This document shows positions 1 through 55,484 of a stretch of 55,484 bases of DNA, piece after piece; position 1 is the stretch's first letter, and each line of letters starts with the position of its first letter. Both the position numbers and the translations under genes were made by a program. This DNA is from Acidobacteriota bacterium. GTDB lineage: Bacteria; Acidobacteriota; Thermoanaerobaculia; UBA5066. The DNA lies in assembly GCA_029781975.1 (NCBI GenBank), contig JAKOVQ010000031.1, forward strand, positions 1 through 55,484, read 5' to 3'. The notes under the pieces are model-generated. The model was not told the origin of the DNA. It saw only the letters and a list, made by a program, of their open reading frames with translations, and ran no database searches.

Positions 1-219
1 CGGGCGAGGGCGGCCGACGCCGAGCTCGTCGGGCCTGCCGTCGGGGCCCGGCAGGCCGCCCGCGCCGCCTTCCGCGAGGGCGCCTCCGGCGTCCTCCCCC
101 TCGTCGACGCCGAGCGCGTGACCGCCGAGGCGGTCCGCGAGGCCCTCGACCTCGAGGTCGCGGCGCACCTGAGGTCCCTCGAGGCCCTCTTCGCCCTGGG
201 ACAGGAGGTCGTTCCGTGA
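1..219 (+). CDS. czcC: Outer-membrane efflux protein, C-terminal fragment (CzcC/TolC type)
   Basis: This frame enters from the left edge and encodes the last 72 residues of a larger protein, stopping at 217-219. The visible piece is an alpha-helical, Ala/Glu/Arg-rich C-terminus containing AFREGASGVLPLVDAER followed by a long helix. That is the pattern of the final helical repeat of TolC-family outer-membrane factors. Its TGA overlaps the GTG start of the adaptor gene, so it is translationally coupled to czcB-czcA. By family knowledge it would be the outer-membrane duct of the tripartite metal exporter. The signal peptide and beta-barrel strands are outside the window. The assignment rests on a short C-terminal match plus strong context. 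Confidence 0.8.
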   Translation, partial: RARAADAELVGPAVGARQAARAAFREGASGVLPLVDAERVTAEAVREALDLEVAAHLRSLEALFALGQEVVP

Positions 220-1493
220 GCACCCGCATCCCCGAGATCGCCCCCGCGCCGCGCGAGGGGTTCTGGAAGCGCCACCAGCGTCACATGCCCCGCCGTCTGC
301 CGAGGCTCCTCCTGGCCGTCGGGCTCCTCCTCGTCCCGGCGGTGGTCGTGATCCGCTGGTTCACCGTGAAGCCGGTCGAGGAGGCAGCCCCGGCCGCGGC
401 GGCCGAAGGGAGCGTGAGCCTCGACGCGACCGCCCGGGAGAACGCCGGGATCTCCGTGGTGGAGGCGAAGAGCGTCGTGAGGACGCCGGCCTTCGAGGCC
501 CCGGCCGTCCTCGCCCTCGACGAGGGGAGGACGGCGCGGATCGGGTCGCTCGTGGAGGGGAACGTCGTCGCGATCCGGGCGGAGGTGGGGGACCGGGCCC
601 GGCAGGGCCAGGTCCTGGCCGAGCTCCACAGCCACGTCATCCACGACGCCTGGGCCGACTACCGCAAGGCGGTGGCCGACCGGCGCCGGCGCGAGACCGA
701 GCTCGCCTGGGCGGCGCAGGCGGCGGCGCGCGCCTCGCGGCTCCTCGACGAGAAGGCCCTCAGCGTCCAGGAGCAGCAGCGGGCCGAGACCGACCGCGTC
801 GCTGCCGAGGAGGAGCTGGTCCGGGCGAAGACCGAGGTCCGCCGGGCCGAGGAGGCGCTCGAGCACCTGGGGGTCACGAACAAGGAGGACCCCACGGGCG
901 AGTCGGGCGAGTCGATCCCCGTGCGCGCCCCGCTCGCGGGCGTCGTCCTCGAGAAGCACGTGACGACCGGGACCGCGGTGACCCCGGGGACCCCTCTCTT
1001 CGTCGTGAGCGACCTCGCCACGCTCTGGGCGATGGCCGAGGTGGACGAGACGCGGCTGCCGCTCGTGGCGGCCGGGCGCCCCGCGAAGGTGAGGGTCGCC
1101 GCCTACCCCGACCGCGCGTTCGACGCGGAGGTGACGTTCGTCGGAGACGCGATCAACCCGAAGACCCGGCGCGTCACGATCCGCTGCCGGGTGCCGAACC
1201 CGGGCGGGCTCCTCAAGCCCGAGATGTACGCGCGCGTCTCGCTGGGCGAGGAGGCGCCGCGGGCGATGGTGGTCGTCCCCGCCGGCGCGATCCAGGAGAT
1301 CGACGGCAAGCCGCACGTCTTCGTCTCGACGGCGGGCGGGACCTTCGAGAAGCGCGCGGTCGCGCTCGGGGGGGCCGACGAGGGGTGGATCGAGGTCCGC
1401 TCCGGCGTGAAGAGCGGCGAGAAGGTCGCCGCGAACGGCAGCTTCCTCCTGAAGTCCGAGCTCCTGAAGGGCTCCGCCCCGGCCGAGGACTGA
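216..1493 (+). CDS. czcB: RND efflux periplasmic adaptor subunit (CzcB/CusB family)
   Basis: 425-residue membrane-fusion protein that would link the inner-membrane RND pump to the outer-membrane duct. An N-terminal membrane anchor (about residues 28-48, Leu/Val-rich) follows an Arg-rich cytoplasmic start. A barrel-sandwich half-motif (EGNVVAIRAEVGDRARQGQ, about 110-130) leads into an alpha-hairpin rich in Ala, Glu and Arg (about 145-215). The second lipoyl half (PVRAPLAGVVLEKHVTTG) and a beta-barrel domain with KPEMYARVSLG and VPAGAIQEIDGKPHVFV follow. The GTG start overlaps the upstream stop by 3 nt (216-219), which fixes the start. No His- or Met-rich metal-binding N-terminus is visible, unlike some CusB/CzcB members. 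Confidence 0.93.
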   Translation: MSTRIPEIAPAPREGFWKRHQRHMPRRLPRLLLAVGLLLVPAVVVIRWFTVKPVEEAAPAAAAEGSVSLDATARENAGISVVEAKSVVRTPAFEAPAVLALDEGRTARIGSLVEGNVVAIRAEVGDRARQGQVLAELHSHVIHDAWADYRKAVADRRRRETELAWAAQAAARASRLLDEKALSVQEQQRAETDRVAAEEELVRAKTEVRRAEEALEHLGVTNKEDPTGESGESIPVRAPLAGVVLEKHVTTGTAVTPGTPLFVVSDLATLWAMAEVDETRLPLVAAGRPAKVRVAAYPDRAFDAEVTFVGDAINPKTRRVTIRCRVPNPGGLLKPEMYARVSLGEEAPRAMVVVPAGAIQEIDGKPHVFVSTAGGTFEKRAVALGGADEGWIEVRSGVKSGEKVAANGSFLLKSELLKGSAPAED

Positions 1494-1494
1494 C

Positions 1495-4400
1495 GTGGAG
1501 ACCGAACGCCGCGCCTCCCGCGGGCGCCACCACGAGCCCCCCGCGGACCCGGGCGCCCCTCGCCACACCGGCGTCGAGCGGTTCGTCGCGTTCGCCTTCC
1601 GCCGCCGGATCCTCGTCCACGCGATGGTCGGGATCCTCGTCCTCACCGGGCTCTACGCCTACCAGGAGCTCCCGGTCGAGGCGTTCCCCGACCTGACGAA
1701 CAACCAGGTGGTCGTCGTCACGGAGGCCCCGGGCCTGGCGGCGGGCGAGGTGGAGCAGCAGGTCACCTACCCGATCGAGACCGCGCTGATGGGGGTCCCG
1801 CGCTCGCAGCAGGTCCGCTCCCTCTCGAAGTTCGGCCTGTCGATCGTGACGATCGTCTTCGACGACGACGTCCCGGTCTACTTCGCCCGCCAGCTGGTGG
1901 CGGAGAGGGTGAACGAGGCCCGCGGGCGCCTCCCGGCCGGGACCGAGCCGACGCTCGGGCCGGTCGCCACCGCGTTCGGCGAGATCTACCAGTACCTGAT
2001 CGAGGGGGACGGCGCCGAGCCGATGGCGAAGAAGACCCTCCAGGACTGGGAGGTGAGGACGCGGCTGAGGGCCGTCCGGGGCGTCTCCGAGATCAACTCC
2101 TGGGGCGGCCTGACGCAGGAGTACCAGGTCCTCGTCGACCCGCGGAAGCTCGACCGGTTCGGCCTCTCGCTGAGGCAGGTGGTGACGGCGCTGGCCGAGA
2201 ACAACGCGACCTTCTCCGGGGGCTTCATCGAGCACCGCTCGGAGCGGTTCACGGTTCGCGGCCTCGGACGGGTCTCGGGAGTCCCCGACATCCAGCGGAT
2301 CGTGGTGGCGACGGTCGACAGCGTGCCGGTCTTCGTCTCCGACGTGGCCGAGATCGTCGTCGGCGCCGCTCCCCGCCAGGGGGCGGTGACGCGCGACGGC
2401 AAGGGGGAGAGCGTCGCCGGCATGGTCATCATGCTCAAGGGCGAGAACGGGAAGACCGTCGCCTCCCGCGTGAAGGCGAAGGTCGCCGAGATCCAGGCGA
2501 GCCTGCCGAAGGGGCTCTCGATCGTCCCCTTCTACGACCAGAGCGAGGTGATCGACCGGACGGCGCACACGGTGAGGAAGAACCTCCTCGAGGGGTCGCT
2601 CCTCGTCATCCTCGTCCTCTTCCTCTTCCTCAAGGACATCCGCGCGGCCCTCGTCGTGGCGGCCGTGATCCCCCTGTCGATGCTCGTCGGGTTCCTGGGG
2701 ATGAAGCTCTTCGGCGTCTCGGCGAACCTGATGTCGCTCGGGGCGATCGACTTCGGCCTCATCGTCGACGGCGCCGTCGTCATGATGGAGAACTTCATCC
2801 GGCGGAAGACCGAGAAGGGCGCCGCGCCGCTGCCGGGCGAGGACCCGAGGAAGAAGCACGAGACGATCCTGGGCGCCGCCGCGGTGGAGGTGGCCCGGCC
2901 GATCCTCTTCGGCGTCCTGATCATCATCGCGGTCTACCTGCCGATCTTCACGCTCCAGGGGCTCGAGGGGAAGATGTTCAAGCCGATGGCGGTCACCGTC
3001 TGCTCGGCGATCCTCGGCTCGCTCCTCCTCTCGCTGACCGCGGTCCCGGTCGCCTCGGCCCTCGTCCTGAAGGAGGAGATGCACGAGCACGACGAGGGGT
3101 GGTTCCGGAAGCTCCGCCGCTACTACACGGTCCACCTGGCCGACGCGATGGACCACCGGACGCGGACTCTCGGCGTGGCGCTCGCCGTCGTCGTCGTGGC
3201 GCTCGCCTCGGTCCCGTTCCTCGGGACCGAGTTCATGCCGAAGCTGGACGAGGGGGCGATCCTGATCGAGACGCGCAAGCTCCCGTCGGTCTCGCTCCCG
3301 GAGTCGGCCGACATCTCGACCCGGGTCGAGAGGATCGTGAGGACCTTCCCCGAGGTGAAGCAGGTCGTCACCAAGCTCGGCCGGCCGGACGTGGCGACCG
3401 AGGCGATGGGGATCTACCAGGGGGACGTCTACGTGAACCTCCACCCCGTCGAGAGCTGGAAGACCGGCCGGACGAAGGCGCAGCTGATCGACGCCCTCGC
3501 CAAGGCGCTCCACGAGATGCCGGGGGTGACGGTCAACTTCACCCAGCCGATGGCGATGCGGCTCGACGAGGTGGTCTCGGGCGTCAAGGCGGACGTGGCG
3601 GTGAAGGTCTTCGGGCCCGACTCGGCCGCGCTCGAGCGGATCGGCGAGGAGGTGCGGCAGCAGCTGGCGAAGGTGCGCGGCGCGGCCGATCTGCAGGTGG
3701 AGGTCCTCTCGGGGGCCGCGCAGGTCCAGATCGAGCTCGACCGGGCGCGGATGGCCCGCTACGGCCTGAACGTCTCCGACCTGCGCGACGTGGTCGAGAC
3801 CGCCGTCGGCGGCACGGTCGCGACCGAGGTCCTCGACGGGCCGAAGCGGTTCGGGGTGGTCGTCCGCCTCCCGGACGAGCTCCGCCAGAGCCCGGAGGCG
3901 ATCGGGTCGATCCTCCTGACCGCACCGGGCGGGGAGATGGTGCCGCTCCAGAACGTGGCCCGCATCGTGACGGCGCCCGGCCCCGAGGCGATCAACCACG
4001 AGTCGGGCCAGCGGCGCCTCGTCGTCCAGACGAACGTCCGCGGCCGCGACATCGGGAGCTTCGTGAAGGAGGCCCAGGGGCTCCTGGCCGCCCACGTGAC
4101 GCTCCCGGCCGGGTACCACGTCGAGTGGGGAGGCCAGTTCGAGAACCAGGCGCGCGCGACGAAGCGGCTGGCGATCGTCGTCCCGCTCTCGCTCGCGATC
4201 ATCTTCGGCCTCCTCTACCTGACCTTCCGGCTGGCGCGGCAGGCCGCGCTCGTCATCCTGAACGTCCCGTTCGCCCTCGTCGGAGGCATCGCGGCCCTCT
4301 GGCTCCGCGGGCTGAACCTGAACCTGTCGGCGTCGGTCGGCTTCATCGCCCTCTTCGGGGTGGCGGTCCTCAACGGCGTCGTGATGATCACGTCGGTCAA

Positions 4401-4704
4401 CCGGCTGCGCGAGGAGGGGATGGGCCTGAGGCTCGCCCTCCTGACCGGGGCCGGGACGCGGCTGAAACCGGTGATGATGACGGCGCTCGTGGCGACGCTC
4501 GGCTTCCTCCCGATGGCCCTCTCGCACGGCGCCGGCGCCGAGATCGGCCGGCCGCTGGCCTCCGTCGTCATCGGGGGGATCACGACGTCGACGCTCCTGA
4601 CGCTGATCGTCCTCCCCACGCTCTACGAGATGATCGAGAAGAGGGTCCTCCGCCGGCTTCCGGCGCGGCCCGAGGCCGTTCCCGTTGCGCCTGCTGGTCG
4701 TTGA
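1495..4704 (+). CDS. czcA: Heavy-metal efflux RND transporter, CzcA family
   Basis: 1069-residue proton-driven inner-membrane RND pump with the usual architecture: TM1 near residues 38-55, a large periplasmic domain, a TM2-6 block (about 355-530), a second periplasmic domain and a C-terminal TM block (about 885-1050). The fourth TM helix reads IDFGLIVDGAVVMMEN (about 418-433), the DFG...DGA...EN signature of HME pumps for divalent cations (Co/Zn/Cd/Ni). E. coli CusA (Cu+/Ag+) lacks the DFG/DGA acids, so a divalent substrate is favoured, though this is inference. It starts with GTG two bases after the czcB stop, and its last 20 nt overlap the response-regulator gene. Confidence 0.95.
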   Translation: METERRASRGRHHEPPADPGAPRHTGVERFVAFAFRRRILVHAMVGILVLTGLYAYQELPVEAFPDLTNNQVVVVTEAPGLAAGEVEQQVTYPIETALMGVPRSQQVRSLSKFGLSIVTIVFDDDVPVYFARQLVAERVNEARGRLPAGTEPTLGPVATAFGEIYQYLIEGDGAEPMAKKTLQDWEVRTRLRAVRGVSEINSWGGLTQEYQVLVDPRKLDRFGLSLRQVVTALAENNATFSGGFIEHRSERFTVRGLGRVSGVPDIQRIVVATVDSVPVFVSDVAEIVVGAAPRQGAVTRDGKGESVAGMVIMLKGENGKTVASRVKAKVAEIQASLPKGLSIVPFYDQSEVIDRTAHTVRKNLLEGSLLVILVLFLFLKDIRAALVVAAVIPLSMLVGFLGMKLFGVSANLMSLGAIDFGLIVDGAVVMMENFIRRKTEKGAAPLPGEDPRKKHETILGAAAVEVARPILFGVLIIIAVYLPIFTLQGLEGKMFKPMAVTVCSAILGSLLLSLTAVPVASALVLKEEMHEHDEGWFRKLRRYYTVHLADAMDHRTRTLGVALAVVVVALASVPFLGTEFMPKLDEGAILIETRKLPSVSLPESADISTRVERIVRTFPEVKQVVTKLGRPDVATEAMGIYQGDVYVNLHPVESWKTGRTKAQLIDALAKALHEMPGVTVNFTQPMAMRLDEVVSGVKADVAVKVFGPDSAALERIGEEVRQQLAKVRGAADLQVEVLSGAAQVQIELDRARMARYGLNVSDLRDVVETAVGGTVATEVLDGPKRFGVVVRLPDELRQSPEAIGSILLTAPGGEMVPLQNVARIVTAPGPEAINHESGQRRLVVQTNVRGRDIGSFVKEAQGLLAAHVTLPAGYHVEWGGQFENQARATKRLAIVVPLSLAIIFGLLYLTFRLARQAALVILNVPFALVGGIAALWLRGLNLNLSASVGFIALFGVAVLNGVVMITSVNRLREEGMGLRLALLTGAGTRLKPVMMTALVATLGFLPMALSHGAGAEIGRPLASVVIGGITTSTLLTLIVLPTLYEMIEKRVLRRLPARPEAVPVAPAGR

Positions 4705-5389
4705 GGACGACCCCACGATCAGCCACTTCCTGGTGAAGGGGCTGCGGGAGGAGGGGTACGTCGTCGACCTCGCCGAGGAGGGGCCGGCCGCCGAGGAGCA
4801 GGCGCTCTCGGCGACGTACGACGCGATCCTCCTCGACGTCCTCCTGCCGGGGCGCGACGGCTTCGGCGTCTGCGCGAACCTGCGCGAGGCGGGCCTCGAC
4901 ACCCCGGTCCTGATGCTCACGGCGCGGGACGCCGTCGGGGACCGGGTCCGCGGGCTCGACTGCGGGGCCGACGACTACCTGACGAAGCCCTTCTCCTTCG
5001 ACGAGCTCCTGGCCCGCCTGAGGGCCCTCCTCCGGCGGGGCCGGACCCGGGCGCTGACCGGGGTCCTCTCGCACGGGCCCCTCGCGGTCGACACCGGGGG
5101 GCGCCGCGCGACGCTGGAGGGCCGTCCCCTCGAGCTGACCGCGGCCGAGTACCGCCTCCTCGAGGTCCTGGTGCGGCGGGCGGGGCAGATCCTCTCGCGA
5201 GAGGAGATCGCCGACGCGGTCTTCCGCGCGGGGGAGGAGACGCCGTCGAACGCCGTCGACGTCTACGTCGGCTACCTCAGGCGCAAGCTGGGCGCCGACG
5301 CGGCGCTGATCCACACCGTCCGGGGCCTCGGCTACATGCTCCGGGCCGACGGCGGGGCGGGGGAGGAGCGGCCGGGAGGGAGGGCGTGA
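4685..5389 (+). CDS. OmpR/PhoB-type response regulator (CzcR/CusR-like)
   Basis: 234 residues. The receiver domain has acidic residues EDD at positions 7-9, the phosphoacceptor Asp51 in ILLDVLLPGRDG, and the conserved Lys in YLTKPFSFDEL. A winged-helix DNA-binding domain follows (about 130-225) with LELTAAEYRLLEVL and the recognition-helix/wing pattern NAVDVYVGYLRRKL...IHTVRGLGYML. The start is TTG at 4685, overlapping czcA by 20 nt, and the stop overlaps the kinase start by 4 nt (GTGA). The coupling to the efflux genes and to the kinase indicates metal-responsive control of this operon, but the inducing metal and the operator cannot be read from the sequence. Confidence 0.93.
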   Translation: MRLLVVEDDPTISHFLVKGLREEGYVVDLAEEGPAAEEQALSATYDAILLDVLLPGRDGFGVCANLREAGLDTPVLMLTARDAVGDRVRGLDCGADDYLTKPFSFDELLARLRALLRRGRTRALTGVLSHGPLAVDTGGRRATLEGRPLELTAAEYRLLEVLVRRAGQILSREEIADAVFRAGEETPSNAVDVYVGYLRRKLGADAALIHTVRGLGYMLRADGGAGEERPGGRA

Positions 5390-6819
5390 GGCGCCGCCCG
5401 CTCTCGTTCCGCGGGCGGCTGACGCTCCGCTGGACGGCCGGCTTCGGCGCGCTCCTGGCCGTGACGAACCTCGCCATCTACGTCGGCACCGCCTCGTTCC
5501 AGCGGCGGGACCTGGACGCCCAGCTCCGGACCCTCGCGGCGACGGAGCTCGCCTCGTCGGTCGACGAGTACCGCGGGGTCCACATCCACGAGTTCCCCGC
5601 GGGCTCGCTCGCGGGGGGCGAGTACGCCGACAAGCTGGCGCAGCTCCTGACCGCGGACGGCCGCGTCCTGCACGCGCTCCCCTCGTCGCTCGCCGCCACC
5701 CCCCTCCTCGACGCCGCCCACGCGCAGGGGGTGGCCGGCGGCGCGACGCTCCTCCTCTCGAGGACGGTCCTCGGCCGCCCCGCCCGCGTCACGGCCCTCC
5801 GGACGGCCAAGGACGGCGTCCCCTACGTCCTGGCCGTCGGCCTCTTCACCGACCGGCTGGAGGCGAGCCTCTCGCACCTGGCCTGGCTCCTCGTCGCGGT
5901 GTGGGCGCTCGGGCTCGTCCTGACGGCCGGGCTCGGCTTCCTCCTCGCCTCGCGCGCCCTCGGCCCGATCGACCGGATCACGGCCCGCGCCACCGAGATC
6001 GCCGACGGCGACTTCTCCGCCCGGCTCGACCCCCCCGCGGTCGACGACGAGATCGGGCGGATGACCCGCCTCCTCAACGAGATGATCGACCGCCTCCGCG
6101 GCGCGCTCGAGGCGAACCGCCGCTTCGCCTCCGACGCCTCGCACGAGCTCCGGAGCCCGCTCACCGTGATGCAGGGGGAGATCGACGTGGCGCTCAAGCG
6201 CGAGCGGACGGAGGGGGAGTACCGGGAGACGCTGGCGCTCCTGCGCGACCAGGCGGGCGCCCTCCGGCGGCTGACGGAGGACCTGATCCTGCTCGCGCGG
6301 GCTCAGGAGGGGCGCCTCCAGGCGGCGACGCGGGAGGTCCCGCTCGCCCCCGCCGTGGAGGAGGCCTGCGCGCGCGCCGCCCCCCTCGCCGCGCAGCGCC
6401 GCGTGACCCTCTCCTCGAGCCTCGACGGCCTCGTCGCCTACGCAGACCCGGGACTCCTCGCCCGGGTCCTCGACAACCTCCTCCAGAACGCCGTGCGGTA
6501 CAACCGCGACGGCGGGTCCGTCCGGGTGACGGGCGAGGCGGAGCCCTCGGGCGCGGGCTGGAACCCGGGGTACGTGAGGATCCTCGTCGCCGACACGGGG
6601 ATCGGCCTCGCGGAGGAGGACCGGGAGCGCGTCTTCGAGCGCTTCTACCGCGTCGACCGGTCCCGCTCGCGGAAGACGGGCGGGACCGGCCTGGGCCTGC
6701 CGATCTGCCGCGAGATCCTCACCCTCCTCCGCGGCGAGATCCGCGTGGCCCGCTCGTCCCCGGCGGGCTCCACCTTCGAGATCCGGCTCCCGGGCCGGGC
6801 CGGGCCGCTGGGCTCGTAG
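5386..6819 (+). CDS. Sensor histidine kinase (CzcS/CusS-like)
   Basis: 477-residue inner-membrane sensor kinase. TM1 spans about residues 15-35, a periplasmic sensor region about 36-160, TM2 about 163-190, then HAMP. The HisKA H-box is DASHELRSPLTVM with His253. The ATP-binding domain has the N-box NLLQNAVRYN (about 368), G1 DTGIGL and G2 GGTGLGLPICREI. The GTG start overlaps the response-regulator stop by 4 nt. The periplasmic domain contains a few His residues (such as VHIHEF) that could bind metal, which is speculative. It ends 13 nt before the convergent STT3-like gene, with a hairpin between the two stops. Confidence 0.93.
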   Translation: MRRRPLSFRGRLTLRWTAGFGALLAVTNLAIYVGTASFQRRDLDAQLRTLAATELASSVDEYRGVHIHEFPAGSLAGGEYADKLAQLLTADGRVLHALPSSLAATPLLDAAHAQGVAGGATLLLSRTVLGRPARVTALRTAKDGVPYVLAVGLFTDRLEASLSHLAWLLVAVWALGLVLTAGLGFLLASRALGPIDRITARATEIADGDFSARLDPPAVDDEIGRMTRLLNEMIDRLRGALEANRRFASDASHELRSPLTVMQGEIDVALKRERTEGEYRETLALLRDQAGALRRLTEDLILLARAQEGRLQAATREVPLAPAVEEACARAAPLAAQRRVTLSSSLDGLVAYADPGLLARVLDNLLQNAVRYNRDGGSVRVTGEAEPSGAGWNPGYVRILVADTGIGLAEEDRERVFERFYRVDRSRSRKTGGTGLGLPICREILTLLRGEIRVARSSPAGSTFEIRLPGRAGPLGS

Positions 6820-6834
6820 GAGCCGATCCGGCTC
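6820..6834. terminator. Hairpin between convergent stop codons
   Basis: A perfect 6-bp inverted repeat (GAGCCG-ATC-CGGCTC) fills the gap between the histidine-kinase stop and the STT3-like gene stop. It has no U tract on either side, so it could act as a weak bidirectional terminator or RNA-end stabiliser. Confidence 0.45.
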
Positions 6835-8740
6835 AGACGCGCGGAACGGGCACGTCGACGACCTCCCAGACCTCGAGCGCCGGCCCGCCATAGGGGGGCG
6901 GCTCGGCCGCGGGTTCCGGGTCGACGTACACGAGACGGAGGTGGCGAAGGCGATCCCCCGCCCTCCCCCGCTCGGGTCGCCCGCTGCCGCGGTCGAAGTA
7001 GGCGCGCCACCAGACCGTCGCCTGCAGGAGGCGCGTCACCCGCGGCACGCTTCCCGCCCCGGCCGGCGGCACCAGGTAGGCCTCCTCCGGCCGGCCCGCT
7101 TCCCGGGCGGCTTCCGGAAGATGGACCAGGGGATTGTCGAGGACGAGGAATCGCACCCCTCGCGCGCGGCAGAAGGCGACGAGGCGCTCCTCGTCCGTCG
7201 AGACGAGAGCCTCGTGCGCCGACTCGAAGGCGAAGCGACCGGGTGCCGTCCCGAACCCGTCGACGAGGACGCCCCGCCCGCCCAGGACGTCGAACGCGTG
7301 CCCGAGATACCAGGGTCCGAGGACTCTTCCGGGCGTCGGCGCCCCGCGCAGGAAGCCCGCGACCCGCAGCGGTGCGGCGAACGTCGAGACGATCGGCCGA
7401 GGCTGCCGCAGATAGGGGAGGGCACCGACGAGAGTCGGGACGAGCGCGACGACCCCCCAGACCGCCGGCCGCCACGGGCCACTCGGGGCGTGGGCGCCGG
7501 CCACGACCGCTCCCGCGGCGATCGCGAGGAAGGGCGCAGCCTGGACCGCGAACCTCTGTCGCGCGCAGGCCGCCGCGAGGAGAGCGAGCGAGAAGAACGC
7601 GAGGACGAGCCGGGCGGGCCCCGGCCCTCGGAACCGGGGGAGGAGGAGGGCGAGCGCGGCCAGGGCGCCCCCGCCGAGGAGGAGGAGCGCGTCCCGCGCG
7701 CTCCCGGCGCCGGGTCCGAGGAGCGGCCGGAACTCCGCGATCTGGTCGAGCCAGGGGTCCCCTCCGAGGAAGCGTGCTCCCTCCAGGAAGGCGACGACGC
7801 ACCCGGGGACCGCGAGGAGCGCGAGGCCCCCGAGCCCCGCGCCGAGGAGCCGGGCCGTCGCACGGCGCCGGCCGGACCGCTCGAGCGCCGCCGCAGCGGC
7901 GCAGGCGAGGGCCGCCGCCAGGAGCGCGGCGGCGTGGGGTGTCCCGAGGAACCACTGGCTGTCGGGATAGCCGGCAGGCCGGGTGAGGCGGTACGCCGAG
8001 ACGGCGAGGCCGGCCGCCCCGAAGCCGAGCGCCCCTGCACCGAGGGCCCTCGGGCCGGGGGCGGCCGCGAGGAGGGCGGCGAAGGCGACGCCCGCAGCGA
8101 GGAGGAGCGACACCTGGACGAGGAGGGCGGCGGCGACGAGAAGGCCGAAGGCGAGGCCGGCGCCCGCCCTCCCCTCGGCGTCGTCGCCACGGACGAGCCG
8201 GACCGTGGCGGCCAGGATCGCGAGGAGGAGCGGAGGCTCGAGGAAGTGGTGATCGACCTGCCCCGCGGACGACACCTCGAGGAGCGCCGGCGTCAGGGCG
8301 AGGAGGAGGCCGGTCACGAAGCCGGGGACGAGCCCCCAGCGCCGCGCGGCGAGGAAGCAGCCGAGAGCCGCCAGGAGCGTCCCGACGAGCGGCGGGACGA
8401 AGACCACGACGGAGAGGACCCCGGCCTCGCCCCTCAGGCCGAGGACGCGCGCGAGGAGCGCGGCGGAGAGGTCCCACCCGGGCGGCCACGGGCAGAACGC
8501 TCCGGAAACGCCGCGGCGCGGGTCGGGCTCCGAAAGCGCCGCCGGGCTCTCGACCGCCAGGAGGATCCTCCGGGCGTGGTACAGGTCGTCGAGCGGGGGG
8601 ACGCGGACCGCCCCGCCCGCGAAGACCTCCCCCACCGTCGTCAGCCGCGCGACCGCGGCCGCGACGGCCACGGCGACGGCGAGGAGAGCTGCGGCGCGCG
8701 CCGGGACTCCCCGGGAGCGGGGCCCCTCCTCGTCCGTCAC
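6833..8740 (-). CDS. STT3/oligosaccharyltransferase-like multipass membrane protein
   Basis: 635 residues with about 11-12 hydrophobic segments in the first ~440 residues and a soluble C-terminal domain. Near the N-terminus PPLDDLYHARRI matches the first acidic motif of STT3/PglB/AglB-type GT-C enzymes, and GQVDHHFLEP (about 165-175) matches their D-H-H-x-x-E type second motif. The family transfers lipid-linked glycans to protein. I do not see a clear WWDYG motif in the C-terminal part, so the acceptor and even OST activity are uncertain. The start is GTG one base after the upstream kinase gene stop, implying the same transcript as hflX and the kinase. No glycan-assembly genes are adjacent. 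Confidence 0.7.
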   Translation of the reverse strand: MTDEEGPRSRGVPARAAALLAVAVAVAAAVARLTTVGEVFAGGAVRVPPLDDLYHARRILLAVESPAALSEPDPRRGVSGAFCPWPPGWDLSAALLARVLGLRGEAGVLSVVVFVPPLVGTLLAALGCFLAARRWGLVPGFVTGLLLALTPALLEVSSAGQVDHHFLEPPLLLAILAATVRLVRGDDAEGRAGAGLAFGLLVAAALLVQVSLLLAAGVAFAALLAAAPGPRALGAGALGFGAAGLAVSAYRLTRPAGYPDSQWFLGTPHAAALLAAALACAAAAALERSGRRRATARLLGAGLGGLALLAVPGCVVAFLEGARFLGGDPWLDQIAEFRPLLGPGAGSARDALLLLGGGALAALALLLPRFRGPGPARLVLAFFSLALLAAACARQRFAVQAAPFLAIAAGAVVAGAHAPSGPWRPAVWGVVALVPTLVGALPYLRQPRPIVSTFAAPLRVAGFLRGAPTPGRVLGPWYLGHAFDVLGGRGVLVDGFGTAPGRFAFESAHEALVSTDEERLVAFCRARGVRFLVLDNPLVHLPEAAREAGRPEEAYLVPPAGAGSVPRVTRLLQATVWWRAYFDRGSGRPERGRAGDRLRHLRLVYVDPEPAAEPPPYGGPALEVWEVVDVPVPRV

Positions 8741-8741
8741 G

Positions 8742-11700
8742 CTACCGCCCCGCCTCCTCCTGTCCGCGGAGCCCGTACTTCCCCATCTTCGCCTTCAGGG
8801 TGTTGCGGGCCAGCCCGAGCCGGCGCGCCGCCTCGCGGATCTTCCCCCCCGACTCGTCGAGCGCCCGCGCGACGAGGGCCTTCTCCAGGAGCGACATCCG
8901 GCGCTCGAACGACTCCGGCGTGACGGGCTCGAGCGCCGCCTCTCCTCCGGGCGCCGGCCCCGGCGCCTCGGGGACGAAGGCGGAGCCCGCGCTGAGGGCC
9001 GGCGACTCGCAGATCCAGGGGAAGTCCTTCACGCCGAGGGCGTCGCCCGGGGTCAGGACGAGGGCGCGGTGGAGCGTCGCCTCGAGCTCGCGGATGTTCC
9101 CCGGCCAGGGGTAGCGCGCGAAGAGGTCGAGGACGTCGGGATCCAGTCGGCGCGGGTCGGTGCCGAGGTCCCGGGAGAGCTTCACGACGAAGTGCTCGAC
9201 GAGGGCCGGCAGGTCCTCGAGCCTCCGGCGCAGCGGCGGGAGCTCGATGGGGACGACGTTGAGGCGGTAGAAGAGGTCCTCGCGAAACTCCCCCCTCTGG
9301 ATCGCCGCCTCGAGGTCGAGGTTCGTCGCCGAGACGATCTTGGTGTCGGCCTTCAGGGTCTGCGTCCCGCCGACCCGCTCGAACTCCTTGTCCTCGACGA
9401 CGCGCAGGAGCTTGCCCTGGATGGCGAGCGAGGTCTTGCCGATCTCGTCGAGGAAGATCGTCCCGCCCTGCGCCAGCTCGAAGCGGCCGGGCCTCTTCCG
9501 GTCCGCCCCGGTGAAGGAGCCCTTCTCGTGGCCGAAGAGCTCCGACTCGGCGAGCGTCTCGGGGAGCGCGGCGCAGTTGAACTGGATGAAGGGCCCCTGG
9601 GCGCGCGGCGAGAGCGAGTGCAGGACGCGGGCGACGAGGTTCTTCCCGGTCCCCGACTCGCCGCGGATCAGGACGGTCACGGAGCCGGCCGCCGCGCGCG
9701 GCAGCGTCGCCTTGATCCGCCGCGCGGCCTCCGACGTCCCGACCAGGGCGTCGAGGTTCCAGCCGCGGCCGAGGTTCGCCTTGAGGCTCTCGTTCTCGAC
9801 CGACAGCCTCAGGCGCGCCTCGAGGAGCTCCTCGACGAGGCGCGCGTTCTCGATGGCGACGGCCGCCAGGTCGGCGAACGCCTCGAGGAACGCCCGGTCG
9901 GAATCGGAGAAGAGCCGCGGGGCGCTCCGGTGGTCCACGTAGATCGCCCCCGAGACCCTCTCCTTGACCCGGAGCGGGACGCAGAGGAACGAGACGATGG
10001 AGTGGGCGAGGATCGACTCGCGCCCGACGAAGCGGGGGTCGACCCGCGCGTCGGCGGACGAGACCGACCGGCCGTCGGCGACGACGCGCTCGACGACGGA
10101 GCGCGAGATCGCCTCGGCCTCCTCCTCGCGGCCGGTCCTGAGGTTCCGCGCGACGCGGACGGAGACGCGCGAGGTGACGGGGTCGGTCAGGAGGACCATC
10201 CCGCGCTCGGCGTTCAGGCGCCGGAGCGCCAGGTCCACGGTGTCGTCGAGGACGGCCGAGAGGTCGCGGGTGGAGTTGACGATCCTCGAGACCTCGTAGA
10301 GGCCGATGACGCCCGCCCCGGCCGCGGCCGTCGTCTCGGAGAGGGCGCGGGTGGCGATCCGCTCGAGGACCCCCTTCGTCCGGTCGAGCTCCCGCCGCGC
10401 GCCGATCCGCTCGAAGAGGCGGGCCGCCGTCCCGAGGCGCGCCCCGGCGCGGGCCTGGTCGTCGGTCCTCACCCCCCACTCGTAGTAGCAGCGGCCGAGG
10501 TCCAGGACGGCGCCGATGTCGGAGAGGAGGCGGATCCCTTCCTCGAAGAGGCGGTCGGCCTCGTCGAGGGCGCGCCGCGCGTGCGCGAGACGGGCCTCGA
10601 TCGCGCGGAGCCGGCCGAGGTCGTACCGGTTGTTCAGGCGGGTCGCGAGGGCGACCGCCTCGGCCGCCTCGCGCTCCGCGCGCGCGTCGTCCCCCATCCT
10701 CAGCGCCAGCTCCGCTGACGCGGTCTGGACCCGCCCGAGCCCTTCCTTCGTCCCCAGGTCGGCGAGCTCCTCGAGGACCTGGTCGACGTGGCGCCGGGCG
10801 TCGTCGAAGTGCTCGCGGTCGCGCTCGAGGAGCGAGATGGAGAAGAGGACCGAGGCGACGAGGCTCCTATCCGAGCTGGCGCGCGCGGCGGCGAGCGTCT
10901 CGGAGAGGAGCTTCGACGCCCGCTCCACCTCCCCGCGCTTCCTCATCAGGTTTCCCAGGGCCCGCCGCCCCTCGAGGACGACCCGGTTCCCGCGGTCGTC
11001 GCCGAGGAGGTCGAGGAGGAGGCGGTAGTTCGTCTCGGCCTCGTCCCAGCGGCCGAGCACCTCGTCGCACTCCCCCAGGTTGAGGTGCGCCTGCGCCTGC
11101 CCGGCGGGCGCCCCGAGGCGCCGGTGGATCTCGAGGGCGCGCTCGAAGTGCGGCCGGGCGGCGGAGAAGTCGCCCCGCCCGCACCAGAGGACCGCGAGGT
11201 TCGTCAGGGAGGCGGTCACCCCCCAGAGGTCGCGCGAGCGCTCGGCCTCCGCGAGGCACTCGCGCTCCAGGCTCTCGCTCTCGTCCCAGCGCCCCGTCTT
11301 CCAGTGGATCCGCGCGAGGGCCGAGAGCGCGCGGCGGACCATCTCGGGCCGGTCCGACCGGCGCGCCGCCGCGGCCGCCTCCGCGAGGCTCGCCTCGGCC
11401 TCGGCCCAGTCCCCGCGCTGGAACGCGACGGAGCCGAGCGTGGTGAGGAGGAGGGGGCGGAGGTCGTCCGGGTCGCCGGGGCCGACGAGGGCGAGGCCCG
11501 CGCGGGCCTTCGCCTCGGCCCCCGCGACGTCGCCCCGCTCGAGCCGGGCGCGAGCCGACGCGTCGAGGAGGCGGGCACGCTCCTCGGCGGAGCCGACGCT
11601 GGCGAGCTCCCGCTCGGCGCGGTCGAAGAGCGTCTGGGCGGCGTCGGCGTCGCCGCGCCTCAGGCGGATCATCCCGATCTTGAAGGTCAGGAGGGCCGCC

Positions 11701-14036
11701 TGGCGCCGGACGGCCGGCTGGCCGGAGTCGGGACGGGCGCCGAGCTCCTTGAGGAGGAAGTGGTAGGAGGAGATCGCCCGCCGCCAGTTCCCCGCCCGGA
11801 AGTGGACGTCCCCCAGCCGCTCGCGGACGGCCGGCTTCTCGGCCTCGCGCCCGGCGATGTCGAGGAACTCGAGGACCCCCGCGTAGGAGGCCGCCGCCTG
11901 GTCGTAGGCGAAGAGGCGCTCGGCCTGGGCGCCCGCCTGAAGGCCGAGCCGGACGGCCGACTCGGGGTCGCTGCCGCGCAGCGCGTGGAGCGCGGCGGCC
12001 GAGAGGAGGTCGGGACGCTCGTCGAGCCTGGCGACGAAGTGCCGGGCCGCCGCGTCGTGCAGCGACCGGCGGGCGGGCTCGGAGAGCGCGGCCGCGAGGA
12101 CCTCGCGCAGGCGCGGCGAGGAGAACTCGTAGACCGTGTCGCCCGACCGCTCCCGCGCGGTGAGGAGCCCGCAGTCGACGAGGGCGCCGAGGGTGTCGAC
12201 GAGGCCCTCCGGCGCGGCCCCGTCCGGGCTCCCCGCGGCCGTGGCGGCGAGGCGCCGGGCGAGCTCGAAGGAGAGGTCGGACGCGACGACGGACAGGGAC
12301 CCGAGGAGCTCGCGCTGCGCCGGAGGGAGGCGCCGGAGCCGCGCGTCCGCCGTCTCGGCGGCGCCCCCGGAACGAGCGAGGCGCGACTGGGCCTCGGCGT
12401 CCACCTCGAGCCGGCCGTCCTTCACGGTGAGGACGCGCGCGTCCACGAGGCTCTCGAGGTGGGCGTGCAGGAGGCCCGGAAGCCCCTGCGTCTCGTGGTG
12501 GAGCGCCCGGACCAGCTCGTCCGGGAGCTTCGCCTCCCCGAGGGCGCCGGCCGCAGCGGCTCCCAGCTCCCCCTCGGAGAGCGGCCCCAGCCTCCAGGGA
12601 CGGACCCCGAGCTGGGTGAGCGAGGCCTCGGGCCGGGGCTCGTCGTCCTCCTCGTCGGAGCCGTCGAGGCGGGCCGCGACGACGAGGACGATCCGGCGCG
12701 ACTCGACGGCCTTGGCGAGGAAGGAGAGGAGCGCGACCGTGGCGCGGTCGGCGAGGTGGAGGTCGTCGAGGAGGAGGACGAGGGGGCGCTCCCCGACCTC
12801 GGCCTGCCGCGTCGCCTCGAAGGCCGACAGGAGGTCCTCGAAGAGGGCGATCCGGCTCCCCTCGTCGGTGAGGCGCGAGATGGGGGGCGCCTCGACCTCG
12901 GTGGCGGCCAGGCGCGCGACGCGCGCGAGGGCGAGCCGCGCGGGCGCCCCGGCCGACCCGCCCCGGCGGGTGAGGGCGGAGAGGACGTCGAGGAGCGGGC
13001 GGTACGGGGTCCGGTCCTCGGCGACCGAGCGCCCCTCGACGACGAGCGCCCCCTCCGCCTGCGCGACGGCGCGCCACTCGGAGAGGAGGCGGGTCTTCCC
13101 CGCCCCGTCCTCCCCCGCGACGACGACCGCCTTCCCCTTCCCCTCGCCCGCCGCGTGGAGGACCTGGGCGAACCGGGAGAGGAGGTCGGCCCGGCCGCAG
13201 AACGGGAGCGACAGCAGCTCGGGGCGCGCGTCGAAGGTGGCGCCGCGGACGAGGCCGAAGTCGCGGCCCAGGTCGTCGAGGAGCTTGCGGGCCGACGGGT
13301 AGCGCCCCGCCGGGTCCTTCTCCATCAGCTGCGCGAGGAGCCGGTCGAGGCGGCTCGGGACCCCGGGCGCCACGCGGGACGCCACGGGGACGTCCTCCTC
13401 GAGGTGGAAGCGGAGGACCCCCGCCAGGTCCCTCCCGGCGGTCGGGAGGACGCCGGTGAGCGACTCGTAGAACGTCATCCCCAGGGAGTAGAGGTCGGCC
13501 CGGCGGTCGGGCCGGGCGCCCCGAAGCACCTCGGGAGCGACGTAGGCCAGGGTCCCGCGGATGCCGGGCGCCTCCTCGCCGCGGGCGATGGCGAGGCCGA
13601 AGTCGAGGAGGAAGGCGCGCTCCCCCAGGACCCGGACGTTGGTCGGCTTCACGTCGCCGTGGACGATCCCGCGGGAGTGGACGTAGTCCAGGGCGTGCGC
13701 GACGTCCGCGAGGGCCGAGAGGTTCTCGAGGAGGACGTGCGAGCGGGCGAACGAGGCGAGGTCGGGGCCCGCGATCTCGTCGGTGGAGAACCAGGCGCGC
13801 CCGTCCGGCGTGACGCCGAAGTCGCGGGCCTTGACGATCGACGGGTGGTCGAGCGAGGCGAGGAGCGCGAACTCGCGCCTGAGCGCGAGGAGCTCGTCGC
13901 CGCTCGCCGACTGGGCGATCTTGACGACGACGGGCCGGCCCGTCTCGCGGTCATAAGCGGAGAGGACCTGGGGCGCCCTCTCCCCCGAGAGGAGCTCGCG
14001 CGCCTCGAACCGGGGAGGGAGGGCGGCGTCGATCAC
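8742..14036 (-). CDS. Ser/Thr kinase-AAA-TPR-GAF-sigma-54 activator fusion regulator
   Basis: A 1764-residue multidomain regulator. (1) Protein kinase, about residues 10-275: Lys in VVVKIAQ, catalytic loop HGDVKPTN (about 125), DFG (about 144), APE in VAPEVL. (2) AAA/STAND-type ATPase, about 290-600: Walker A GEDGAGKT (about 308), Walker B LLLDDLHLAD (about 420). (3) Long alpha-helical TPR region, about 690-1230. (4) GAF domain, about 1255-1400, ending FLCVPLRVKERVSGAIYVDHR. (5) Sigma-54 AAA+ domain, about 1435-1660: GESGTGK, GSFTGA (about 1505, the sigma-54 contact loop), FLDEIGK. (6) Fis-type helix-turn-helix, about 1715-1760. The GTG start at 14036 forms a 4-nt overlap with the hflX stop; the open frame upstream is noise. 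The kinase has Gly instead of Arg before the catalytic Asp (non-RD). Target genes are unknown. Confidence 0.93.
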   Translation of the reverse strand: MIDAALPPRFEARELLSGERAPQVLSAYDRETGRPVVVKIAQSASGDELLALRREFALLASLDHPSIVKARDFGVTPDGRAWFSTDEIAGPDLASFARSHVLLENLSALADVAHALDYVHSRGIVHGDVKPTNVRVLGERAFLLDFGLAIARGEEAPGIRGTLAYVAPEVLRGARPDRRADLYSLGMTFYESLTGVLPTAGRDLAGVLRFHLEEDVPVASRVAPGVPSRLDRLLAQLMEKDPAGRYPSARKLLDDLGRDFGLVRGATFDARPELLSLPFCGRADLLSRFAQVLHAAGEGKGKAVVVAGEDGAGKTRLLSEWRAVAQAEGALVVEGRSVAEDRTPYRPLLDVLSALTRRGGSAGAPARLALARVARLAATEVEAPPISRLTDEGSRIALFEDLLSAFEATRQAEVGERPLVLLLDDLHLADRATVALLSFLAKAVESRRIVLVVAARLDGSDEEDDEPRPEASLTQLGVRPWRLGPLSEGELGAAAAGALGEAKLPDELVRALHHETQGLPGLLHAHLESLVDARVLTVKDGRLEVDAEAQSRLARSGGAAETADARLRRLPPAQRELLGSLSVVASDLSFELARRLAATAAGSPDGAAPEGLVDTLGALVDCGLLTARERSGDTVYEFSSPRLREVLAAALSEPARRSLHDAAARHFVARLDERPDLLSAAALHALRGSDPESAVRLGLQAGAQAERLFAYDQAAASYAGVLEFLDIAGREAEKPAVRERLGDVHFRAGNWRRAISSYHFLLKELGARPDSGQPAVRRQAALLTFKIGMIRLRRGDADAAQTLFDRAERELASVGSAEERARLLDASARARLERGDVAGAEAKARAGLALVGPGDPDDLRPLLLTTLGSVAFQRGDWAEAEASLAEAAAAARRSDRPEMVRRALSALARIHWKTGRWDESESLERECLAEAERSRDLWGVTASLTNLAVLWCGRGDFSAARPHFERALEIHRRLGAPAGQAQAHLNLGECDEVLGRWDEAETNYRLLLDLLGDDRGNRVVLEGRRALGNLMRKRGEVERASKLLSETLAAARASSDRSLVASVLFSISLLERDREHFDDARRHVDQVLEELADLGTKEGLGRVQTASAELALRMGDDARAEREAAEAVALATRLNNRYDLGRLRAIEARLAHARRALDEADRLFEEGIRLLSDIGAVLDLGRCYYEWGVRTDDQARAGARLGTAARLFERIGARRELDRTKGVLERIATRALSETTAAAGAGVIGLYEVSRIVNSTRDLSAVLDDTVDLALRRLNAERGMVLLTDPVTSRVSVRVARNLRTGREEEAEAISRSVVERVVADGRSVSSADARVDPRFVGRESILAHSIVSFLCVPLRVKERVSGAIYVDHRSAPRLFSDSDRAFLEAFADLAAVAIENARLVEELLEARLRLSVENESLKANLGRGWNLDALVGTSEAARRIKATLPRAAAGSVTVLIRGESGTGKNLVARVLHSLSPRAQGPFIQFNCAALPETLAESELFGHEKGSFTGADRKRPGRFELAQGGTIFLDEIGKTSLAIQGKLLRVVEDKEFERVGGTQTLKADTKIVSATNLDLEAAIQRGEFREDLFYRLNVVPIELPPLRRRLEDLPALVEHFVVKLSRDLGTDPRRLDPDVLDLFARYPWPGNIRELEATLHRALVLTPGDALGVKDFPWICESPALSAGSAFVPEAPGPAPGGEAALEPVTPESFERRMSLLEKALVARALDESGGKIREAARRLGLARNTLKAKMGKYGLRGQEEAGR

Positions 14037-15181
14037 GTCCGCGGCCCCGTGGCGGGGAGAGGGACGGGGATCCCGGCCGCCTCGAGGCGCGACACGACGG
14101 CGGCGCGGAGGGTCTCGAGCCCTTCGCCCGTCGCGGCCGAGATCCGGAGCTCCCCCGTTCCCGCGTGGGCCGCCTCGGGCCGGTCGGCCTTGTTGTAGAC
14201 GAGGAGGACCCGGTCGGCCTCGACCCCCAGCTCGGCGAGGACCTCCTCGGCCACGCGGCGCTGGTCCTCGGCCTGCGGCGACGAGGCGTCGACCACGTGG
14301 ACGAGGAGGTCGGCCTCCTCCACCTCGAGGAGCGTGGAGCGGAACGAGGCGACGAGCGCGTGCGGGAGCTTGCGGAGGAAGCCGACGGTGTCGGTCACGA
14401 CGATCGGCCGCCCCCCGACCCCCTTCATCCGGGCGTGGCGCGGGTCGAGCGTGGCGAAGAGGCGGTCCTCGGCGAACTCCGCCGACGAGGTGAGCCGGTT
14501 GAAGAGGGTGGTCTTGCCGGCGTTGGTGTAGCCGACGAGACCGACCGTCGCCACGTGCCGCAGGCCGCGGCGCCTCACCCCGCGGCTCCGCTCGATCTTG
14601 ACCAGCTCCTCCTTCAGCGCCGCGATCCGCCGCCGGACGCGGCGCCGGTCGAGCTCGAGCTGCTTCTCGCCGCCGCCCGCCCGGAACGCCCCGCCGCCCC
14701 GCTGCTGGGCGAGCCCCGAGCGCCCCGCGAGCCGCGGGAGGAGGTACTCGAGCCGCGCGAGCTCCACCTGGGTCTTCGCCTCCCGCGAGCGGGCCCGGGC
14801 CGCGAAGATCTGGAGGATCACGTTGGCGCGGTCGAGCACCTGGCCCGGCAGCTCCTTCTCGAGGTTGCGGATCTGGGACGGCGAGAGCTCGTCGTCGAAG
14901 ACGGTCCAGCCGGCGTCGAGGGCGCGCGCGGCCTCCACGACCTCCGCGACCTTCCCCCGGCCCACGTAGGTCGCCGGGTCGGGGGACGGACGCTCCTGCA
15001 GCGCGCGCGCGACGACGACGCCGCCGGCGGTCTCGACGAGACGCTCGAGCTCGTCCAGGTGGTCCTCGGCGGCCAGCCGCGACAGCTCCCGTCCGAACAC
15101 CCCGACCAGGACGGCCCGCGTCCTCGCGACCCGCTCGCCCGCTCCCCCGTCCGCGGGCGCCGCGGGGGCTCCTCCCATCAC
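14033..15181 (-). CDS. hflX: Ribosome-associated GTPase HflX
   Basis: 382 residues. The N-terminal HflX domain includes PATYVGRGKVAEV, FDDELSPSQIRNLEK and a following coiled-coil (about 120-190). The GTPase domain has G1 GYTNAGKTTLFNRL, switch ATLDPRHARMK, G3 DTVGFLRKLPHALVASFRST and G4 NKAD. HflX splits stalled or stressed 70S ribosomes and hydrolyses GTP. The start is GTG 15181 or the adjacent ATG 15178; a TAGCAT hexamer sits 6 or 9 nt upstream with no Shine-Dalgarno, suggesting a leaderless mRNA. It is first in the operon with the kinase-activator and STT3-like genes and is divergent from the TIGR02757 gene. Confidence 0.95.
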   Translation of the reverse strand: MMGGAPAAPADGGAGERVARTRAVLVGVFGRELSRLAAEDHLDELERLVETAGGVVVARALQERPSPDPATYVGRGKVAEVVEAARALDAGWTVFDDELSPSQIRNLEKELPGQVLDRANVILQIFAARARSREAKTQVELARLEYLLPRLAGRSGLAQQRGGGAFRAGGGEKQLELDRRRVRRRIAALKEELVKIERSRGVRRRGLRHVATVGLVGYTNAGKTTLFNRLTSSAEFAEDRLFATLDPRHARMKGVGGRPIVVTDTVGFLRKLPHALVASFRSTLLEVEEADLLVHVVDASSPQAEDQRRVAEEVLAELGVEADRVLLVYNKADRPEAAHAGTGELRISAATGEGLETLRAAVVSRLEAAGIPVPLPATGPRT

Positions 15182-15187
15182 GGACGG

Positions 15188-15193
15188 ATGCTA
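15188..15193 (-). promoter_or_regulatory. Putative -10 (TAGCAT) for leaderless hflX
   Basis: On the minus strand TTGCTAGCAT is followed by 6 nt and then GTG-ATG. No purine-rich ribosome-binding site lies between. Confidence 0.6.
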
Positions 15194-15216
15194 GCAAAGC
15201 GGAGGCTCGATGCTGC

Positions 15217-15222
15217 TACCCT
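15217..15222 (+). promoter_or_regulatory. Putative -10 (TACCCT) for leaderless TIGR02757 gene
   Basis: GCTACCCT is followed by CGCCGCCG and the ATG at 15231, a gap of 8 nt. Transcription would start at or next to the start codon, which argues against the upstream in-frame ATG at 15210. Confidence 0.6.
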
Positions 15223-15230
15223 CGCCGCCG

Positions 15231-16139
15231 ATGCGCGGACGCGCCCGCCCCGACCTCGCCCGCCTCGCCCCGCTCCTCCTCGAGCTCCGCGGGGCCTGGC
15301 GCGACCGGGCGCTCGACTCCGACCCCCTCCTCTTCCCCCACCGTTACGCGGCGCCGGCCGACCGGGAGGTCGCGGCCTTCGTCGCGGCCACGCTCGCGTT
15401 CGGGCGCGTCGCCTCGGTGAAGGCCTCGGTCGGGAAGGTCCTCGACGCGCTCGGGCCCTCCCCCGCTGAGGCGCTCGGGAACGCGGCGCGCCCCCCCGCG
15501 GCCCTGTCGCGCTTCGTCCATCGCTGGGTCTCGGCAGAAGACCTGGCCGCGTTCCTCCGCGCCGTCGGCTCGGCCCTGCGCGAGCGGGGCTCGCTCGCCG
15601 CGCTCCTCCTCGCGCACGACCGCGGCGGTCCCGACTACGTCGAGGCGCTCGACGGCTTCTACGCCGATCTCCGGGAGCGGACGGCCGTTTCCCCGCGGGC
15701 CGTCTCGCGCGGCCTCCGCTTCCTCCTCCCCGCCCCGGCCGAAGGGGGCGCGTGCAAGCGCGCCCACCTCTTCCTCCGCTGGACCGTCCGCGACGGCGGG
15801 TGGGACCTCGGGCTCTTCCCGCGGCCGCCGTTCGACGCCTCGCGCCTCCTCCTCCCGCTCGACACGCACGTCCATCGGATCGCCGGCTACCTCGGGCTCA
15901 CCCGCCGGCCGGTGGCCGACCTCGCCGCGGCCCGCGAGGCGACGGCGTGGCTCGCGCGGATCGACGGGCCCGACCCGGTCTCGTTCGACTGGGCCCTCTC
16001 CCGGCTCGGGATCCTCGCCGAGTGCGTGAGGGACCGCGAGCAGTGCCGGTGCGACCGGTGCCCCGTCCGCCCCGCCTGCCGCGTCGCCCGCCGCGTCCCG
16101 GCGCCGCCGACCGCGCCCCGCCTCCTGGAGTCCGCATGA
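15231..16139 (+). CDS. TIGR02757 family protein (DUF2400)
   Basis: 302 residues from ATG 15231; an in-frame ATG at 15210 lies upstream of the probable -10 and is rejected. Family-like segments include DSDPLLFPHRY near the start, AAFVAATLAFGRVASV (about 50-65), LPLDTHVHRIAGYLGL (about 210-225) and DPVSFDWALSRLGI (about 250-263). The function of this family is not established. The C-terminus has a cysteine cluster CVRDREQCRCDRCPVRPAC, whose last three cysteines have the C-X2-C-X5-C spacing of the iron-sulphur loop in endonuclease III, so an Fe-S cluster is plausible. Its TGA overlaps the start of the thioredoxin gene (ATGA), so the two are coupled. Confidence 0.85.
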   Translation: MRGRARPDLARLAPLLLELRGAWRDRALDSDPLLFPHRYAAPADREVAAFVAATLAFGRVASVKASVGKVLDALGPSPAEALGNAARPPAALSRFVHRWVSAEDLAAFLRAVGSALRERGSLAALLLAHDRGGPDYVEALDGFYADLRERTAVSPRAVSRGLRFLLPAPAEGGACKRAHLFLRWTVRDGGWDLGLFPRPPFDASRLLLPLDTHVHRIAGYLGLTRRPVADLAAAREATAWLARIDGPDPVSFDWALSRLGILAECVRDREQCRCDRCPVRPACRVARRVPAPPTAPRLLESA

Positions 16140-16741
16140 CGCTCACGCGCAGCCAGATCGTCGTCCTCGTCCTCGGCGCGGCCGTCGTCGCCTTCGTCGG
16201 CCTCCGCTACCGGGGCGCCCTCTCCAGCGCCCCGCCGCTCGTCCGCGAGGCCGCCGCCGCGCCGCGCCTCGTGGAGCTTCCCGGCGGGGGGACCCGCGAC
16301 CTCTCGCGGCCCCCGGGCAGGCTCTTCGTCGTCCACTTCTGGGCCACGTGGTGCGCCCCGTGCGTCGAGGAGCTGCCGGGGCTCGTCGCCTGGTGGCGCG
16401 AGACGAAGGGCGATCCCCGCGTCGAGCTCCTCGCGGTCTCCGTCGACTCGGACTGGAAGACCGTGGACGGCTGGCTCGCGCAGCGCAAGGCGGGAGACCT
16501 CCCGCTCGCCCTCGACCCGGACAGGCGGACGGCCCGGGCCTTCGGGACGGACAAGTTCCCGGAGACGTGGGTCCTCGCCCCCGACGGGAAGGTCCTCTTC
16601 CACGAAGCGGGGCCCCTCGACTGGTCCGCGCCCGGGACGCGCAGCCTCCTCGAGTCCTTCCGGACGGCCGCGGCGGCACCTACCGCCGGCGGCGGCGCGC
16701 CTGCGGCCGCCTCCAGCGCCGCCGACTCGCCCGCCTCGTGA
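16136..16741 (+). CDS. TlpA/ResA-like membrane-anchored thiol-disulfide oxidoreductase
   Basis: 201 residues. A single N-terminal hydrophobic segment (about 7-25) would anchor it with the thioredoxin domain outside the cytoplasm. The active site is WATWCAPC (about 65-72), followed by VELLAVSVDSDW and the cis-Pro region KFPETWVLAPDGKV. Family members reduce apocytochrome c or other periplasmic thiols. Genes for CcsB/ResB are not adjacent, so the role in cytochrome maturation is only a possibility; a CcsA/HemX homologue lies about 8 kb away. The Ala/Ser-rich tail (last ~25 residues) is low complexity. Its ATG overlaps the upstream stop by 4 nt. Confidence 0.88.
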   Translation: MTLTRSQIVVLVLGAAVVAFVGLRYRGALSSAPPLVREAAAAPRLVELPGGGTRDLSRPPGRLFVVHFWATWCAPCVEELPGLVAWWRETKGDPRVELLAVSVDSDWKTVDGWLAQRKAGDLPLALDPDRRTARAFGTDKFPETWVLAPDGKVLFHEAGPLDWSAPGTRSLLESFRTAAAAPTAGGGAPAAASSAADSPAS

Positions 16742-16792
16742 CCCCCGGGGAACTTTCTCCCGCGGGCTGCGTTCCAGACGTCGGGAGACGCC

Positions 16793-17548
16793 ATGCGTGA
16801 GGTCCGATCCGTCGTCAACGCCTTCTTCTACTTCGCGATCTTCCTCCTGCTGCGCGCCCTCTTCGTTCCAGGCCCCCCGGGAGGGAGCGGCCCCGCCCGC
16901 TTCGTCCACATGGAGATCCGGGAGAGCGGGCCCGGCGGAGAGCACGTCCGGCTGACGATCCCCCACTTCCTCTTCCGGAGCGGCCTGGCCCTCGCCTCGA
17001 CGCGCAAGCTCCAGCGGGAGCTGGACTTCCACACGGACGAGACCGTGGAGGTCTCACGCCTGCGCGAGATGTGGGCGGAGCTCTCGGGAAAGCCCGACGG
17101 GACCGAGGCGAAGCGCGCGATCGACCACTCCGAGGTCTCCATGCGTCGAGAGGGGGAGATGGTCGTCCTGACGATCTCCGAGCTCGATTGGCCTCCCGAG
17201 CCGCCCGACGTTCCTGAAGCTCCTGAAGCTCCGGAGGTTCCGGACGTCCCGGAGCCCCCGAAGCCGCCGTTGCCGGGTGCGACGCCCTCTCACGCGGCCC
17301 GGGTACCGCCTCCTCCCGCCGCCCCGACGGTGGCTCCCCCTCCGACCCCGGCTCCGGCACCCGCTCCCCGGCTCGACTCGAAGCGGACCTTGACGATCAA
17401 GTTCCCTATCCGCTTCTTCGAGGCCCTGACCCGCGACGAGGGGAGACTCGACATCCGCGGGCTCGTCCAGGAGATGCGGCGCGCGCGGCGCGGCGACGTC
17501 CTCGAGATCACGAGCGACGACGCGCGAGTGAAAGTCTGGCTCGACTGA
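16793..17548 (+). CDS. Membrane-anchored protein with duplicated domain, function unknown
   Basis: 251 residues; not recognised as a named family. ATG 16793 is preceded by GGGAG. A short N-terminal hydrophobic segment (about 9-25) is followed by a domain containing VRLTIPHFLFRSGLALAS and ending MVVLTISELDW. A Pro/Ala/Glu-rich linker follows (about 125-190), containing repeats of the PEAPE/PDVPEPP type. A second, shorter domain with LTIKFPIRFFEALTR closes with DVLEITSDDARVKVWLD. The two domains share the layout strand - helix (FLFRSGLALA / FRFFEALTR-like) - helix - strand, so they look like an internal duplication across a flexible linker. It is last in the TIGR02757-TlpA unit and is followed by the repeat island. 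Confidence 0.75.
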   Translation: MREVRSVVNAFFYFAIFLLLRALFVPGPPGGSGPARFVHMEIRESGPGGEHVRLTIPHFLFRSGLALASTRKLQRELDFHTDETVEVSRLREMWAELSGKPDGTEAKRAIDHSEVSMRREGEMVVLTISELDWPPEPPDVPEAPEAPEVPDVPEPPKPPLPGATPSHAARVPPPPAAPTVAPPPTPAPAPAPRLDSKRTLTIKFPIRFFEALTRDEGRLDIRGLVQEMRRARRGDVLEITSDDARVKVWLD

Positions 17549-17549
17549 A

Positions 17550-17831
17550 GTGAATCGGGGGAAACCCGGGCCCTTCGGGCCTGCCGCCGGTTCCCCCCGA
17601 ACCCCCCTCCGCGCCGGCTCCTCCCTTCGTGAATCGGGGGAACCCGGGCCCTGCGAGCCTGCCGCCGGTTCCCCCCGAGCCCCCCTCCGAGCCGGCTCCT
17701 CCCTTCGTGAATCGGGGGAACCCGGGCCCTGCGGGCCTGCCGCCGGTTCCCCCCGAGCCCCCCTCCGAGCCGGCTCCTCCCTTCGTGAATCGGCGCCAAC
17801 CCGGGCCCTTCGGGCCTGCCGCCGGTTCCCC
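17550..17831. repeat. Four tandem 78/79-bp hairpin repeats
   Basis: Units begin with GTGAATCGGGGGAA (fourth: GTGAATCGGCGCCAA) at 17550, 17629, 17707 and 17785, giving periods of 79, 78 and 78; the fourth is truncated. Each contains an inverted repeat GGGGGAACC...GGTTCCCCC (degenerate in the first and last units) enclosing a smaller stem GGCCC-TTC/TGC-GGGCC. The TTC to TGC loop changes and other substitutions between units show they are diverged copies. They lie directly downstream of the 16793-17548 gene. The length is a multiple of three in two of the periods, so reading frames run through them, but codon content does not look like a protein. Function unknown. Confidence 0.9.
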
Positions 17832-17854
17832 CACGCTCTTACAGGGGCCCCGAA

Positions 17855-17879
17855 ATCACGGATCACAGACCTGACCCCA
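17855..17879. repeat. 25-bp direct repeat, copy 1
   Basis: Begins ATCACGGATCACAGACC and ends TGACCCCA; identical over all 25 bases to 18166-18190. The motif resembles intergenic repeats I recall near REP-associated transposases, but that memory is unverified. A short tandem duplication (TGACCCCATCCCCGTT-like) follows at 17871-17903. Confidence 0.85.
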
Positions 17880-17929
17880 TCCCCGTTTGACCCCATCCCC
17901 GTTCCTGCTCGCGCCCGGGGGGCGCGAGA

Positions 17930-18134
17930 GGCGGGCGGCGGATGCCCCTGCGCGCGTCCGTCCGAGCACGGGCCGGGACCCGCTCGCCCGGCGGCGCGGC
18001 CCCGCAGGACCAGGCGGGCCTGCGGTCTGACGAGCGAATCGTGGAGTTCAGGCCCGCCCCGCAGGGGACGCGCCGCCGGGCGTAAGCGGGTGGCCCGCGC
18101 GCAGCGGACCGCGCAGGGGCGTCCGTCGCCCGCC
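17930..18134 (-). mobile_element. ~205-bp terminal-inverted-repeat element, copy A (MITE-like)
   Basis: The left end (17930-17954, starting GGCGGGCGGCGGATGCC) and the right end (18110-18134) form 25-bp inverted repeats with only a few mismatches. The interior is also palindromic, with GC-rich arms around a less GC-rich loop near 18028-18050. There is no coding capacity. The right arm and its flank (18070-18151) are nearly identical, reverse-complemented, to 55282-55380, and the left arm matches the right end of the window. The two copies therefore belong to one dispersed family in opposite orientations. An 8-bp stem (CTCGCGCC/GGCGCGAG, 17908-17928) adjoins the left end. No target-site duplication can be assigned confidently. 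Confidence 0.8.
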
Positions 18135-18165
18135 CCCCCGAGCTCGCACGGTTTGCCCCCGCCGG

Positions 18166-18190
18166 ATCACGGATCACAGACCTGACCCCA
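18166..18190. repeat. 25-bp direct repeat, copy 2
   Basis: Identical to 17855-17879, in the same orientation, 311 bp away, so the pair brackets the inverted-repeat element. An unusually AT-rich run (18190-18220) follows and leads to the stop codon of the aldo/keto reductase gene. Confidence 0.85.
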
Positions 18191-18221
18191 ATTCTTCAAT
18201 TCTTTGATTTTCAATTTTCAT

Positions 18222-19307
18222 TCAGTAGCGGTCGGCGTCCGAGCTGGGGGCGAGGGGGAGGGCGGGGAAGGTCTCGCCGTCCACCGTCGTCCCGCCGTAG
18301 GCCACCGCGGAGGCGAACTGGAGGAAGGCGTGCGGGAACGCGAGCGGGACCGCGCTCACGGCGTCGAGCCGGGCGCGCTGGTCGGCGGTGAGGACGACGT
18401 CGAGGGCGCCGAGGTTGTCCTCGAGCTGCGCCACGGTCCGCGCGCCGAGGATCGACGACGAGACGCCCGGCTGCGCCTGGACCCACGCGAGGGCGACGCG
18501 GGCGGGGGTCGACCCGAGCTCCTTCGCCACGGCCGCCAGGACGTCGAGGACGTCGTACGCCTTGTCGGTCAGCGACGCGGTGACCCACTCGCCGCGCGCC
18601 GCGGTCGCGGAGCCGCGGCTCGCGCGCGTGTACTTCCCCGAGAGGACGCCAGACTTCAGGGGCGACCAGGGGGTCACGCCGAGACCGAGCTCGCGGGCGG
18701 CGGGGATCAGCTCGGCCTCGACGCTCCGCTCGAGGAGCGAGTACTCGATCTGCAGCGCCACGAGGGGCGTCCACCCCTTCAGCGTCGCCAGCGTCTGGGC
18801 CTGCGCCACCTTCCAGGCCGGCGTGTCGGAGAAGCCGACGTAGCGGACCTTCCCGGCGCGGACGAGGTCGTCGAGGGCCCGCAGCGTCTCCTCGATCGGG
18901 GTGAAGCGGTCCCAGGCGTGCATCCAGTAGAGGTCGACGTATTCGGTCCTGAGGCGCCGGAGCGACTCCTCGAGCTGCGCGTGGATCGCCTTCCTCCCGG
19001 CGCCGCCGCCGTTCGGGTCGCCCGGGAAGAGGTTCGAGAAGAACTTCGTGGCGAGGACGACCCGCTGCCGGCGGCGGGGGTGCGCCCCGAGCCGGTCCCC
19101 CAGGATCTTCTCGGAGTGCCCCTTCGTGTAGAAGTTGGCGGTGTCGACGAAGTTGCCGCCCAGGTCGAGGTAGCGGTCGAGGATCTCCCCGGCCACCGCC
19201 TCGCTCGAGCCCCAGCCCAGCTCCTCGCCGAAGGTCATCGTCCCGAGGCAGAGCGGGCTGACGCGCAGCCCGGACCGCCCGAGGGAGACGTAGTGGTTCA
19301 GCGGCAT
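18222..19307 (-). CDS. Aldo/keto reductase
   Basis: 361 residues, a TIM-barrel NADPH-dependent oxidoreductase. It shows the family pattern GRSGLRVSPLCLGTMTFG at the N-terminus and the catalytic tetrad: Asp and Tyr in DTANFYTKG, Lys in LATKFF, His in YWMHAWD. The NADPH-binding segment includes LGVTPWSPLKSGVLSGKY. ATG 19307 is preceded by AGGAGGT at a good distance. It lies 37 nt after hemL on the same strand, so it may be the last gene of the haem operon; a role in haem synthesis is not implied. Its 3' end abuts the AT-rich edge of the repeat island. Substrate unknown. Confidence 0.9.
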   Translation of the reverse strand: MPLNHYVSLGRSGLRVSPLCLGTMTFGEELGWGSSEAVAGEILDRYLDLGGNFVDTANFYTKGHSEKILGDRLGAHPRRRQRVVLATKFFSNLFPGDPNGGGAGRKAIHAQLEESLRRLRTEYVDLYWMHAWDRFTPIEETLRALDDLVRAGKVRYVGFSDTPAWKVAQAQTLATLKGWTPLVALQIEYSLLERSVEAELIPAARELGLGVTPWSPLKSGVLSGKYTRASRGSATAARGEWVTASLTDKAYDVLDVLAAVAKELGSTPARVALAWVQAQPGVSSSILGARTVAQLEDNLGALDVVLTADQRARLDAVSAVPLAFPHAFLQFASAVAYGGTTVDGETFPALPLAPSSDADRY

Positions 19308-19344
19308 GGCGACCTCCTGGTCGCCTTCCGACGGGACGGGCCGC

Positions 19345-20733
19345 TCAGGATTCGGTGAAGGCCTCCCTCAGCGCCTCCCGGTGCGCCGCGAGGGTCCGCT
19401 CGAGGTCCTTCGCCGTGTGGGCCGTCGAGACGAACATCGCCTCGAACGCCGCCGGGGCGATGAAGACCCCCCGCTTCCTCAGGCCGTGGAACCACCGGGT
19501 GAACGCCGGGCCGTCGCTCCTCTTCACGTCGTCGAAGTCGGCGATCGGGCCGGGGTTGAAGAAGAGGGTCAGGATGGAGCCGATCCTGTTGAGCGTGAGC
19601 CTGTCGGAGACCCCCGTCTCCTCGTGGACCTTCCGCATCCCCTTCTCGAGGGCCGCGGAGGTCTTCTCGAGCTGCCGGTAGACCTCGGGGCGGAGCGAGT
19701 CGAGCATCGCGATCCCCGCCGCCACCGCGAGCGGGTTCCCCGAGAGGGTCCCGGCCTGGTAGACGGGGCCGTCCGGCGCCACCTGCGCCATCAGGTCCGC
19801 CCGGCCGCCGTAGGCGCCGACCGGAAGGCCGCCGCCGAGGATCTTGCCGAGACAGGTGAGGTCGGGCCGGACGCCGTAGACCTCCTGCGCGCCGCCGGCC
19901 GCGAGCCGGAATCCCGTGATCACCTCGTCGAAGAGGAGGAGCGCCCCCTCGCGGTCGGCGATCCTCCGGAGCCCCTCGAGAAATCCGGGCTTCGGGAGGA
20001 CGACGCCCATGTTCGCGGCGACCGGCTCGACCGCGAGGACGGCGATCTTCCCCCGGTGCGCCTCGAACAGGGCCTCCACCGAGGCGAGGTCGTTGTAGCG
20101 CGCGGTGACGGTCGCGCGCGCCAGGTCCGACGGGACGCCGGGCGAGCCGGGGATCCCCAGCGTCGCGACGCCCGACCCGGCCGCCACGAGGAACGAGTCG
20201 GCGTGGCCGTGGTAGCAGCCCGAGAACTTCAGGACGAGGTCGCGGCCGGTGGCCGCGCGGGCGAGGCGGACGGCGCTCATGGCGGCCTCGGTCCCGGACG
20301 AGACGAACCTCACCTTCTCCATCGAGGGGACGAGCCGGCAGACCCGCTCGGCCAGCTCGACCTCTCCCCGGTGCGGCGCGCCGTACGAGGTGCCGCGCGC
20401 GAGCGCCTTGCGGACGGCCGAGAGGACCGCCTTCGGCGCGTGGCCGAAGAGGAGCGGGCCGTACGACATGACGTAGTCGACGTAGCGGTTCCCGTCCGCG
20501 TCGACGATCACCGACCCCTTCGCCTTCTTGACGAAGAACGGCGTCCCGCCGACCGACCGGAACGACCGGACCGGCGAGCTGACGCCCCCCGGCATCCGCT
20601 TCTTGGCGCGCTCGAAGAGCTGGTCCGAGAGCTTCGTCGGCCGCCCGCGGCGGCGGCGCGGGGCGGCGGGCTTCTTCGCCTTCTTCGGCTTCGGTACCGC
20701 GGGGGCCGCCTTGCGCCTCACCTTCCGAGCCAC
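19345..20733 (-). CDS. hemL: Glutamate-1-semialdehyde 2,1-aminomutase
   Basis: 462 residues; PLP enzyme converting glutamate-1-semialdehyde to 5-aminolevulinate. Visible family segments: RMPGGVSSPVRSFRSVGGTP, GHA in LLFGHAPKAV, VSSGTEAAMSAVRLAR, LLFDEVITGFR and the PLP lysine in LGKILGGGLPVGAYGG. The first ~35 residues are an added basic tail rich in Lys, Pro and Ala, ending PRRRRGRPTK, which resembles an AT-hook. The start may be GTG 20733 (preceded by AAGGAGG, overlapping hemB by 16 nt) or GTG 20721 (a 4-nt GTGA overlap with the hemB stop). Either retains the tail. Confidence 0.95.
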   Translation of the reverse strand: MARKVRRKAAPAVPKPKKAKKPAAPRRRRGRPTKLSDQLFERAKKRMPGGVSSPVRSFRSVGGTPFFVKKAKGSVIVDADGNRYVDYVMSYGPLLFGHAPKAVLSAVRKALARGTSYGAPHRGEVELAERVCRLVPSMEKVRFVSSGTEAAMSAVRLARAATGRDLVLKFSGCYHGHADSFLVAAGSGVATLGIPGSPGVPSDLARATVTARYNDLASVEALFEAHRGKIAVLAVEPVAANMGVVLPKPGFLEGLRRIADREGALLLFDEVITGFRLAAGGAQEVYGVRPDLTCLGKILGGGLPVGAYGGRADLMAQVAPDGPVYQAGTLSGNPLAVAAGIAMLDSLRPEVYRQLEKTSAALEKGMRKVHEETGVSDRLTLNRIGSILTLFFNPGPIADFDDVKRSDGPAFTRWFHGLRKRGVFIAPAAFEAMFVSTAHTAKDLERTLAAHREALREAFTES

Positions 20734-21692
20734 TCGGCGGCCTCCTTCGCGTGGTACGTCAGGATCAGGTCGGCGCCCGCCCGCTTCATCGACGTCAGGA
20801 TCTCCAGCGTCACGCGCGGGCCGTCGATCCAGCCCCGCTCGGCGGCGGCCTTGACCATGGCGTACTCGCCCGACACGTTGTACGTGGCGACCGGGACGTT
20901 CGTCGCCTCCTTCGTCGCGCGGACGACGTCGAGGTACGAGAGGGCCGGCTTGACCATGACCATGTCGGCCCCCTCCTCGACGTCGGAGAGGACCTCCTTC
21001 ACCGCCTCGCGGACGTTCGCCGGGTCCATCTGGTAGGCGCGGCGGTCGCCGAACGACGGAGCCGACTCGGCCGCGTCGCGGAACGGCCCGTAGAAGCCGC
21101 TCGAGTACTTCGCCGCGTAGGAGAGGAGCGCAACGTCCTGAAAGCCGTTCGCGTCGAGGGCGTCGCGGATGGCCCTCACGCGGCCGTCCATCATGTCCGA
21201 GGGCGCCACGACGTCGGCCCCCGCCCGCGCGTGGGCCAGCGCCTCGGCCGCGAGGACGGGGAGGGTCGGGTCGTTGTCGACCTCGTGCCCCTTCAGCATC
21301 CCGCAGTGGCCGTGGTCGGTGTACTCGCAGAGGCAGACGTCGGTCATGACGACCGTGTCGGGGCTCTTCTCCTTGATGAGCCTGACCGCCCGGCAGACGG
21401 GGCCCTCGGGGTCGGCCGACGAGGTGCCGACGGCGTCCTTGGCGTCGGGGATGCCGAAGAGGATGACGGAGAGGACGCCGCGGGCGGCCAGCTCCTTCGC
21501 CTCGGCGGCGGCGAGCTCCGGCGAGAAGCGGTCGACCCCCGGCATCGAGGGGACCGGCTGCCGGACCCCGGTCCCGGGGACGACGAAGAGCGGGGCGATG
21601 AAGTCGGAGGGCTCGACGGTCGTCTCGCGCACCATCCGGCGGAGCGACTCCGACCGGCGGAGGCGGCGGTAGCGGTGGAGAGGGAAGGCCAT
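20718..21692 (-). CDS. hemB: Porphobilinogen synthase (5-aminolevulinate dehydratase)
   Basis: 324 residues; condenses two 5-aminolevulinate molecules to porphobilinogen. The metal-binding cysteines are in DVCLCEYTDHGHCG, the pattern of Zn-dependent HemB. The two active-site lysines are in AAKYSS and MVKPALSYLD. APSDMMDGRV and YNVSGEYAM are further family landmarks. ATG 21692 lies one base after the hemD stop. The length and all catalytic residues are normal. Confidence 0.97.
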   Translation of the reverse strand: MAFPLHRYRRLRRSESLRRMVRETTVEPSDFIAPLFVVPGTGVRQPVPSMPGVDRFSPELAAAEAKELAARGVLSVILFGIPDAKDAVGTSSADPEGPVCRAVRLIKEKSPDTVVMTDVCLCEYTDHGHCGMLKGHEVDNDPTLPVLAAEALAHARAGADVVAPSDMMDGRVRAIRDALDANGFQDVALLSYAAKYSSGFYGPFRDAAESAPSFGDRRAYQMDPANVREAVKEVLSDVEEGADMVMVKPALSYLDVVRATKEATNVPVATYNVSGEYAMVKAAAERGWIDGPRVTLEILTSMKRAGADLILTYHAKEAAEWLGR

Positions 21693-21693
21693 G

Positions 21694-22398
21694 TCAGGAC
21701 TCCTTCAGGAGGGCGACGAGGGTCTCGAGGCTGGCGCCCTCGGGGACGATCGGCTGGGGGAAGCCGTTCTCGACGAGCGCCTCGGCGGTCCCCGGCCCGA
21801 GGACGCCCCAGGTCATCGCCGGGAGGCTCCTGGGGTCGGGCTTGCCGAGGGCCACGAGGACGGCGTCGAGGGCCGCCAGCGACCCGACGGCGACCGCCCC
21901 GTAGGCGCCGTCCTTGAAGCCGGCGAGGAGCGCCGCGTCGAGCGGGCTGCGGCGCCTCTTCTCGTAGACGACGGGCGCGGTGAACTGCGCGCCCCGCTTG
22001 ACGAGCTGCGCGAAGCCCCCCGGGTCGGCGTCGGAGCCGCGGGGCCAGAGGATTCGCTTGTCGCGGACCGGGATGGTGGCGAGGGTCGAGGCGATCCCTC
22101 CGGCCCCCGGGACGGGGGGGACCATGCAGCCGGGGGCCCCGGCGTCCTTGAGCGCCTTCCCGGTCTCGGCGCCGGCGACGACCCTCAGGCCCCACTTCCG
22201 CTTGAAGACCTCGGCCGCCCCCGCCTCGACGAGGACCTCGATGGTCGTCTGGGAGGTGATGAAGAGCCACGCCTTCGACGCGTCGAAGGCCTTCACCTCC
22301 TCGATCCCCTCGGGCACCGGGACGATCTCGTGGGTGACGATCGTGTCGACGCCGGGGACCTCGTGGCCGCTGGACCTCAGGACGAGGACTTTCTTCAT
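21694..22398 (-). CDS. hemD: Uroporphyrinogen-III synthase
   Basis: 234 residues; closes hydroxymethylbilane to uroporphyrinogen III. HemD is poorly conserved, and the call rests on fold-like features plus position between hemC and hemB. ITSQTTIEVLVEAG and VVAGAETGKALKDAG fit the first lobe, ILWPRGSDA starts the second, and AVAVGSLAALDAV...GPGTAEALVENG fits the C-terminal lobe. ATG 22398 is preceded by GGGAGGTG. No methyltransferase (CobA) domain is fused. Confidence 0.88.
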   Translation of the reverse strand: MKKVLVLRSSGHEVPGVDTIVTHEIVPVPEGIEEVKAFDASKAWLFITSQTTIEVLVEAGAAEVFKRKWGLRVVAGAETGKALKDAGAPGCMVPPVPGAGGIASTLATIPVRDKRILWPRGSDADPGGFAQLVKRGAQFTAPVVYEKRRRSPLDAALLAGFKDGAYGAVAVGSLAALDAVLVALGKPDPRSLPAMTWGVLGPGTAEALVENGFPQPIVPEGASLETLVALLKES

Positions 22399-22421
22399 CG
22401 CGTCACCTCCCGTCGGTTCGT

Positions 22422-23363
22422 TCAGGCCCCTCGAGCGAGCGAGACGAGCCTCTCGGCGCCCCGGGCCAGGAGGTCGTCGGCGAGCCTCCTCCCGAGGCCT
22501 TCGGCGTCGGCTCGCGGCCCCTCGGAGACCGCCTCGAGCATCTCGGAGCCGTCGAGCGAGAGGACGCGCGCGCGCAGGCGGAGCGTCTCGCCGTCCGCGA
22601 CCGCGTGCGCCGCGACGGGGGCCCGGCACCCCGCGCGGAGCGCGGCGAGGAGGCTCCGCTCGGCCGTCGCGGTGGCTCGCGCGTCCCGGTCGTCGAGCGC
22701 CGCGCACGCCTTCCGCGCCGCGGCGTCGTCGGCGCGGCAGACGATGGCGAGCGCCCCCTGCGCGGGGGCCGGGAGGAGGTCGTCCTCGGGGATCCGGACG
22801 GTGATCCGCCCGCCGAGCGACAGCCGGTCGAGCCCGGCGCAGGCGAGGATCAGCGCGTCGGCCCGCCCCTCCTCGAGCCGCCTGAGGCGGGTGTCGACGT
22901 TCCCCGCCATCGTGACCGTCCTCAGGTCGGGACGGAGCCGGAGGAGCTGCGCGACGCGGCGCGGGCTCGCCGTGGCGACGTGGGCGCTGGACGGCAGGTC
23001 CGTGACGCGGCCGACGGCCCGGTGCCGGCTCGCGACGACGAGGGCGTCGCGGACGTCGGCGCGAGAGGGGACCGCGGCGAGGACCAGCCCCTCGGCGTCG
23101 GCCGTCGGGACGTCCTTGAGCGAGTGGACCGCGAAGTCGACCTCGTGGCGGCGGAGGGCGTCGTCGAGGGCGCGGACGAAGACCCCGACCGAGTCGCCGG
23201 CCGAGGGGATCCGCCCCTCGGTCGAGAGCTGGTCCCCCTCGGTCCTCACGAGGACCTCGTCCACGGCGACCGAGGTCGCGGCGGTCAGCGCCGCGGCGAC
23301 GTGTCCCGACTGGGTCCGCGCGAGCGCGCTCGCCCGCGTCCCCATCCTCAGGCGCTCAGCCAC
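22422..23363 (-). CDS. hemC: Hydroxymethylbilane synthase (porphobilinogen deaminase)
   Basis: 313 residues; polymerises four porphobilinogens. Landmarks: RMGTRASALARTQSGHVAA at the N-terminus, VHSLKDVPT, and ATASPRRVAQLLRLRPDL. The dipyrromethane cofactor cysteine is in LRAGCRAPVAAHA (about residue 245). The GTG start at 23363 lies 18 nt after the hemA stop; a second in-frame ATG (the M of RMGTRAS) begins the conserved core, so the exact start is uncertain by six codons. Confidence 0.95.
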   Translation of the reverse strand: MAERLRMGTRASALARTQSGHVAAALTAATSVAVDEVLVRTEGDQLSTEGRIPSAGDSVGVFVRALDDALRRHEVDFAVHSLKDVPTADAEGLVLAAVPSRADVRDALVVASRHRAVGRVTDLPSSAHVATASPRRVAQLLRLRPDLRTVTMAGNVDTRLRRLEEGRADALILACAGLDRLSLGGRITVRIPEDDLLPAPAQGALAIVCRADDAAARKACAALDDRDARATATAERSLLAALRAGCRAPVAAHAVADGETLRLRARVLSLDGSEMLEAVSEGPRADAEGLGRRLADDLLARGAERLVSLARGA

Positions 23364-23381
23364 GCGGGCCTCGCGTTCGGC

Positions 23382-24662
23382 TCATTCGCGTCCCTCCCCG
23401 TCGAGCTTGAAGAGCGTCCGGACGGCGGCCGCGAGCTCGAGGCGCTGCGAGGCGTCCCCGTGCTTGAGGCCGACCGTCGGGTTGTGGAGGATCTTGTTGA
23501 GGAGCGCCTCGGTGAGGCGCTCGACCATCTCGCGGTCGGCGGGGTCGAGGCGGGCGAGCCGCGGCTCGCTCCGCGCCAGCTCGTCGCGCCGGATCGCCTC
23601 CAGCTTGAACCGCAGCTGCTTGACCACCTCGGTCATCGAGAGGCTCGCCAGCCACGCCGCGAACTTCTCGACCGACTCCTCGACGATCGCCTCCGCGAGC
23701 GGCACCTCGGCCTGCCTCTCGGCCGCGTTGGCCCTGGCCAGCTCGCCGAAGGCGTCGAGGTCGTAGCGATAGACGTCGGCGACGTCCTCCACGGCCGGGT
23801 CGACGTCGCGCGGGACCGCCATGTCGAGGACGAGGAGCGGGCCGCGACGCCGCGCCTTCGACAGCGCGCGCTTCGCCTCCGGCCCCGGGATGACCGGATC
23901 GGTGGCGCCGGTGGCCGTCAGGACGACGTCGGCGGCGGCGAAGGCCGGGATCCGCTCCTCCCACGGGACGACGGTCCCGCCGAACTCCGCCGCCAGGGCC
24001 GCGGCCTTCTCCTGCGTCCGGTTGCAGAACGACATCCGGGTCACGCCGTCGTCCGCGAGGAGGCGGGCCGTCAGCTCCACCGTCTCCCCCGCCCCCAGGA
24101 GGAGGACCCGGCAGTCGGCGACCTCCTCGAAGATGCGCCCCACGAGCGAGAGGGCGATCCCGGGGACCGACGTCGGGCGGGTGCCGAGCGCCGTCCGGGT
24201 GCGGACCTTCTTGCCACACTCGAGCGCCGCCTGGAAGAGGCGGTGGGTCACGGTCCGGGCCGTTCCCGCCTCGGTGGCGCGCCGGTGCGCATCCCGGATC
24301 TGCCCCAGGATCTGGGCCTCGCCGAGGACCATCGAGTCGAGCCCCGAGGCGACCCGGAAGAGGTGGCGCACGGTCACGTCTCCCCGCCCGGAGAGCGCCG
24401 ACTCGCGGAGGACGGAGCCGTCGACGTCGTGGAACCTCGAGAAGTAGGAGGCGAGGGCCTCGAAGCTGTCGTCGAGGTCGGTCAGGCCGTAGATCTCGGC
24501 CCGGTTGCAGGTGGAGACGACCGCCCCTTCCGTCAGGATCTTCTCGCGGAAGAGCCCCTCCATCGCCTCCCGCGCTCGCTCGGGCGTGAAGGAGAGCTTC
24601 TCCCTAAGGTCCAGGGAGGCGACGCGGTGGTTCCAGCCGACGAAGACGAGGTCCATCTGCAT
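23382..24662 (-). CDS. hemA: Glutamyl-tRNA reductase
   Basis: 426 residues; reduces glutamyl-tRNA(Glu) to glutamate-1-semialdehyde, the first committed step of the C5 pathway. The catalytic Cys is in STCNRAEIYGL (about residue 51). GLDSMVLGEAQILGQIRDA follows, then the NADPH domain with LLLGAGETVELTARLL and CNRTQEKA, and the C-terminal dimerisation helices. ATG 24662 overlaps the last base of the upstream hemX/ccsA stop; a second ATG at 24656 is also possible. Its presence with HemL shows the organism makes 5-aminolevulinate from glutamate, not glycine. Confidence 0.97.
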   Translation of the reverse strand: MQMDLVFVGWNHRVASLDLREKLSFTPERAREAMEGLFREKILTEGAVVSTCNRAEIYGLTDLDDSFEALASYFSRFHDVDGSVLRESALSGRGDVTVRHLFRVASGLDSMVLGEAQILGQIRDAHRRATEAGTARTVTHRLFQAALECGKKVRTRTALGTRPTSVPGIALSLVGRIFEEVADCRVLLLGAGETVELTARLLADDGVTRMSFCNRTQEKAAALAAEFGGTVVPWEERIPAFAAADVVLTATGATDPVIPGPEAKRALSKARRRGPLLVLDMAVPRDVDPAVEDVADVYRYDLDAFGELARANAAERQAEVPLAEAIVEESVEKFAAWLASLSMTEVVKQLRFKLEAIRRDELARSEPRLARLDPADREMVERLTEALLNKILHNPTVGLKHGDASQRLELAAAVRTLFKLDGEGRE

Positions 24663-25516
24663 CAGGTGAACGAGTGGATCCTCGAGAAGAAGAGGTTGAC
24701 GGCCGTGTACGAGAGGAGGACGAGGACGAACCCCGCGATGCAGAGGCGCGCGGTCGTCACGGGCGCCGCCCCCCGGTGGGCACGGACGAGGACCACGAAG
24801 TAGAAGAGGAGGGTGAGGCCGGCCCCCCAGATCTTCGCGTCGAGGAGCCAGAAGGGGTGGTCGACCCTCCAGACGTGGTAGCCCCACGCGAAGCCCATGC
24901 TGAGGCCGGCGGCGAGGGTGACGACGCCGACCCCGAGGGAGGTCCGCGCCGCGCGCTCGAGGTAGCCGAGGGAGGGAAGGCGCGCCGTGGGGCCGGCCAG
25001 GACGTTCTTCGACCGGTGCTTCAGCTTCTTCCCCAGGACGAGGTAGAGCCCCGAGAGGGCGGCCGCCACCGCGAAGGCCGCGTAGCTCAGCATGTTGAGG
25101 GTGACGTGGAAGGCGAAGATCGCCCCCTTCAGGTTCGGCCGCTTCTCCCCTCCCGCCGGCAGGACGAAGGCGAGGAGGAGGAAGAGGAGCGAGACCGGCA
25201 TCAGGAAGGGCCCGAGCGACCGGTCGTGGTGCCGCACCTCCAGGACGAGGTTCATCCCGGCGAGGAAGAAGCCGAAGAGGGCCATCGACCCGAGGAGGTC
25301 GGCGTAGGGGACGTTCTTCAGGGCGAGCGAGCGGGCGTAGAGGAAGGAGAAGTTGAGAGCGGCTCCCAGGACCGCCAGCCCCGTGGCCAGCCGTCCGGCC
25401 TTCAGCCGGGGGTGCCGAAGGTAAGCCGTGTAGAAGACCGAGGCGAGGGCGTAGGCCGCCAGCGCCAGGACCCCGAGGAGCGCATTGGTGAGACCGGGGG
25501 AGGAGGGAGACGCCAC
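24662..25516 (-). CDS. HemX/CcsA-family cytochrome c assembly membrane protein
   Basis: 284 residues with eight predicted TM helices. Family cues are the conserved His in FHVTLNMLSYAAF (TM5), a Trp-containing segment GFAWGYHVWR, and DAKIWGAGLTLLFYFVV (TM7). CcsA/ResC proteins deliver haem for cytochrome c maturation. The related HemX is encoded beside hemA in Bacillus and affects HemA levels. The position directly before hemA-hemC-hemD-hemB-hemL fits HemX at least as well as CcsA, and no CcsB partner is seen here. The GTG start at 25516 lies 8 nt after a perfect TATAAT, without a Shine-Dalgarno. It is the first gene of the haem operon. Confidence 0.85.
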   Translation of the reverse strand: MASPSSPGLTNALLGVLALAAYALASVFYTAYLRHPRLKAGRLATGLAVLGAALNFSFLYARSLALKNVPYADLLGSMALFGFFLAGMNLVLEVRHHDRSLGPFLMPVSLLFLLLAFVLPAGGEKRPNLKGAIFAFHVTLNMLSYAAFAVAAALSGLYLVLGKKLKHRSKNVLAGPTARLPSLGYLERAARTSLGVGVVTLAAGLSMGFAWGYHVWRVDHPFWLLDAKIWGAGLTLLFYFVVLVRAHRGAAPVTTARLCIAGFVLVLLSYTAVNLFFSRIHSFT

Positions 25517-25524
25517 GCGCCGGG

Positions 25525-25530
25525 ATTATA
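25525..25530 (-). promoter_or_regulatory. Consensus -10 (TATAAT) of the haem operon
   Basis: TATAAT, 8 nt (CCCGGCGC) before the GTG start of hemX/ccsA. It overlaps the TAA stop codon of purK on the same strand, so the promoter is embedded in the end of the preceding gene. No convincing -35 hexamer is visible upstream. Confidence 0.7.
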
Positions 25531-26725
25531 GGGACCGGCGCCCCGGAGGCCCGGCGGGGCGCCGCAGGGCGTCCCTCAGCCCGCGGGCGGCGGCCATGGC
25601 GGTCTCGGCGTCCGCTCCCCACGCCACCAGGTGCCCCATCTTGCGCCGTGGCTTCGCGTCCCGCTTGCCGTAGAGGACGACCTCGCGGACCGCGGGGAAG
25701 CCGGCCCAGGCCGTCAGGTCGAGGTCCTCCCCTCCCTGGGCCTCCCAGACGTCCCCGAGGAGGTTCGCCATGCAGAAGCTGCCGCCGGAGACGAGGGCGG
25801 GCTCGGCGAGGGGGACCCCCGCCAGGACCCTCGCGAGGGCGTCGTACTGGCTCAGGGTGCACGCCTTGCGGGTGACGTGTCCCGAGTTGTGGGGCCGGGG
25901 GGCCATCTCGTTCGCGAAGACGCGGCGGACCGGCTTCGGGTCGCGCCCGCTCGTCCCGACGAAGAACTCGACCGTCAGGAGGCCCGTCACCCCCATCCGG
26001 TCCACCGCGGCCCGGGCCGCGGCGACGACGGCGGCCGCGGTCTCCTCGTCCACGCGGGCGGGGACGAGGGTGAGGTCGAGGATGTGGTCGCGGTGCTCGT
26101 TCTCGAACAGCGGGAAGACGACCTCGCGCCCGGAGGGCTCCCGCGCCACGATCGCGCTCACCTCGCGCTCGATGGCGATCGGCTCCTCGAGGACCCACCC
26201 CGAGCTCTCGAGGGCCCCCGCCTCGGGCCCGGCGAGGAGGGCCGCGAGGTCTTCCTCGCCGGAGAGCCTCCACTGCCCCTTCCCGTCGTAGCCGCCGCGG
26301 GCGGTCTTCAGGATCGACGGGAAGCCGAACGACCGGGCCGTCCGCTCGAGGATGGCGACGGTCCGCCCCGTCCGGAACTCGACGTGGGGGATCCCCGCCT
26401 CGCGGAAGAACTCCTTCTCGCGGATCCGGTCCTGGCAGGTCTTCAGGACCTCGATCGAGGGCCGGAGCTTGCCGAGGCCGTGGACCTTCTCCAGCCCCTC
26501 GGTCTCGACGTTCTCGAACTCGTAGGTGACGGCGTCGCACCCGTCGAAGAAGCGCTGGAGCTTCCCGGCGTCCTTCCAGCCGCCGGTCCGCCCCTCGGCG
26601 ACCCGGCGATGGGCCGGGGCGAGCGGATCGGGATCGTAGGAGGCGACGTCGGCCCCCAGGTCCTGCAGCGCGTGGGCGAGGAGCGAGCCGAGCTGTCCCG
26701 CCCCGAGGATCCCGACCCGCCTCAC
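25526..26725 (-). CDS. purK: N5-carboxyaminoimidazole ribonucleotide synthase
   Basis: 399 residues; ATP-grasp enzyme carboxylating AIR to N5-CAIR in purine synthesis. It begins [46 protein letters not shown] (ATP-binding) and [17 protein letters not shown] are standard PurK motifs. GTG 26725 forms a 4-nt GTGA overlap with the purE stop. It is coupled to purE, which uses its product. Confidence 0.96.
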
Positions 26726-27243
26726 CCGGGCCGCCGCTCCCCTTCGAGGCGTGCGCGAACCGTGGCGTTGCCGGCCCGGGCGGCCTCGCGCAGCTCGTCC
26801 CGGTGGCGCTCCAGCGCCGCGGCGAGCGCCGGGTCCCCGAGCGCCAGGACCTTCACGGCGAAGAGCCCGGCGTTCGTCGCCCCCGCCGCCCCGATGGCGA
26901 AGGTCGCCGTCGGGACCCCCGCCGGCATCTGGACGATGGAGAGGAGGCTGTCCATCCCGTGGAGCGCCCGGCTCTCGACCGGGACGCCGAGGACGGGGAG
27001 CGTCGTGAGCGAGGCCACCATCCCGGGGAGGTGGGCCGCTCCGCCGGCGCCGGCGATCAGGACCTTCAGCCCCCGCTCGGCCGCCCCCTTCGCGTAGGCG
27101 ACCATCTCCTCGGGCATCCGGTGTGCGCTGACGACCGAGATCTCGTACGGCACGCCGAACCGGACGAGGACGTCCTCCGCCTTCGCCAGCGTTTCGTAGT
27201 CGGACGCGGAGCCCATGACGATGCCGACCAGGGGCTGTTCCAT
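26722..27243 (-). CDS. purE: N5-carboxyaminoimidazole ribonucleotide mutase
   Basis: 173 residues; class I PurE converting N5-CAIR to [18 protein letters not shown] carries the MGS-S-D active-site pattern, [11 protein letters not shown] the catalytic His loop, and [13 protein letters not shown] the glycine-rich loop. The last ~15 residues are a non-conserved basic tail. It starts at ATG 27243, 9 nt after a TAGAGT hexamer, with no Shine-Dalgarno. It is the first gene of the purE-purK unit. Confidence 0.96.
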
Positions 27244-27252
27244 CGGCAGACG

Positions 27253-27258
27253 ACTCTA
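27253..27258 (-). promoter_or_regulatory. Putative -10 (TAGAGT) for leaderless purE
   Basis: TGATAGAGT, 9 nt before the purE ATG. The TGA that precedes it (27261-27259) is the murF stop, so this promoter abuts the end of the upstream gene, as at hemX. Confidence 0.5.
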
Positions 27259-28698
27259 TCAGCCCCGGGCGGGAACGGACGCCAGCGCGGCGACCACCTT
27301 CTCGAGGGCCACCCCGCGCGACCCCTTCACGAGGACGACGTCGCCCGGCCTCACGCGCGCCGTCACCCGCGGAGCCGCCTCGTCGCTCGTGGCGACGAAC
27401 TCGGCGCCGATCCCGGCCGCCTCGGCCGCCCGGGCGAAGCGCTCCGCCTCGCCGTTCACGGCGACGAGCCACGCCGGGCGCGAGGCCACCGCGGCGCGGG
27501 CCATCGCCTCGTGCTCCTGGACGGCCAGCTCGCCCATCTCCCGCATCTCGCCGAGGACGAGGCCGAGCCGCCTCCCGAGGGAGTCGGCGACCTCGCGCGC
27601 CGTCCTCAGGGAGGCCGCGAGCGACCCCGAGTTCGAGTTGTAGCAGTCGTCGAGGACCACCGTCCCGTCCGCGAGCTCCACCGGGACGAGCCGCCCGTCC
27701 CGGACGCCGGCGACCCGCGCGAGGGCCGCCTCGAGCGCCCCCTCGGGGACCGGCCCGAGGACGCTCTCGGCCACCGCCAGCGCCGCCAGCGCGGCCGAGA
27801 CGCCCGCCTCCCCCAGGAGCGGCGTCTCGAAGGTGGCGACCCGCTTGCCGAGGGCGACGCGGATCCGGCTCCCCGAGACGCCGAGGACCGTCCGCCCGAG
27901 GAGCTTCACGTCGCAGCCGTCGACGCGGCCGTACATCACCCTGCGCCGCGCCCGGCTCCGCTGCATCTGCCAGACGACCCGCGCGTCGTCCGCGTTCCCC
28001 ACCGCCACGCCGTCGCGCGGGAGGGCCGCGAAGAGGTCCCCCTCCTCGTTCGCGACGTCGTCGAGCGTCCCGATCCCCTCCGTGTGCTCGGGGGCGACGA
28101 GGGTCACGACGGCGACGTTCGGAAGCGCCACCCGCGCGAGGTCGGCCACCTCGCCCCGCCTGCTCGTCCCCACCTCCACCACGGCCAGCCGGTGGCGCTC
28201 CTCGAGGCCGAGGAGGGTCATCGGCAGCCCCACGTCGTTGTTCAGGTTCCCGACCGTCGCGTGGACCTCGCCGGGACGCATCACCCCGAGGAGGGCGGCG
28301 ACGGCGCGCGTCGTCGTCGTCTTCCCCGCCGACCCCCCGATCGCCACGAGCGTCCGCTCCCCGGGCGAGACGCCCCACCGCTCGCGGTGGAACCAGCCGA
28401 GCCGGCCGAGCGCCTTCCGCGTGTCGGGGACGAGGACGACGCCCCCGGCGGCCGGGGCCGCGCTCGCGTCGGAGACGACGAACCCCGCCGCCCCCTTCTC
28501 GGTCGCCGCGCCGAGGAAGCGGTGGCCGTCGAAGCTCTCGCCCGTGAGCGCGACGAAGAGGGCGCCGCTCTCGAGCGTCCGGGTGTCGGTGGAGACGCCG
28601 TGAAGGGGCTCCCCCTCCCGCAGCACCGTCCCCCCGGTGGCCGCGGCCACCTGCCCCACGGTGAACGGGGCCCGGTTCGTCGGTATCGGTGTCGCCAC
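27259..28698 (-). CDS. murF: UDP-N-acetylmuramoyl-tripeptide--D-alanyl-D-alanine ligase
   Basis: 479 residues; last cytoplasmic amino-acid addition in peptidoglycan precursor synthesis. Seen: GVSTDTRTLESGALFVALTG in the N-terminal UDP-binding domain, the ATP P-loop GGSAGKTTTTRAVAALL, NLNNDVGLPMTLLGL, VEVGTSRRGEVADLARVA, and the C-terminal domain with VLDDCYNSNSGSLAASL and VKGSRGVALEKVV. The GTG start at 28698 is preceded by AGGAGG, so unlike its neighbours it has a conventional leader of about 35-40 nt. It is divergent from hemE. Confidence 0.95.
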   Translation of the reverse strand: MATPIPTNRAPFTVGQVAAATGGTVLREGEPLHGVSTDTRTLESGALFVALTGESFDGHRFLGAATEKGAAGFVVSDASAAPAAGGVVLVPDTRKALGRLGWFHRERWGVSPGERTLVAIGGSAGKTTTTRAVAALLGVMRPGEVHATVGNLNNDVGLPMTLLGLEERHRLAVVEVGTSRRGEVADLARVALPNVAVVTLVAPEHTEGIGTLDDVANEEGDLFAALPRDGVAVGNADDARVVWQMQRSRARRRVMYGRVDGCDVKLLGRTVLGVSGSRIRVALGKRVATFETPLLGEAGVSAALAALAVAESVLGPVPEGALEAALARVAGVRDGRLVPVELADGTVVLDDCYNSNSGSLAASLRTAREVADSLGRRLGLVLGEMREMGELAVQEHEAMARAAVASRPAWLVAVNGEAERFARAAEAAGIGAEFVATSDEAAPRVTARVRPGDVVLVKGSRGVALEKVVAALASVPARG

Positions 28699-28738
28699 GC
28701 AGCCTCCTGCCGCCTCCGGGGCGGCTTCCCCGGCGCGG

Positions 28739-28744
28739 ATGCTA
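28739..28744 (-). promoter_or_regulatory. Putative murF -10 (TAGCAT)
   Basis: TTAGCAT on the minus strand, 40 nt before the murF GTG, giving a short leader that contains the AGGAGG site. It shares two base pairs with the hemE -10 on the other strand. Confidence 0.45.
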
Positions 28745-28748
28745 ACCT
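28743..28748 (+). promoter_or_regulatory. Putative -10 (TAACCT) for leaderless hemE
   Basis: GCTAACCT followed by 9 nt (CGCCGCCCC) and the hemE ATG at 28758. No Shine-Dalgarno is present. Confidence 0.6.
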
Positions 28749-28757
28749 CGCCGCCCC

Positions 28758-29810
28758 ATGCCGGCCGAGCTCGGACCCTCCCGACAGCGCTTCATCGACG
28801 CCGCCTTCGGGCGCCCCACCGATCGCCCCCCCGTCTGGCTCATGCGCCAGGCCGGGCGGTACCTCCCCGAGTACCGGGCGATCCGGGAGAGGATCGGCTT
28901 CCTCGACCTCTGCGCCGACGTCCCGTCCGCCGTCGAGGTCTCGATGCAGCCCTTCCGCCGCTTCGGCATGGACGGCGTCATCCTCTTCTCCGACATCCTG
29001 ATCCCCCTCCCGCCGATGGGGCTCCCGGTCCGGCTCGACGAGGGGGGCCCGAAGCTCCCCGAGCCGGTGAGGACCCTCGAGCAGGTCTCGAGGCTGACCC
29101 CGTTCGACCCGACCGTCGCCACCGGCTTCGTCCCGGGCATCCTGAAGACCCTGAAGGCCGAGGTGGACGGCCGCGCGGCCGTCCTCGGCTTCTGCGGCGC
29201 CCCCTGGACGCTGGCGACCTACGCCGTCGAGGGGGGGAGCTCGAAGTCGTTCGTCGAGACGAAGACCCTCCTCCACCGCGAGCCGAGGACGCTCGTCGCC
29301 CTCCTCGACCGTCTCGCCGACGCCGTCGGCGACTACCTCGCCGCGCAGATCGAGGCGGGGGCCGACGCGGTCCAGGTCTTCGACAGCTGGGCGGGCGAGC
29401 TCTCGCGCGCCGACTACGAGCGGTTCGCCGCCCCGGCGACCGAGCGGCTCCTCGCGCGCCTCCCCAGGCGCGGCCAGGTGCCGGTGATCCTCTACGCCTC
29501 GGGCTCCCCCCACCTCCTCCCCTCCTTCGCCCGCCTCCCCGTCGACGTCATCTCCGTCGACTGGAAGCTCCCCCTCGACGAGGCGCGGCACCTTTCGGCC
29601 GGCAAGGCCCTCCAGGGGAACGTCGACCCCGGCGCGCTCCTCGGCACCCCGGAGTCGGTCCGGGCGGCCGTCCTCGACGCGCGGAAGAAGGCGGGGCCGC
29701 ACGGCCACGTCGTCAACCTCGGCCACGGCATCCTCCCCCCGACCCCCCCCGAGAACGTCGCGGCGTTCGTCGCCGCCGCCCGCGAGCCCCACCCCGACCC
29801 GGCGGCCTGA
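28758..29810 (+). CDS. hemE: Uroporphyrinogen decarboxylase
   Basis: 350 residues; removes four acetate carboxyls from uroporphyrinogen III to give coproporphyrinogen III. The signature PPVWLMRQAGRYLPEYR lies near the N-terminus (Arg and Gln of the substrate pocket). FSDILIPLPPMG carries the catalytic Asp, and GFCGAPWTLATYAVEGG and VNLGHGILPPTPPENV are further landmarks. It stands alone on the plus strand, separated from the main haem operon by purEK and murF. A leaderless start is inferred from the -10 position. Confidence 0.97.
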   Translation: MPAELGPSRQRFIDAAFGRPTDRPPVWLMRQAGRYLPEYRAIRERIGFLDLCADVPSAVEVSMQPFRRFGMDGVILFSDILIPLPPMGLPVRLDEGGPKLPEPVRTLEQVSRLTPFDPTVATGFVPGILKTLKAEVDGRAAVLGFCGAPWTLATYAVEGGSSKSFVETKTLLHREPRTLVALLDRLADAVGDYLAAQIEAGADAVQVFDSWAGELSRADYERFAAPATERLLARLPRRGQVPVILYASGSPHLLPSFARLPVDVISVDWKLPLDEARHLSAGKALQGNVDPGALLGTPESVRAAVLDARKKAGPHGHVVNLGHGILPPTPPENVAAFVAAAREPHPDPAA

Positions 29811-29840
29811 GGGGAACGTCCTCCGTCCCCTGTCAGGATC

Positions 29841-29857
29841 CGGGCCGTCGCGGCCCG
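29841..29857. terminator. Hairpin after hemE
   Basis: A 7-bp perfect stem, CGGGCCG-TCG-CGGCCCG, 31 nt after the hemE stop. No U tract follows. Confidence 0.4.
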
Positions 29858-29915
29858 CGATCGTCGCGTGGGGAAGACCCGTCCGCGGCCACTTCCAGGG
29901 CGAGCGACAAGCGGA

Positions 29916-32111
29916 ATGGAGACGGCACGAAAGGTGGACGCCTGCGCCGAGACGGCCCGGCGTCCTCCCTCGCGTTCGCTGCGCGCCCTCGCCCCGTTCG
30001 CGGCGGCCTTCCTTCTCCTCGCCGCGATCCGGACGGCCACGCTCCCCCCCGGTCCGTGGGAGTGGGACGAGTACCTCTTCGTCGAGGCGGCGCGGGACGG
30101 CCTGGACCTGCGCGTCAACCATCCCCACCCGCCGGGCTACCCCGCCTTCGTCCTCGCCGCGCACTCCCTCGTGGCCCTCGGGGCCGACCCGTTCCACGCG
30201 ACGACGGTCGTGGGAGCGGCCGGATCTCTCGGCGCGGCCCTCGCGGTCGCCTGGCTCCTGACGGGCCTCGGCCTTCCGCGGAGGTTCGCCCTCTTCGGCG
30301 CGCTCTTCTACGCGCTGATCCCCGCCGTCTGGCTCCACGGGGTGAGGCCGCTGACGGACGGCGCGGGGGCGGCGGCCGTCCTCCTCGCGGCCGGCGCCCT
30401 CGTCCGGGCGCGGGGGGGGCGCGCGCCGGGCTGGATCCTCGCCGCCGGCTGCCTCGCCGCGGTCGCGTTCGGGACCCGGCCGCAGGCCGCGGTGGCGCTC
30501 GTCCCCCTCGCCCTCGTCCGGGCCGCCCCGCTGGTGCGCACGAGACGGGGGATCGCGGCCCTCGCGACGACGGCCGTCGCCGCCGTCGCGATCACGGCCG
30601 CGCTCTGGGCGCCTGTGGTGAGCGGGTCGGGAGGGTGGAAGCCGTTCGTCGCGAGGATGGCCGGGCAGGCCTCCTACGTCGAGGAGAGCGACACGCTGCG
30701 CCCTGCGGAGCTCCTCGAGGGGGCCGTCTGGAAGCGGTGGTGGAGCGACCCCTTCGGGAACGGCGGGCTCCTCGCCGCCGCGCTCGTCCTCTCGGCGGTC
30801 GGCCTGGCGGAGATGCCGGCCGCCGCGCGGCTCGCCCTCCTCGGGCTCTTCCTCCCGCTCGTCGCGGTCACGATGCCGTTCAGCTGCCTCGCCGCCGCGC
30901 CCCGCTACGCGGCCGTCCTCCTCCCGCTCCCGGCGTCTCTCGCCGCCTTCGGCCTCGCCCGGGTCTCGCGGGTCGCCGGGCGGTGGCTCGCCGCGGCGGG
31001 CGGGTCGGCGCTGCTCGGCGCTCTCGCCCTCGCCGGCCTCCCGGCCGTGGTCGAGGTCGCGACGCGACCCAGCCCGTCCGCCGCCCTCGCCGGGGCGCTC
31101 GGCGCGGACAACCGGTTCCGGGGGCGCCCGGTGGCGGCCGACGCCCCGCTCCTGGTGCCGATCGAGGCGCTCGCGCCGGGCTCCGCCAGGCGGGAGATCC
31201 GGCCCGGCGTCCCGATGGCGCTCGGCGAGGGGGAGCTCGCGGCGACCGCGGACCGCCAGCTGCCGTTCCTCGCGCCGACGCTCGAGTTCCGCTACGACGA
31301 GCCGAGCCTCTCGAGGATCTCGCGGGGCCGGTACCTCTCCGCCGCGCTCTACGCGGACGCCTCCGGCGTCGGCGTGGTGACGGCCCGGACGGAGGGCGCG
31401 GGCGCCTGGGCGAGCGCGTCCCGCGCGACGCTCCCCCGGGGGAGCGCCCTCGAGCTCCACGCCGCCGCGGGACCGGTCCGGGTGGAGATGGACGCCGCGA
31501 CCGACTCCCCGCGCGGCGGAGCCGCCCTCCTGACCGTCGGCGGATCGAGCCGCGAGGTCGCGCTCCGTCCCGGCTCCCCCGTCCGCCTCGACGTCGTCGC
31601 GTCCCCCGACCGGCGCGAGTCCCTCCTCCGGATCGCGGCGACGACGGGAACGGTCCTCCTCGGCTCGATCCGGCTCTCGGCCCCCCCGTCGACCCGGACG
31701 CGGGTCCGGGACGACCCGTCCCTTCCCGTGGCGGTGGACGGCCCCGCCGAGGGGGCCGTCGTGCGGGGCGACCTCGGCGTCCGCGGGTGGTGCCAGGAGC
31801 GCGGAGGCGGGGCGGTGGCGCCTTCGGAGTTCCGGATCGACGGCGTCCGGCTCGTCCCGACGGCCCTCCGCCGCGTCCCCCGCCCCGACGTGAGCGCCGC
31901 CCTCGCCTCGATTGGGGACGCGTCCCGGGCGGGATTCGAGGCGGCCCTCTCGACCGCCGGGCTCGCCGACGGGCTCCACAGCCTGACCGTCTCGTTCCTC
32001 ACTCCGGACGGCCGGTCCCGGGTCGCGCCGCCGCGGAGCTTCACGCTCCGGGGACCGGGCGGGCCGCGCGTGAAGGGCGCCCCGGTCCGGCGGCCCGAAG
32101 GAGTCCCCTGA
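29916..32111 (+). CDS. GT-C/ArnT-like glycosyltransferase family membrane protein with extracytoplasmic C-terminal domain
   Basis: 731 residues from ATG 29916; a GTG 48 nt upstream (29868) is an alternative. About ten TM helices fill residues 25-400. The first loop has PWEWDEYLFVEAAR and NHPHPPGYPAF, the acidic motif arrangement of lipid-linked-sugar glycosyltransferases (PMT/ArnT class). A long soluble C-terminal region (about 400-731) ends in a beta-rich segment starting VDGPAEGAVVRGDLGVRGWC. The function is probably transfer of a sugar from a polyprenyl carrier on the periplasmic face. Substrate and acceptor are unknown, and neighbouring genes give no clue. Confidence 0.65.
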   Translation: METARKVDACAETARRPPSRSLRALAPFAAAFLLLAAIRTATLPPGPWEWDEYLFVEAARDGLDLRVNHPHPPGYPAFVLAAHSLVALGADPFHATTVVGAAGSLGAALAVAWLLTGLGLPRRFALFGALFYALIPAVWLHGVRPLTDGAGAAAVLLAAGALVRARGGRAPGWILAAGCLAAVAFGTRPQAAVALVPLALVRAAPLVRTRRGIAALATTAVAAVAITAALWAPVVSGSGGWKPFVARMAGQASYVEESDTLRPAELLEGAVWKRWWSDPFGNGGLLAAALVLSAVGLAEMPAAARLALLGLFLPLVAVTMPFSCLAAAPRYAAVLLPLPASLAAFGLARVSRVAGRWLAAAGGSALLGALALAGLPAVVEVATRPSPSAALAGALGADNRFRGRPVAADAPLLVPIEALAPGSARREIRPGVPMALGEGELAATADRQLPFLAPTLEFRYDEPSLSRISRGRYLSAALYADASGVGVVTARTEGAGAWASASRATLPRGSALELHAAAGPVRVEMDAATDSPRGGAALLTVGGSSREVALRPGSPVRLDVVASPDRRESLLRIAATTGTVLLGSIRLSAPPSTRTRVRDDPSLPVAVDGPAEGAVVRGDLGVRGWCQERGGGAVAPSEFRIDGVRLVPTALRRVPRPDVSAALASIGDASRAGFEAALSTAGLADGLHSLTVSFLTPDGRSRVAPPRSFTLRGPGGPRVKGAPVRRPEGVP

Positions 32112-32222
32112 CCGCCTCCGTGTGACGCTCCTCACCGCGGCGTCGGCGAGAACTTGCACAGGGAAGGCGCCCGATCCCAGACTGCGGGCAATCCGCATTT
32201 CCAGAAGAAGGAGAAGGAATCG

Positions 32223-33041
32223 ATGCGCGCACCTCTCGGAGCTCTCGTCCTCGCCGGAACCGTCCTCGCCACCAGCAGCACCCTGGCCCAGTCTCCCGAT
32301 CTCGGCCGCCGGCCCCTCGGCCCGGAGTCGAGGCGCGGCAACGTGACGGCCCTTTCCCCGTCGCCCCTCGCCGTCGGCGCCGTCTCGCACCTCCTCCTCC
32401 CGACCTCGGCGAACGTCAACGGCCAGTACGGGGCCGTCTTCAAGACGAAGGTGAGCATCTTCAACGCGGTGGACGCGACCTACCAGATCCGGGTCGGCCT
32501 CAGCGTGGCGAACGGGGAGATCGCGCACGTCTACGTCACGATCGGCCCGTACCAGACGCTGACGTACGGCAACATCCTCAACGACCTCTTCGGCTTCTAC
32601 GGCGGCGGCGCGATCGACCTCGACAGCGGGAACGCGAACGACGTCTTCATCGTGAACTCGCAGGTCTACGTCGACACGGTCGCGGGCCGCTACACCACCG
32701 CGGTCCAGTTCGCCGACGACCTCGGCGCCGTGACGCCGTCGCGCCCCGGCTTCGTCGTCGGCATCTCGGTCAACGGCGCCTTCCGGACGAACGTCGGCTG
32801 CGCCAGCAACTCGCCTTACGACCAGACGATCACCTTCCAGGCGTACGACGCCAACGGCTACACCGTCGGCTCCCCGTACAGCTTCACCCTCGCGGCCTGG
32901 GGCTGGGGCCAGGCCTCCTACTCCGGCTCGCTCACGAACGGGGGGATCCTGATCAAGGCGACGGAGAACGCCGTCTGCTACGGGGTCGAGGTGAACAACC
33001 TCTCGAACGACGGGACGTACCAGCTCGCGACGCCCTACTGA
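32223..33041 (+). CDS. Small secreted beta-rich protein, function unknown
   Basis: 272 residues. ATG 32223 is preceded by AAGAAGGAGAAGG, a strong Shine-Dalgarno, and begins a clean signal peptide (MRAPLGALVLAGTVLATSSTLA, cleaved before QS). The mature protein seems to hold two ~100-residue beta-rich repeats: the first starts AVFKTKVSIFNAVDATYQI, the second AFRTNVGCASNSPYDQTI. Both run through a strand-rich, Gly/Tyr-rich stretch. A similar repeat occurs twice at the C-terminus of the secreted propeller protein at 49517-52126. It has two cysteines, in the second repeat, that might pair. Likely a surface or periplasmic protein; no catalytic motif is visible. Confidence 0.8.
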   Translation: MRAPLGALVLAGTVLATSSTLAQSPDLGRRPLGPESRRGNVTALSPSPLAVGAVSHLLLPTSANVNGQYGAVFKTKVSIFNAVDATYQIRVGLSVANGEIAHVYVTIGPYQTLTYGNILNDLFGFYGGGAIDLDSGNANDVFIVNSQVYVDTVAGRYTTAVQFADDLGAVTPSRPGFVVGISVNGAFRTNVGCASNSPYDQTITFQAYDANGYTVGSPYSFTLAAWGWGQASYSGSLTNGGILIKATENAVCYGVEVNNLSNDGTYQLATPY

Positions 33042-33054
33042 CGGCGACCGGACC

Positions 33055-33083
33055 GACGCCGGGAGGAGGCTCCCCCCGGCGTC
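33055..33083. terminator. GC-rich hairpin between secreted protein gene and hemN
   Basis: A 9-bp stem GACGCCGGG ... CCCGGCGTC with an 11-nt loop, 14 nt after the upstream stop and 17 nt before the hemN start. It would separate the two transcripts. Confidence 0.5.
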
Positions 33084-33100
33084 GTGTCATCATCCGCGCC

Positions 33101-34534
33101 GTGACTGCGATCCCGATCCGCCTGCGCGGCGAGAGCCTCCCGGTGACGACGGAGCTCCTCGACCGCTACAACGTCCAGGGGCCCCGGTACACCTCGTATC
33201 CGACCGCCCCCGAGTGGACGGCGGCCGTCGGCCCCGACGACTTCCTCGCTGCCTGCGCGCGCGCGAACGAGAAGGGGCGGCCCGTCTCCCTCTACCTCCA
33301 CCTCCCGTTCTGCGAGGAGCAGTGCTGGTTCTGCGGCTGCTTCATGAAGGTCGTCCCGAAGCCCGACCGGAAGGGGGCCGAGCGGGGCGAGATCGAGGGG
33401 TACCTCGGCGACCTCCACCGCGAGATCGACTGGCTGGCGTCGCTCGTCGACCGGTCGCGCCCCGTCGTCCAGGCGCACTGGGGGGGCGGCACCCCGACGT
33501 ATCTCTCCCCCCGGCAGGCCGACGAGCTCGCGGCCCACCTCTTCGAGGCGTTCCCCTTGGCGCCCGGCGCCGAGGTCTCCGTCGAGATCGACCCGCGCGT
33601 GACGACGCCCGAGCACCTGGCCGTCCTCCGCCGGCGCGGCTTCAACCGCGTGTCGATGGGGGTGCAGGACTTCGACCCCGAGGTGCAGGAGCTCGTCAAC
33701 CGGGTCCAGCCGTTCGAGATGACGAAGGCCCTCGTCGACGCCTCGCGCGACCTGGGGTACCAGTCGCTCAACCTCGACCTCATCTACGGCCTCCCCGGCC
33801 AGCGGCGCGAGGGGTTCGAGGAGAGCGTCGACCAGGTCCTGACCCTCCGTCCCGACCGGATCGCGATGTACTCCTACGCCCACGTGCCGTGGCTCAAGAA
33901 GCCGCAGCGCGTCCTGGCGGCCCACCTCCCCGAGGGGACGGAGAAGTTCGCGATCTTCGTCTCGGGGATCGAGCGCTTCTCCGCGGCGGGCTACACCTAC
34001 ATCGGGATGGACCACTTCGCCCTCCCGCACGACGAGATCGCCCGCGCCCAGGAGGAGAGGACCCTCTGGCGCAACTTCCAGGGCTACACGACGCACGCCG
34101 GCGTCGACCTCTACGCCCTGGGGATCTCGGCCATCACGCAGGTGGACGACCTCTACGCGCAGAACACCAAGGAGTACGACGTCTACCACCGGACGACGCT
34201 CGAGGGGCGCCCCTCGACCATCCGGGGGCACCGGCTTTCGGGGGACGACCACCTGCGGCGGACGGTCATCACGAACCTCCTCTGCCACTGCGTCATCAAG
34301 AAGAGGGAGATCGAGGAGGCGTACGGCCTCGCCTCCTTCGACGAGACCTTCGCGCCCGAGCTCGGGCGGCTCGCCCCCCTCGTCGCCGACGGCCTCGTGG
34401 CGCCGGACCTCTCCGAGGAGATCCGGGTGACCCCCCTCGGTCGGATCTTCATAAGGAACGTGGCGATGGTCTTCGACCCCTACCTCGCGCGCCGCTCCGA
34501 CTCGGAGCCGAAGATCTTCTCCAGGACGCTCTAG
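33101..34534 (+). CDS. hemN: Oxygen-independent coproporphyrinogen III dehydrogenase (radical SAM)
   Basis: 477 residues; decarboxylates two propionates of coproporphyrinogen III without oxygen. The N-terminus has NVQGPRYTSYPTAPEW, typical of true HemN rather than the HemW-like paralogues. YLHLPFCEEQCWFCGCF carries the CX3CX2CXC motif of HemN: three Cys ligate the 4Fe-4S cluster. Further landmarks are WGGGTPTYLSP, RVSMGVQDFDPEVQELVNRVQ, DLIYGLPGQ and GMDHFALP. GTG 33101 has no Shine-Dalgarno; a TGTCATCAT at 33085-33093 could be an extended -10, 7 nt away. It heads the hemN-hemH-hemY-M1 group. Confidence 0.96.
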   Translation: MTAIPIRLRGESLPVTTELLDRYNVQGPRYTSYPTAPEWTAAVGPDDFLAACARANEKGRPVSLYLHLPFCEEQCWFCGCFMKVVPKPDRKGAERGEIEGYLGDLHREIDWLASLVDRSRPVVQAHWGGGTPTYLSPRQADELAAHLFEAFPLAPGAEVSVEIDPRVTTPEHLAVLRRRGFNRVSMGVQDFDPEVQELVNRVQPFEMTKALVDASRDLGYQSLNLDLIYGLPGQRREGFEESVDQVLTLRPDRIAMYSYAHVPWLKKPQRVLAAHLPEGTEKFAIFVSGIERFSAAGYTYIGMDHFALPHDEIARAQEERTLWRNFQGYTTHAGVDLYALGISAITQVDDLYAQNTKEYDVYHRTTLEGRPSTIRGHRLSGDDHLRRTVITNLLCHCVIKKREIEEAYGLASFDETFAPELGRLAPLVADGLVAPDLSEEIRVTPLGRIFIRNVAMVFDPYLARRSDSEPKIFSRTL

Positions 34535-34563
34535 TGTTCCCGGGGGTTTCTCGATCCCCCCGG
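34533..34563 (-). repeat. Dispersed 29-31 bp palindrome, copy 1
   Basis: Reverse complement of 41820-41850 over 31 bases; it begins inside the TAG stop of hemN. It forms a CCGGGGG/CCCCCGG stem around GATCGAGAAA. The similarity continues raggedly for ~25 nt on the GC-rich side. Confidence 0.85.
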
Positions 34564-34609
34564 CCCCCCCGAGGAAGGGGCGGAGGAGGAATGGCTTGTT
34601 GAGGCCGAG

Positions 34610-35668
34610 ATGACAGACGGAACGTCCCGGCCCGCCGGCCTCACCGGGGTCCTCCTGATCCAGCTGGGCGGACCGCAGAGCCGCGAGCAGCTCAAGCCGT
34701 TCCTCTACGAGCTCTTCGTCGACCCCGAGATCCTCGGGATTCCGTTCGCCCCGCTCCGGAAGCTGGCCGCCTGGTCCATCGCGACGCTGCGGGCGCCGAA
34801 GTCCGCAGAGACGTACGAGAAGATCGGCTGGTCGCCGATCCGCTGCTGGACCGAGAAGCAGGCGTCGCTCCTCGAGAAGGAGCTCGGCGAGGACGGCTCC
34901 GCCGGCCCCGTGATGGTCCGCGCCGGGATGACGTGCAGCGCGCCGTTCGTCGAGGAGGCGCTCGAGGAGATGAGGGCCGCCGGGGTGACGCGCCTCTTCG
35001 TCCTCCCGCTCTACCCGCAGTACTCGGTCACGACGACCCGCGGCTCCTTCGCGCGCGTCACCCGGGCCCTGTCGGAGATGCGCTGGACCCCCGAGCGGGT
35101 CGACGCCCCCGACGCCTGGTACGCCGAGCCGCAGTTCCTCGACGCGCACGCGGCCCGGATCGCGGAGGCCGCCTCGAAGCTCCCCGACCCGGACCCCGCG
35201 AGGACCGTCCTCCTCTACTCCGCCCACTCGCTCCCGGTCTCGACGGTGGAGAAGAAGAAGGACCCGTACCCGAAGCACGTCGAGGGGACGTGCGCCGCCC
35301 TCGACGAGCGGCTCGGGCACCGCTTCCGGTCGCGCCTCGGCTACCAGTCGAAGCTCGGGCCGGTGGCCTGGCTCGGCCCGTCGACGAACCAGGTCCTCGC
35401 GGAGCTTGCGGCCGAGAAGGTGCCGCAGGTCCTCGTCTGCCCGGTCGCGTTCGTCTCGGACCACGTCGAGACGCTGTACGAGATCCGGATGCTCTTCGCC
35501 GACGAGGCGAAGGCCCTCGGGATCCCGACGTACGTCGCCGTGGACGGCCTGAACGACCACCCCTCCTTCGTCTCCGCCCTCGCCGACATCGTCCGGAAGG
35601 GTCTTCGCGCCCCCGCGTCCCCCGCACCGCCCCCAGGCAAGCCGGAGCCCGCCCACCCCGCGTCGTGA
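34610..35668 (+). CDS. hemH: Ferrochelatase
   Basis: 352 residues; inserts Fe2+ into protoporphyrin IX. The N-terminal GVLLIQLGGPQSREQLKPFL is typical. The metal-site His is in LLYSAHSLPVS (about residue 205), and the conserved Glu in VSDHVETLYEI. KIGWSPI, YPQYSVTTTRGSF and YQSKLGPVAWLGPST are family landmarks. ATG 34610 follows a GAGGCCGAG purine run. It has a Pro/Ala-rich tail of ~20 residues. The stop overlaps the hemY start by 4 nt. Confidence 0.96.
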   Translation: MTDGTSRPAGLTGVLLIQLGGPQSREQLKPFLYELFVDPEILGIPFAPLRKLAAWSIATLRAPKSAETYEKIGWSPIRCWTEKQASLLEKELGEDGSAGPVMVRAGMTCSAPFVEEALEEMRAAGVTRLFVLPLYPQYSVTTTRGSFARVTRALSEMRWTPERVDAPDAWYAEPQFLDAHAARIAEAASKLPDPDPARTVLLYSAHSLPVSTVEKKKDPYPKHVEGTCAALDERLGHRFRSRLGYQSKLGPVAWLGPSTNQVLAELAAEKVPQVLVCPVAFVSDHVETLYEIRMLFADEAKALGIPTYVAVDGLNDHPSFVSALADIVRKGLRAPASPAPPPGKPEPAHPAS

Positions 35669-37125
35669 GGCGGATCGCCGTCCTCGGAGGCGGCATCTCC
35701 GCCCTGACCTTCGCCTACTGGCGGAGCCGCGCGGCCCGCTCCGACGACGGGGAGCCGGACGTCCGCGAGCCGGAGGAGATCGTCGTCCTGGACCCCTCGC
35801 CCGGCCCCGCGGGGTCGGGCTGGACGCTTCGCGAGGGGGACCTCGTCCTGGAAGCCGGCCCCCAGACCCTCCGGGAGACCCCCGCCGCGGCACGGCTTCT
35901 CGACGCGCTCGGGCTCCGCGACGAGGCCCTCGTCGCCGACCCGCGCGCCCGGCGCTGGATCGTCCGGAAGGGGCGTCCGCGCTCGTTCGTCGCAGGCCCT
36001 GCGGGCCTCCTCTCCGGGGTCCTCTCCCCGGGGGCGAAGCTCCGCGCCCTTTGCGAGCCCTTCGTCCCCCGGCGGCCGGCCTCGCTCGCCGACGAGTCGG
36101 TCCACGCCTTCCTCGAGCGCCGCTTCGGTGCGGGGGCCGCGCGGTCGCTCGCCGAGCCGCTCGCGTCGGGCATCCACGCCGACGACCCCGCGACGCTATC
36201 CGTCCGGAGCGCGTTCCCGACGCTCTGGGACGCCGAGGAGAGGGCAGGGAGCGTCGTCCGGGGCCTCCTCGTCCCGCGCCGGGGCGGCGGCCCGACCGGA
36301 AGGCGCGGGACGGGGGGGCGGCCGCCGAAGCCGCCGAACCTGCCGAAGCCGCGGACGATCAGCTTTCCCCGCGGCCTCGCGACGCTCCCCGAGGCGCTCG
36401 CCGCAGCCGTGGCGCGGCAGGGAGCCCGGGTCGAGAGGGACGTCCGTCTCACGTCGATCGAGGGGCCGCTCGACGCCGCCCGCGAGCCCCGGAGCCCCCG
36501 CGCGTTCCGGCTCCTCTCCGAGGACGGGAGGATGTTCGAGGCCGACGCCCTCGTCTCGACGCTCGACGCCCGATCGGTCGCCCGCCTCCTCGGCGGCCTC
36601 CTTCCCCGCTCGCGCGGCCGGCTCGCGGCCCTCTCGTCCTCTCGCTTGGCCGTCGTCCTCCAGGCCTTCCGGCTCGAGACCCCATCGGACGCGCCCCGGG
36701 GATTCGGCATCCTGATCCCCCGGGGGGAGGGATACCGCTCCCTCGGCCTCCTCCACCTCTCGTCCCTCTTCCCGTCGCGGACCCCTTCCGGCACCGCCGT
36801 CCTCACGTCGTTCCTGGGCGGCGCCCTCGAGCCCGGCCTGGCCGACGCCACCGAGGACGACCTCCTCCGCCTGGCCGAGGAGGAGGCGAGGCGCCTCCAT
36901 CCCGGGCTCGGGCCGCGAATCCTGGCGCGAACGGCGCGGTGGGAGGGGGCGCTCCCCCGGATCCCGGTGGGGCACCACGCCACGCTGGACCTCCTCGACC
37001 AGGACATCCATTCTCTCGGGGTGGCAAGGCCGCTCCCGTTGCTGGCGGTGACCGGGCCCTGGCGCGACGGTGTCGCCCTCGGCGAGCGGATCGCCCGCGG
37101 CGAGGAGCTGGCCGGGAGCTTCTGA
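35665..37125 (+). CDS. hemY: FAD-dependent protoporphyrinogen oxidase
   Basis: 486 residues; oxidises protoporphyrinogen IX to protoporphyrin IX. The FAD-binding start is RRIAVLGGGISALTFAYW. GWTLREGDLVLEAGPQTL and SFPRGLATLPEALAAAV are HemY/PgoX landmarks, and the C-terminus has LAVTGPWRDGVALGERIARG. A Gly/Pro/Arg-rich insertion (about residues 210-230, RRGGGPTGRRGTGG) is not typical. The GTG start overlaps the hemH stop by 4 nt. HemN is present upstream, so the classical protoporphyrin route is indicated. This enzyme class normally uses O2 whereas HemN does not. Confidence 0.93.
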   Translation: MRRIAVLGGGISALTFAYWRSRAARSDDGEPDVREPEEIVVLDPSPGPAGSGWTLREGDLVLEAGPQTLRETPAAARLLDALGLRDEALVADPRARRWIVRKGRPRSFVAGPAGLLSGVLSPGAKLRALCEPFVPRRPASLADESVHAFLERRFGAGAARSLAEPLASGIHADDPATLSVRSAFPTLWDAEERAGSVVRGLLVPRRGGGPTGRRGTGGRPPKPPNLPKPRTISFPRGLATLPEALAAAVARQGARVERDVRLTSIEGPLDAAREPRSPRAFRLLSEDGRMFEADALVSTLDARSVARLLGGLLPRSRGRLAALSSSRLAVVLQAFRLETPSDAPRGFGILIPRGEGYRSLGLLHLSSLFPSRTPSGTAVLTSFLGGALEPGLADATEDDLLRLAEEEARRLHPGLGPRILARTARWEGALPRIPVGHHATLDLLDQDIHSLGVARPLPLLAVTGPWRDGVALGERIARGEELAGSF

Positions 37126-37126
37126 G

Positions 37127-38971
37127 ATGAGACGACCGCCAACCGTCCCGTGCCCGAGCGAACGCGCCCTCGGGTCGCGCCGCGCCCTCCTCCTGCGCGT
37201 CCTCGGGAGCGCCGTCCTCGCCGCGATCCCCGCGGCGCTCCTCGTCGCCCGGCCCGCGGGCCCGATCCGCGGGGCGGGGCTCCTCGACGTCCCCGAGCAC
37301 GAGGAGGGGGCGGCCAAGCGGGCCCGGGCGAGGAGCGCGTCCTTCGAGAGGATGGCGCAGGGGATCCGGCCCCTCCACGTCGAGTCGGGGCCGAAGGGGT
37401 TCGACGTCCTGTCGTACGACGTCTCCCTCTCGCTCGACCCGGCGGTCCGCCAGCTCGAGGGGACGACGGCCGTCCGCGTCTCGTTCACGCGCGAGGGCGT
37501 GACGGCCGTCCGCCTGGACTTCGACCCGTCCTACGAGGTCCTCTCGGCCACCCGCGACGGCCAGGCCCTGACGGTCTCGCGGGCGGGCGACGGCGCGGTC
37601 CTCCTGCCCGTCGACCCGCCCCTCCACTCGGAGGAGAGGACCACCTTCACGGTGAGCTACCGGGGCGTCCCTCCGTCGCTCGGGGCCCTCGGCACCTGGA
37701 CGCACGCCTCCGGCACGGCGGCGTCGACGGTGGCCGAGCCGTTCGACGCGCGGACCTTCTGGCCCTGCGTCGACGACCCGGGCGACAAGGCGGTGACCAC
37801 CGTGAGGATCACGGTGCCGGACGCCTACACCGCCGTCTCGGCCGGCAGCGTCTCCACGGCGCCGGCGGCGGACGGGCGGACGACCCACACCTGGACGTTC
37901 GCGGAGCCGATCTCCACCTACCTCGTCTCGCTCGCCGTCGCGAACTACGTGAAGCTCGAGGCGACCTACACGTCCCTCGACGGGACCCGGACGATGCCGG
38001 TCGTCGGCTACGTCGTCCCCGAGCACGCGGCGTGGAACGCGGCCCGTGTCCAGGCGACGGTCGGGTACGTGCGGACCCTCGCGCAGCTCTTCGGCGAGTA
38101 CCCGTTCCTCTCCTACAAGTACGGGATGGCCGAGGGGCACTTCTCGGGCGGGATGGAGCACCCGACGGTCTCCCTCATCGGCGCCACCCAGCTCGGGAGC
38201 TCGACGCGCGACCTGACGTACCTCCTCGTCCACGAGCTCGCGCACCAGTGGTGGGGGGACGACGTCACCATGGCGACCTGGGACGACATCTGGCTCAACG
38301 AGGGGTTCGCGACGTACGCCGAGGTCCTCTACGCCGAGAGGGCCGCCGGGGCGAGCCCGGGCCGCCTCCTGACGACCCGCTACGACGACGGGCTGTACGC
38401 CGGGGCCCTCGGGCCGACGGTGGTCGCCCCGGTCGACGACCCGTTCCGCTACACCGCCTCCGTCTACGACAAGGGGGGCTGGGTCCTCCACATGCTCAGG
38501 CGCCTCGTCGGCGACGAGACGTTCTTCCGGGGCCTCGACGCCTACCGTCGCCGCTTCCGGCAGGGGAACGCCACGCGCGGCGACCTGAGGAGCGTCTTCG
38601 AGGAGGTCTCGGGCCGGGAGCTGAAGTCGTTCTTCGACCAGTGGGTCGAGACCCCCTTCCGTCCCGTCCTGAGGGTCGCCTACCAGCCGAGCGCCGACGG
38701 GACCTCGGTGGCCGTGGTCGTCCGCCAGGTGCAGGCGCACGACGTGGTCCACCCGCAGCCCTCGCCGGGCGACGTCGCCTGGTACGTCTTTCCGCTGACG
38801 ATCCGGATCGGGCACCCCGACGGCACCGCGGAGGACGCGACGACCTTCGTCGACGCACGCGAGGCGCACGTCACCGTCCCGACCCCGTCGCGGAAGGCGG
38901 TCTCCGATGTGGTCGTCGACCCCGACGGAGACCTCCTGAAGGTCGTCGAGGCGGTCGGACCGGGAGCCTGA
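37127..38971 (+). CDS. M1 family metallopeptidase (aminopeptidase)
   Basis: 614 residues. Basic N-terminus plus a hydrophobic segment (about 18-42) suggests export or membrane anchoring. The zinc site is HELAHQWW...NEGFATYAE (about residues 370-400). The exopeptidase motif reads GGMEHP, a variant of GAMEN with His in place of Asn. The preceding FWPCVDDPGDKA and the N-terminal beta domain fit M1 enzymes. ATG 37127 starts two bases after hemY, so it is in the haem unit although no haem role is expected. There is no ERAP-like C-terminal domain beyond about residue 600. Confidence 0.93.
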   Translation: MRRPPTVPCPSERALGSRRALLLRVLGSAVLAAIPAALLVARPAGPIRGAGLLDVPEHEEGAAKRARARSASFERMAQGIRPLHVESGPKGFDVLSYDVSLSLDPAVRQLEGTTAVRVSFTREGVTAVRLDFDPSYEVLSATRDGQALTVSRAGDGAVLLPVDPPLHSEERTTFTVSYRGVPPSLGALGTWTHASGTAASTVAEPFDARTFWPCVDDPGDKAVTTVRITVPDAYTAVSAGSVSTAPAADGRTTHTWTFAEPISTYLVSLAVANYVKLEATYTSLDGTRTMPVVGYVVPEHAAWNAARVQATVGYVRTLAQLFGEYPFLSYKYGMAEGHFSGGMEHPTVSLIGATQLGSSTRDLTYLLVHELAHQWWGDDVTMATWDDIWLNEGFATYAEVLYAERAAGASPGRLLTTRYDDGLYAGALGPTVVAPVDDPFRYTASVYDKGGWVLHMLRRLVGDETFFRGLDAYRRRFRQGNATRGDLRSVFEEVSGRELKSFFDQWVETPFRPVLRVAYQPSADGTSVAVVVRQVQAHDVVHPQPSPGDVAWYVFPLTIRIGHPDGTAEDATTFVDAREAHVTVPTPSRKAVSDVVVDPDGDLLKVVEAVGPGA

Positions 38972-38983
38972 GCCCCCTCAGGC
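38966..38983. terminator. Hairpin spanning two convergent stop codons
   Basis: A perfect 7-bp stem, GCCTGAG-CCCC-CTCAGGC. The TGA stops of the M1 peptidase (plus) and of the downstream gene (minus) each lie inside one arm. Confidence 0.5.
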
Positions 38984-40138
38984 CCCGCGCGACCCCGCGA
39001 GGGCGTTCAGGACGTCGCGCGCCGCAGCCTTGGCGTTGTCGGGGAGGCCGTCGCCCGAGCCGGGCCACTCCGCCCAGCGGACGTCGAGGCCCAGGCGCTT
39101 CATCTCCTCCGTCCCCTGCTTCATCGCCCGGATCAGCTCGGCGGGCGCCTCCCGCGCGGCGCCCATCAGGATCCGGGCGCGGCGGAGCCCCTGGACGGCG
39201 TTCGCGCCGCCCGGCCCCGGGTCGTAGGCGCCGCCGATCGACGCGACCCCCGCCCACGGACCCGGCTTGCGGGCCGTGTACTCCAGGGCGAGCTGCCCTC
39301 CGCGGCCGGCGCCGACGATGAAGACCGGGAGCTCCTTGCCGCCGGCCCGCTTCTCGGCCGCCGCGACGGCCGCGTCGAGCGCCGCCACGGCCCGTTCGGG
39401 CGCGCCCCAGCCGAAGCGGCGCTTGCCGGCACGGGCCGGGCCTCGCGGGGCGAAGAGGAGGAGGTTGCGGGCACGGGCCTCCTCGACGAACGGCCCGGCC
39501 ACGCTCATCGGGTCGGACGCGACGCCGTGGAGGACCACGAGGATCCCCGCGGGCTTGCCGCCCGGGGGCGGGAGGACGGTCGCCTCGGTGACGACGGCTC
39601 GGTCGCCGTCCGCCTTGTTCTTCCGCACCCCCGCGAGGACCGTCCCGAACCGCGGGCTCCCGCGGAGGGTGTCGAGGTCGTGGTCGGAGAGGAGGACCGC
39701 CTCCTCGTCGAACCCGGCGCCGACCGCCCGGTCGAGCTCGCGGAACGCCTCGTCGGCCTTCCCGGCACGCGCGTCGAGACAGGCGAGGTTGTACGGCGCG
39801 GTCGGGAGCTCGCCGGCCTTCCACGACTGCTCGAAGAAGCGGCGGGCCATGTCGAGCTCGCCCTTCTGGACGGCGGCCACGCCGAACCGCTCCAGCTGGT
39901 AGGGGTCCGTCGTGGCCCCCGTGAGGAGCCGGAGGTCCTCGACCTCGGCCTGGCGGGAGCCCGCCGGAGCGGCCGGGGCCGTGCCCTGGATGGTCCTGGC
40001 ATCGGCCTTCACCGGGCTCGAGGGAGACGCGGCAGGTTTCGGCGCCGGCGTGGAGGCGGGGGCGGGCTTCTGGGCCGCCGCGGGGAGGGCGAGGAGGAGG
40101 AGCGAGGCCGCGGCAGCAGCCCGGAAGGTTCTCGGCAT
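38978..40138 (-). CDS. Secreted TPR + alpha/beta-hydrolase-fold protein lacking the catalytic triad
   Basis: 386 residues. The signal peptide ends at about residue 22 (LLLLALPAAAQ) and is followed by an Ala/Pro/Lys-rich spacer. A TPR-like helical region comes next (about 70-150, including YNLACLDARAGKADEAFRE), then an alpha/beta-hydrolase fold starting GILVVLHGVASDP. The nucleophile elbow reads FIVGAGRGGQLAL, with Gly where Ser is expected, and the segment where His is expected reads PGSGDGLP, with Asp. Both changes are clear in the DNA. It is therefore probably a non-enzymatic binding or scaffold protein. Leaderless start from TAGAAT 8 nt upstream. Function unknown. Confidence 0.8.
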   Translation of the reverse strand: MPRTFRAAAAASLLLLALPAAAQKPAPASTPAPKPAASPSSPVKADARTIQGTAPAAPAGSRQAEVEDLRLLTGATTDPYQLERFGVAAVQKGELDMARRFFEQSWKAGELPTAPYNLACLDARAGKADEAFRELDRAVGAGFDEEAVLLSDHDLDTLRGSPRFGTVLAGVRKNKADGDRAVVTEATVLPPPGGKPAGILVVLHGVASDPMSVAGPFVEEARARNLLLFAPRGPARAGKRRFGWGAPERAVAALDAAVAAAEKRAGGKELPVFIVGAGRGGQLALEYTARKPGPWAGVASIGGAYDPGPGGANAVQGLRRARILMGAAREAPAELIRAMKQGTEEMKRLGLDVRWAEWPGSGDGLPDNAKAAARDVLNALAGSRGA

Positions 40139-40146
40139 CGCGGCGG

Positions 40147-40152
40147 ATTCTA
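40147..40152 (-). promoter_or_regulatory. Putative -10 (TAGAAT) for the TPR/hydrolase-fold gene
   Basis: CGTAGAAT followed by 8 nt (CCGCCGCG) and ATG 40138 on the minus strand; no Shine-Dalgarno. Confidence 0.6.
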
Positions 40153-40193
40153 CGGTCGGAGGCCCCGGGGGCGTTCCGCGCGCCGGGAAGGGC

Positions 40194-41735
40194 TCAGGGG
40201 AGGAGCCTCGTCAGGCGCCGGACGAGGCCCAGGACCCCCTGCCTGTAAGGGAAGGCGAAGAGGGAGGCGACGAGCCGGTTGACCGGCGCAAGGAGCGGCC
40301 TGCCGACGTTCACGACCGTCGTCCGGGTCCACTGCCGGAGCGACTCGGCCCCGTGCCTGGCGCCGAGGCCGCTCGCCTTGACCCCCCCGAGGGGCGCCGC
40401 CACCGTCAGGTAGTTGACCAGGACGTCGTTGACGATGACGTTCCCGCTCTCGATCCGCCGCGCGAGCGCCCGGGCCTCCCGCTCCGGCCCGAACACGGTG
40501 GCGTTCAGCCCGAGGTGCGAGGCGTTCGCGAGCCTCAGCGCCTCCTCGGCGTCCTTCACCCGCGTGATCCCGACGAGGGGGCCGAAGGTCTCCTCCCGGG
40601 ACATCTCCATCTCGGGGGTCGCGCCGGCGACGAGCGTCGGCTCGAAGAAGAGGCCTGGGAGGTCGGTCCGGCGCGCCCCGCCGGTCAGGACGCGCGCGCC
40701 GTGCGCGGTCGCCTCCGCCAGCTGCCCCTCGGCGACCTCGACCTGGCGCGGGACCGTCACCGACCCGAGGTCCTGCTCCCTCGCCCCCTCGGGGTCGGGG
40801 ACCGCCTGGCGGAGCGCCTTCACGCGCTCGACGAGGAGCCGCTCGAAGGCGTCGGCGACGGGCTCCTCGACCAGGATCCGCTCCGTCCGGATGCACGCCT
40901 GCCCCGAGGTGAAGAAGCTCGACCAGGCGGCCGCGCGGGCCGCCCGGGGGAGGTCCGCGCCCGCGAGGACGACGAAGGGCGCCTTCCCCCCGAGCTCGGT
41001 GACGCACGGGACGAGCCTTTCGCCGCACCGGGCCGCCACCCTCCGGCCGGTCGCGACCGAGCCGGTGAACATGACCCCGTCCGCCTCGTCGACGACCGCG
41101 GCCCCCGTCTCGCCCCGCCCCACGACGACCTGGAAGACCCCCTCCGGGTTCCCGGCCCGCCGCCAGAGCTCGGCCATCCGGAGGGAGGTGAGCGGGGTCA
41201 CCTCGGACGGCTTGAGGACGACGGCGTTGCCGGCGAGGAGGGGCGCGAGGGCGTCGGCGGCGTTGTTCAGGAGCGGGAAGTTCCACGGCCCCACCACGCC
41301 GACGACGCCGAGGGGCTTCCGCAGGACCTCCGCGCGGCGCGTCGCCATCAGGAGCGTGCTCCGGCTCTCGGACGCGAGGGCTCTCCGCGCGACGACCCCG
41401 TAGAAGCGGACCAGCTCGCAGAAGTAGAGGACCTCGATCGCCTCGGCCTCGTGGCGCGGCTTGCCGCTCTCGCGGACGAGGACCGCGGGGAGCTCCGGGT
41501 CGTCGAGCAGCGCCTTCCGCCACCGCCGGATCGCCCGGAGCCGCTCCTTCACGGGGAGGGCGGCCCAGCCCGGCTGCGCCCGCCGGGCGGCCGCGACGGC
41601 CGAGAGGACCCCGGCGCGGCCGGCGTCGGGAAGCTCGGCGATCAGCTCGCCGGTGGCCGGGTTGACGACGCGGATGGTCGAGGGAGCTGCGGCCGGTGCG
41701 GCGGCCGGCGCGACGACGTCAGCGGCAGTGGCCAT
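40194..41735 (-). CDS. Aldehyde dehydrogenase family protein
   Basis: 513 residues; NAD(P)-dependent oxidation of an aldehyde to an acid. Conserved: VGPWNFPLLN (Asn of the oxyanion hole), LKPSEVTPLTS, FTGSVATGRRVA, the general base Glu in TELGGKAPFVV, the catalytic Cys in FFTSGQACIRTER, and SREETFGPLVGI. The first ~20 residues are an Ala/Pro-rich tail, and the C-terminus adds ~40 basic/hydrophobic residues that could associate with membrane, as in class 3-like enzymes. ATG 41735 is chosen because TACGAT lies 6 nt upstream; the frame extends further through a repeat but that is not coding. Substrate unknown. Confidence 0.93.
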   Translation of the reverse strand: MATAADVVAPAAAPAAAPSTIRVVNPATGELIAELPDAGRAGVLSAVAAARRAQPGWAALPVKERLRAIRRWRKALLDDPELPAVLVRESGKPRHEAEAIEVLYFCELVRFYGVVARRALASESRSTLLMATRRAEVLRKPLGVVGVVGPWNFPLLNNAADALAPLLAGNAVVLKPSEVTPLTSLRMAELWRRAGNPEGVFQVVVGRGETGAAVVDEADGVMFTGSVATGRRVAARCGERLVPCVTELGGKAPFVVLAGADLPRAARAAAWSSFFTSGQACIRTERILVEEPVADAFERLLVERVKALRQAVPDPEGAREQDLGSVTVPRQVEVAEGQLAEATAHGARVLTGGARRTDLPGLFFEPTLVAGATPEMEMSREETFGPLVGITRVKDAEEALRLANASHLGLNATVFGPEREARALARRIESGNVIVNDVLVNYLTVAAPLGGVKASGLGARHGAESLRQWTRTTVVNVGRPLLAPVNRLVASLFAFPYRQGVLGLVRRLTRLLP

Positions 41736-41741
41736 GCGTCG

Positions 41742-41747
41742 ATCGTA
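41742..41747 (-). promoter_or_regulatory. Putative -10 (TACGAT) for leaderless aldehyde dehydrogenase
   Basis: CGTACGAT followed by 6 nt (CGACGC) and ATG on the minus strand; no Shine-Dalgarno. Confidence 0.5.
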
Positions 41748-41819
41748 CGCCGCCGCGCCGGCTCGGTCGTTCCGCGCGGCCGAGAAGTGTCCGCCCCTCC
41801 TCTCCCCCTCCGGGGGGGC

Positions 41820-41850
41820 CCGGGGGGATCGAGAAACCCCCGGGAACACT
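41820..41850 (+). repeat. Dispersed palindrome, copy 2
   Basis: CCGGGGGGATCGAGAAAC... to ...GAACACT, identical (reversed) to the copy at the hemN stop. First of two tandem copies downstream of the permease. Confidence 0.9.
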
Positions 41851-41856
41851 GCTGCC

Positions 41857-41885
41857 CCGGGGGGATCGAGAAACCCCCGGGATCA
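41857..41885 (+). repeat. Dispersed palindrome, copy 3
   Basis: Same core ending GGGATCA; it directly abuts the permease stop codon at 41886. The duplication with copy 2 has a 6-nt spacer. Confidence 0.9.
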
Positions 41886-43865
41886 CTACGTCTCGGCCTG
41901 GACGGGGATGATCACCGACTGCATCCCGTCCATCTGGAGACGGCGCTGGAGCGCGAACGGCGTCTGGTTGTGGAGGAGCCGGTTCGCGAAGTTCTCCCGC
42001 GGGAAGACGAGCTTCGAGGCGAAGAAGATGGGCCGGTCGAGCTCCTCCTTGACCTTTCGGCAGAGCTCGACGAGCTCGTCGAGGAGGTCGGTGCCCACCG
42101 CCATCCTCCCCTCCGCCCAGAGCCCGTTGCCGCGGGCGAACTCGACGTAGCGCGCGAGGTCCCGCTCGGTCTCGCGGCGGAGGTTCTCGATCTCGTCGAC
42201 CCCCTTGAAGTTGGCCGAGTCGACGACCCCCACGGAAAGGAAGACGACGTGCTTGAAGTAGCGCGGGAAGTAGCGCTGGACGCTCAGGAAGGAGTGGATC
42301 CCGAGGCCGTTGAAGCCCGAGACGAGGAAGACCGCGGTCGGCGTCGAGCGGCCGGGGGGAGCGAGGCTCGGGAACGCCCCCGACTCGCCGGCCTTCGGGA
42401 TCGTCGTCAGGACGTCGTCGGTCCGCCTGAGGAGCTGTCGGATCGAGGCGTAGTGCTTCTTGGTGACGACGCAGAGGGCGATGAGCGAGCCGGTGAGGAG
42501 GACCGTGACCCACCCTCCCTCGCGGAACTTCATCCCGACGGTCACCACCAGGATCGTCCCCGTCAGGAGGAGGCCGACCCCGTTCACGAGGAGCCGGTGC
42601 CGCCAGGAGGGCTCCTTCGCCCGCACCTTCCACCAGTGGACGCACATCCCGAGCTGCGACAGGGTGAACGTGAGGAAGACGTTGATCGAGTACATGACGA
42701 CGATGACGTCGATCCGCCCCCCCGTGTAGAGGAGGAGGCCGATGGCCGCGCCCCCCATGACGAGGATCCCGTTCTGCGTCACGAGCCGGTCGGAGAGGAG
42801 GCTGAAGCGGTGGGGGACCCACGAGTCGAGCGCCATGTTGGAGAGGACGCGCGGCCCGTCGAGGAACCCCGCCTGCGCGGCGACGAAGAGGAGCGCCCCC
42901 TCCGCCAGGAGCGTCAGCAGGACGAACGTCGACGCCGCCGGCCCGGCGCCGAAGGCCTCGAGCGACAGCTTCCTCGCCAGGACCGCGTTCAGGGTCTGCC
43001 CCTCGATCCGGTGGACCCCGGCCAGGAGGTAGCAGAGGATCAGCCCTCCGGCCGTCGTGGCGAGCGACAGCGCCATGTACGTCATCGTCCGGCGCCCCGT
43101 CTGGACGCGCGGCTCCCGGAGGATCTGCAGGCCGTTGGAGACCGCCTCGATCCCCGTGTAGGTCCCGCCGCCGAGCGAGAACGCCTTCAGGAGGAGCGCC
43201 AGCGTCCCGACGGCGCCCAGCGTCGCCCACGACTCCCGGGCGTCCCGCGTCGTGGCGGCCGCCAGCTCGGGGAAGGCCCCGACGTGGCGGCCGATCCCGT
43301 AGGCGATCAGGAGGGCGTGCGTGGCGAGGAAGAGGAGGAAGATCGGGAGGAGGACCTTGACCGACTCCTTGATCCCACGGAGGTTCAGGACGATGAGCCC
43401 CGCGACGACGAGGAGCGAGTAGGCGAGCTGCCGCGCCGGCGCGACGTCCCCGTGGAGCGAGGAGAGGGCCCCGACCCCGGCCGCGACCGACATCGCGATC
43501 GTCAGGGCGTAGTCGACCACGAGCGCCGCCCCCGAGACGAGGCCCGCCGCCGGCCCGAGGAGGTGCGTGGCGACGAGGTAGCCGCCGCCGCCGGTGGGGA
43601 AGAGCCCGATGATCTGCGAGTACGACGCCGAGATCACCGTGATGGTGACCGCGGTCGCGAGGGCGAGGAAGACGGCCAGGTGGGTGTGCGTCCCGAGGGC
43701 CACGAAGGTCTCCTCGGGGCCGTAGCACGAGGAGGAGAGGCCGTCGGCGCCGAGCCCGACCCAGGCGAGGAACGCGACGAGGGAGATGTGGTGGAAGACC
43801 CTCGGGTCGAGGGGGTCTCGGCTTTCTCCCAGGAGGACGCGCCGGAGGGTCCCGAAAGCGGCCAT
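41886..43865 (-). CDS. APC-superfamily permease (KUP/KimA-like), probable K+ or amino-acid transporter
   Basis: 659 residues, with 12 or so TM helices over residues 25-470 followed by a ~180-residue cytoplasmic domain. The N-terminus ISLVAFLAWVGLGADGLSSSCYGPEE resembles the TM1 break of APC carriers. GLFPTGGGGYLVAT (TM2-3), SLGGGTYTGIEAVSNG and the C-terminal VFLVSGFNGLGIHSFL are further cues. A cytoplasmic regulatory tail is typical of KimA-type potassium symporters, hence the suggestion, but amino-acid transport cannot be excluded. ATG 43865 lies 12 nt after TATACT. It is divergent from the DEAD-box gene. Confidence 0.78.
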   Translation of the reverse strand: MAAFGTLRRVLLGESRDPLDPRVFHHISLVAFLAWVGLGADGLSSSCYGPEETFVALGTHTHLAVFLALATAVTITVISASYSQIIGLFPTGGGGYLVATHLLGPAAGLVSGAALVVDYALTIAMSVAAGVGALSSLHGDVAPARQLAYSLLVVAGLIVLNLRGIKESVKVLLPIFLLFLATHALLIAYGIGRHVGAFPELAAATTRDARESWATLGAVGTLALLLKAFSLGGGTYTGIEAVSNGLQILREPRVQTGRRTMTYMALSLATTAGGLILCYLLAGVHRIEGQTLNAVLARKLSLEAFGAGPAASTFVLLTLLAEGALLFVAAQAGFLDGPRVLSNMALDSWVPHRFSLLSDRLVTQNGILVMGGAAIGLLLYTGGRIDVIVVMYSINVFLTFTLSQLGMCVHWWKVRAKEPSWRHRLLVNGVGLLLTGTILVVTVGMKFREGGWVTVLLTGSLIALCVVTKKHYASIRQLLRRTDDVLTTIPKAGESGAFPSLAPPGRSTPTAVFLVSGFNGLGIHSFLSVQRYFPRYFKHVVFLSVGVVDSANFKGVDEIENLRRETERDLARYVEFARGNGLWAEGRMAVGTDLLDELVELCRKVKEELDRPIFFASKLVFPRENFANRLLHNQTPFALQRRLQMDGMQSVIIPVQAET

Positions 43866-43877
43866 GCGCGATCTTTC

Positions 43878-43883
43878 AGTATA
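43878..43883 (-). promoter_or_regulatory. Putative -10 (TATACT) for the permease
   Basis: GGCTATACT, 12 nt before ATG 43865 on the minus strand, implying a leader of a few bases at most. Confidence 0.55.
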
Positions 43884-43912
43884 GCCGCCGGCGGCCCGGG
43901 ATCGTGGCGGGC

Positions 43913-43918
43913 TACAAT
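43913..43918 (+). promoter_or_regulatory. Putative -10 (TACAAT) for leaderless DEAD-box helicase
   Basis: GGGCTACAAT followed by 9 nt (GGGCGCCGG) and ATG 43928. This position selects ATG 43928 over the in-frame GTG at 43904, which lies upstream of the hexamer. Confidence 0.65.
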
Positions 43919-43927
43919 GGGCGCCGG

Positions 43928-45724
43928 ATGACTGACCCCGCCGCGGCCTCCGCGGACCACCTCTCGAACCTCTTCTTCCTCGACCTCGGCCTTCCGCACC
44001 CCGTCCAGGCAGGGATCGCCGCCTGCGGGTTCACACGCGCGACCCCGGTCCAGGCCGCCACTCTGCCGCTCCTCCTCCAGGGGAAGGACGTCGCCGCCCA
44101 GGCCCAGACCGGGACCGGCAAGACGGCCGCGTACCTCATCTCCATCCTGACCCGGCTCGTGACGAGCGACCCCCTGCCCGGGCGCCGCCCGGGGATGCCG
44201 CGCGCCCTCGTCGTCGCCCCCACGCGCGAGCTCGCCGTCCAGATCGAGCACGACGCGCACGCCCTCGCCCGGTTCGTCGGGCCGCGGATCGTGACCGTCT
44301 ACGGGGGCCTCGACTACGCCCGGCAGCGCGACCAGCTCCGCGCCGGGTGCGAGGTCCTCATCGGGACCCCGGGGCGCCTCCTCGACTACGAGGGGCAGGG
44401 AGCCACGTCGTTCGGCGCGGTCGAGTCCCTCGTGATCGACGAGGCCGACCGGCTCTTCGACCTCGGGTTCATCAAGGACCTGCGCCGGATCCTGAGGCGC
44501 TGCCCGCCGGCCCGGAGCCGCCACTCGATGCTCTTCTCCGCGACCCTCTCCTGGCGCGTGATGGAGCTGGCGTGGGAGCACATGAACGACGCCGTGCGGA
44601 TCGAGATCCGCCCGGAGCAGCTGACGGCCGACCGCGTCGTGCAGACGCTCTACCACGTCTCCGCCTCGGAGAAGACGTCGCTCCTCCTCGGGCTCCTCGG
44701 ACACGAAGGGCCGGACACGCGGAGCATGCTCTTCGTCAACACGAAGCGGTACGCCGAGCGGCTCGTCGCCGTCCTGGAGCGGAACGGCTTCCGCGCGGGC
44801 GCGCTCAACGGGGACATCCCCCAGGCCCGGCGCCTCAAGATCCTCTCGGACTTCAAGGCCGGGAAGATGCCGATCCTCGTCGCGACGGACGTCGCGTCGC
44901 GGGGCCTCCACATCGACGGCGTCACGCACGTCTACAACGTCGACCTCCCGCAGGACCCGGAGGACTACGTCCACCGGATCGGGCGGACGGCCCGCGCGGG
45001 CCAGTCGGGGAAGGCGATCTCCCTCGCCTGCGAGGACTACGTCTGGTCGCTCGACGCCATCGAGAGGCTCCTCGGGACGAAGATCCCCGTGGCGCACGCC
45101 GAGGACGCGCTCTACGCGCGGGTCGAGCGGGGCGCTCCCCCTCCCCGGCCGACGCTGGTCTCGGGAGGGAGCCACCGGGGCTCCTCCTCGAGACGCCCTC
45201 CCCTGCGCGAGGAGCCGGAGCCGCTCGAGGAGCCCGCCCCACCCGTCCCGCGCCCCCCGGCCGCGGTCGCGGAAGGCCCCGCGCGTCCCCGGCACGTCCC
45301 CGCCGCGATCCCGCCGGCACCCGTCGTCGCGGAGGCCCCGGCCCCGGCCGCGGTCGCAGCCCCGGTCGCGGTCCCGGTGGCGGCCCTCGTCGCCGCCGGC
45401 TCCGATTCACCGGCCGGTCCGCGGCTCGTGAGGGACGGCGGCGAGGCGATCGAGCCCGGGACGACGGCGACGGAGGCCGGGACGGCCCCCGAGACCGCCG
45501 AAGGCGAGGGGATGGAGGCCGGACCCGCCGTCCCCGACGTGGCGACCGCCGACTTCTGGGTCCGCGAGGCGTTCTCCCTCGAGATCCCGGAAGGGGGGTT
45601 CGGCGTCTCGTCGTCACCCGGCGCGCCGGGCGCGGCTCCCTCCGCCCAGAGGAAGAGGCGCCGGCGGCGCCGGAAGCCCGGCTCCGGGGCCGCGGAGGCT
45701 CCGGTCCCCGTCACCGAGCCCTGA
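43928..45724 (+). CDS. DEAD-box RNA helicase (RhlB/RhlE-like) with low-complexity tail
   Basis: 598 residues; ATP-dependent RNA unwinding. All core motifs are present: Q motif around FTRATPVQAATLP, I AQTGTGKT, Ia PTRELA, Ib TPGRL, II DEAD, III SAT, V ATDVASRGLH, VI HRIGRTARAGQ. The core ends at about residue 390; the remaining ~200 residues are Pro/Ala/Glu-rich and end in a basic cluster RKRRRRRRK. Such tails usually bind RNA or partner proteins. Rho is encoded 2.5 kb away, convergently oriented. The start is set by the -10 position. Confidence 0.95.
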   Translation: MTDPAAASADHLSNLFFLDLGLPHPVQAGIAACGFTRATPVQAATLPLLLQGKDVAAQAQTGTGKTAAYLISILTRLVTSDPLPGRRPGMPRALVVAPTRELAVQIEHDAHALARFVGPRIVTVYGGLDYARQRDQLRAGCEVLIGTPGRLLDYEGQGATSFGAVESLVIDEADRLFDLGFIKDLRRILRRCPPARSRHSMLFSATLSWRVMELAWEHMNDAVRIEIRPEQLTADRVVQTLYHVSASEKTSLLLGLLGHEGPDTRSMLFVNTKRYAERLVAVLERNGFRAGALNGDIPQARRLKILSDFKAGKMPILVATDVASRGLHIDGVTHVYNVDLPQDPEDYVHRIGRTARAGQSGKAISLACEDYVWSLDAIERLLGTKIPVAHAEDALYARVERGAPPPRPTLVSGGSHRGSSSRRPPLREEPEPLEEPAPPVPRPPAAVAEGPARPRHVPAAIPPAPVVAEAPAPAAVAAPVAVPVAALVAAGSDSPAGPRLVRDGGEAIEPGTTATEAGTAPETAEGEGMEAGPAVPDVATADFWVREAFSLEIPEGGFGVSSSPGAPGAAPSAQRKRRRRRRKPGSGAAEAPVPVTEP

Positions 45725-45742
45725 TCGCGCGGGCGCGGCGGG

Positions 45743-45748
45743 TATCAT
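45743..45748 (+). promoter_or_regulatory. Putative -10 (TATCAT) for the hydrolase gene
   Basis: GGTATCAT, 21 nt before ATG 45770. Here a GGGAGGTG site follows, so the leader is short but carries a Shine-Dalgarno, in contrast to the leaderless genes. Confidence 0.45.
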
Positions 45749-45769
45749 GGGGCGGCCGGGAGGTGCCCG

Positions 45770-46579
45770 ATGCCCTTCGCGTCCGTCAGGGGAGCTCGCT
45801 TCTACTACGAGGTCGGCGGACAGGGCGACCTCGTCATCCTGCTGCACGGCGTCCTGGCGAACGCCGACATCATGGAGGCGCCCGCCACCGGGCTCGCATC
45901 GGGGTTCCGGGCGGCGCGGCTCGACCGGAGGGGGTGCGGCCGGACGACCCCTCCGACCGAGGGACCGGTCCCCCTCCAGGAGGAGGCGGCCGACGTCCTC
46001 GCCCTCCTCGACTGGCTCTCCATCGAGAAGACGCACTTCCTCGCGCACGACGACGGCTGCGAGGTGGCGCTCGAGTTCGCGCTCTCGCACCCGGAGCGGA
46101 CCGGCTCCGTCGGCCTCCTGGCACCCTCCCTCGAAGGGTTCCCGCTGAGCCCCGAGGCGGCCGCCGCCGCGGCCGACCTGCGCGCCGCCCTGAAGGCCGA
46201 CCACGCGAAAGCGCTCGAGGAGAAGCTCTTCCCCTCGGTCCTCTTCGACGTGACGCGGGAGCACGAGGGGATGTACGAGCGGGTGACGGACATCTTCCGG
46301 CGCTACCCGATCAGCCCCGGGCGCCTGGACCGGACGCCGCGCGCCGGCGCCGCGCTGGCCGGGAGGCTGGGGCAGGTCTCGGCTCCGCTCGAGGTCCTGG
46401 TCGGCGAGCGCGACGAGCCGGACAGGGTCCGCTGCGCCCAGGCGATCGCGGCGGGAGTCCCCGGCGCGGCGCTCGAGATCATTCCGGACACCTCGCGCTT
46501 CCTCCACGTCGAGGAGGCGCGGCTCGTCATGCGCCGGCTGACCGACTTCTTCCTGCCGGAGCCTGAGATCGAGCGCTGA
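45770..46579 (+). CDS. Alpha/beta hydrolase with atypical triad
   Basis: 269 residues, a compact single-domain alpha/beta hydrolase: LVILLHGVLANAD (oxyanion HG), RLDRRGCGRT, a nucleophile elbow FLAHDDGCEVALEFA, and the acid Asp in LVGERDEPD. The nucleophile position is Asp rather than Ser, as in haloalkane dehalogenases and epoxide hydrolases (HDWG-type elbow). The position normally holding the catalytic His reads DTSRFLHVEE, that is Arg, with a His three residues on. Activity is therefore uncertain: either the nearby His serves, or the enzyme is inactive. No signal peptide. ATG 45770 is preceded by GGGAGGTG. Confidence 0.8.
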   Translation: MPFASVRGARFYYEVGGQGDLVILLHGVLANADIMEAPATGLASGFRAARLDRRGCGRTTPPTEGPVPLQEEAADVLALLDWLSIEKTHFLAHDDGCEVALEFALSHPERTGSVGLLAPSLEGFPLSPEAAAAAADLRAALKADHAKALEEKLFPSVLFDVTREHEGMYERVTDIFRRYPISPGRLDRTPRAGAALAGRLGQVSAPLEVLVGERDEPDRVRCAQAIAAGVPGAALEIIPDTSRFLHVEEARLVMRRLTDFFLPEPEIER

Positions 46580-46601
46580 CGCTGGTCACCCCCGGGGGGG
46601 G

Positions 46602-46630
46602 CCGGGGGGATCGAGAAACCCCCGGGATCA
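46602..46630 (+). repeat. Dispersed palindrome, copy 4
   Basis: Same core as 41857-41885 (CCGGGGGGATCGAGAAAC..., ending GGGATCA). It lies between the convergent hydrolase and rho stops. Confidence 0.9.
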
Positions 46631-46651
46631 TGGACGAGCGCTAGCCGAGCC

Positions 46652-48100
46652 TCACTGGATCGACCGGAGGAACTCCTCGTTCGTCTTCGTCCGGACGAGC
46701 TTCGAGAGGAGGAGCTCCATCGCGTCGACCGGCTTCACCGAGGCGAGCGCGCGGCGGAGCTTGTGGATCTTCGGGAGCTCCTCGGGCGTGTAGAGCTTCT
46801 CTTCCTTGCGCGTCCCGGAGGCCGGGATGTTGATGCACGGGAAGACCCGGCGGTCGAACAGGGTCCGGTCGAGGACGATCTCGCAGTTCCCGGTCCCCTT
46901 GAACTCCTCGAAGATCACGTCGTCCATCCGGCTGCCGGTGTCGACGAGGCAGGTGGCGACGATGGTCAGGGAGCCGCCGTCCTCGTGGTTGCGCGCGCCG
47001 CCGAAGAAGCGCCTCGGCTTCTCCATCGTCCGGGCGTCGATGCCGCCGGAGAGGATCTTCCCGCTCCCGCGCTGCTCGTTGTTGTAGGCGCGGCTCATCC
47101 GGGTGATCGAGTCGCAGAAGATGACGACGTCGTGCCCGATCTCCACGAGCCGCTTGGCCCTCTCGAAGCACGCCTCGGCCACGGAGATGTGGTGCGCGGC
47201 GTTCATGTCGGCCGACGAGGCGACGACCTCGCCTCGGACGAGGGACCGCTGCATGTCGGTCACCTCCTCGGGGCGCTCGTCGACGAGGAGCATGAAGATC
47301 TTGACGTCGGGGTCGTTCTTGGCGATCCCGTTCGCCATCACCTTCAGGAGGGTCGTCTTTCCGGCCTTCGGCGGGGCGACGATCAGGCAGCGCTGGCCGC
47401 GGCCGATCGGCGTCACGAGGTCGAGGACGCGGCCGGAGATCTCGTCCGGCGCCGTCTCGAGCCGGAGCCGCCGGTTCGGGTCGATCGAGATCCCCTTGTG
47501 GAACTGGACGTACCGCGAGCGGTACTCCGCGGGCTCGCGCCCCTCGACCCTCACGATCCGCCCGACGACGGGACCCTTTCCGCCCCGGGGCGAGGCCTCG
47601 GCCTCGACGAGGAGGCCGTCCTCGAGGTCCTCCCCCTCGACGAGGTGCTTCGGGAGGAAGGGGTCCCCCTTCTCGGGGAAGAAGGTCTCGGGGGAGATGA
47701 GGACCCCGGAGTGGTCCCCGTGGAGCTTGACGATCCCGGAGACGGCGAGCGCCGGAGCGGCCTCGCGCCGGGGGGCGGCGTCGCGGGCGGGCCGGGAGTC
47801 GTCGGCCGCGTCGGCCGGCGTCCCCTCCCTCGCGGGCCCGTCGCCCGGGGCTCCCTTGCCGCGCCCGCGGCGCCGCCGGCGCCGCCGGCGCCGCCGGGGC
47901 GGCTCCACCGACCCGTCCTCGGCGCGGGCCCCGGCCTCGGGCTCCTCGGAGGCGTCCTCGCCGTCGGCGCCGTCGGCGCCGTCAGCGGCCTCGACACCTT
48001 CGGGCCCTTCGGAATCCAGGGCCTCGAGGTCCCCGGCCGTTGCCTTCTCCTCCTCGGCCCAGACGGCTTCGGCTCGCTCTTTCGGGTCGGTTTCGTTCAA
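46652..48100 (-). CDS. rho: Transcription termination factor Rho
   Basis: 482 residues; hexameric RNA-dependent ATPase that ends transcription. RNA-binding (CSD) part: [16 protein letters not shown]. Motor: P-loop [12 protein letters not shown] (about 240), Walker [13 protein letters not shown]-loop region [21 protein letters not shown], and R-loop [20 protein letters not shown]. The first ~120 residues are acidic then strongly basic (ten consecutive Arg followed by GRGKG) and replace the usual N-terminal helix bundle. The start is TTG 48100, selected by GGAGGA six bases upstream. A ~200-nt leader precedes it. Confidence 0.95.
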
Positions 48101-48303
48101 GCTGTTCCTCCGGCGCGGTCCCCCCGCGGGGCTCGCGACCTGGCTCCACGCGAGCGCCAGCCGGACGCGCGGACCCTCTCGATGTCTCGGAGCGCGAACG
48201 GGGTCGAGACGTCACGTCCCGCCCTCCGTTCCTCCCGGCCGGATCGATCGCCGCTCCCCTCGGGAGCCACGCGGCAACCGGCACCAGCCTCGACGGCAGG
48301 ATG
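48101..48303 (-). promoter_or_regulatory. Leader region of rho
   Basis: 203 nt without a gene between the radical SAM gene stop and the rho TTG. A TAGCAT hexamer (48301-48306, minus) overlaps the upstream stop; if it is the -10, rho has a leader of about 190 nt, far longer than its neighbours. Rho leaders in other bacteria mediate autoregulation by Rho-dependent attenuation. I see no long open reading frame and no clear riboswitch in it. Confidence 0.4.
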
Positions 48304-49437
48304 CTACGCCGAAGCCGAAGACGGCGTCAATTTCGGTCCCGGGGAGGGGTCCGGGCGCGCCGCCAGGGCCTCCTCCACGGTCCAGAGCCCCGCGAGGCGG
48401 GTCCGGCACCCCGGGCAGAGCCCCCCCGGGAGGAGGCTGTTCGCCAGGACGCGGAAGCCCCGCCTCTCGACGGCAACCGTGCCGCATGCGGGGCAGCGCG
48501 TGGTCTCGCCGTCACCGACCCGTCCGGGGAGGTTCCCGGCGTAGACGTAGCGGAGCCCCTCCTCCCGTCCGATCTCGACGGCCCGGAGGAGCGAGCGGAG
48601 GCCCGTCGCGTCCCGGTCGGTCATCCGGTAGTCGGGGTGGAACGCCGTGAGGTGCCAGGGGACGTCCGGCGAGAGCCCCGCGAGGAAGCGTGCCGCGTCC
48701 CGGAGCTCCTCGTCCGAGTCGTTGAAGCCGGGGACGACGAGCGTCACCACCTCGACCCAGAACGAGCGCGCAACGAGGAGGCGCAGCGTGTCGAGGACCG
48801 CCTGGAGCCTCCCCCCCACGCTCCGGTACGGCTCGTCGCGCATGGCCTTGAGGTCGACCTTGTAGGCGTCGACGAGCGGCCGGAGGTAGTCGATCACCTC
48901 GGGCGTCCCGTTCCCGTTCGAGACGTAGCTCGTCAGGAGGCCGGCGGCCCGCGCCGGGCGGAAGACGGCCGCCGCCCACTCGGAGGTGATCAGCGGCTCG
49001 TTGTACGTCGACGTCACCATCGTCGCCCCCTGCTCGCGGGCGAGGCCCACGAGCTCCTCGGGCGACGTCCGTCGGGGCCGGGCGAACTCGTCCGCCTCCG
49101 GGTCGCGGCCGGTCTGGCTGATCTCCCAGTTCTGGCAGTAGGGGCACTTGTAGTCGCAGCCCAGCATCCCGAACGAGAGAGCGGTCGCCCCGGGGCTGAC
49201 GTGGAAGAACGGCTTCTTCTCGATCGGGTCGGCCGCCACCGACGCCACGTAGCCGAACGGGACCCGGAGGACCCCGTCCGAGACGAACCGGACCCTGCAG
49301 ACCCCCTCGTGCCCCTCCCCGATCAGGCACCTGTGGCCGCACGCCACGCACCGCACCTTCCCGCCCTCGGGCCGGACGAGCTCCGCGGGCGCGGTCAGGG
49401 CGGCGAGCCGCCCCCGGACGGGGGAGGAGGTCGGCAT
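48304..49437 (-). CDS. AMMECR1-Memo-type radical SAM enzyme
   Basis: 377 residues. The 4Fe-4S motif is GCDYKCPYCQNWEISQ (CX3CX2C). The N-terminus has an extra Cys set (CVACGHRC...EGVCRVR), and the C-terminus a CPACG...CPGC pair that could form a zinc or Fe-S rubredoxin-like site. ADPIEKKPFFHVSPG and GNLPGRV fit the radical SAM partner of the AMMECR1/Memo three-gene system (TIGR04337 type), whose substrate is unknown. The AMMECR1 and Memo partners are not encoded in this window. ATG 49437 lies 9 nt after TAACAT, without a Shine-Dalgarno. Confidence 0.9.
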   Translation of the reverse strand: MPTSSPVRGRLAALTAPAELVRPEGGKVRCVACGHRCLIGEGHEGVCRVRFVSDGVLRVPFGYVASVAADPIEKKPFFHVSPGATALSFGMLGCDYKCPYCQNWEISQTGRDPEADEFARPRRTSPEELVGLAREQGATMVTSTYNEPLITSEWAAAVFRPARAAGLLTSYVSNGNGTPEVIDYLRPLVDAYKVDLKAMRDEPYRSVGGRLQAVLDTLRLLVARSFWVEVVTLVVPGFNDSDEELRDAARFLAGLSPDVPWHLTAFHPDYRMTDRDATGLRSLLRAVEIGREEGLRYVYAGNLPGRVGDGETTRCPACGTVAVERRGFRVLANSLLPGGLCPGCRTRLAGLWTVEEALAARPDPSPGPKLTPSSASA

Positions 49438-49446
49438 CGCAGGACG

Positions 49447-49452
49447 ATGTTA
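49447..49452 (-). promoter_or_regulatory. Putative -10 (TAACAT) for the radical SAM gene
   Basis: CGTAACAT, 9 nt before ATG 49437 on the minus strand. Confidence 0.55.
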
Positions 49453-49503
49453 CGCCCGCCGGGGAGGGCTCGCCCCGGGGAACGGGACGTGCATGGACCC
49501 CGC

Positions 49504-49509
49504 TAGAAT
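49504..49509 (+). promoter_or_regulatory. Putative -10 (TAGAAT) for leaderless propeller protein gene
   Basis: GCTAGAAT followed by 7 nt (GCGCGCC) and GTG 49517. It rules out the upstream ATG at 49493 and gives a textbook signal peptide. Confidence 0.65.
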
Positions 49510-49516
49510 GCGCGCC

Positions 49517-52126
49517 GTGACACGGAGCCACCTCTCCCTCGCCTGCCTCGTGGCCGCCCTCGCCCTCGGCGGACCGGCCCTCGCACAGTCCCCGACGCCG
49601 ACGCCGACCCCCACGCCGACGCCCACGCCGGTGCCGGCCCTCGTCGTCCCGGCGACGACGACGTACTACGGCGCGCCGAACGGCGGGCGGTACGACGCCG
49701 CGAACGTCGTCTTCGAGCCCGACGGCACCCTCTGGTCGGCGTCCGCCAACGAGAACGTCATCGCGCGGTTCGGGGCGGACCGCAAGCAGGTCACCCGCTG
49801 GGCGATGCCGACCGACGCCGCCCCGAGCTACCTCCTGAAGGAGGCCGACGGCACGTTCTGGGTGGCCGAGCTGGGCGGCTTCAAGATCGGCAAGTTCGAC
49901 CCGGCCACCGGCCAGCTGAAGGAGTGGCCCGACTCCTCGCGCCGCCAGACGGCGATCGTGAAGGGGGACGACGGCACCCTCTGGATCCCCGAGACGGCCG
50001 GCGTCCTCGCCCACTTCGAGCCGGCCACGGGGACCTACACGTACTACAGGTCGTCCTCGACGGCGGTGAACGTCGCGAGCCTCTCCTACCCGTTCCGCGA
50101 CGCGGACGGCTCGATCTGGGCGGGGGACTTCCTCCTCGGCACGATCGTCCGCTTCAGCCCGGACGCCTCCAAGCTGACGCGCTGGGTCCTCCCCGATCCC
50201 TACAGCGCCCCGTCGAAGATCTGCCGCGGCCCGGACGGGGCGATCTGGATAACGCTCTACTCCGCGGGCCAGCTCGCCCGTCTCGACCCGGCCACCAACG
50301 AGCTCAAGCTCTACACGATCGGCCTGGGGTCGCTCCCGTACGACATCCACGTCTACAAGGACCGCCTCATCTTCACCGACCAGCTCTACGGCGAGGTGAT
50401 CCTCCTCGACCCGACGGCGCGGACGCCGGACTCCACCCAGACGGTGGAGCCGACGGAAGCCCCGACCGCGACGACCGTCGTCCAGGTGAACCCGACGACG
50501 ACCACCGTGACCTCGACCACCGTGGACGTCGCTGCGCCGGTCCTGACGCCCATCTCCGGCTCGGGCTTCCCCGGGATCTCGTCCTATCCGGCCGGCTACA
50601 GCGGCGCCTGGGGGATGGCGATCGACGAGGTCCGGGGGCGGATCTACTTCGGGACCACCGGGAACGTGGGGGAGCTCCTCCCGCCTTCGGCTGCGACGAG
50701 CACCGACCGCTACCTCCCGTCCGCCGCGTCCATCGGCGGCGCCGGCGGGGTCCGCTGGACGACGCAGGTGGTCAGCTGGAACAAGGGGACGCCTTCGGCC
50801 ACGGACGGGACGACCGCGCCGATCTCGTTCACCGAGCGGCTCCTCCCGACCGGCTGGATCGTCGGCCTCTCGCCCGCGGTGGCGCTCTCGCTCGACCCGG
50901 GCAAGCTCCTCCTCCAGCTCGACCCGATCGGCGAGGAGATGGGAGGGCCCGACACGGCGGGCGCCCTTCGCTTCTCCTCGGGCGGGAACCCGGACGACTT
51001 CTTCTCGTGGGGACGGGTCGTGCGGACGCGCGAGGACGGCGGGACCTTCGGCACCGCTCGGAACTCCCTGCGCGCCGGCGACGGGGTCGGCGCCGGCGAG
51101 AGCGCCTTCCTCTTCGGACCTTCCGACGCGGGGGTCCGCCTCAACGTCGGCCTCCTCGTCGTCGAGGCGGCCAAGGGGTCGGTCTCGGTCGTCGACTCCG
51201 GCGGGACGACGCGGGCGACGTTCCGCTACGACTGGCCCGGCGGGTATCACGCCCAGGGCTCGGACGTCTTCTCCCTCTTCGGGCTCCCGCAGCTCCCGTC
51301 CGCCCGGGTCGTCTTCACGGTCGACTCGGGGCGCGTCCTTCCCTTCGGCACGGCGATCGAGCCCGGGACGAGCGACCCGTTCGCCCTCGACTTCTTCGGC
51401 CCGACCGCCCCGGCCACGGTCCAGTGGATCCTGGGGGCCGCCCGCGGGGGCGGACCGCTCGGACCGGGCGCGCGGACCGACCTCCAGCTCTTCAATCCCG
51501 GGACCTCCGCGGCGACCGTGAACCTCGTCTTCCGCCCCGGACACCGCGAGGGCGACCCCCCGGCCGGCGGCGCCCAGCCACACGCCCAGGTCACGGTCCC
51601 TCCGGGCCAGGTGATCGTGGTCCGCGACGTCCTCGGCGCCGGGATGGGGCTCGACGGTGTCGTCGGGACGCTGGACTTCGTGTCGGACGTCCCCGTCGTC
51701 GCCTTCGCCCTCGTCCGGACGGCCGACGCGAGCGGGAGGTACGGCTACGGGATCCGCGGACTGGCCGACCCGAGCTCGACCTACGACGGGAGCCGGGCCG
51801 TCTTCCTCTCCGCCTCCGACTCCGGCTACGACGTCATGGAGTCGGAGCTCGAGGTGACGAACCCGACCGACGCCCCCACCACCTGCGCGCTCGTGGCGTA
51901 CACGGACGCGGGGGAAGAGGCCGGCAGGAGGACGATCACCCTCGCGCCCAAGGAGGTGCTGAGGTTCCCCGCCGCCTGGTACTCGCTCGCCGGCTTCGGC
52001 GCGCCGGTCGGCCGCCTGGAGGTCGTCCCCGACCCCGGCTCGAAGAACGTCTTCGCGGTGCTCCTCAGGCAGGACAAGAAGTCGGGCGACACCGACGGCG
52101 TCCTCCCCTTCACGGTCCCGAGGTGA
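49517..52126 (+). CDS. Secreted beta-propeller (Vgb/SMP-30-like) protein with C-terminal beta repeats
   Basis: 869 residues from GTG 49517. The signal peptide is TRSHLSLACLVAALALGGPALAQ, followed by a Thr-Pro repeat linker (PTPTPTPTP). Propeller blades recur with patterns like DGTLWSASANENVIARF, DGTFWVAELGGFKIGKFD, DGTLWIPETAGVLAHFEP, DGSIWAGDFLLGTIVRF and DGAIWITLYSAGQLARLD, as in virginiamycin-B-lyase-like streptogramin lyases. No lyase activity is implied. A Thr/Pro-rich linker (about 300-340) leads to a unique central region and then two C-terminal ~100-residue repeats (ARTDLQLFNPGTSAATVNL and ESELEVTNPTDAPTTCALV). Likely extracellular carbohydrate- or protein-binding. Confidence 0.8.
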   Translation: MTRSHLSLACLVAALALGGPALAQSPTPTPTPTPTPTPVPALVVPATTTYYGAPNGGRYDAANVVFEPDGTLWSASANENVIARFGADRKQVTRWAMPTDAAPSYLLKEADGTFWVAELGGFKIGKFDPATGQLKEWPDSSRRQTAIVKGDDGTLWIPETAGVLAHFEPATGTYTYYRSSSTAVNVASLSYPFRDADGSIWAGDFLLGTIVRFSPDASKLTRWVLPDPYSAPSKICRGPDGAIWITLYSAGQLARLDPATNELKLYTIGLGSLPYDIHVYKDRLIFTDQLYGEVILLDPTARTPDSTQTVEPTEAPTATTVVQVNPTTTTVTSTTVDVAAPVLTPISGSGFPGISSYPAGYSGAWGMAIDEVRGRIYFGTTGNVGELLPPSAATSTDRYLPSAASIGGAGGVRWTTQVVSWNKGTPSATDGTTAPISFTERLLPTGWIVGLSPAVALSLDPGKLLLQLDPIGEEMGGPDTAGALRFSSGGNPDDFFSWGRVVRTREDGGTFGTARNSLRAGDGVGAGESAFLFGPSDAGVRLNVGLLVVEAAKGSVSVVDSGGTTRATFRYDWPGGYHAQGSDVFSLFGLPQLPSARVVFTVDSGRVLPFGTAIEPGTSDPFALDFFGPTAPATVQWILGAARGGGPLGPGARTDLQLFNPGTSAATVNLVFRPGHREGDPPAGGAQPHAQVTVPPGQVIVVRDVLGAGMGLDGVVGTLDFVSDVPVVAFALVRTADASGRYGYGIRGLADPSSTYDGSRAVFLSASDSGYDVMESELEVTNPTDAPTTCALVAYTDAGEEAGRRTITLAPKEVLRFPAAWYSLAGFGAPVGRLEVVPDPGSKNVFAVLLRQDKKSGDTDGVLPFTVPR

Positions 52127-52129
52127 GCG

Positions 52130-52151
52130 GGGCGCCCGTCGTCGGGCGCCC
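52130..52151. terminator. Strong hairpin between convergent genes
   Basis: GGGCGCCCG-TCGT-CGGGCGCCC, a perfect 9-bp stem with a 4-nt loop, between the propeller gene stop and the nucleotidase stop. No U tract. Confidence 0.55.
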
Positions 52152-52162
52152 GTGCGTTCACG

Positions 52163-53947
52163 TCAGCGGTTTCCTCCTCCCGCCGCGGCCCCGGCAGCAG
52201 CGGGAGCGGGAGCCTCTCCGGCAGCGGGGGCCGGCCTCCTCGGCGCCTGCGGAGCCCAGTCCGCCTCGGGAGCGACGAACCAGTTCTCGTCCACGACGGG
52301 GACGACGGTCTTCCCCTTGCGCAGGCGGTCGATGATCAGCTCGCGGATCTCGTCGTTGTAGGTCCTCACGAGCTTCGCCTTCTTCAGCGCGCCGTAGCCG
52401 CCCGAGCCCTGCGCGCGGTAGCTGTTCACGGCCAGCGTGAAGGTGTCGTCCGGCTTCACCTCGCGCCCCTGGAAGCGGAGGTCGCGGATCCGGCTCCCCT
52501 CCGGCGCCGTCGGGTCGATCCGGTACGAGGCGCCCTGGAGGACGTCGAAGTTGTACGGGATCATCCCCGGCTTCGGCGTCAGGACGAGCTTCCCGTTCTC
52601 CCAGGCGGCGCTCCCGTAGAAGCTCGCGGCGTGCTCGAGGACCGCCTTGAGCGTGGCCCCGTCGACCTCGAGGACGGAGAGCTGGTTCTCGTACGGGTAG
52701 AGGGCGTAGACCTGCCGGACCGTCAGGGGCCCGGCCGGGAACCCCTCGAACCGTCCGGGCAGGAGGGACGTCATCGAGAGCTGGGCGCCGGTGGCGGCGC
52801 GCTGCGTGTCGTTCACCAGGTCGAGGAGGGCCGTGTCCTCGAGGCGCGCCCGCTCGCCCGGGAAGGCCCCCGCGGCGGTGGCGATCGGCTCGTCGAGGTA
52901 GGCGAGGGCGCGCTCGTGCTGCGGCCTGGCGATCGCGGCGATCGCCGGGTCGACGGGGACGGAGGCGTCGGAGGGGAGGAGCTCTCCCGAGACGCCCGTC
53001 ACCTTCCAGCTCCCGTCGCGCCTCTCCACGTCGAGGTCGACCCGCGCGAGCGCTTCCCCCCAGCGCCCCGGCTGGGCAACGGGGACGCCGAAGACGCGAG
53101 TCGTCGGTGGCACCTTCCTGTGCGTGTGCCCCATCAGGATCAGGTCGATGCCGGGGACGTCCTTCGCGATCGAGGCGACGCGGTTCTCGTGCGCGGTCCC
53201 GTTCGGCTCGCCCGTGACGGGGTCGATCTCGAGGCCGCTGTGGATCAGGACGACGACGACGTCGCACCGCTCCTTTCCCCGGAGCACGGGGACGAGGCGC
53301 CGTGCCGTGTCGACCGGGTCCTCCCACTTCAGGCCGCGGCGGTTCGGCTCGGGCTCCCAGTTGGGGATGTTCGGCGTCGTCAGGCCGAGGATCCCGACCC
53401 TCACGCCGGCGACCTCCTTGACCAGGTACTCGGGGAAGGCGGCGCTGCCGTCCTTCTCGTACCGCGTGTTGGCCGAAAGCCACGGGAACGTCGACTCCTT
53501 CTCGGCCTTGCGCAGGACGTCGAGGCCGAAGTTGAAGTCGTGGTTCCCGACCGCCATCGCGTCGTAGCGCATCTCGCTCATCGCGGCCGCCATCGGGTCG
53601 GGCGTCCCGTCCGGCCGGCGCGCGTGGAGCCACCCGATCGGCGTCCCCTGGATGGTGTCCCCGCCGTCGAGCAGGATCACGTTCGGCGTCTCCTTCCGGA
53701 TCGCGGCGACGCGGGAGGCGACGCGCGCGAGCCCCCAGTCGGCGCTCCGGCCGCGCGCGTAGTCCCACGGCAGGAGGTTGACGTGGAGGTCCGAGGTCTC
53801 GAGGACCGTGATCCGCTCGCGCGGCGGCTCGGCAGCCGCGGCGGCGGGCCCCGCGGCGAGCGGGGCGGCGGCCCAGGCCGCCAGGAGGAGCAGAGGAAGG
53901 TGGAAGGAGCGGAGTCGGGAGGAGAGGAGCGAGCGGGGTCGGGTCAT
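52163..53947 (-). CDS. Secreted 5'-nucleotidase / 2',3'-cyclic phosphodiesterase family metallophosphatase
   Basis: 594 residues. The signal peptide (about 1-38, [15 protein letters not shown]) exports it. Metallophosphoesterase motifs are in order: [39 protein letters not shown] and LILMGHTHR. The C-terminal nucleotidase domain has [21 protein letters not shown] and [12 protein letters not shown]. Family members release phosphate from nucleotides in the periplasm. The Ala/Pro-rich tail (~30 residues) is not conserved. ATG 53947 is divergent from nth; no clear -10 or Shine-Dalgarno is visible for this gene. Confidence 0.92.
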
Positions 53948-54007
53948 CGCGCGGCGCAGTCTTCCAAACGTCCCGACCCGAAGCAAGCGCGGACGCGTTC
54001 CGGGGGG

Positions 54008-54013
54008 TATCCT
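54008..54013 (+). promoter_or_regulatory. Putative -10 (TATCCT) for leaderless nth
   Basis: GGTATCCT followed by 9 nt (CCCGCCGCC) and ATG 54023; no Shine-Dalgarno. Confidence 0.6.
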
Positions 54014-54022
54014 CCCGCCGCC

Positions 54023-54688
54023 ATGCCCGCTCCCCGCCGCGCGCGCCCCGCCCCGGTCGCCGAGGTCCTCCGCTCCCTCCACGAGGCCTATCCCGCGGCG
54101 CGCTGCTCGCTCGACCACGTCACCCCGCTCCAGCTCCTCGTCTCGACGATCCTCTCGGCGCAGTGCACCGACGCACGCGTCAACATGGTCACCCCCGAGC
54201 TCTTCCGGCGGTTCCCCGACGCCCGTTCCCTCGCCTCGGCCCCGCCGGGAGCCCTCGAGGAGGTGATCCGGTCGACCGGCTTCTTCAACGCCAAGGCCAA
54301 GTCGATCCGGGGGGCCGCGAAGGCGATCGTCGAGAGGCACGGGGGGGAGGTCCCGAGGACGATGGAGGAGCTCAACGTCCTCCCCGGCGTCGGACGAAAG
54401 ACCGCGAACGTCGTCCTCGGAAACGCCTTCGGCGCGCCGGACGGCGTGGTCGTCGACACCCACGTCGGGCGCCTCGCGCGCCGCCTCGGCTGGAGCCGGC
54501 ACGCCGACCCCGAGAAGGTCGAGCGCGACCTGAACCGGGCGATCCCCCCCGGCGAGTGGGTCTGGGTGAGCCACGCCCTGATCCAGCACGGCCGCGCGGC
54601 CTGCACCGCGCGCGCCCCCCGCTGCTCATCCTGCCCATTGGAGAGGCTCTGCCCGAAGGTGGGCGTCCCGGCCCGGAGGGTGGCATGA
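54023..54688 (+). CDS. nth: Endonuclease III (DNA glycosylase/AP lyase)
   Basis: 221 residues; removes oxidised pyrimidines and nicks abasic sites. The helix-hairpin-helix [18 protein letters not shown] contains the catalytic Lys, and [13 protein letters not shown] the catalytic Asp. The C-terminal 4Fe-4S loop is [17 protein letters not shown] (C-X6-C-X2-C-X5-C). [20 protein letters not shown] is a family landmark. The stop overlaps the tdk start by 4 nt (ATGA). The start is fixed by the -10 and by conserved N-terminal length. Confidence 0.97.
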
Positions 54689-55281
54689 CCGAGCGCGGCA
54701 CCGGGTGGATCGAGGTGATCTGCGGCTCGATGTTCTCCGGGAAGAGCGAGGAGCTGATCCGGCGCCTGACGCGCGCCAAGATCGCCCGCCGGAACGTCCA
54801 GGTCTTCAAGCCCCGCCTCGACGACCGCTACTCGGACGAGGAGGTCGTCTCGCACGGCGGGCTTCGGCTCACCGCCCTGGCCGTGGCCACGTCGGCCGAG
54901 GTCCTCGAGCGGACCGAGGAGAGGACCGAGGTCGTCGGGATCGACGAGGTCCAGTTCTTCGACCCCGGGATCGTCGACGTGGCGGGCCATCTCGCGGACC
55001 TCGGCAAGCGCGTCGTCATCGCCGGCCTCGACCAGGACTACCTCGGCCGCCCGTTCGAGCCGGTCCCGGCCCTCCTCGCGCTTGCCGAGGAGGTGACGAA
55101 GACCCGCGCCATCTGCGTCCGCTGCGGCGCGCCAGCCGCCCGGACCCAGCGCCTCGTGGCCTCCAACGAGAGGGTCGTGGTTGGCGCGGCCGGCGTCTAT
55201 GAGGCCCGCTGCCGCCGCTGCTACGAGCCCGGCATCGCCACCGTCGACGGCTCCCTCCCCTTCCCCGACTCCCCCGAATGA
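54685..55281 (+). CDS. tdk: Thymidine kinase (type II)
   Basis: 198 residues; phosphorylates thymidine in the salvage pathway. P-loop: [16 protein letters not shown]. Walker B-like: [10 protein letters not shown], with the catalytic Glu. The lasso domain has the zinc cysteines CVRCGAPA and [22 protein letters not shown] is a family landmark. The ATGA overlap with nth fixes the start. Its stop lies 16 nt before the inverted-repeat element at the right edge. Confidence 0.95.
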
Positions 55282-55297
55282 CCGTGCGAGCGTGGAA

Positions 55298-55484
55298 GGC
55301 GGGCGGCGGATGCCCCTGCGCGGTCCGCTGCGCGCGGGCCACCCGCTTGCGCCCGGAGGCGCGCCGTCCGCGGGGCGCGGCAAAACTCGCTTCGCTCAGA
55401 CAGTTGCCGCGCTGATCCCGCTCCCGGCGCGCCCCCGGGCGAGCGGGTCCCGGCCCGTGCTCGGACGGACGCGCGCAGGGGCAT
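55298..55484 (+). mobile_element. Terminal-inverted-repeat element, copy B (cut by window edge)
   Basis: The first 25 bases equal 17930-17954 exactly. The region 55282-55380 matches, reverse-complemented, the right arm of copy A, including its ACCGTGCGAGC flank. The last 13 bases of the window are the start of the opposite terminal repeat, so about 12 more bases are expected beyond the edge. The centre (55380-55412) has a less GC-rich loop containing AAAACTCGCTTCGCTCAG, different from the copy A loop. Confidence 0.8.

Follow-up and report, generated by a model that had tools for sequence, protein, structure and literature searches.

A REP-like palindromic repeat inserted beside stop codons in one family of Thermoanaerobaculia

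U-tract-less, or 'I-shaped', terminators are GC hairpins that stand after genes and carry no T run. According to the available text of PMC3733652, REPs that separate co-directional or convergent genes often lie less than 20 bp from the 3' end of the upstream gene; a GTAG terminus in many cases provides the TAG stop, and the CGTC class shows no association with genes for transposases. PMC2817692 describes two inverted REPs as the constant flanks of a RAYT gene, and PMC12306157 attributes a reduction of translation to E. coli REPs less than 16 nt away from a stop. As far as the available text of PMC3733652 allows the comparison, the repeat described here resembles the GTAG and CGTC REPs as a short, stop-adjacent GC palindrome found in the same intergenic settings; it differs from them in having no tag, a TGA/TGT-like head, a second C-run past the stem, head-to-tail arrays and a nearly always sense orientation.

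The window, meaning the whole stretch of 55,484 nucleotides analysed, is the complete contig C39 of the genome G000 (5.37 Mb). An earlier note on this DNA had pointed to a four-copy palindrome, and all four copies are exact at the places it gave: the 19-mer GGGGGATCGAGAAACCCCC is found at 34542-34560 (-), 41823-41841 (+), 41860-41878 (+) and 46605-46623 (+), and allowing up to 3 mismatches yields only these four, against a mean of 0.10 and a maximum of 1 in 100 shuffled windows. The quoted hairpin is a genuine palindrome, but the strand in sense with the genes is its complement, GGGGGTTTCTCGATCCCCC. The gene context also held: the first copy begins inside the hemN stop, an amino-acid permease gene (PF13520) ends in a stop at 41886-41888 against which the 41857 copy sits, followed by its tandem partner, and the last copy separates the convergent alpha/beta hydrolase and rho genes. 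This last copy, at 46602, is sense relative to rho and not to the hydrolase. The features are as follows.

34532..34534, +, TAG stop of hemN (TIGR00538), its AG common to the repeat head
34534..34577, +, repeat copy 1, sense with hemN, exact core, 60.6 bits with model R1
34540-34546 / 34557-34563, +, stem of the copy 1 hairpin, with its loop at 34547-34556
41850..41886, -, repeat copy 2, directly 3' of the permease stop, exact core, shortened tail, R1 36.4 bits
41806..41849, -, repeat copy 3, head-to-tail with copy 2 at 37-nt spacing, exact core, complete tail, R1 61.6 bits
46588..46631, -, repeat copy 4, sense with rho, flanked by the 3' ends of rho and hydrolase, exact core, R1 57.9 bits

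The palindrome is the core of a repeat of about 45 nt, TGWTCCY-GGGGG-TTTCTCGATC-CCCCC-RG-RCCCCCC, which adds to the hairpin a second C-run as well as a conserved head. The consensus was built from 170 copies of G000 and relatives, all preselected by a core with at most 2 mismatches. On the gene strand it shows the head TGWTCC, in which neither a GTAG nor a CGTC tag is present, the stem YGGGGG / CCCCCR with one further outer pair, and the loop TTTCTCGATC; beyond the stem come G, R, the CCCCCC of the second C-run and, less strongly, CCGGGG. Covariation is seen at two outer pairs of the stem. Among the 170 copies one of them is T-A in 90, C-G in 54 and T-G in 11, the other C-G in 136 and G-C in 13, and standard pairing reaches 155/170 and 151/170 where shuffling predicts 126.7 and 126.9. 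In a diverse set (n=18), nine cells are altered on both sides, a figure equalled by 1 of 500 shuffles, and slid partners score lower. Folding energy did not separate the window copies from shuffles, z-scores being uninformative in such GC-rich DNA, and Rfam gave no window match above the gathering score.

The outer stem varies with compensation and the loop does not. The earlier note had called the loop invariant; within the family it is constant but for a few variants, whereas sister families with the same arms carry other loops. To judge from sequence, recognition of the constant loop by a protein or RNA is possible. Young copies share their loop by descent, which weakens its constancy as a sign of recognition. 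Arrays comprise two to five copies set head to tail with a spacing of 36-79 nt; all those listed are unidirectional, and the alternating orientation of BIMEs is absent from them. A resemblance of GTGTTCCC to CRISPR repeats was dropped because this spacing is variable.

With up to 2 mismatches, G000 contains 55 copies (36 exact, 9 with one mismatch, 10 with two), and the reversed control none. Among 60 relatives scanned, G006 (MAG-257, JAEUQS01) is the richest with 133 matches, and the species G004, G009 and G011 of genus g5, together with G012, have 1-7 copies each. Lone two-mismatch matches in G001, G013, G018, G038 and G059 were set aside as chance, their flanks being devoid of head and tail. 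A covariance model matched 6 of 148 Thermoanaerobaculia genomes, all in one family; they are 6 of its 14 genomes, most of which are without any copy. An exact scan of 84,980 species retrieved five assemblies, exclusively Acidobacteriota or Thermoanaerobaculia. No exact match was found in IMG/VR, and a viral carrier was rejected. Our literature searches found no work on such a repeat in Thermoanaerobaculia. At two loci, L047 and L033, long 47-nt tandem arrays reach the ends of contigs C31 and C49, so that copies there may be too few in the assembly and these two contig ends may adjoin each other.

The position at or just after stop codons, noted for the window, is genome-wide and stricter than had been claimed, being confined to one strand. 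All genomes compared are draft MAGs, and genes were called with our own codon-usage gene finder, which is crude; the placement counts score coding frames directly. The arrays with enough flank to be tested were 31 of 33 in G000, 65 of 79 in MAG-257 and 8 of 9 elsewhere, and 92 of these 104 have a coding stop on the same strand within 60 nt upstream (30/31, 54/65 and 8/8, respectively). At random sites the proportion is 5.3% in G000 and 2.9% in MAG-257; copies are not equally frequent inside genes, the distribution that the earlier note held against its own reading. With regard to orientation, 62 arrays have a sense stop only, 5 an antisense stop only, 30 both and 7 neither, and the two-sided probability of 62 versus 5 is near 1e-13 if sites are independent. 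Of the 96 arrays with a usable neighbour (those with no neighbour, an overlap or a very long spacer were dropped), 81 have the head at most 12 nt from the stop, when about 36 would be expected under uniform placement in the same spacers. The median gap is 2 nt between stop and head and about 40 nt on the tail side. The MAG-257 arrays at distance 4 (13/60) provide the stop of the gene through the TGA of the head itself, and 38/60 distances are in the reading frame of this TGA. Copy-bearing genes of G000 end in TAG in 19/31 cases, compared with 30/100 in a background set that overlaps them.

By the cut-off, 12 arrays have no sense stop. L048 of G000 is just under the coding cut-off with a TAG in place; tRNA genes lie upstream of L115 and L147, at about 11-12 nt, and of a copy in L096, at about 58 nt; L087, L110 and L134 lie downstream of U-tract terminators by scan. 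A copy at L118, judged by eye, also stands after such a terminator.

Copies are found between the genes of ribosomal proteins S3 and L16 (rpsC/rplP), IF3, L35 and L20 (infC/rpmI/rplT), ATP synthase gamma and beta (atpG/atpD) and gyrase B and A (gyrB/gyrA). They also split the pairs encoding succinyl-CoA ligase subunits, Omp85/OmpH and carboxyltransferase/biotin carboxylase; co-transcription of all these genes is deduced from gene order. The next gene often starts 20-60 nt beyond the copy. Such operon positions imply that the copies would be transcribed and read through, an outcome that the earlier note had named as contrary to its reading, and they speak against its suggestion of a terminator module without a U tract. 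A terminator or attenuator made of a GC hairpin and a C-rich tail, possibly linked to Rho and selected at gene ends, would agree with the strict sense placement after genes, tRNA genes included, with the covarying stem and with the presence of a rho gene that itself ends in a copy; Rho-dependent attenuation has been reported for E. coli BIMEs. It nevertheless appears unlikely, because co-transcribed essential genes are separated by up to three copies in tandem. Insertions of one to three copies ahead of gyrA are seen in single species, our scan detected neither a T tract nor a terminator-like site at the copies, whose tail is RG-RCCCCCC, and four copies stand behind ordinary U-tract terminators. 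The repeat is probably not an efficient terminator; partial attenuation is possible. Like the I-shaped terminators, it places a GC hairpin downstream of genes with no T run; it is distinguished from them as a repeated family with a constant loop, located inside operons and polymorphic between species.

This polymorphism is visible at individual junctions. In the g5 comparison, the number of copies at gyrB/gyrA is zero in G013, one in G009 and three in G011. At the agmatine deiminase junction, stop and start overlap (as ATGA or GTGA) in G011, G009 and G013, and in G004 two copies directly follow that stop; fsa/DUF507 is filled in G011 and empty in G004, G009 and G013 (these two names were assigned by eye). 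At rpsC/rplP, compared in 12 genomes, G000 has a copy and G001 a sister hairpin with its own TGA just ahead of the old TAA; in G007, congener of G001, and in eight more the spacer is short and bare, and in G003 it is longer and of a different kind. At atpG/atpD, inspected by eye, MAG-257 carries a copy, G009 and G011 a hairpin with a different loop after the same stop and G001 yet another hairpin after the stop; none was seen in the others, including the congener G004. Since some of the same junctions are empty in congeneric species, the copies are insertions at stops, and the idea of a mobile palindrome, also raised in the earlier note, gains support. The repeat multiplies, forms head-to-tail arrays and inserts at gene 3' ends in the direction of the gene, the head at the stop. 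Its sites are coding stops and, in a few cases, the ends of tRNA genes or positions behind terminators; across congeneric species, a given junction can have no copy or as many as three. One site has ATGA on either flank, and the repeat head itself also reads ATGA; from the junctions compared, neither the exact joined base nor a target duplication could be fixed.

Could the copies be instead a fixed RNA regulatory element, a 3'-end site for a protein or small RNA that is selected at each site and does not move? From genus to genus the loop stays the same and the outer stem covaries, the placement is one-stranded, and some junctions are shared: bamA/skp has one copy in both G000 and MAG-257, and moxR-like/DUF58 (named by eye) has copies in all three g5 species where the junction was seen, which could reflect selection. 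On the other hand, when 32 copy-bearing genes of G000 were used as queries, 5 matched a copy-bearing gene of MAG-257 at E<=1e-5, three of them at less than 40% identity. Congeneric species are without copies at most junctions examined, as are most genomes of the family altogether, and we judge a fixed element to be quite improbable.

The plan of the repeat extends to sister families. A search for the head-arms-tail pattern with a free loop revealed other loops in G000, G002, G003, G005, G006 and G013. In no genome did the control exceed one match per strand; in G004 and in G013, control matches are as numerous as the real matches on one strand. The window holds one such tandem, after a gene without Pfam or NCBIfam match.

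17551..17832, +, sister-family tandem of four 78-nt units, the fourth degenerate, directly after the stop 17546-17548

These units follow the plan TGAATC-GGGGG ... CCCCCC-GR-CCCCCC, as in the repeat, with a different loop. The head-arms-tail plan is common to the families, and each has its own loop.

A classical REP would be moved by a resident RAYT, a Y1 tyrosine transposase. Genes with Y1_Tnp matches are present in 8 of the 14 genomes of the family, with one in G000 and one to three per g5 species, and REPs elsewhere also adjoin stops in the available text of PMC3733652. Yet no Y1_Tnp match was found in MAG-257, the richest genome (133 copies; 83% complete), the palindrome is absent from all eight RAYT loci fetched, and the Y1_Tnp gene of G000 lies between two oppositely oriented copies of another repeat, GGGGTCAGGTCTGTGATCC, which also occurs twice in the window. 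For these three reasons the palindrome is not the repeat of the resident transposase; RAYT was rejected as its partner, and a classical RAYT-moved REP is very improbable. Set against the RAYT-associated REPs and BIMEs of PMC2817692, our repeat is likewise a repeated extragenic palindrome with an unpaired head, solitary or clustered, but the fetched RAYT genes are without a copy, the richest genome yielded no RAYT and arrays do not alternate.

Other repeats were noticed in passing. A second one, GGGGTCAGGTCTGTGATCCGTGATCC, lies in the window at 17867-17878 and 18178-18189 (-) and at L153 at 1422 (+) and 2420 (-), flanking the single RAYT-like gene of G000 in inverted orientation; it is probably this transposase's own repeat. 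G003 shows ten Y1_Tnp matches, several in 326-aa frames, and a recent transposase expansion there is possible. A long inverted repeat pair joins window positions 17942-18134 and 55298-55484 (91 nt at 87%, 57 nt at 98%); the contig probably breaks at a dispersed repeat, the second inverted arm reaching its end.

We favour, at a probability of roughly 0.7, a mobile palindrome of a REP-like and non-autonomous kind, about 45 nt long, which would be transcribed and would lie where the terminating ribosome can reach it. An enzyme other than the resident REP-type transposase would recognize the folded hairpin as single-stranded DNA and join it strand-specifically beside stop-like head sequences (TGA or TAG); insertions within genes would be lost, hence the survivors would cap genes. 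No mobilising gene was identified among the genomes analysed. In RNA, by analogy with stop-proximal E. coli REPs, a GC hairpin 0-10 nt past the stop could hinder the terminating ribosome, or could block 3' exonucleases, and in either way tune the upstream cistron. Seen from sequence alone, the likeness to the ribosome-stalling REPs in the excerpt of PMC12306157 would be that of a hairpin at most 15 nt from the stop. A function at the RNA level does not explain every site, because copies after U-tract terminators, where little RNA is expected, are in sense orientation too. Possibly, though this is tentative, the insertion machinery itself recognizes sense-strand gene 3' ends (coding stops, tRNA ends and post-terminator sites), for example via a transcription-coupled single-stranded DNA or an RNA intermediate. 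If true, this would be a short bacterial repeat with its orientation set by transcription, and with sister families that share the head-arms-tail plan and differ in the loop.

Under a broad definition of REPs, as imperfect palindromes of 20-40 bp in many extragenic copies, the repeat belongs with them (55 and 133 copies in G000 and MAG-257; 92/104 arrays after gene ends), and at g5 gyrB/gyrA, agmatine deiminase and fsa it shows the empty and filled sites in close relatives that characterize a mobile element. It works like a REP and, by the tests made, is not in the GTAG, CGTC or RAYT classes. Stop-adjacent REPs are already published, and this repeat is a variation on them: a stop-capping element that inserts between essential co-transcribed genes, in one orientation, without a transposase identified. 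Its natural empty and filled pairs offer a way to test how REPs without a RAYT are moved, and how a hairpin lying inside the terminating ribosome's footprint affects the upstream cistron.
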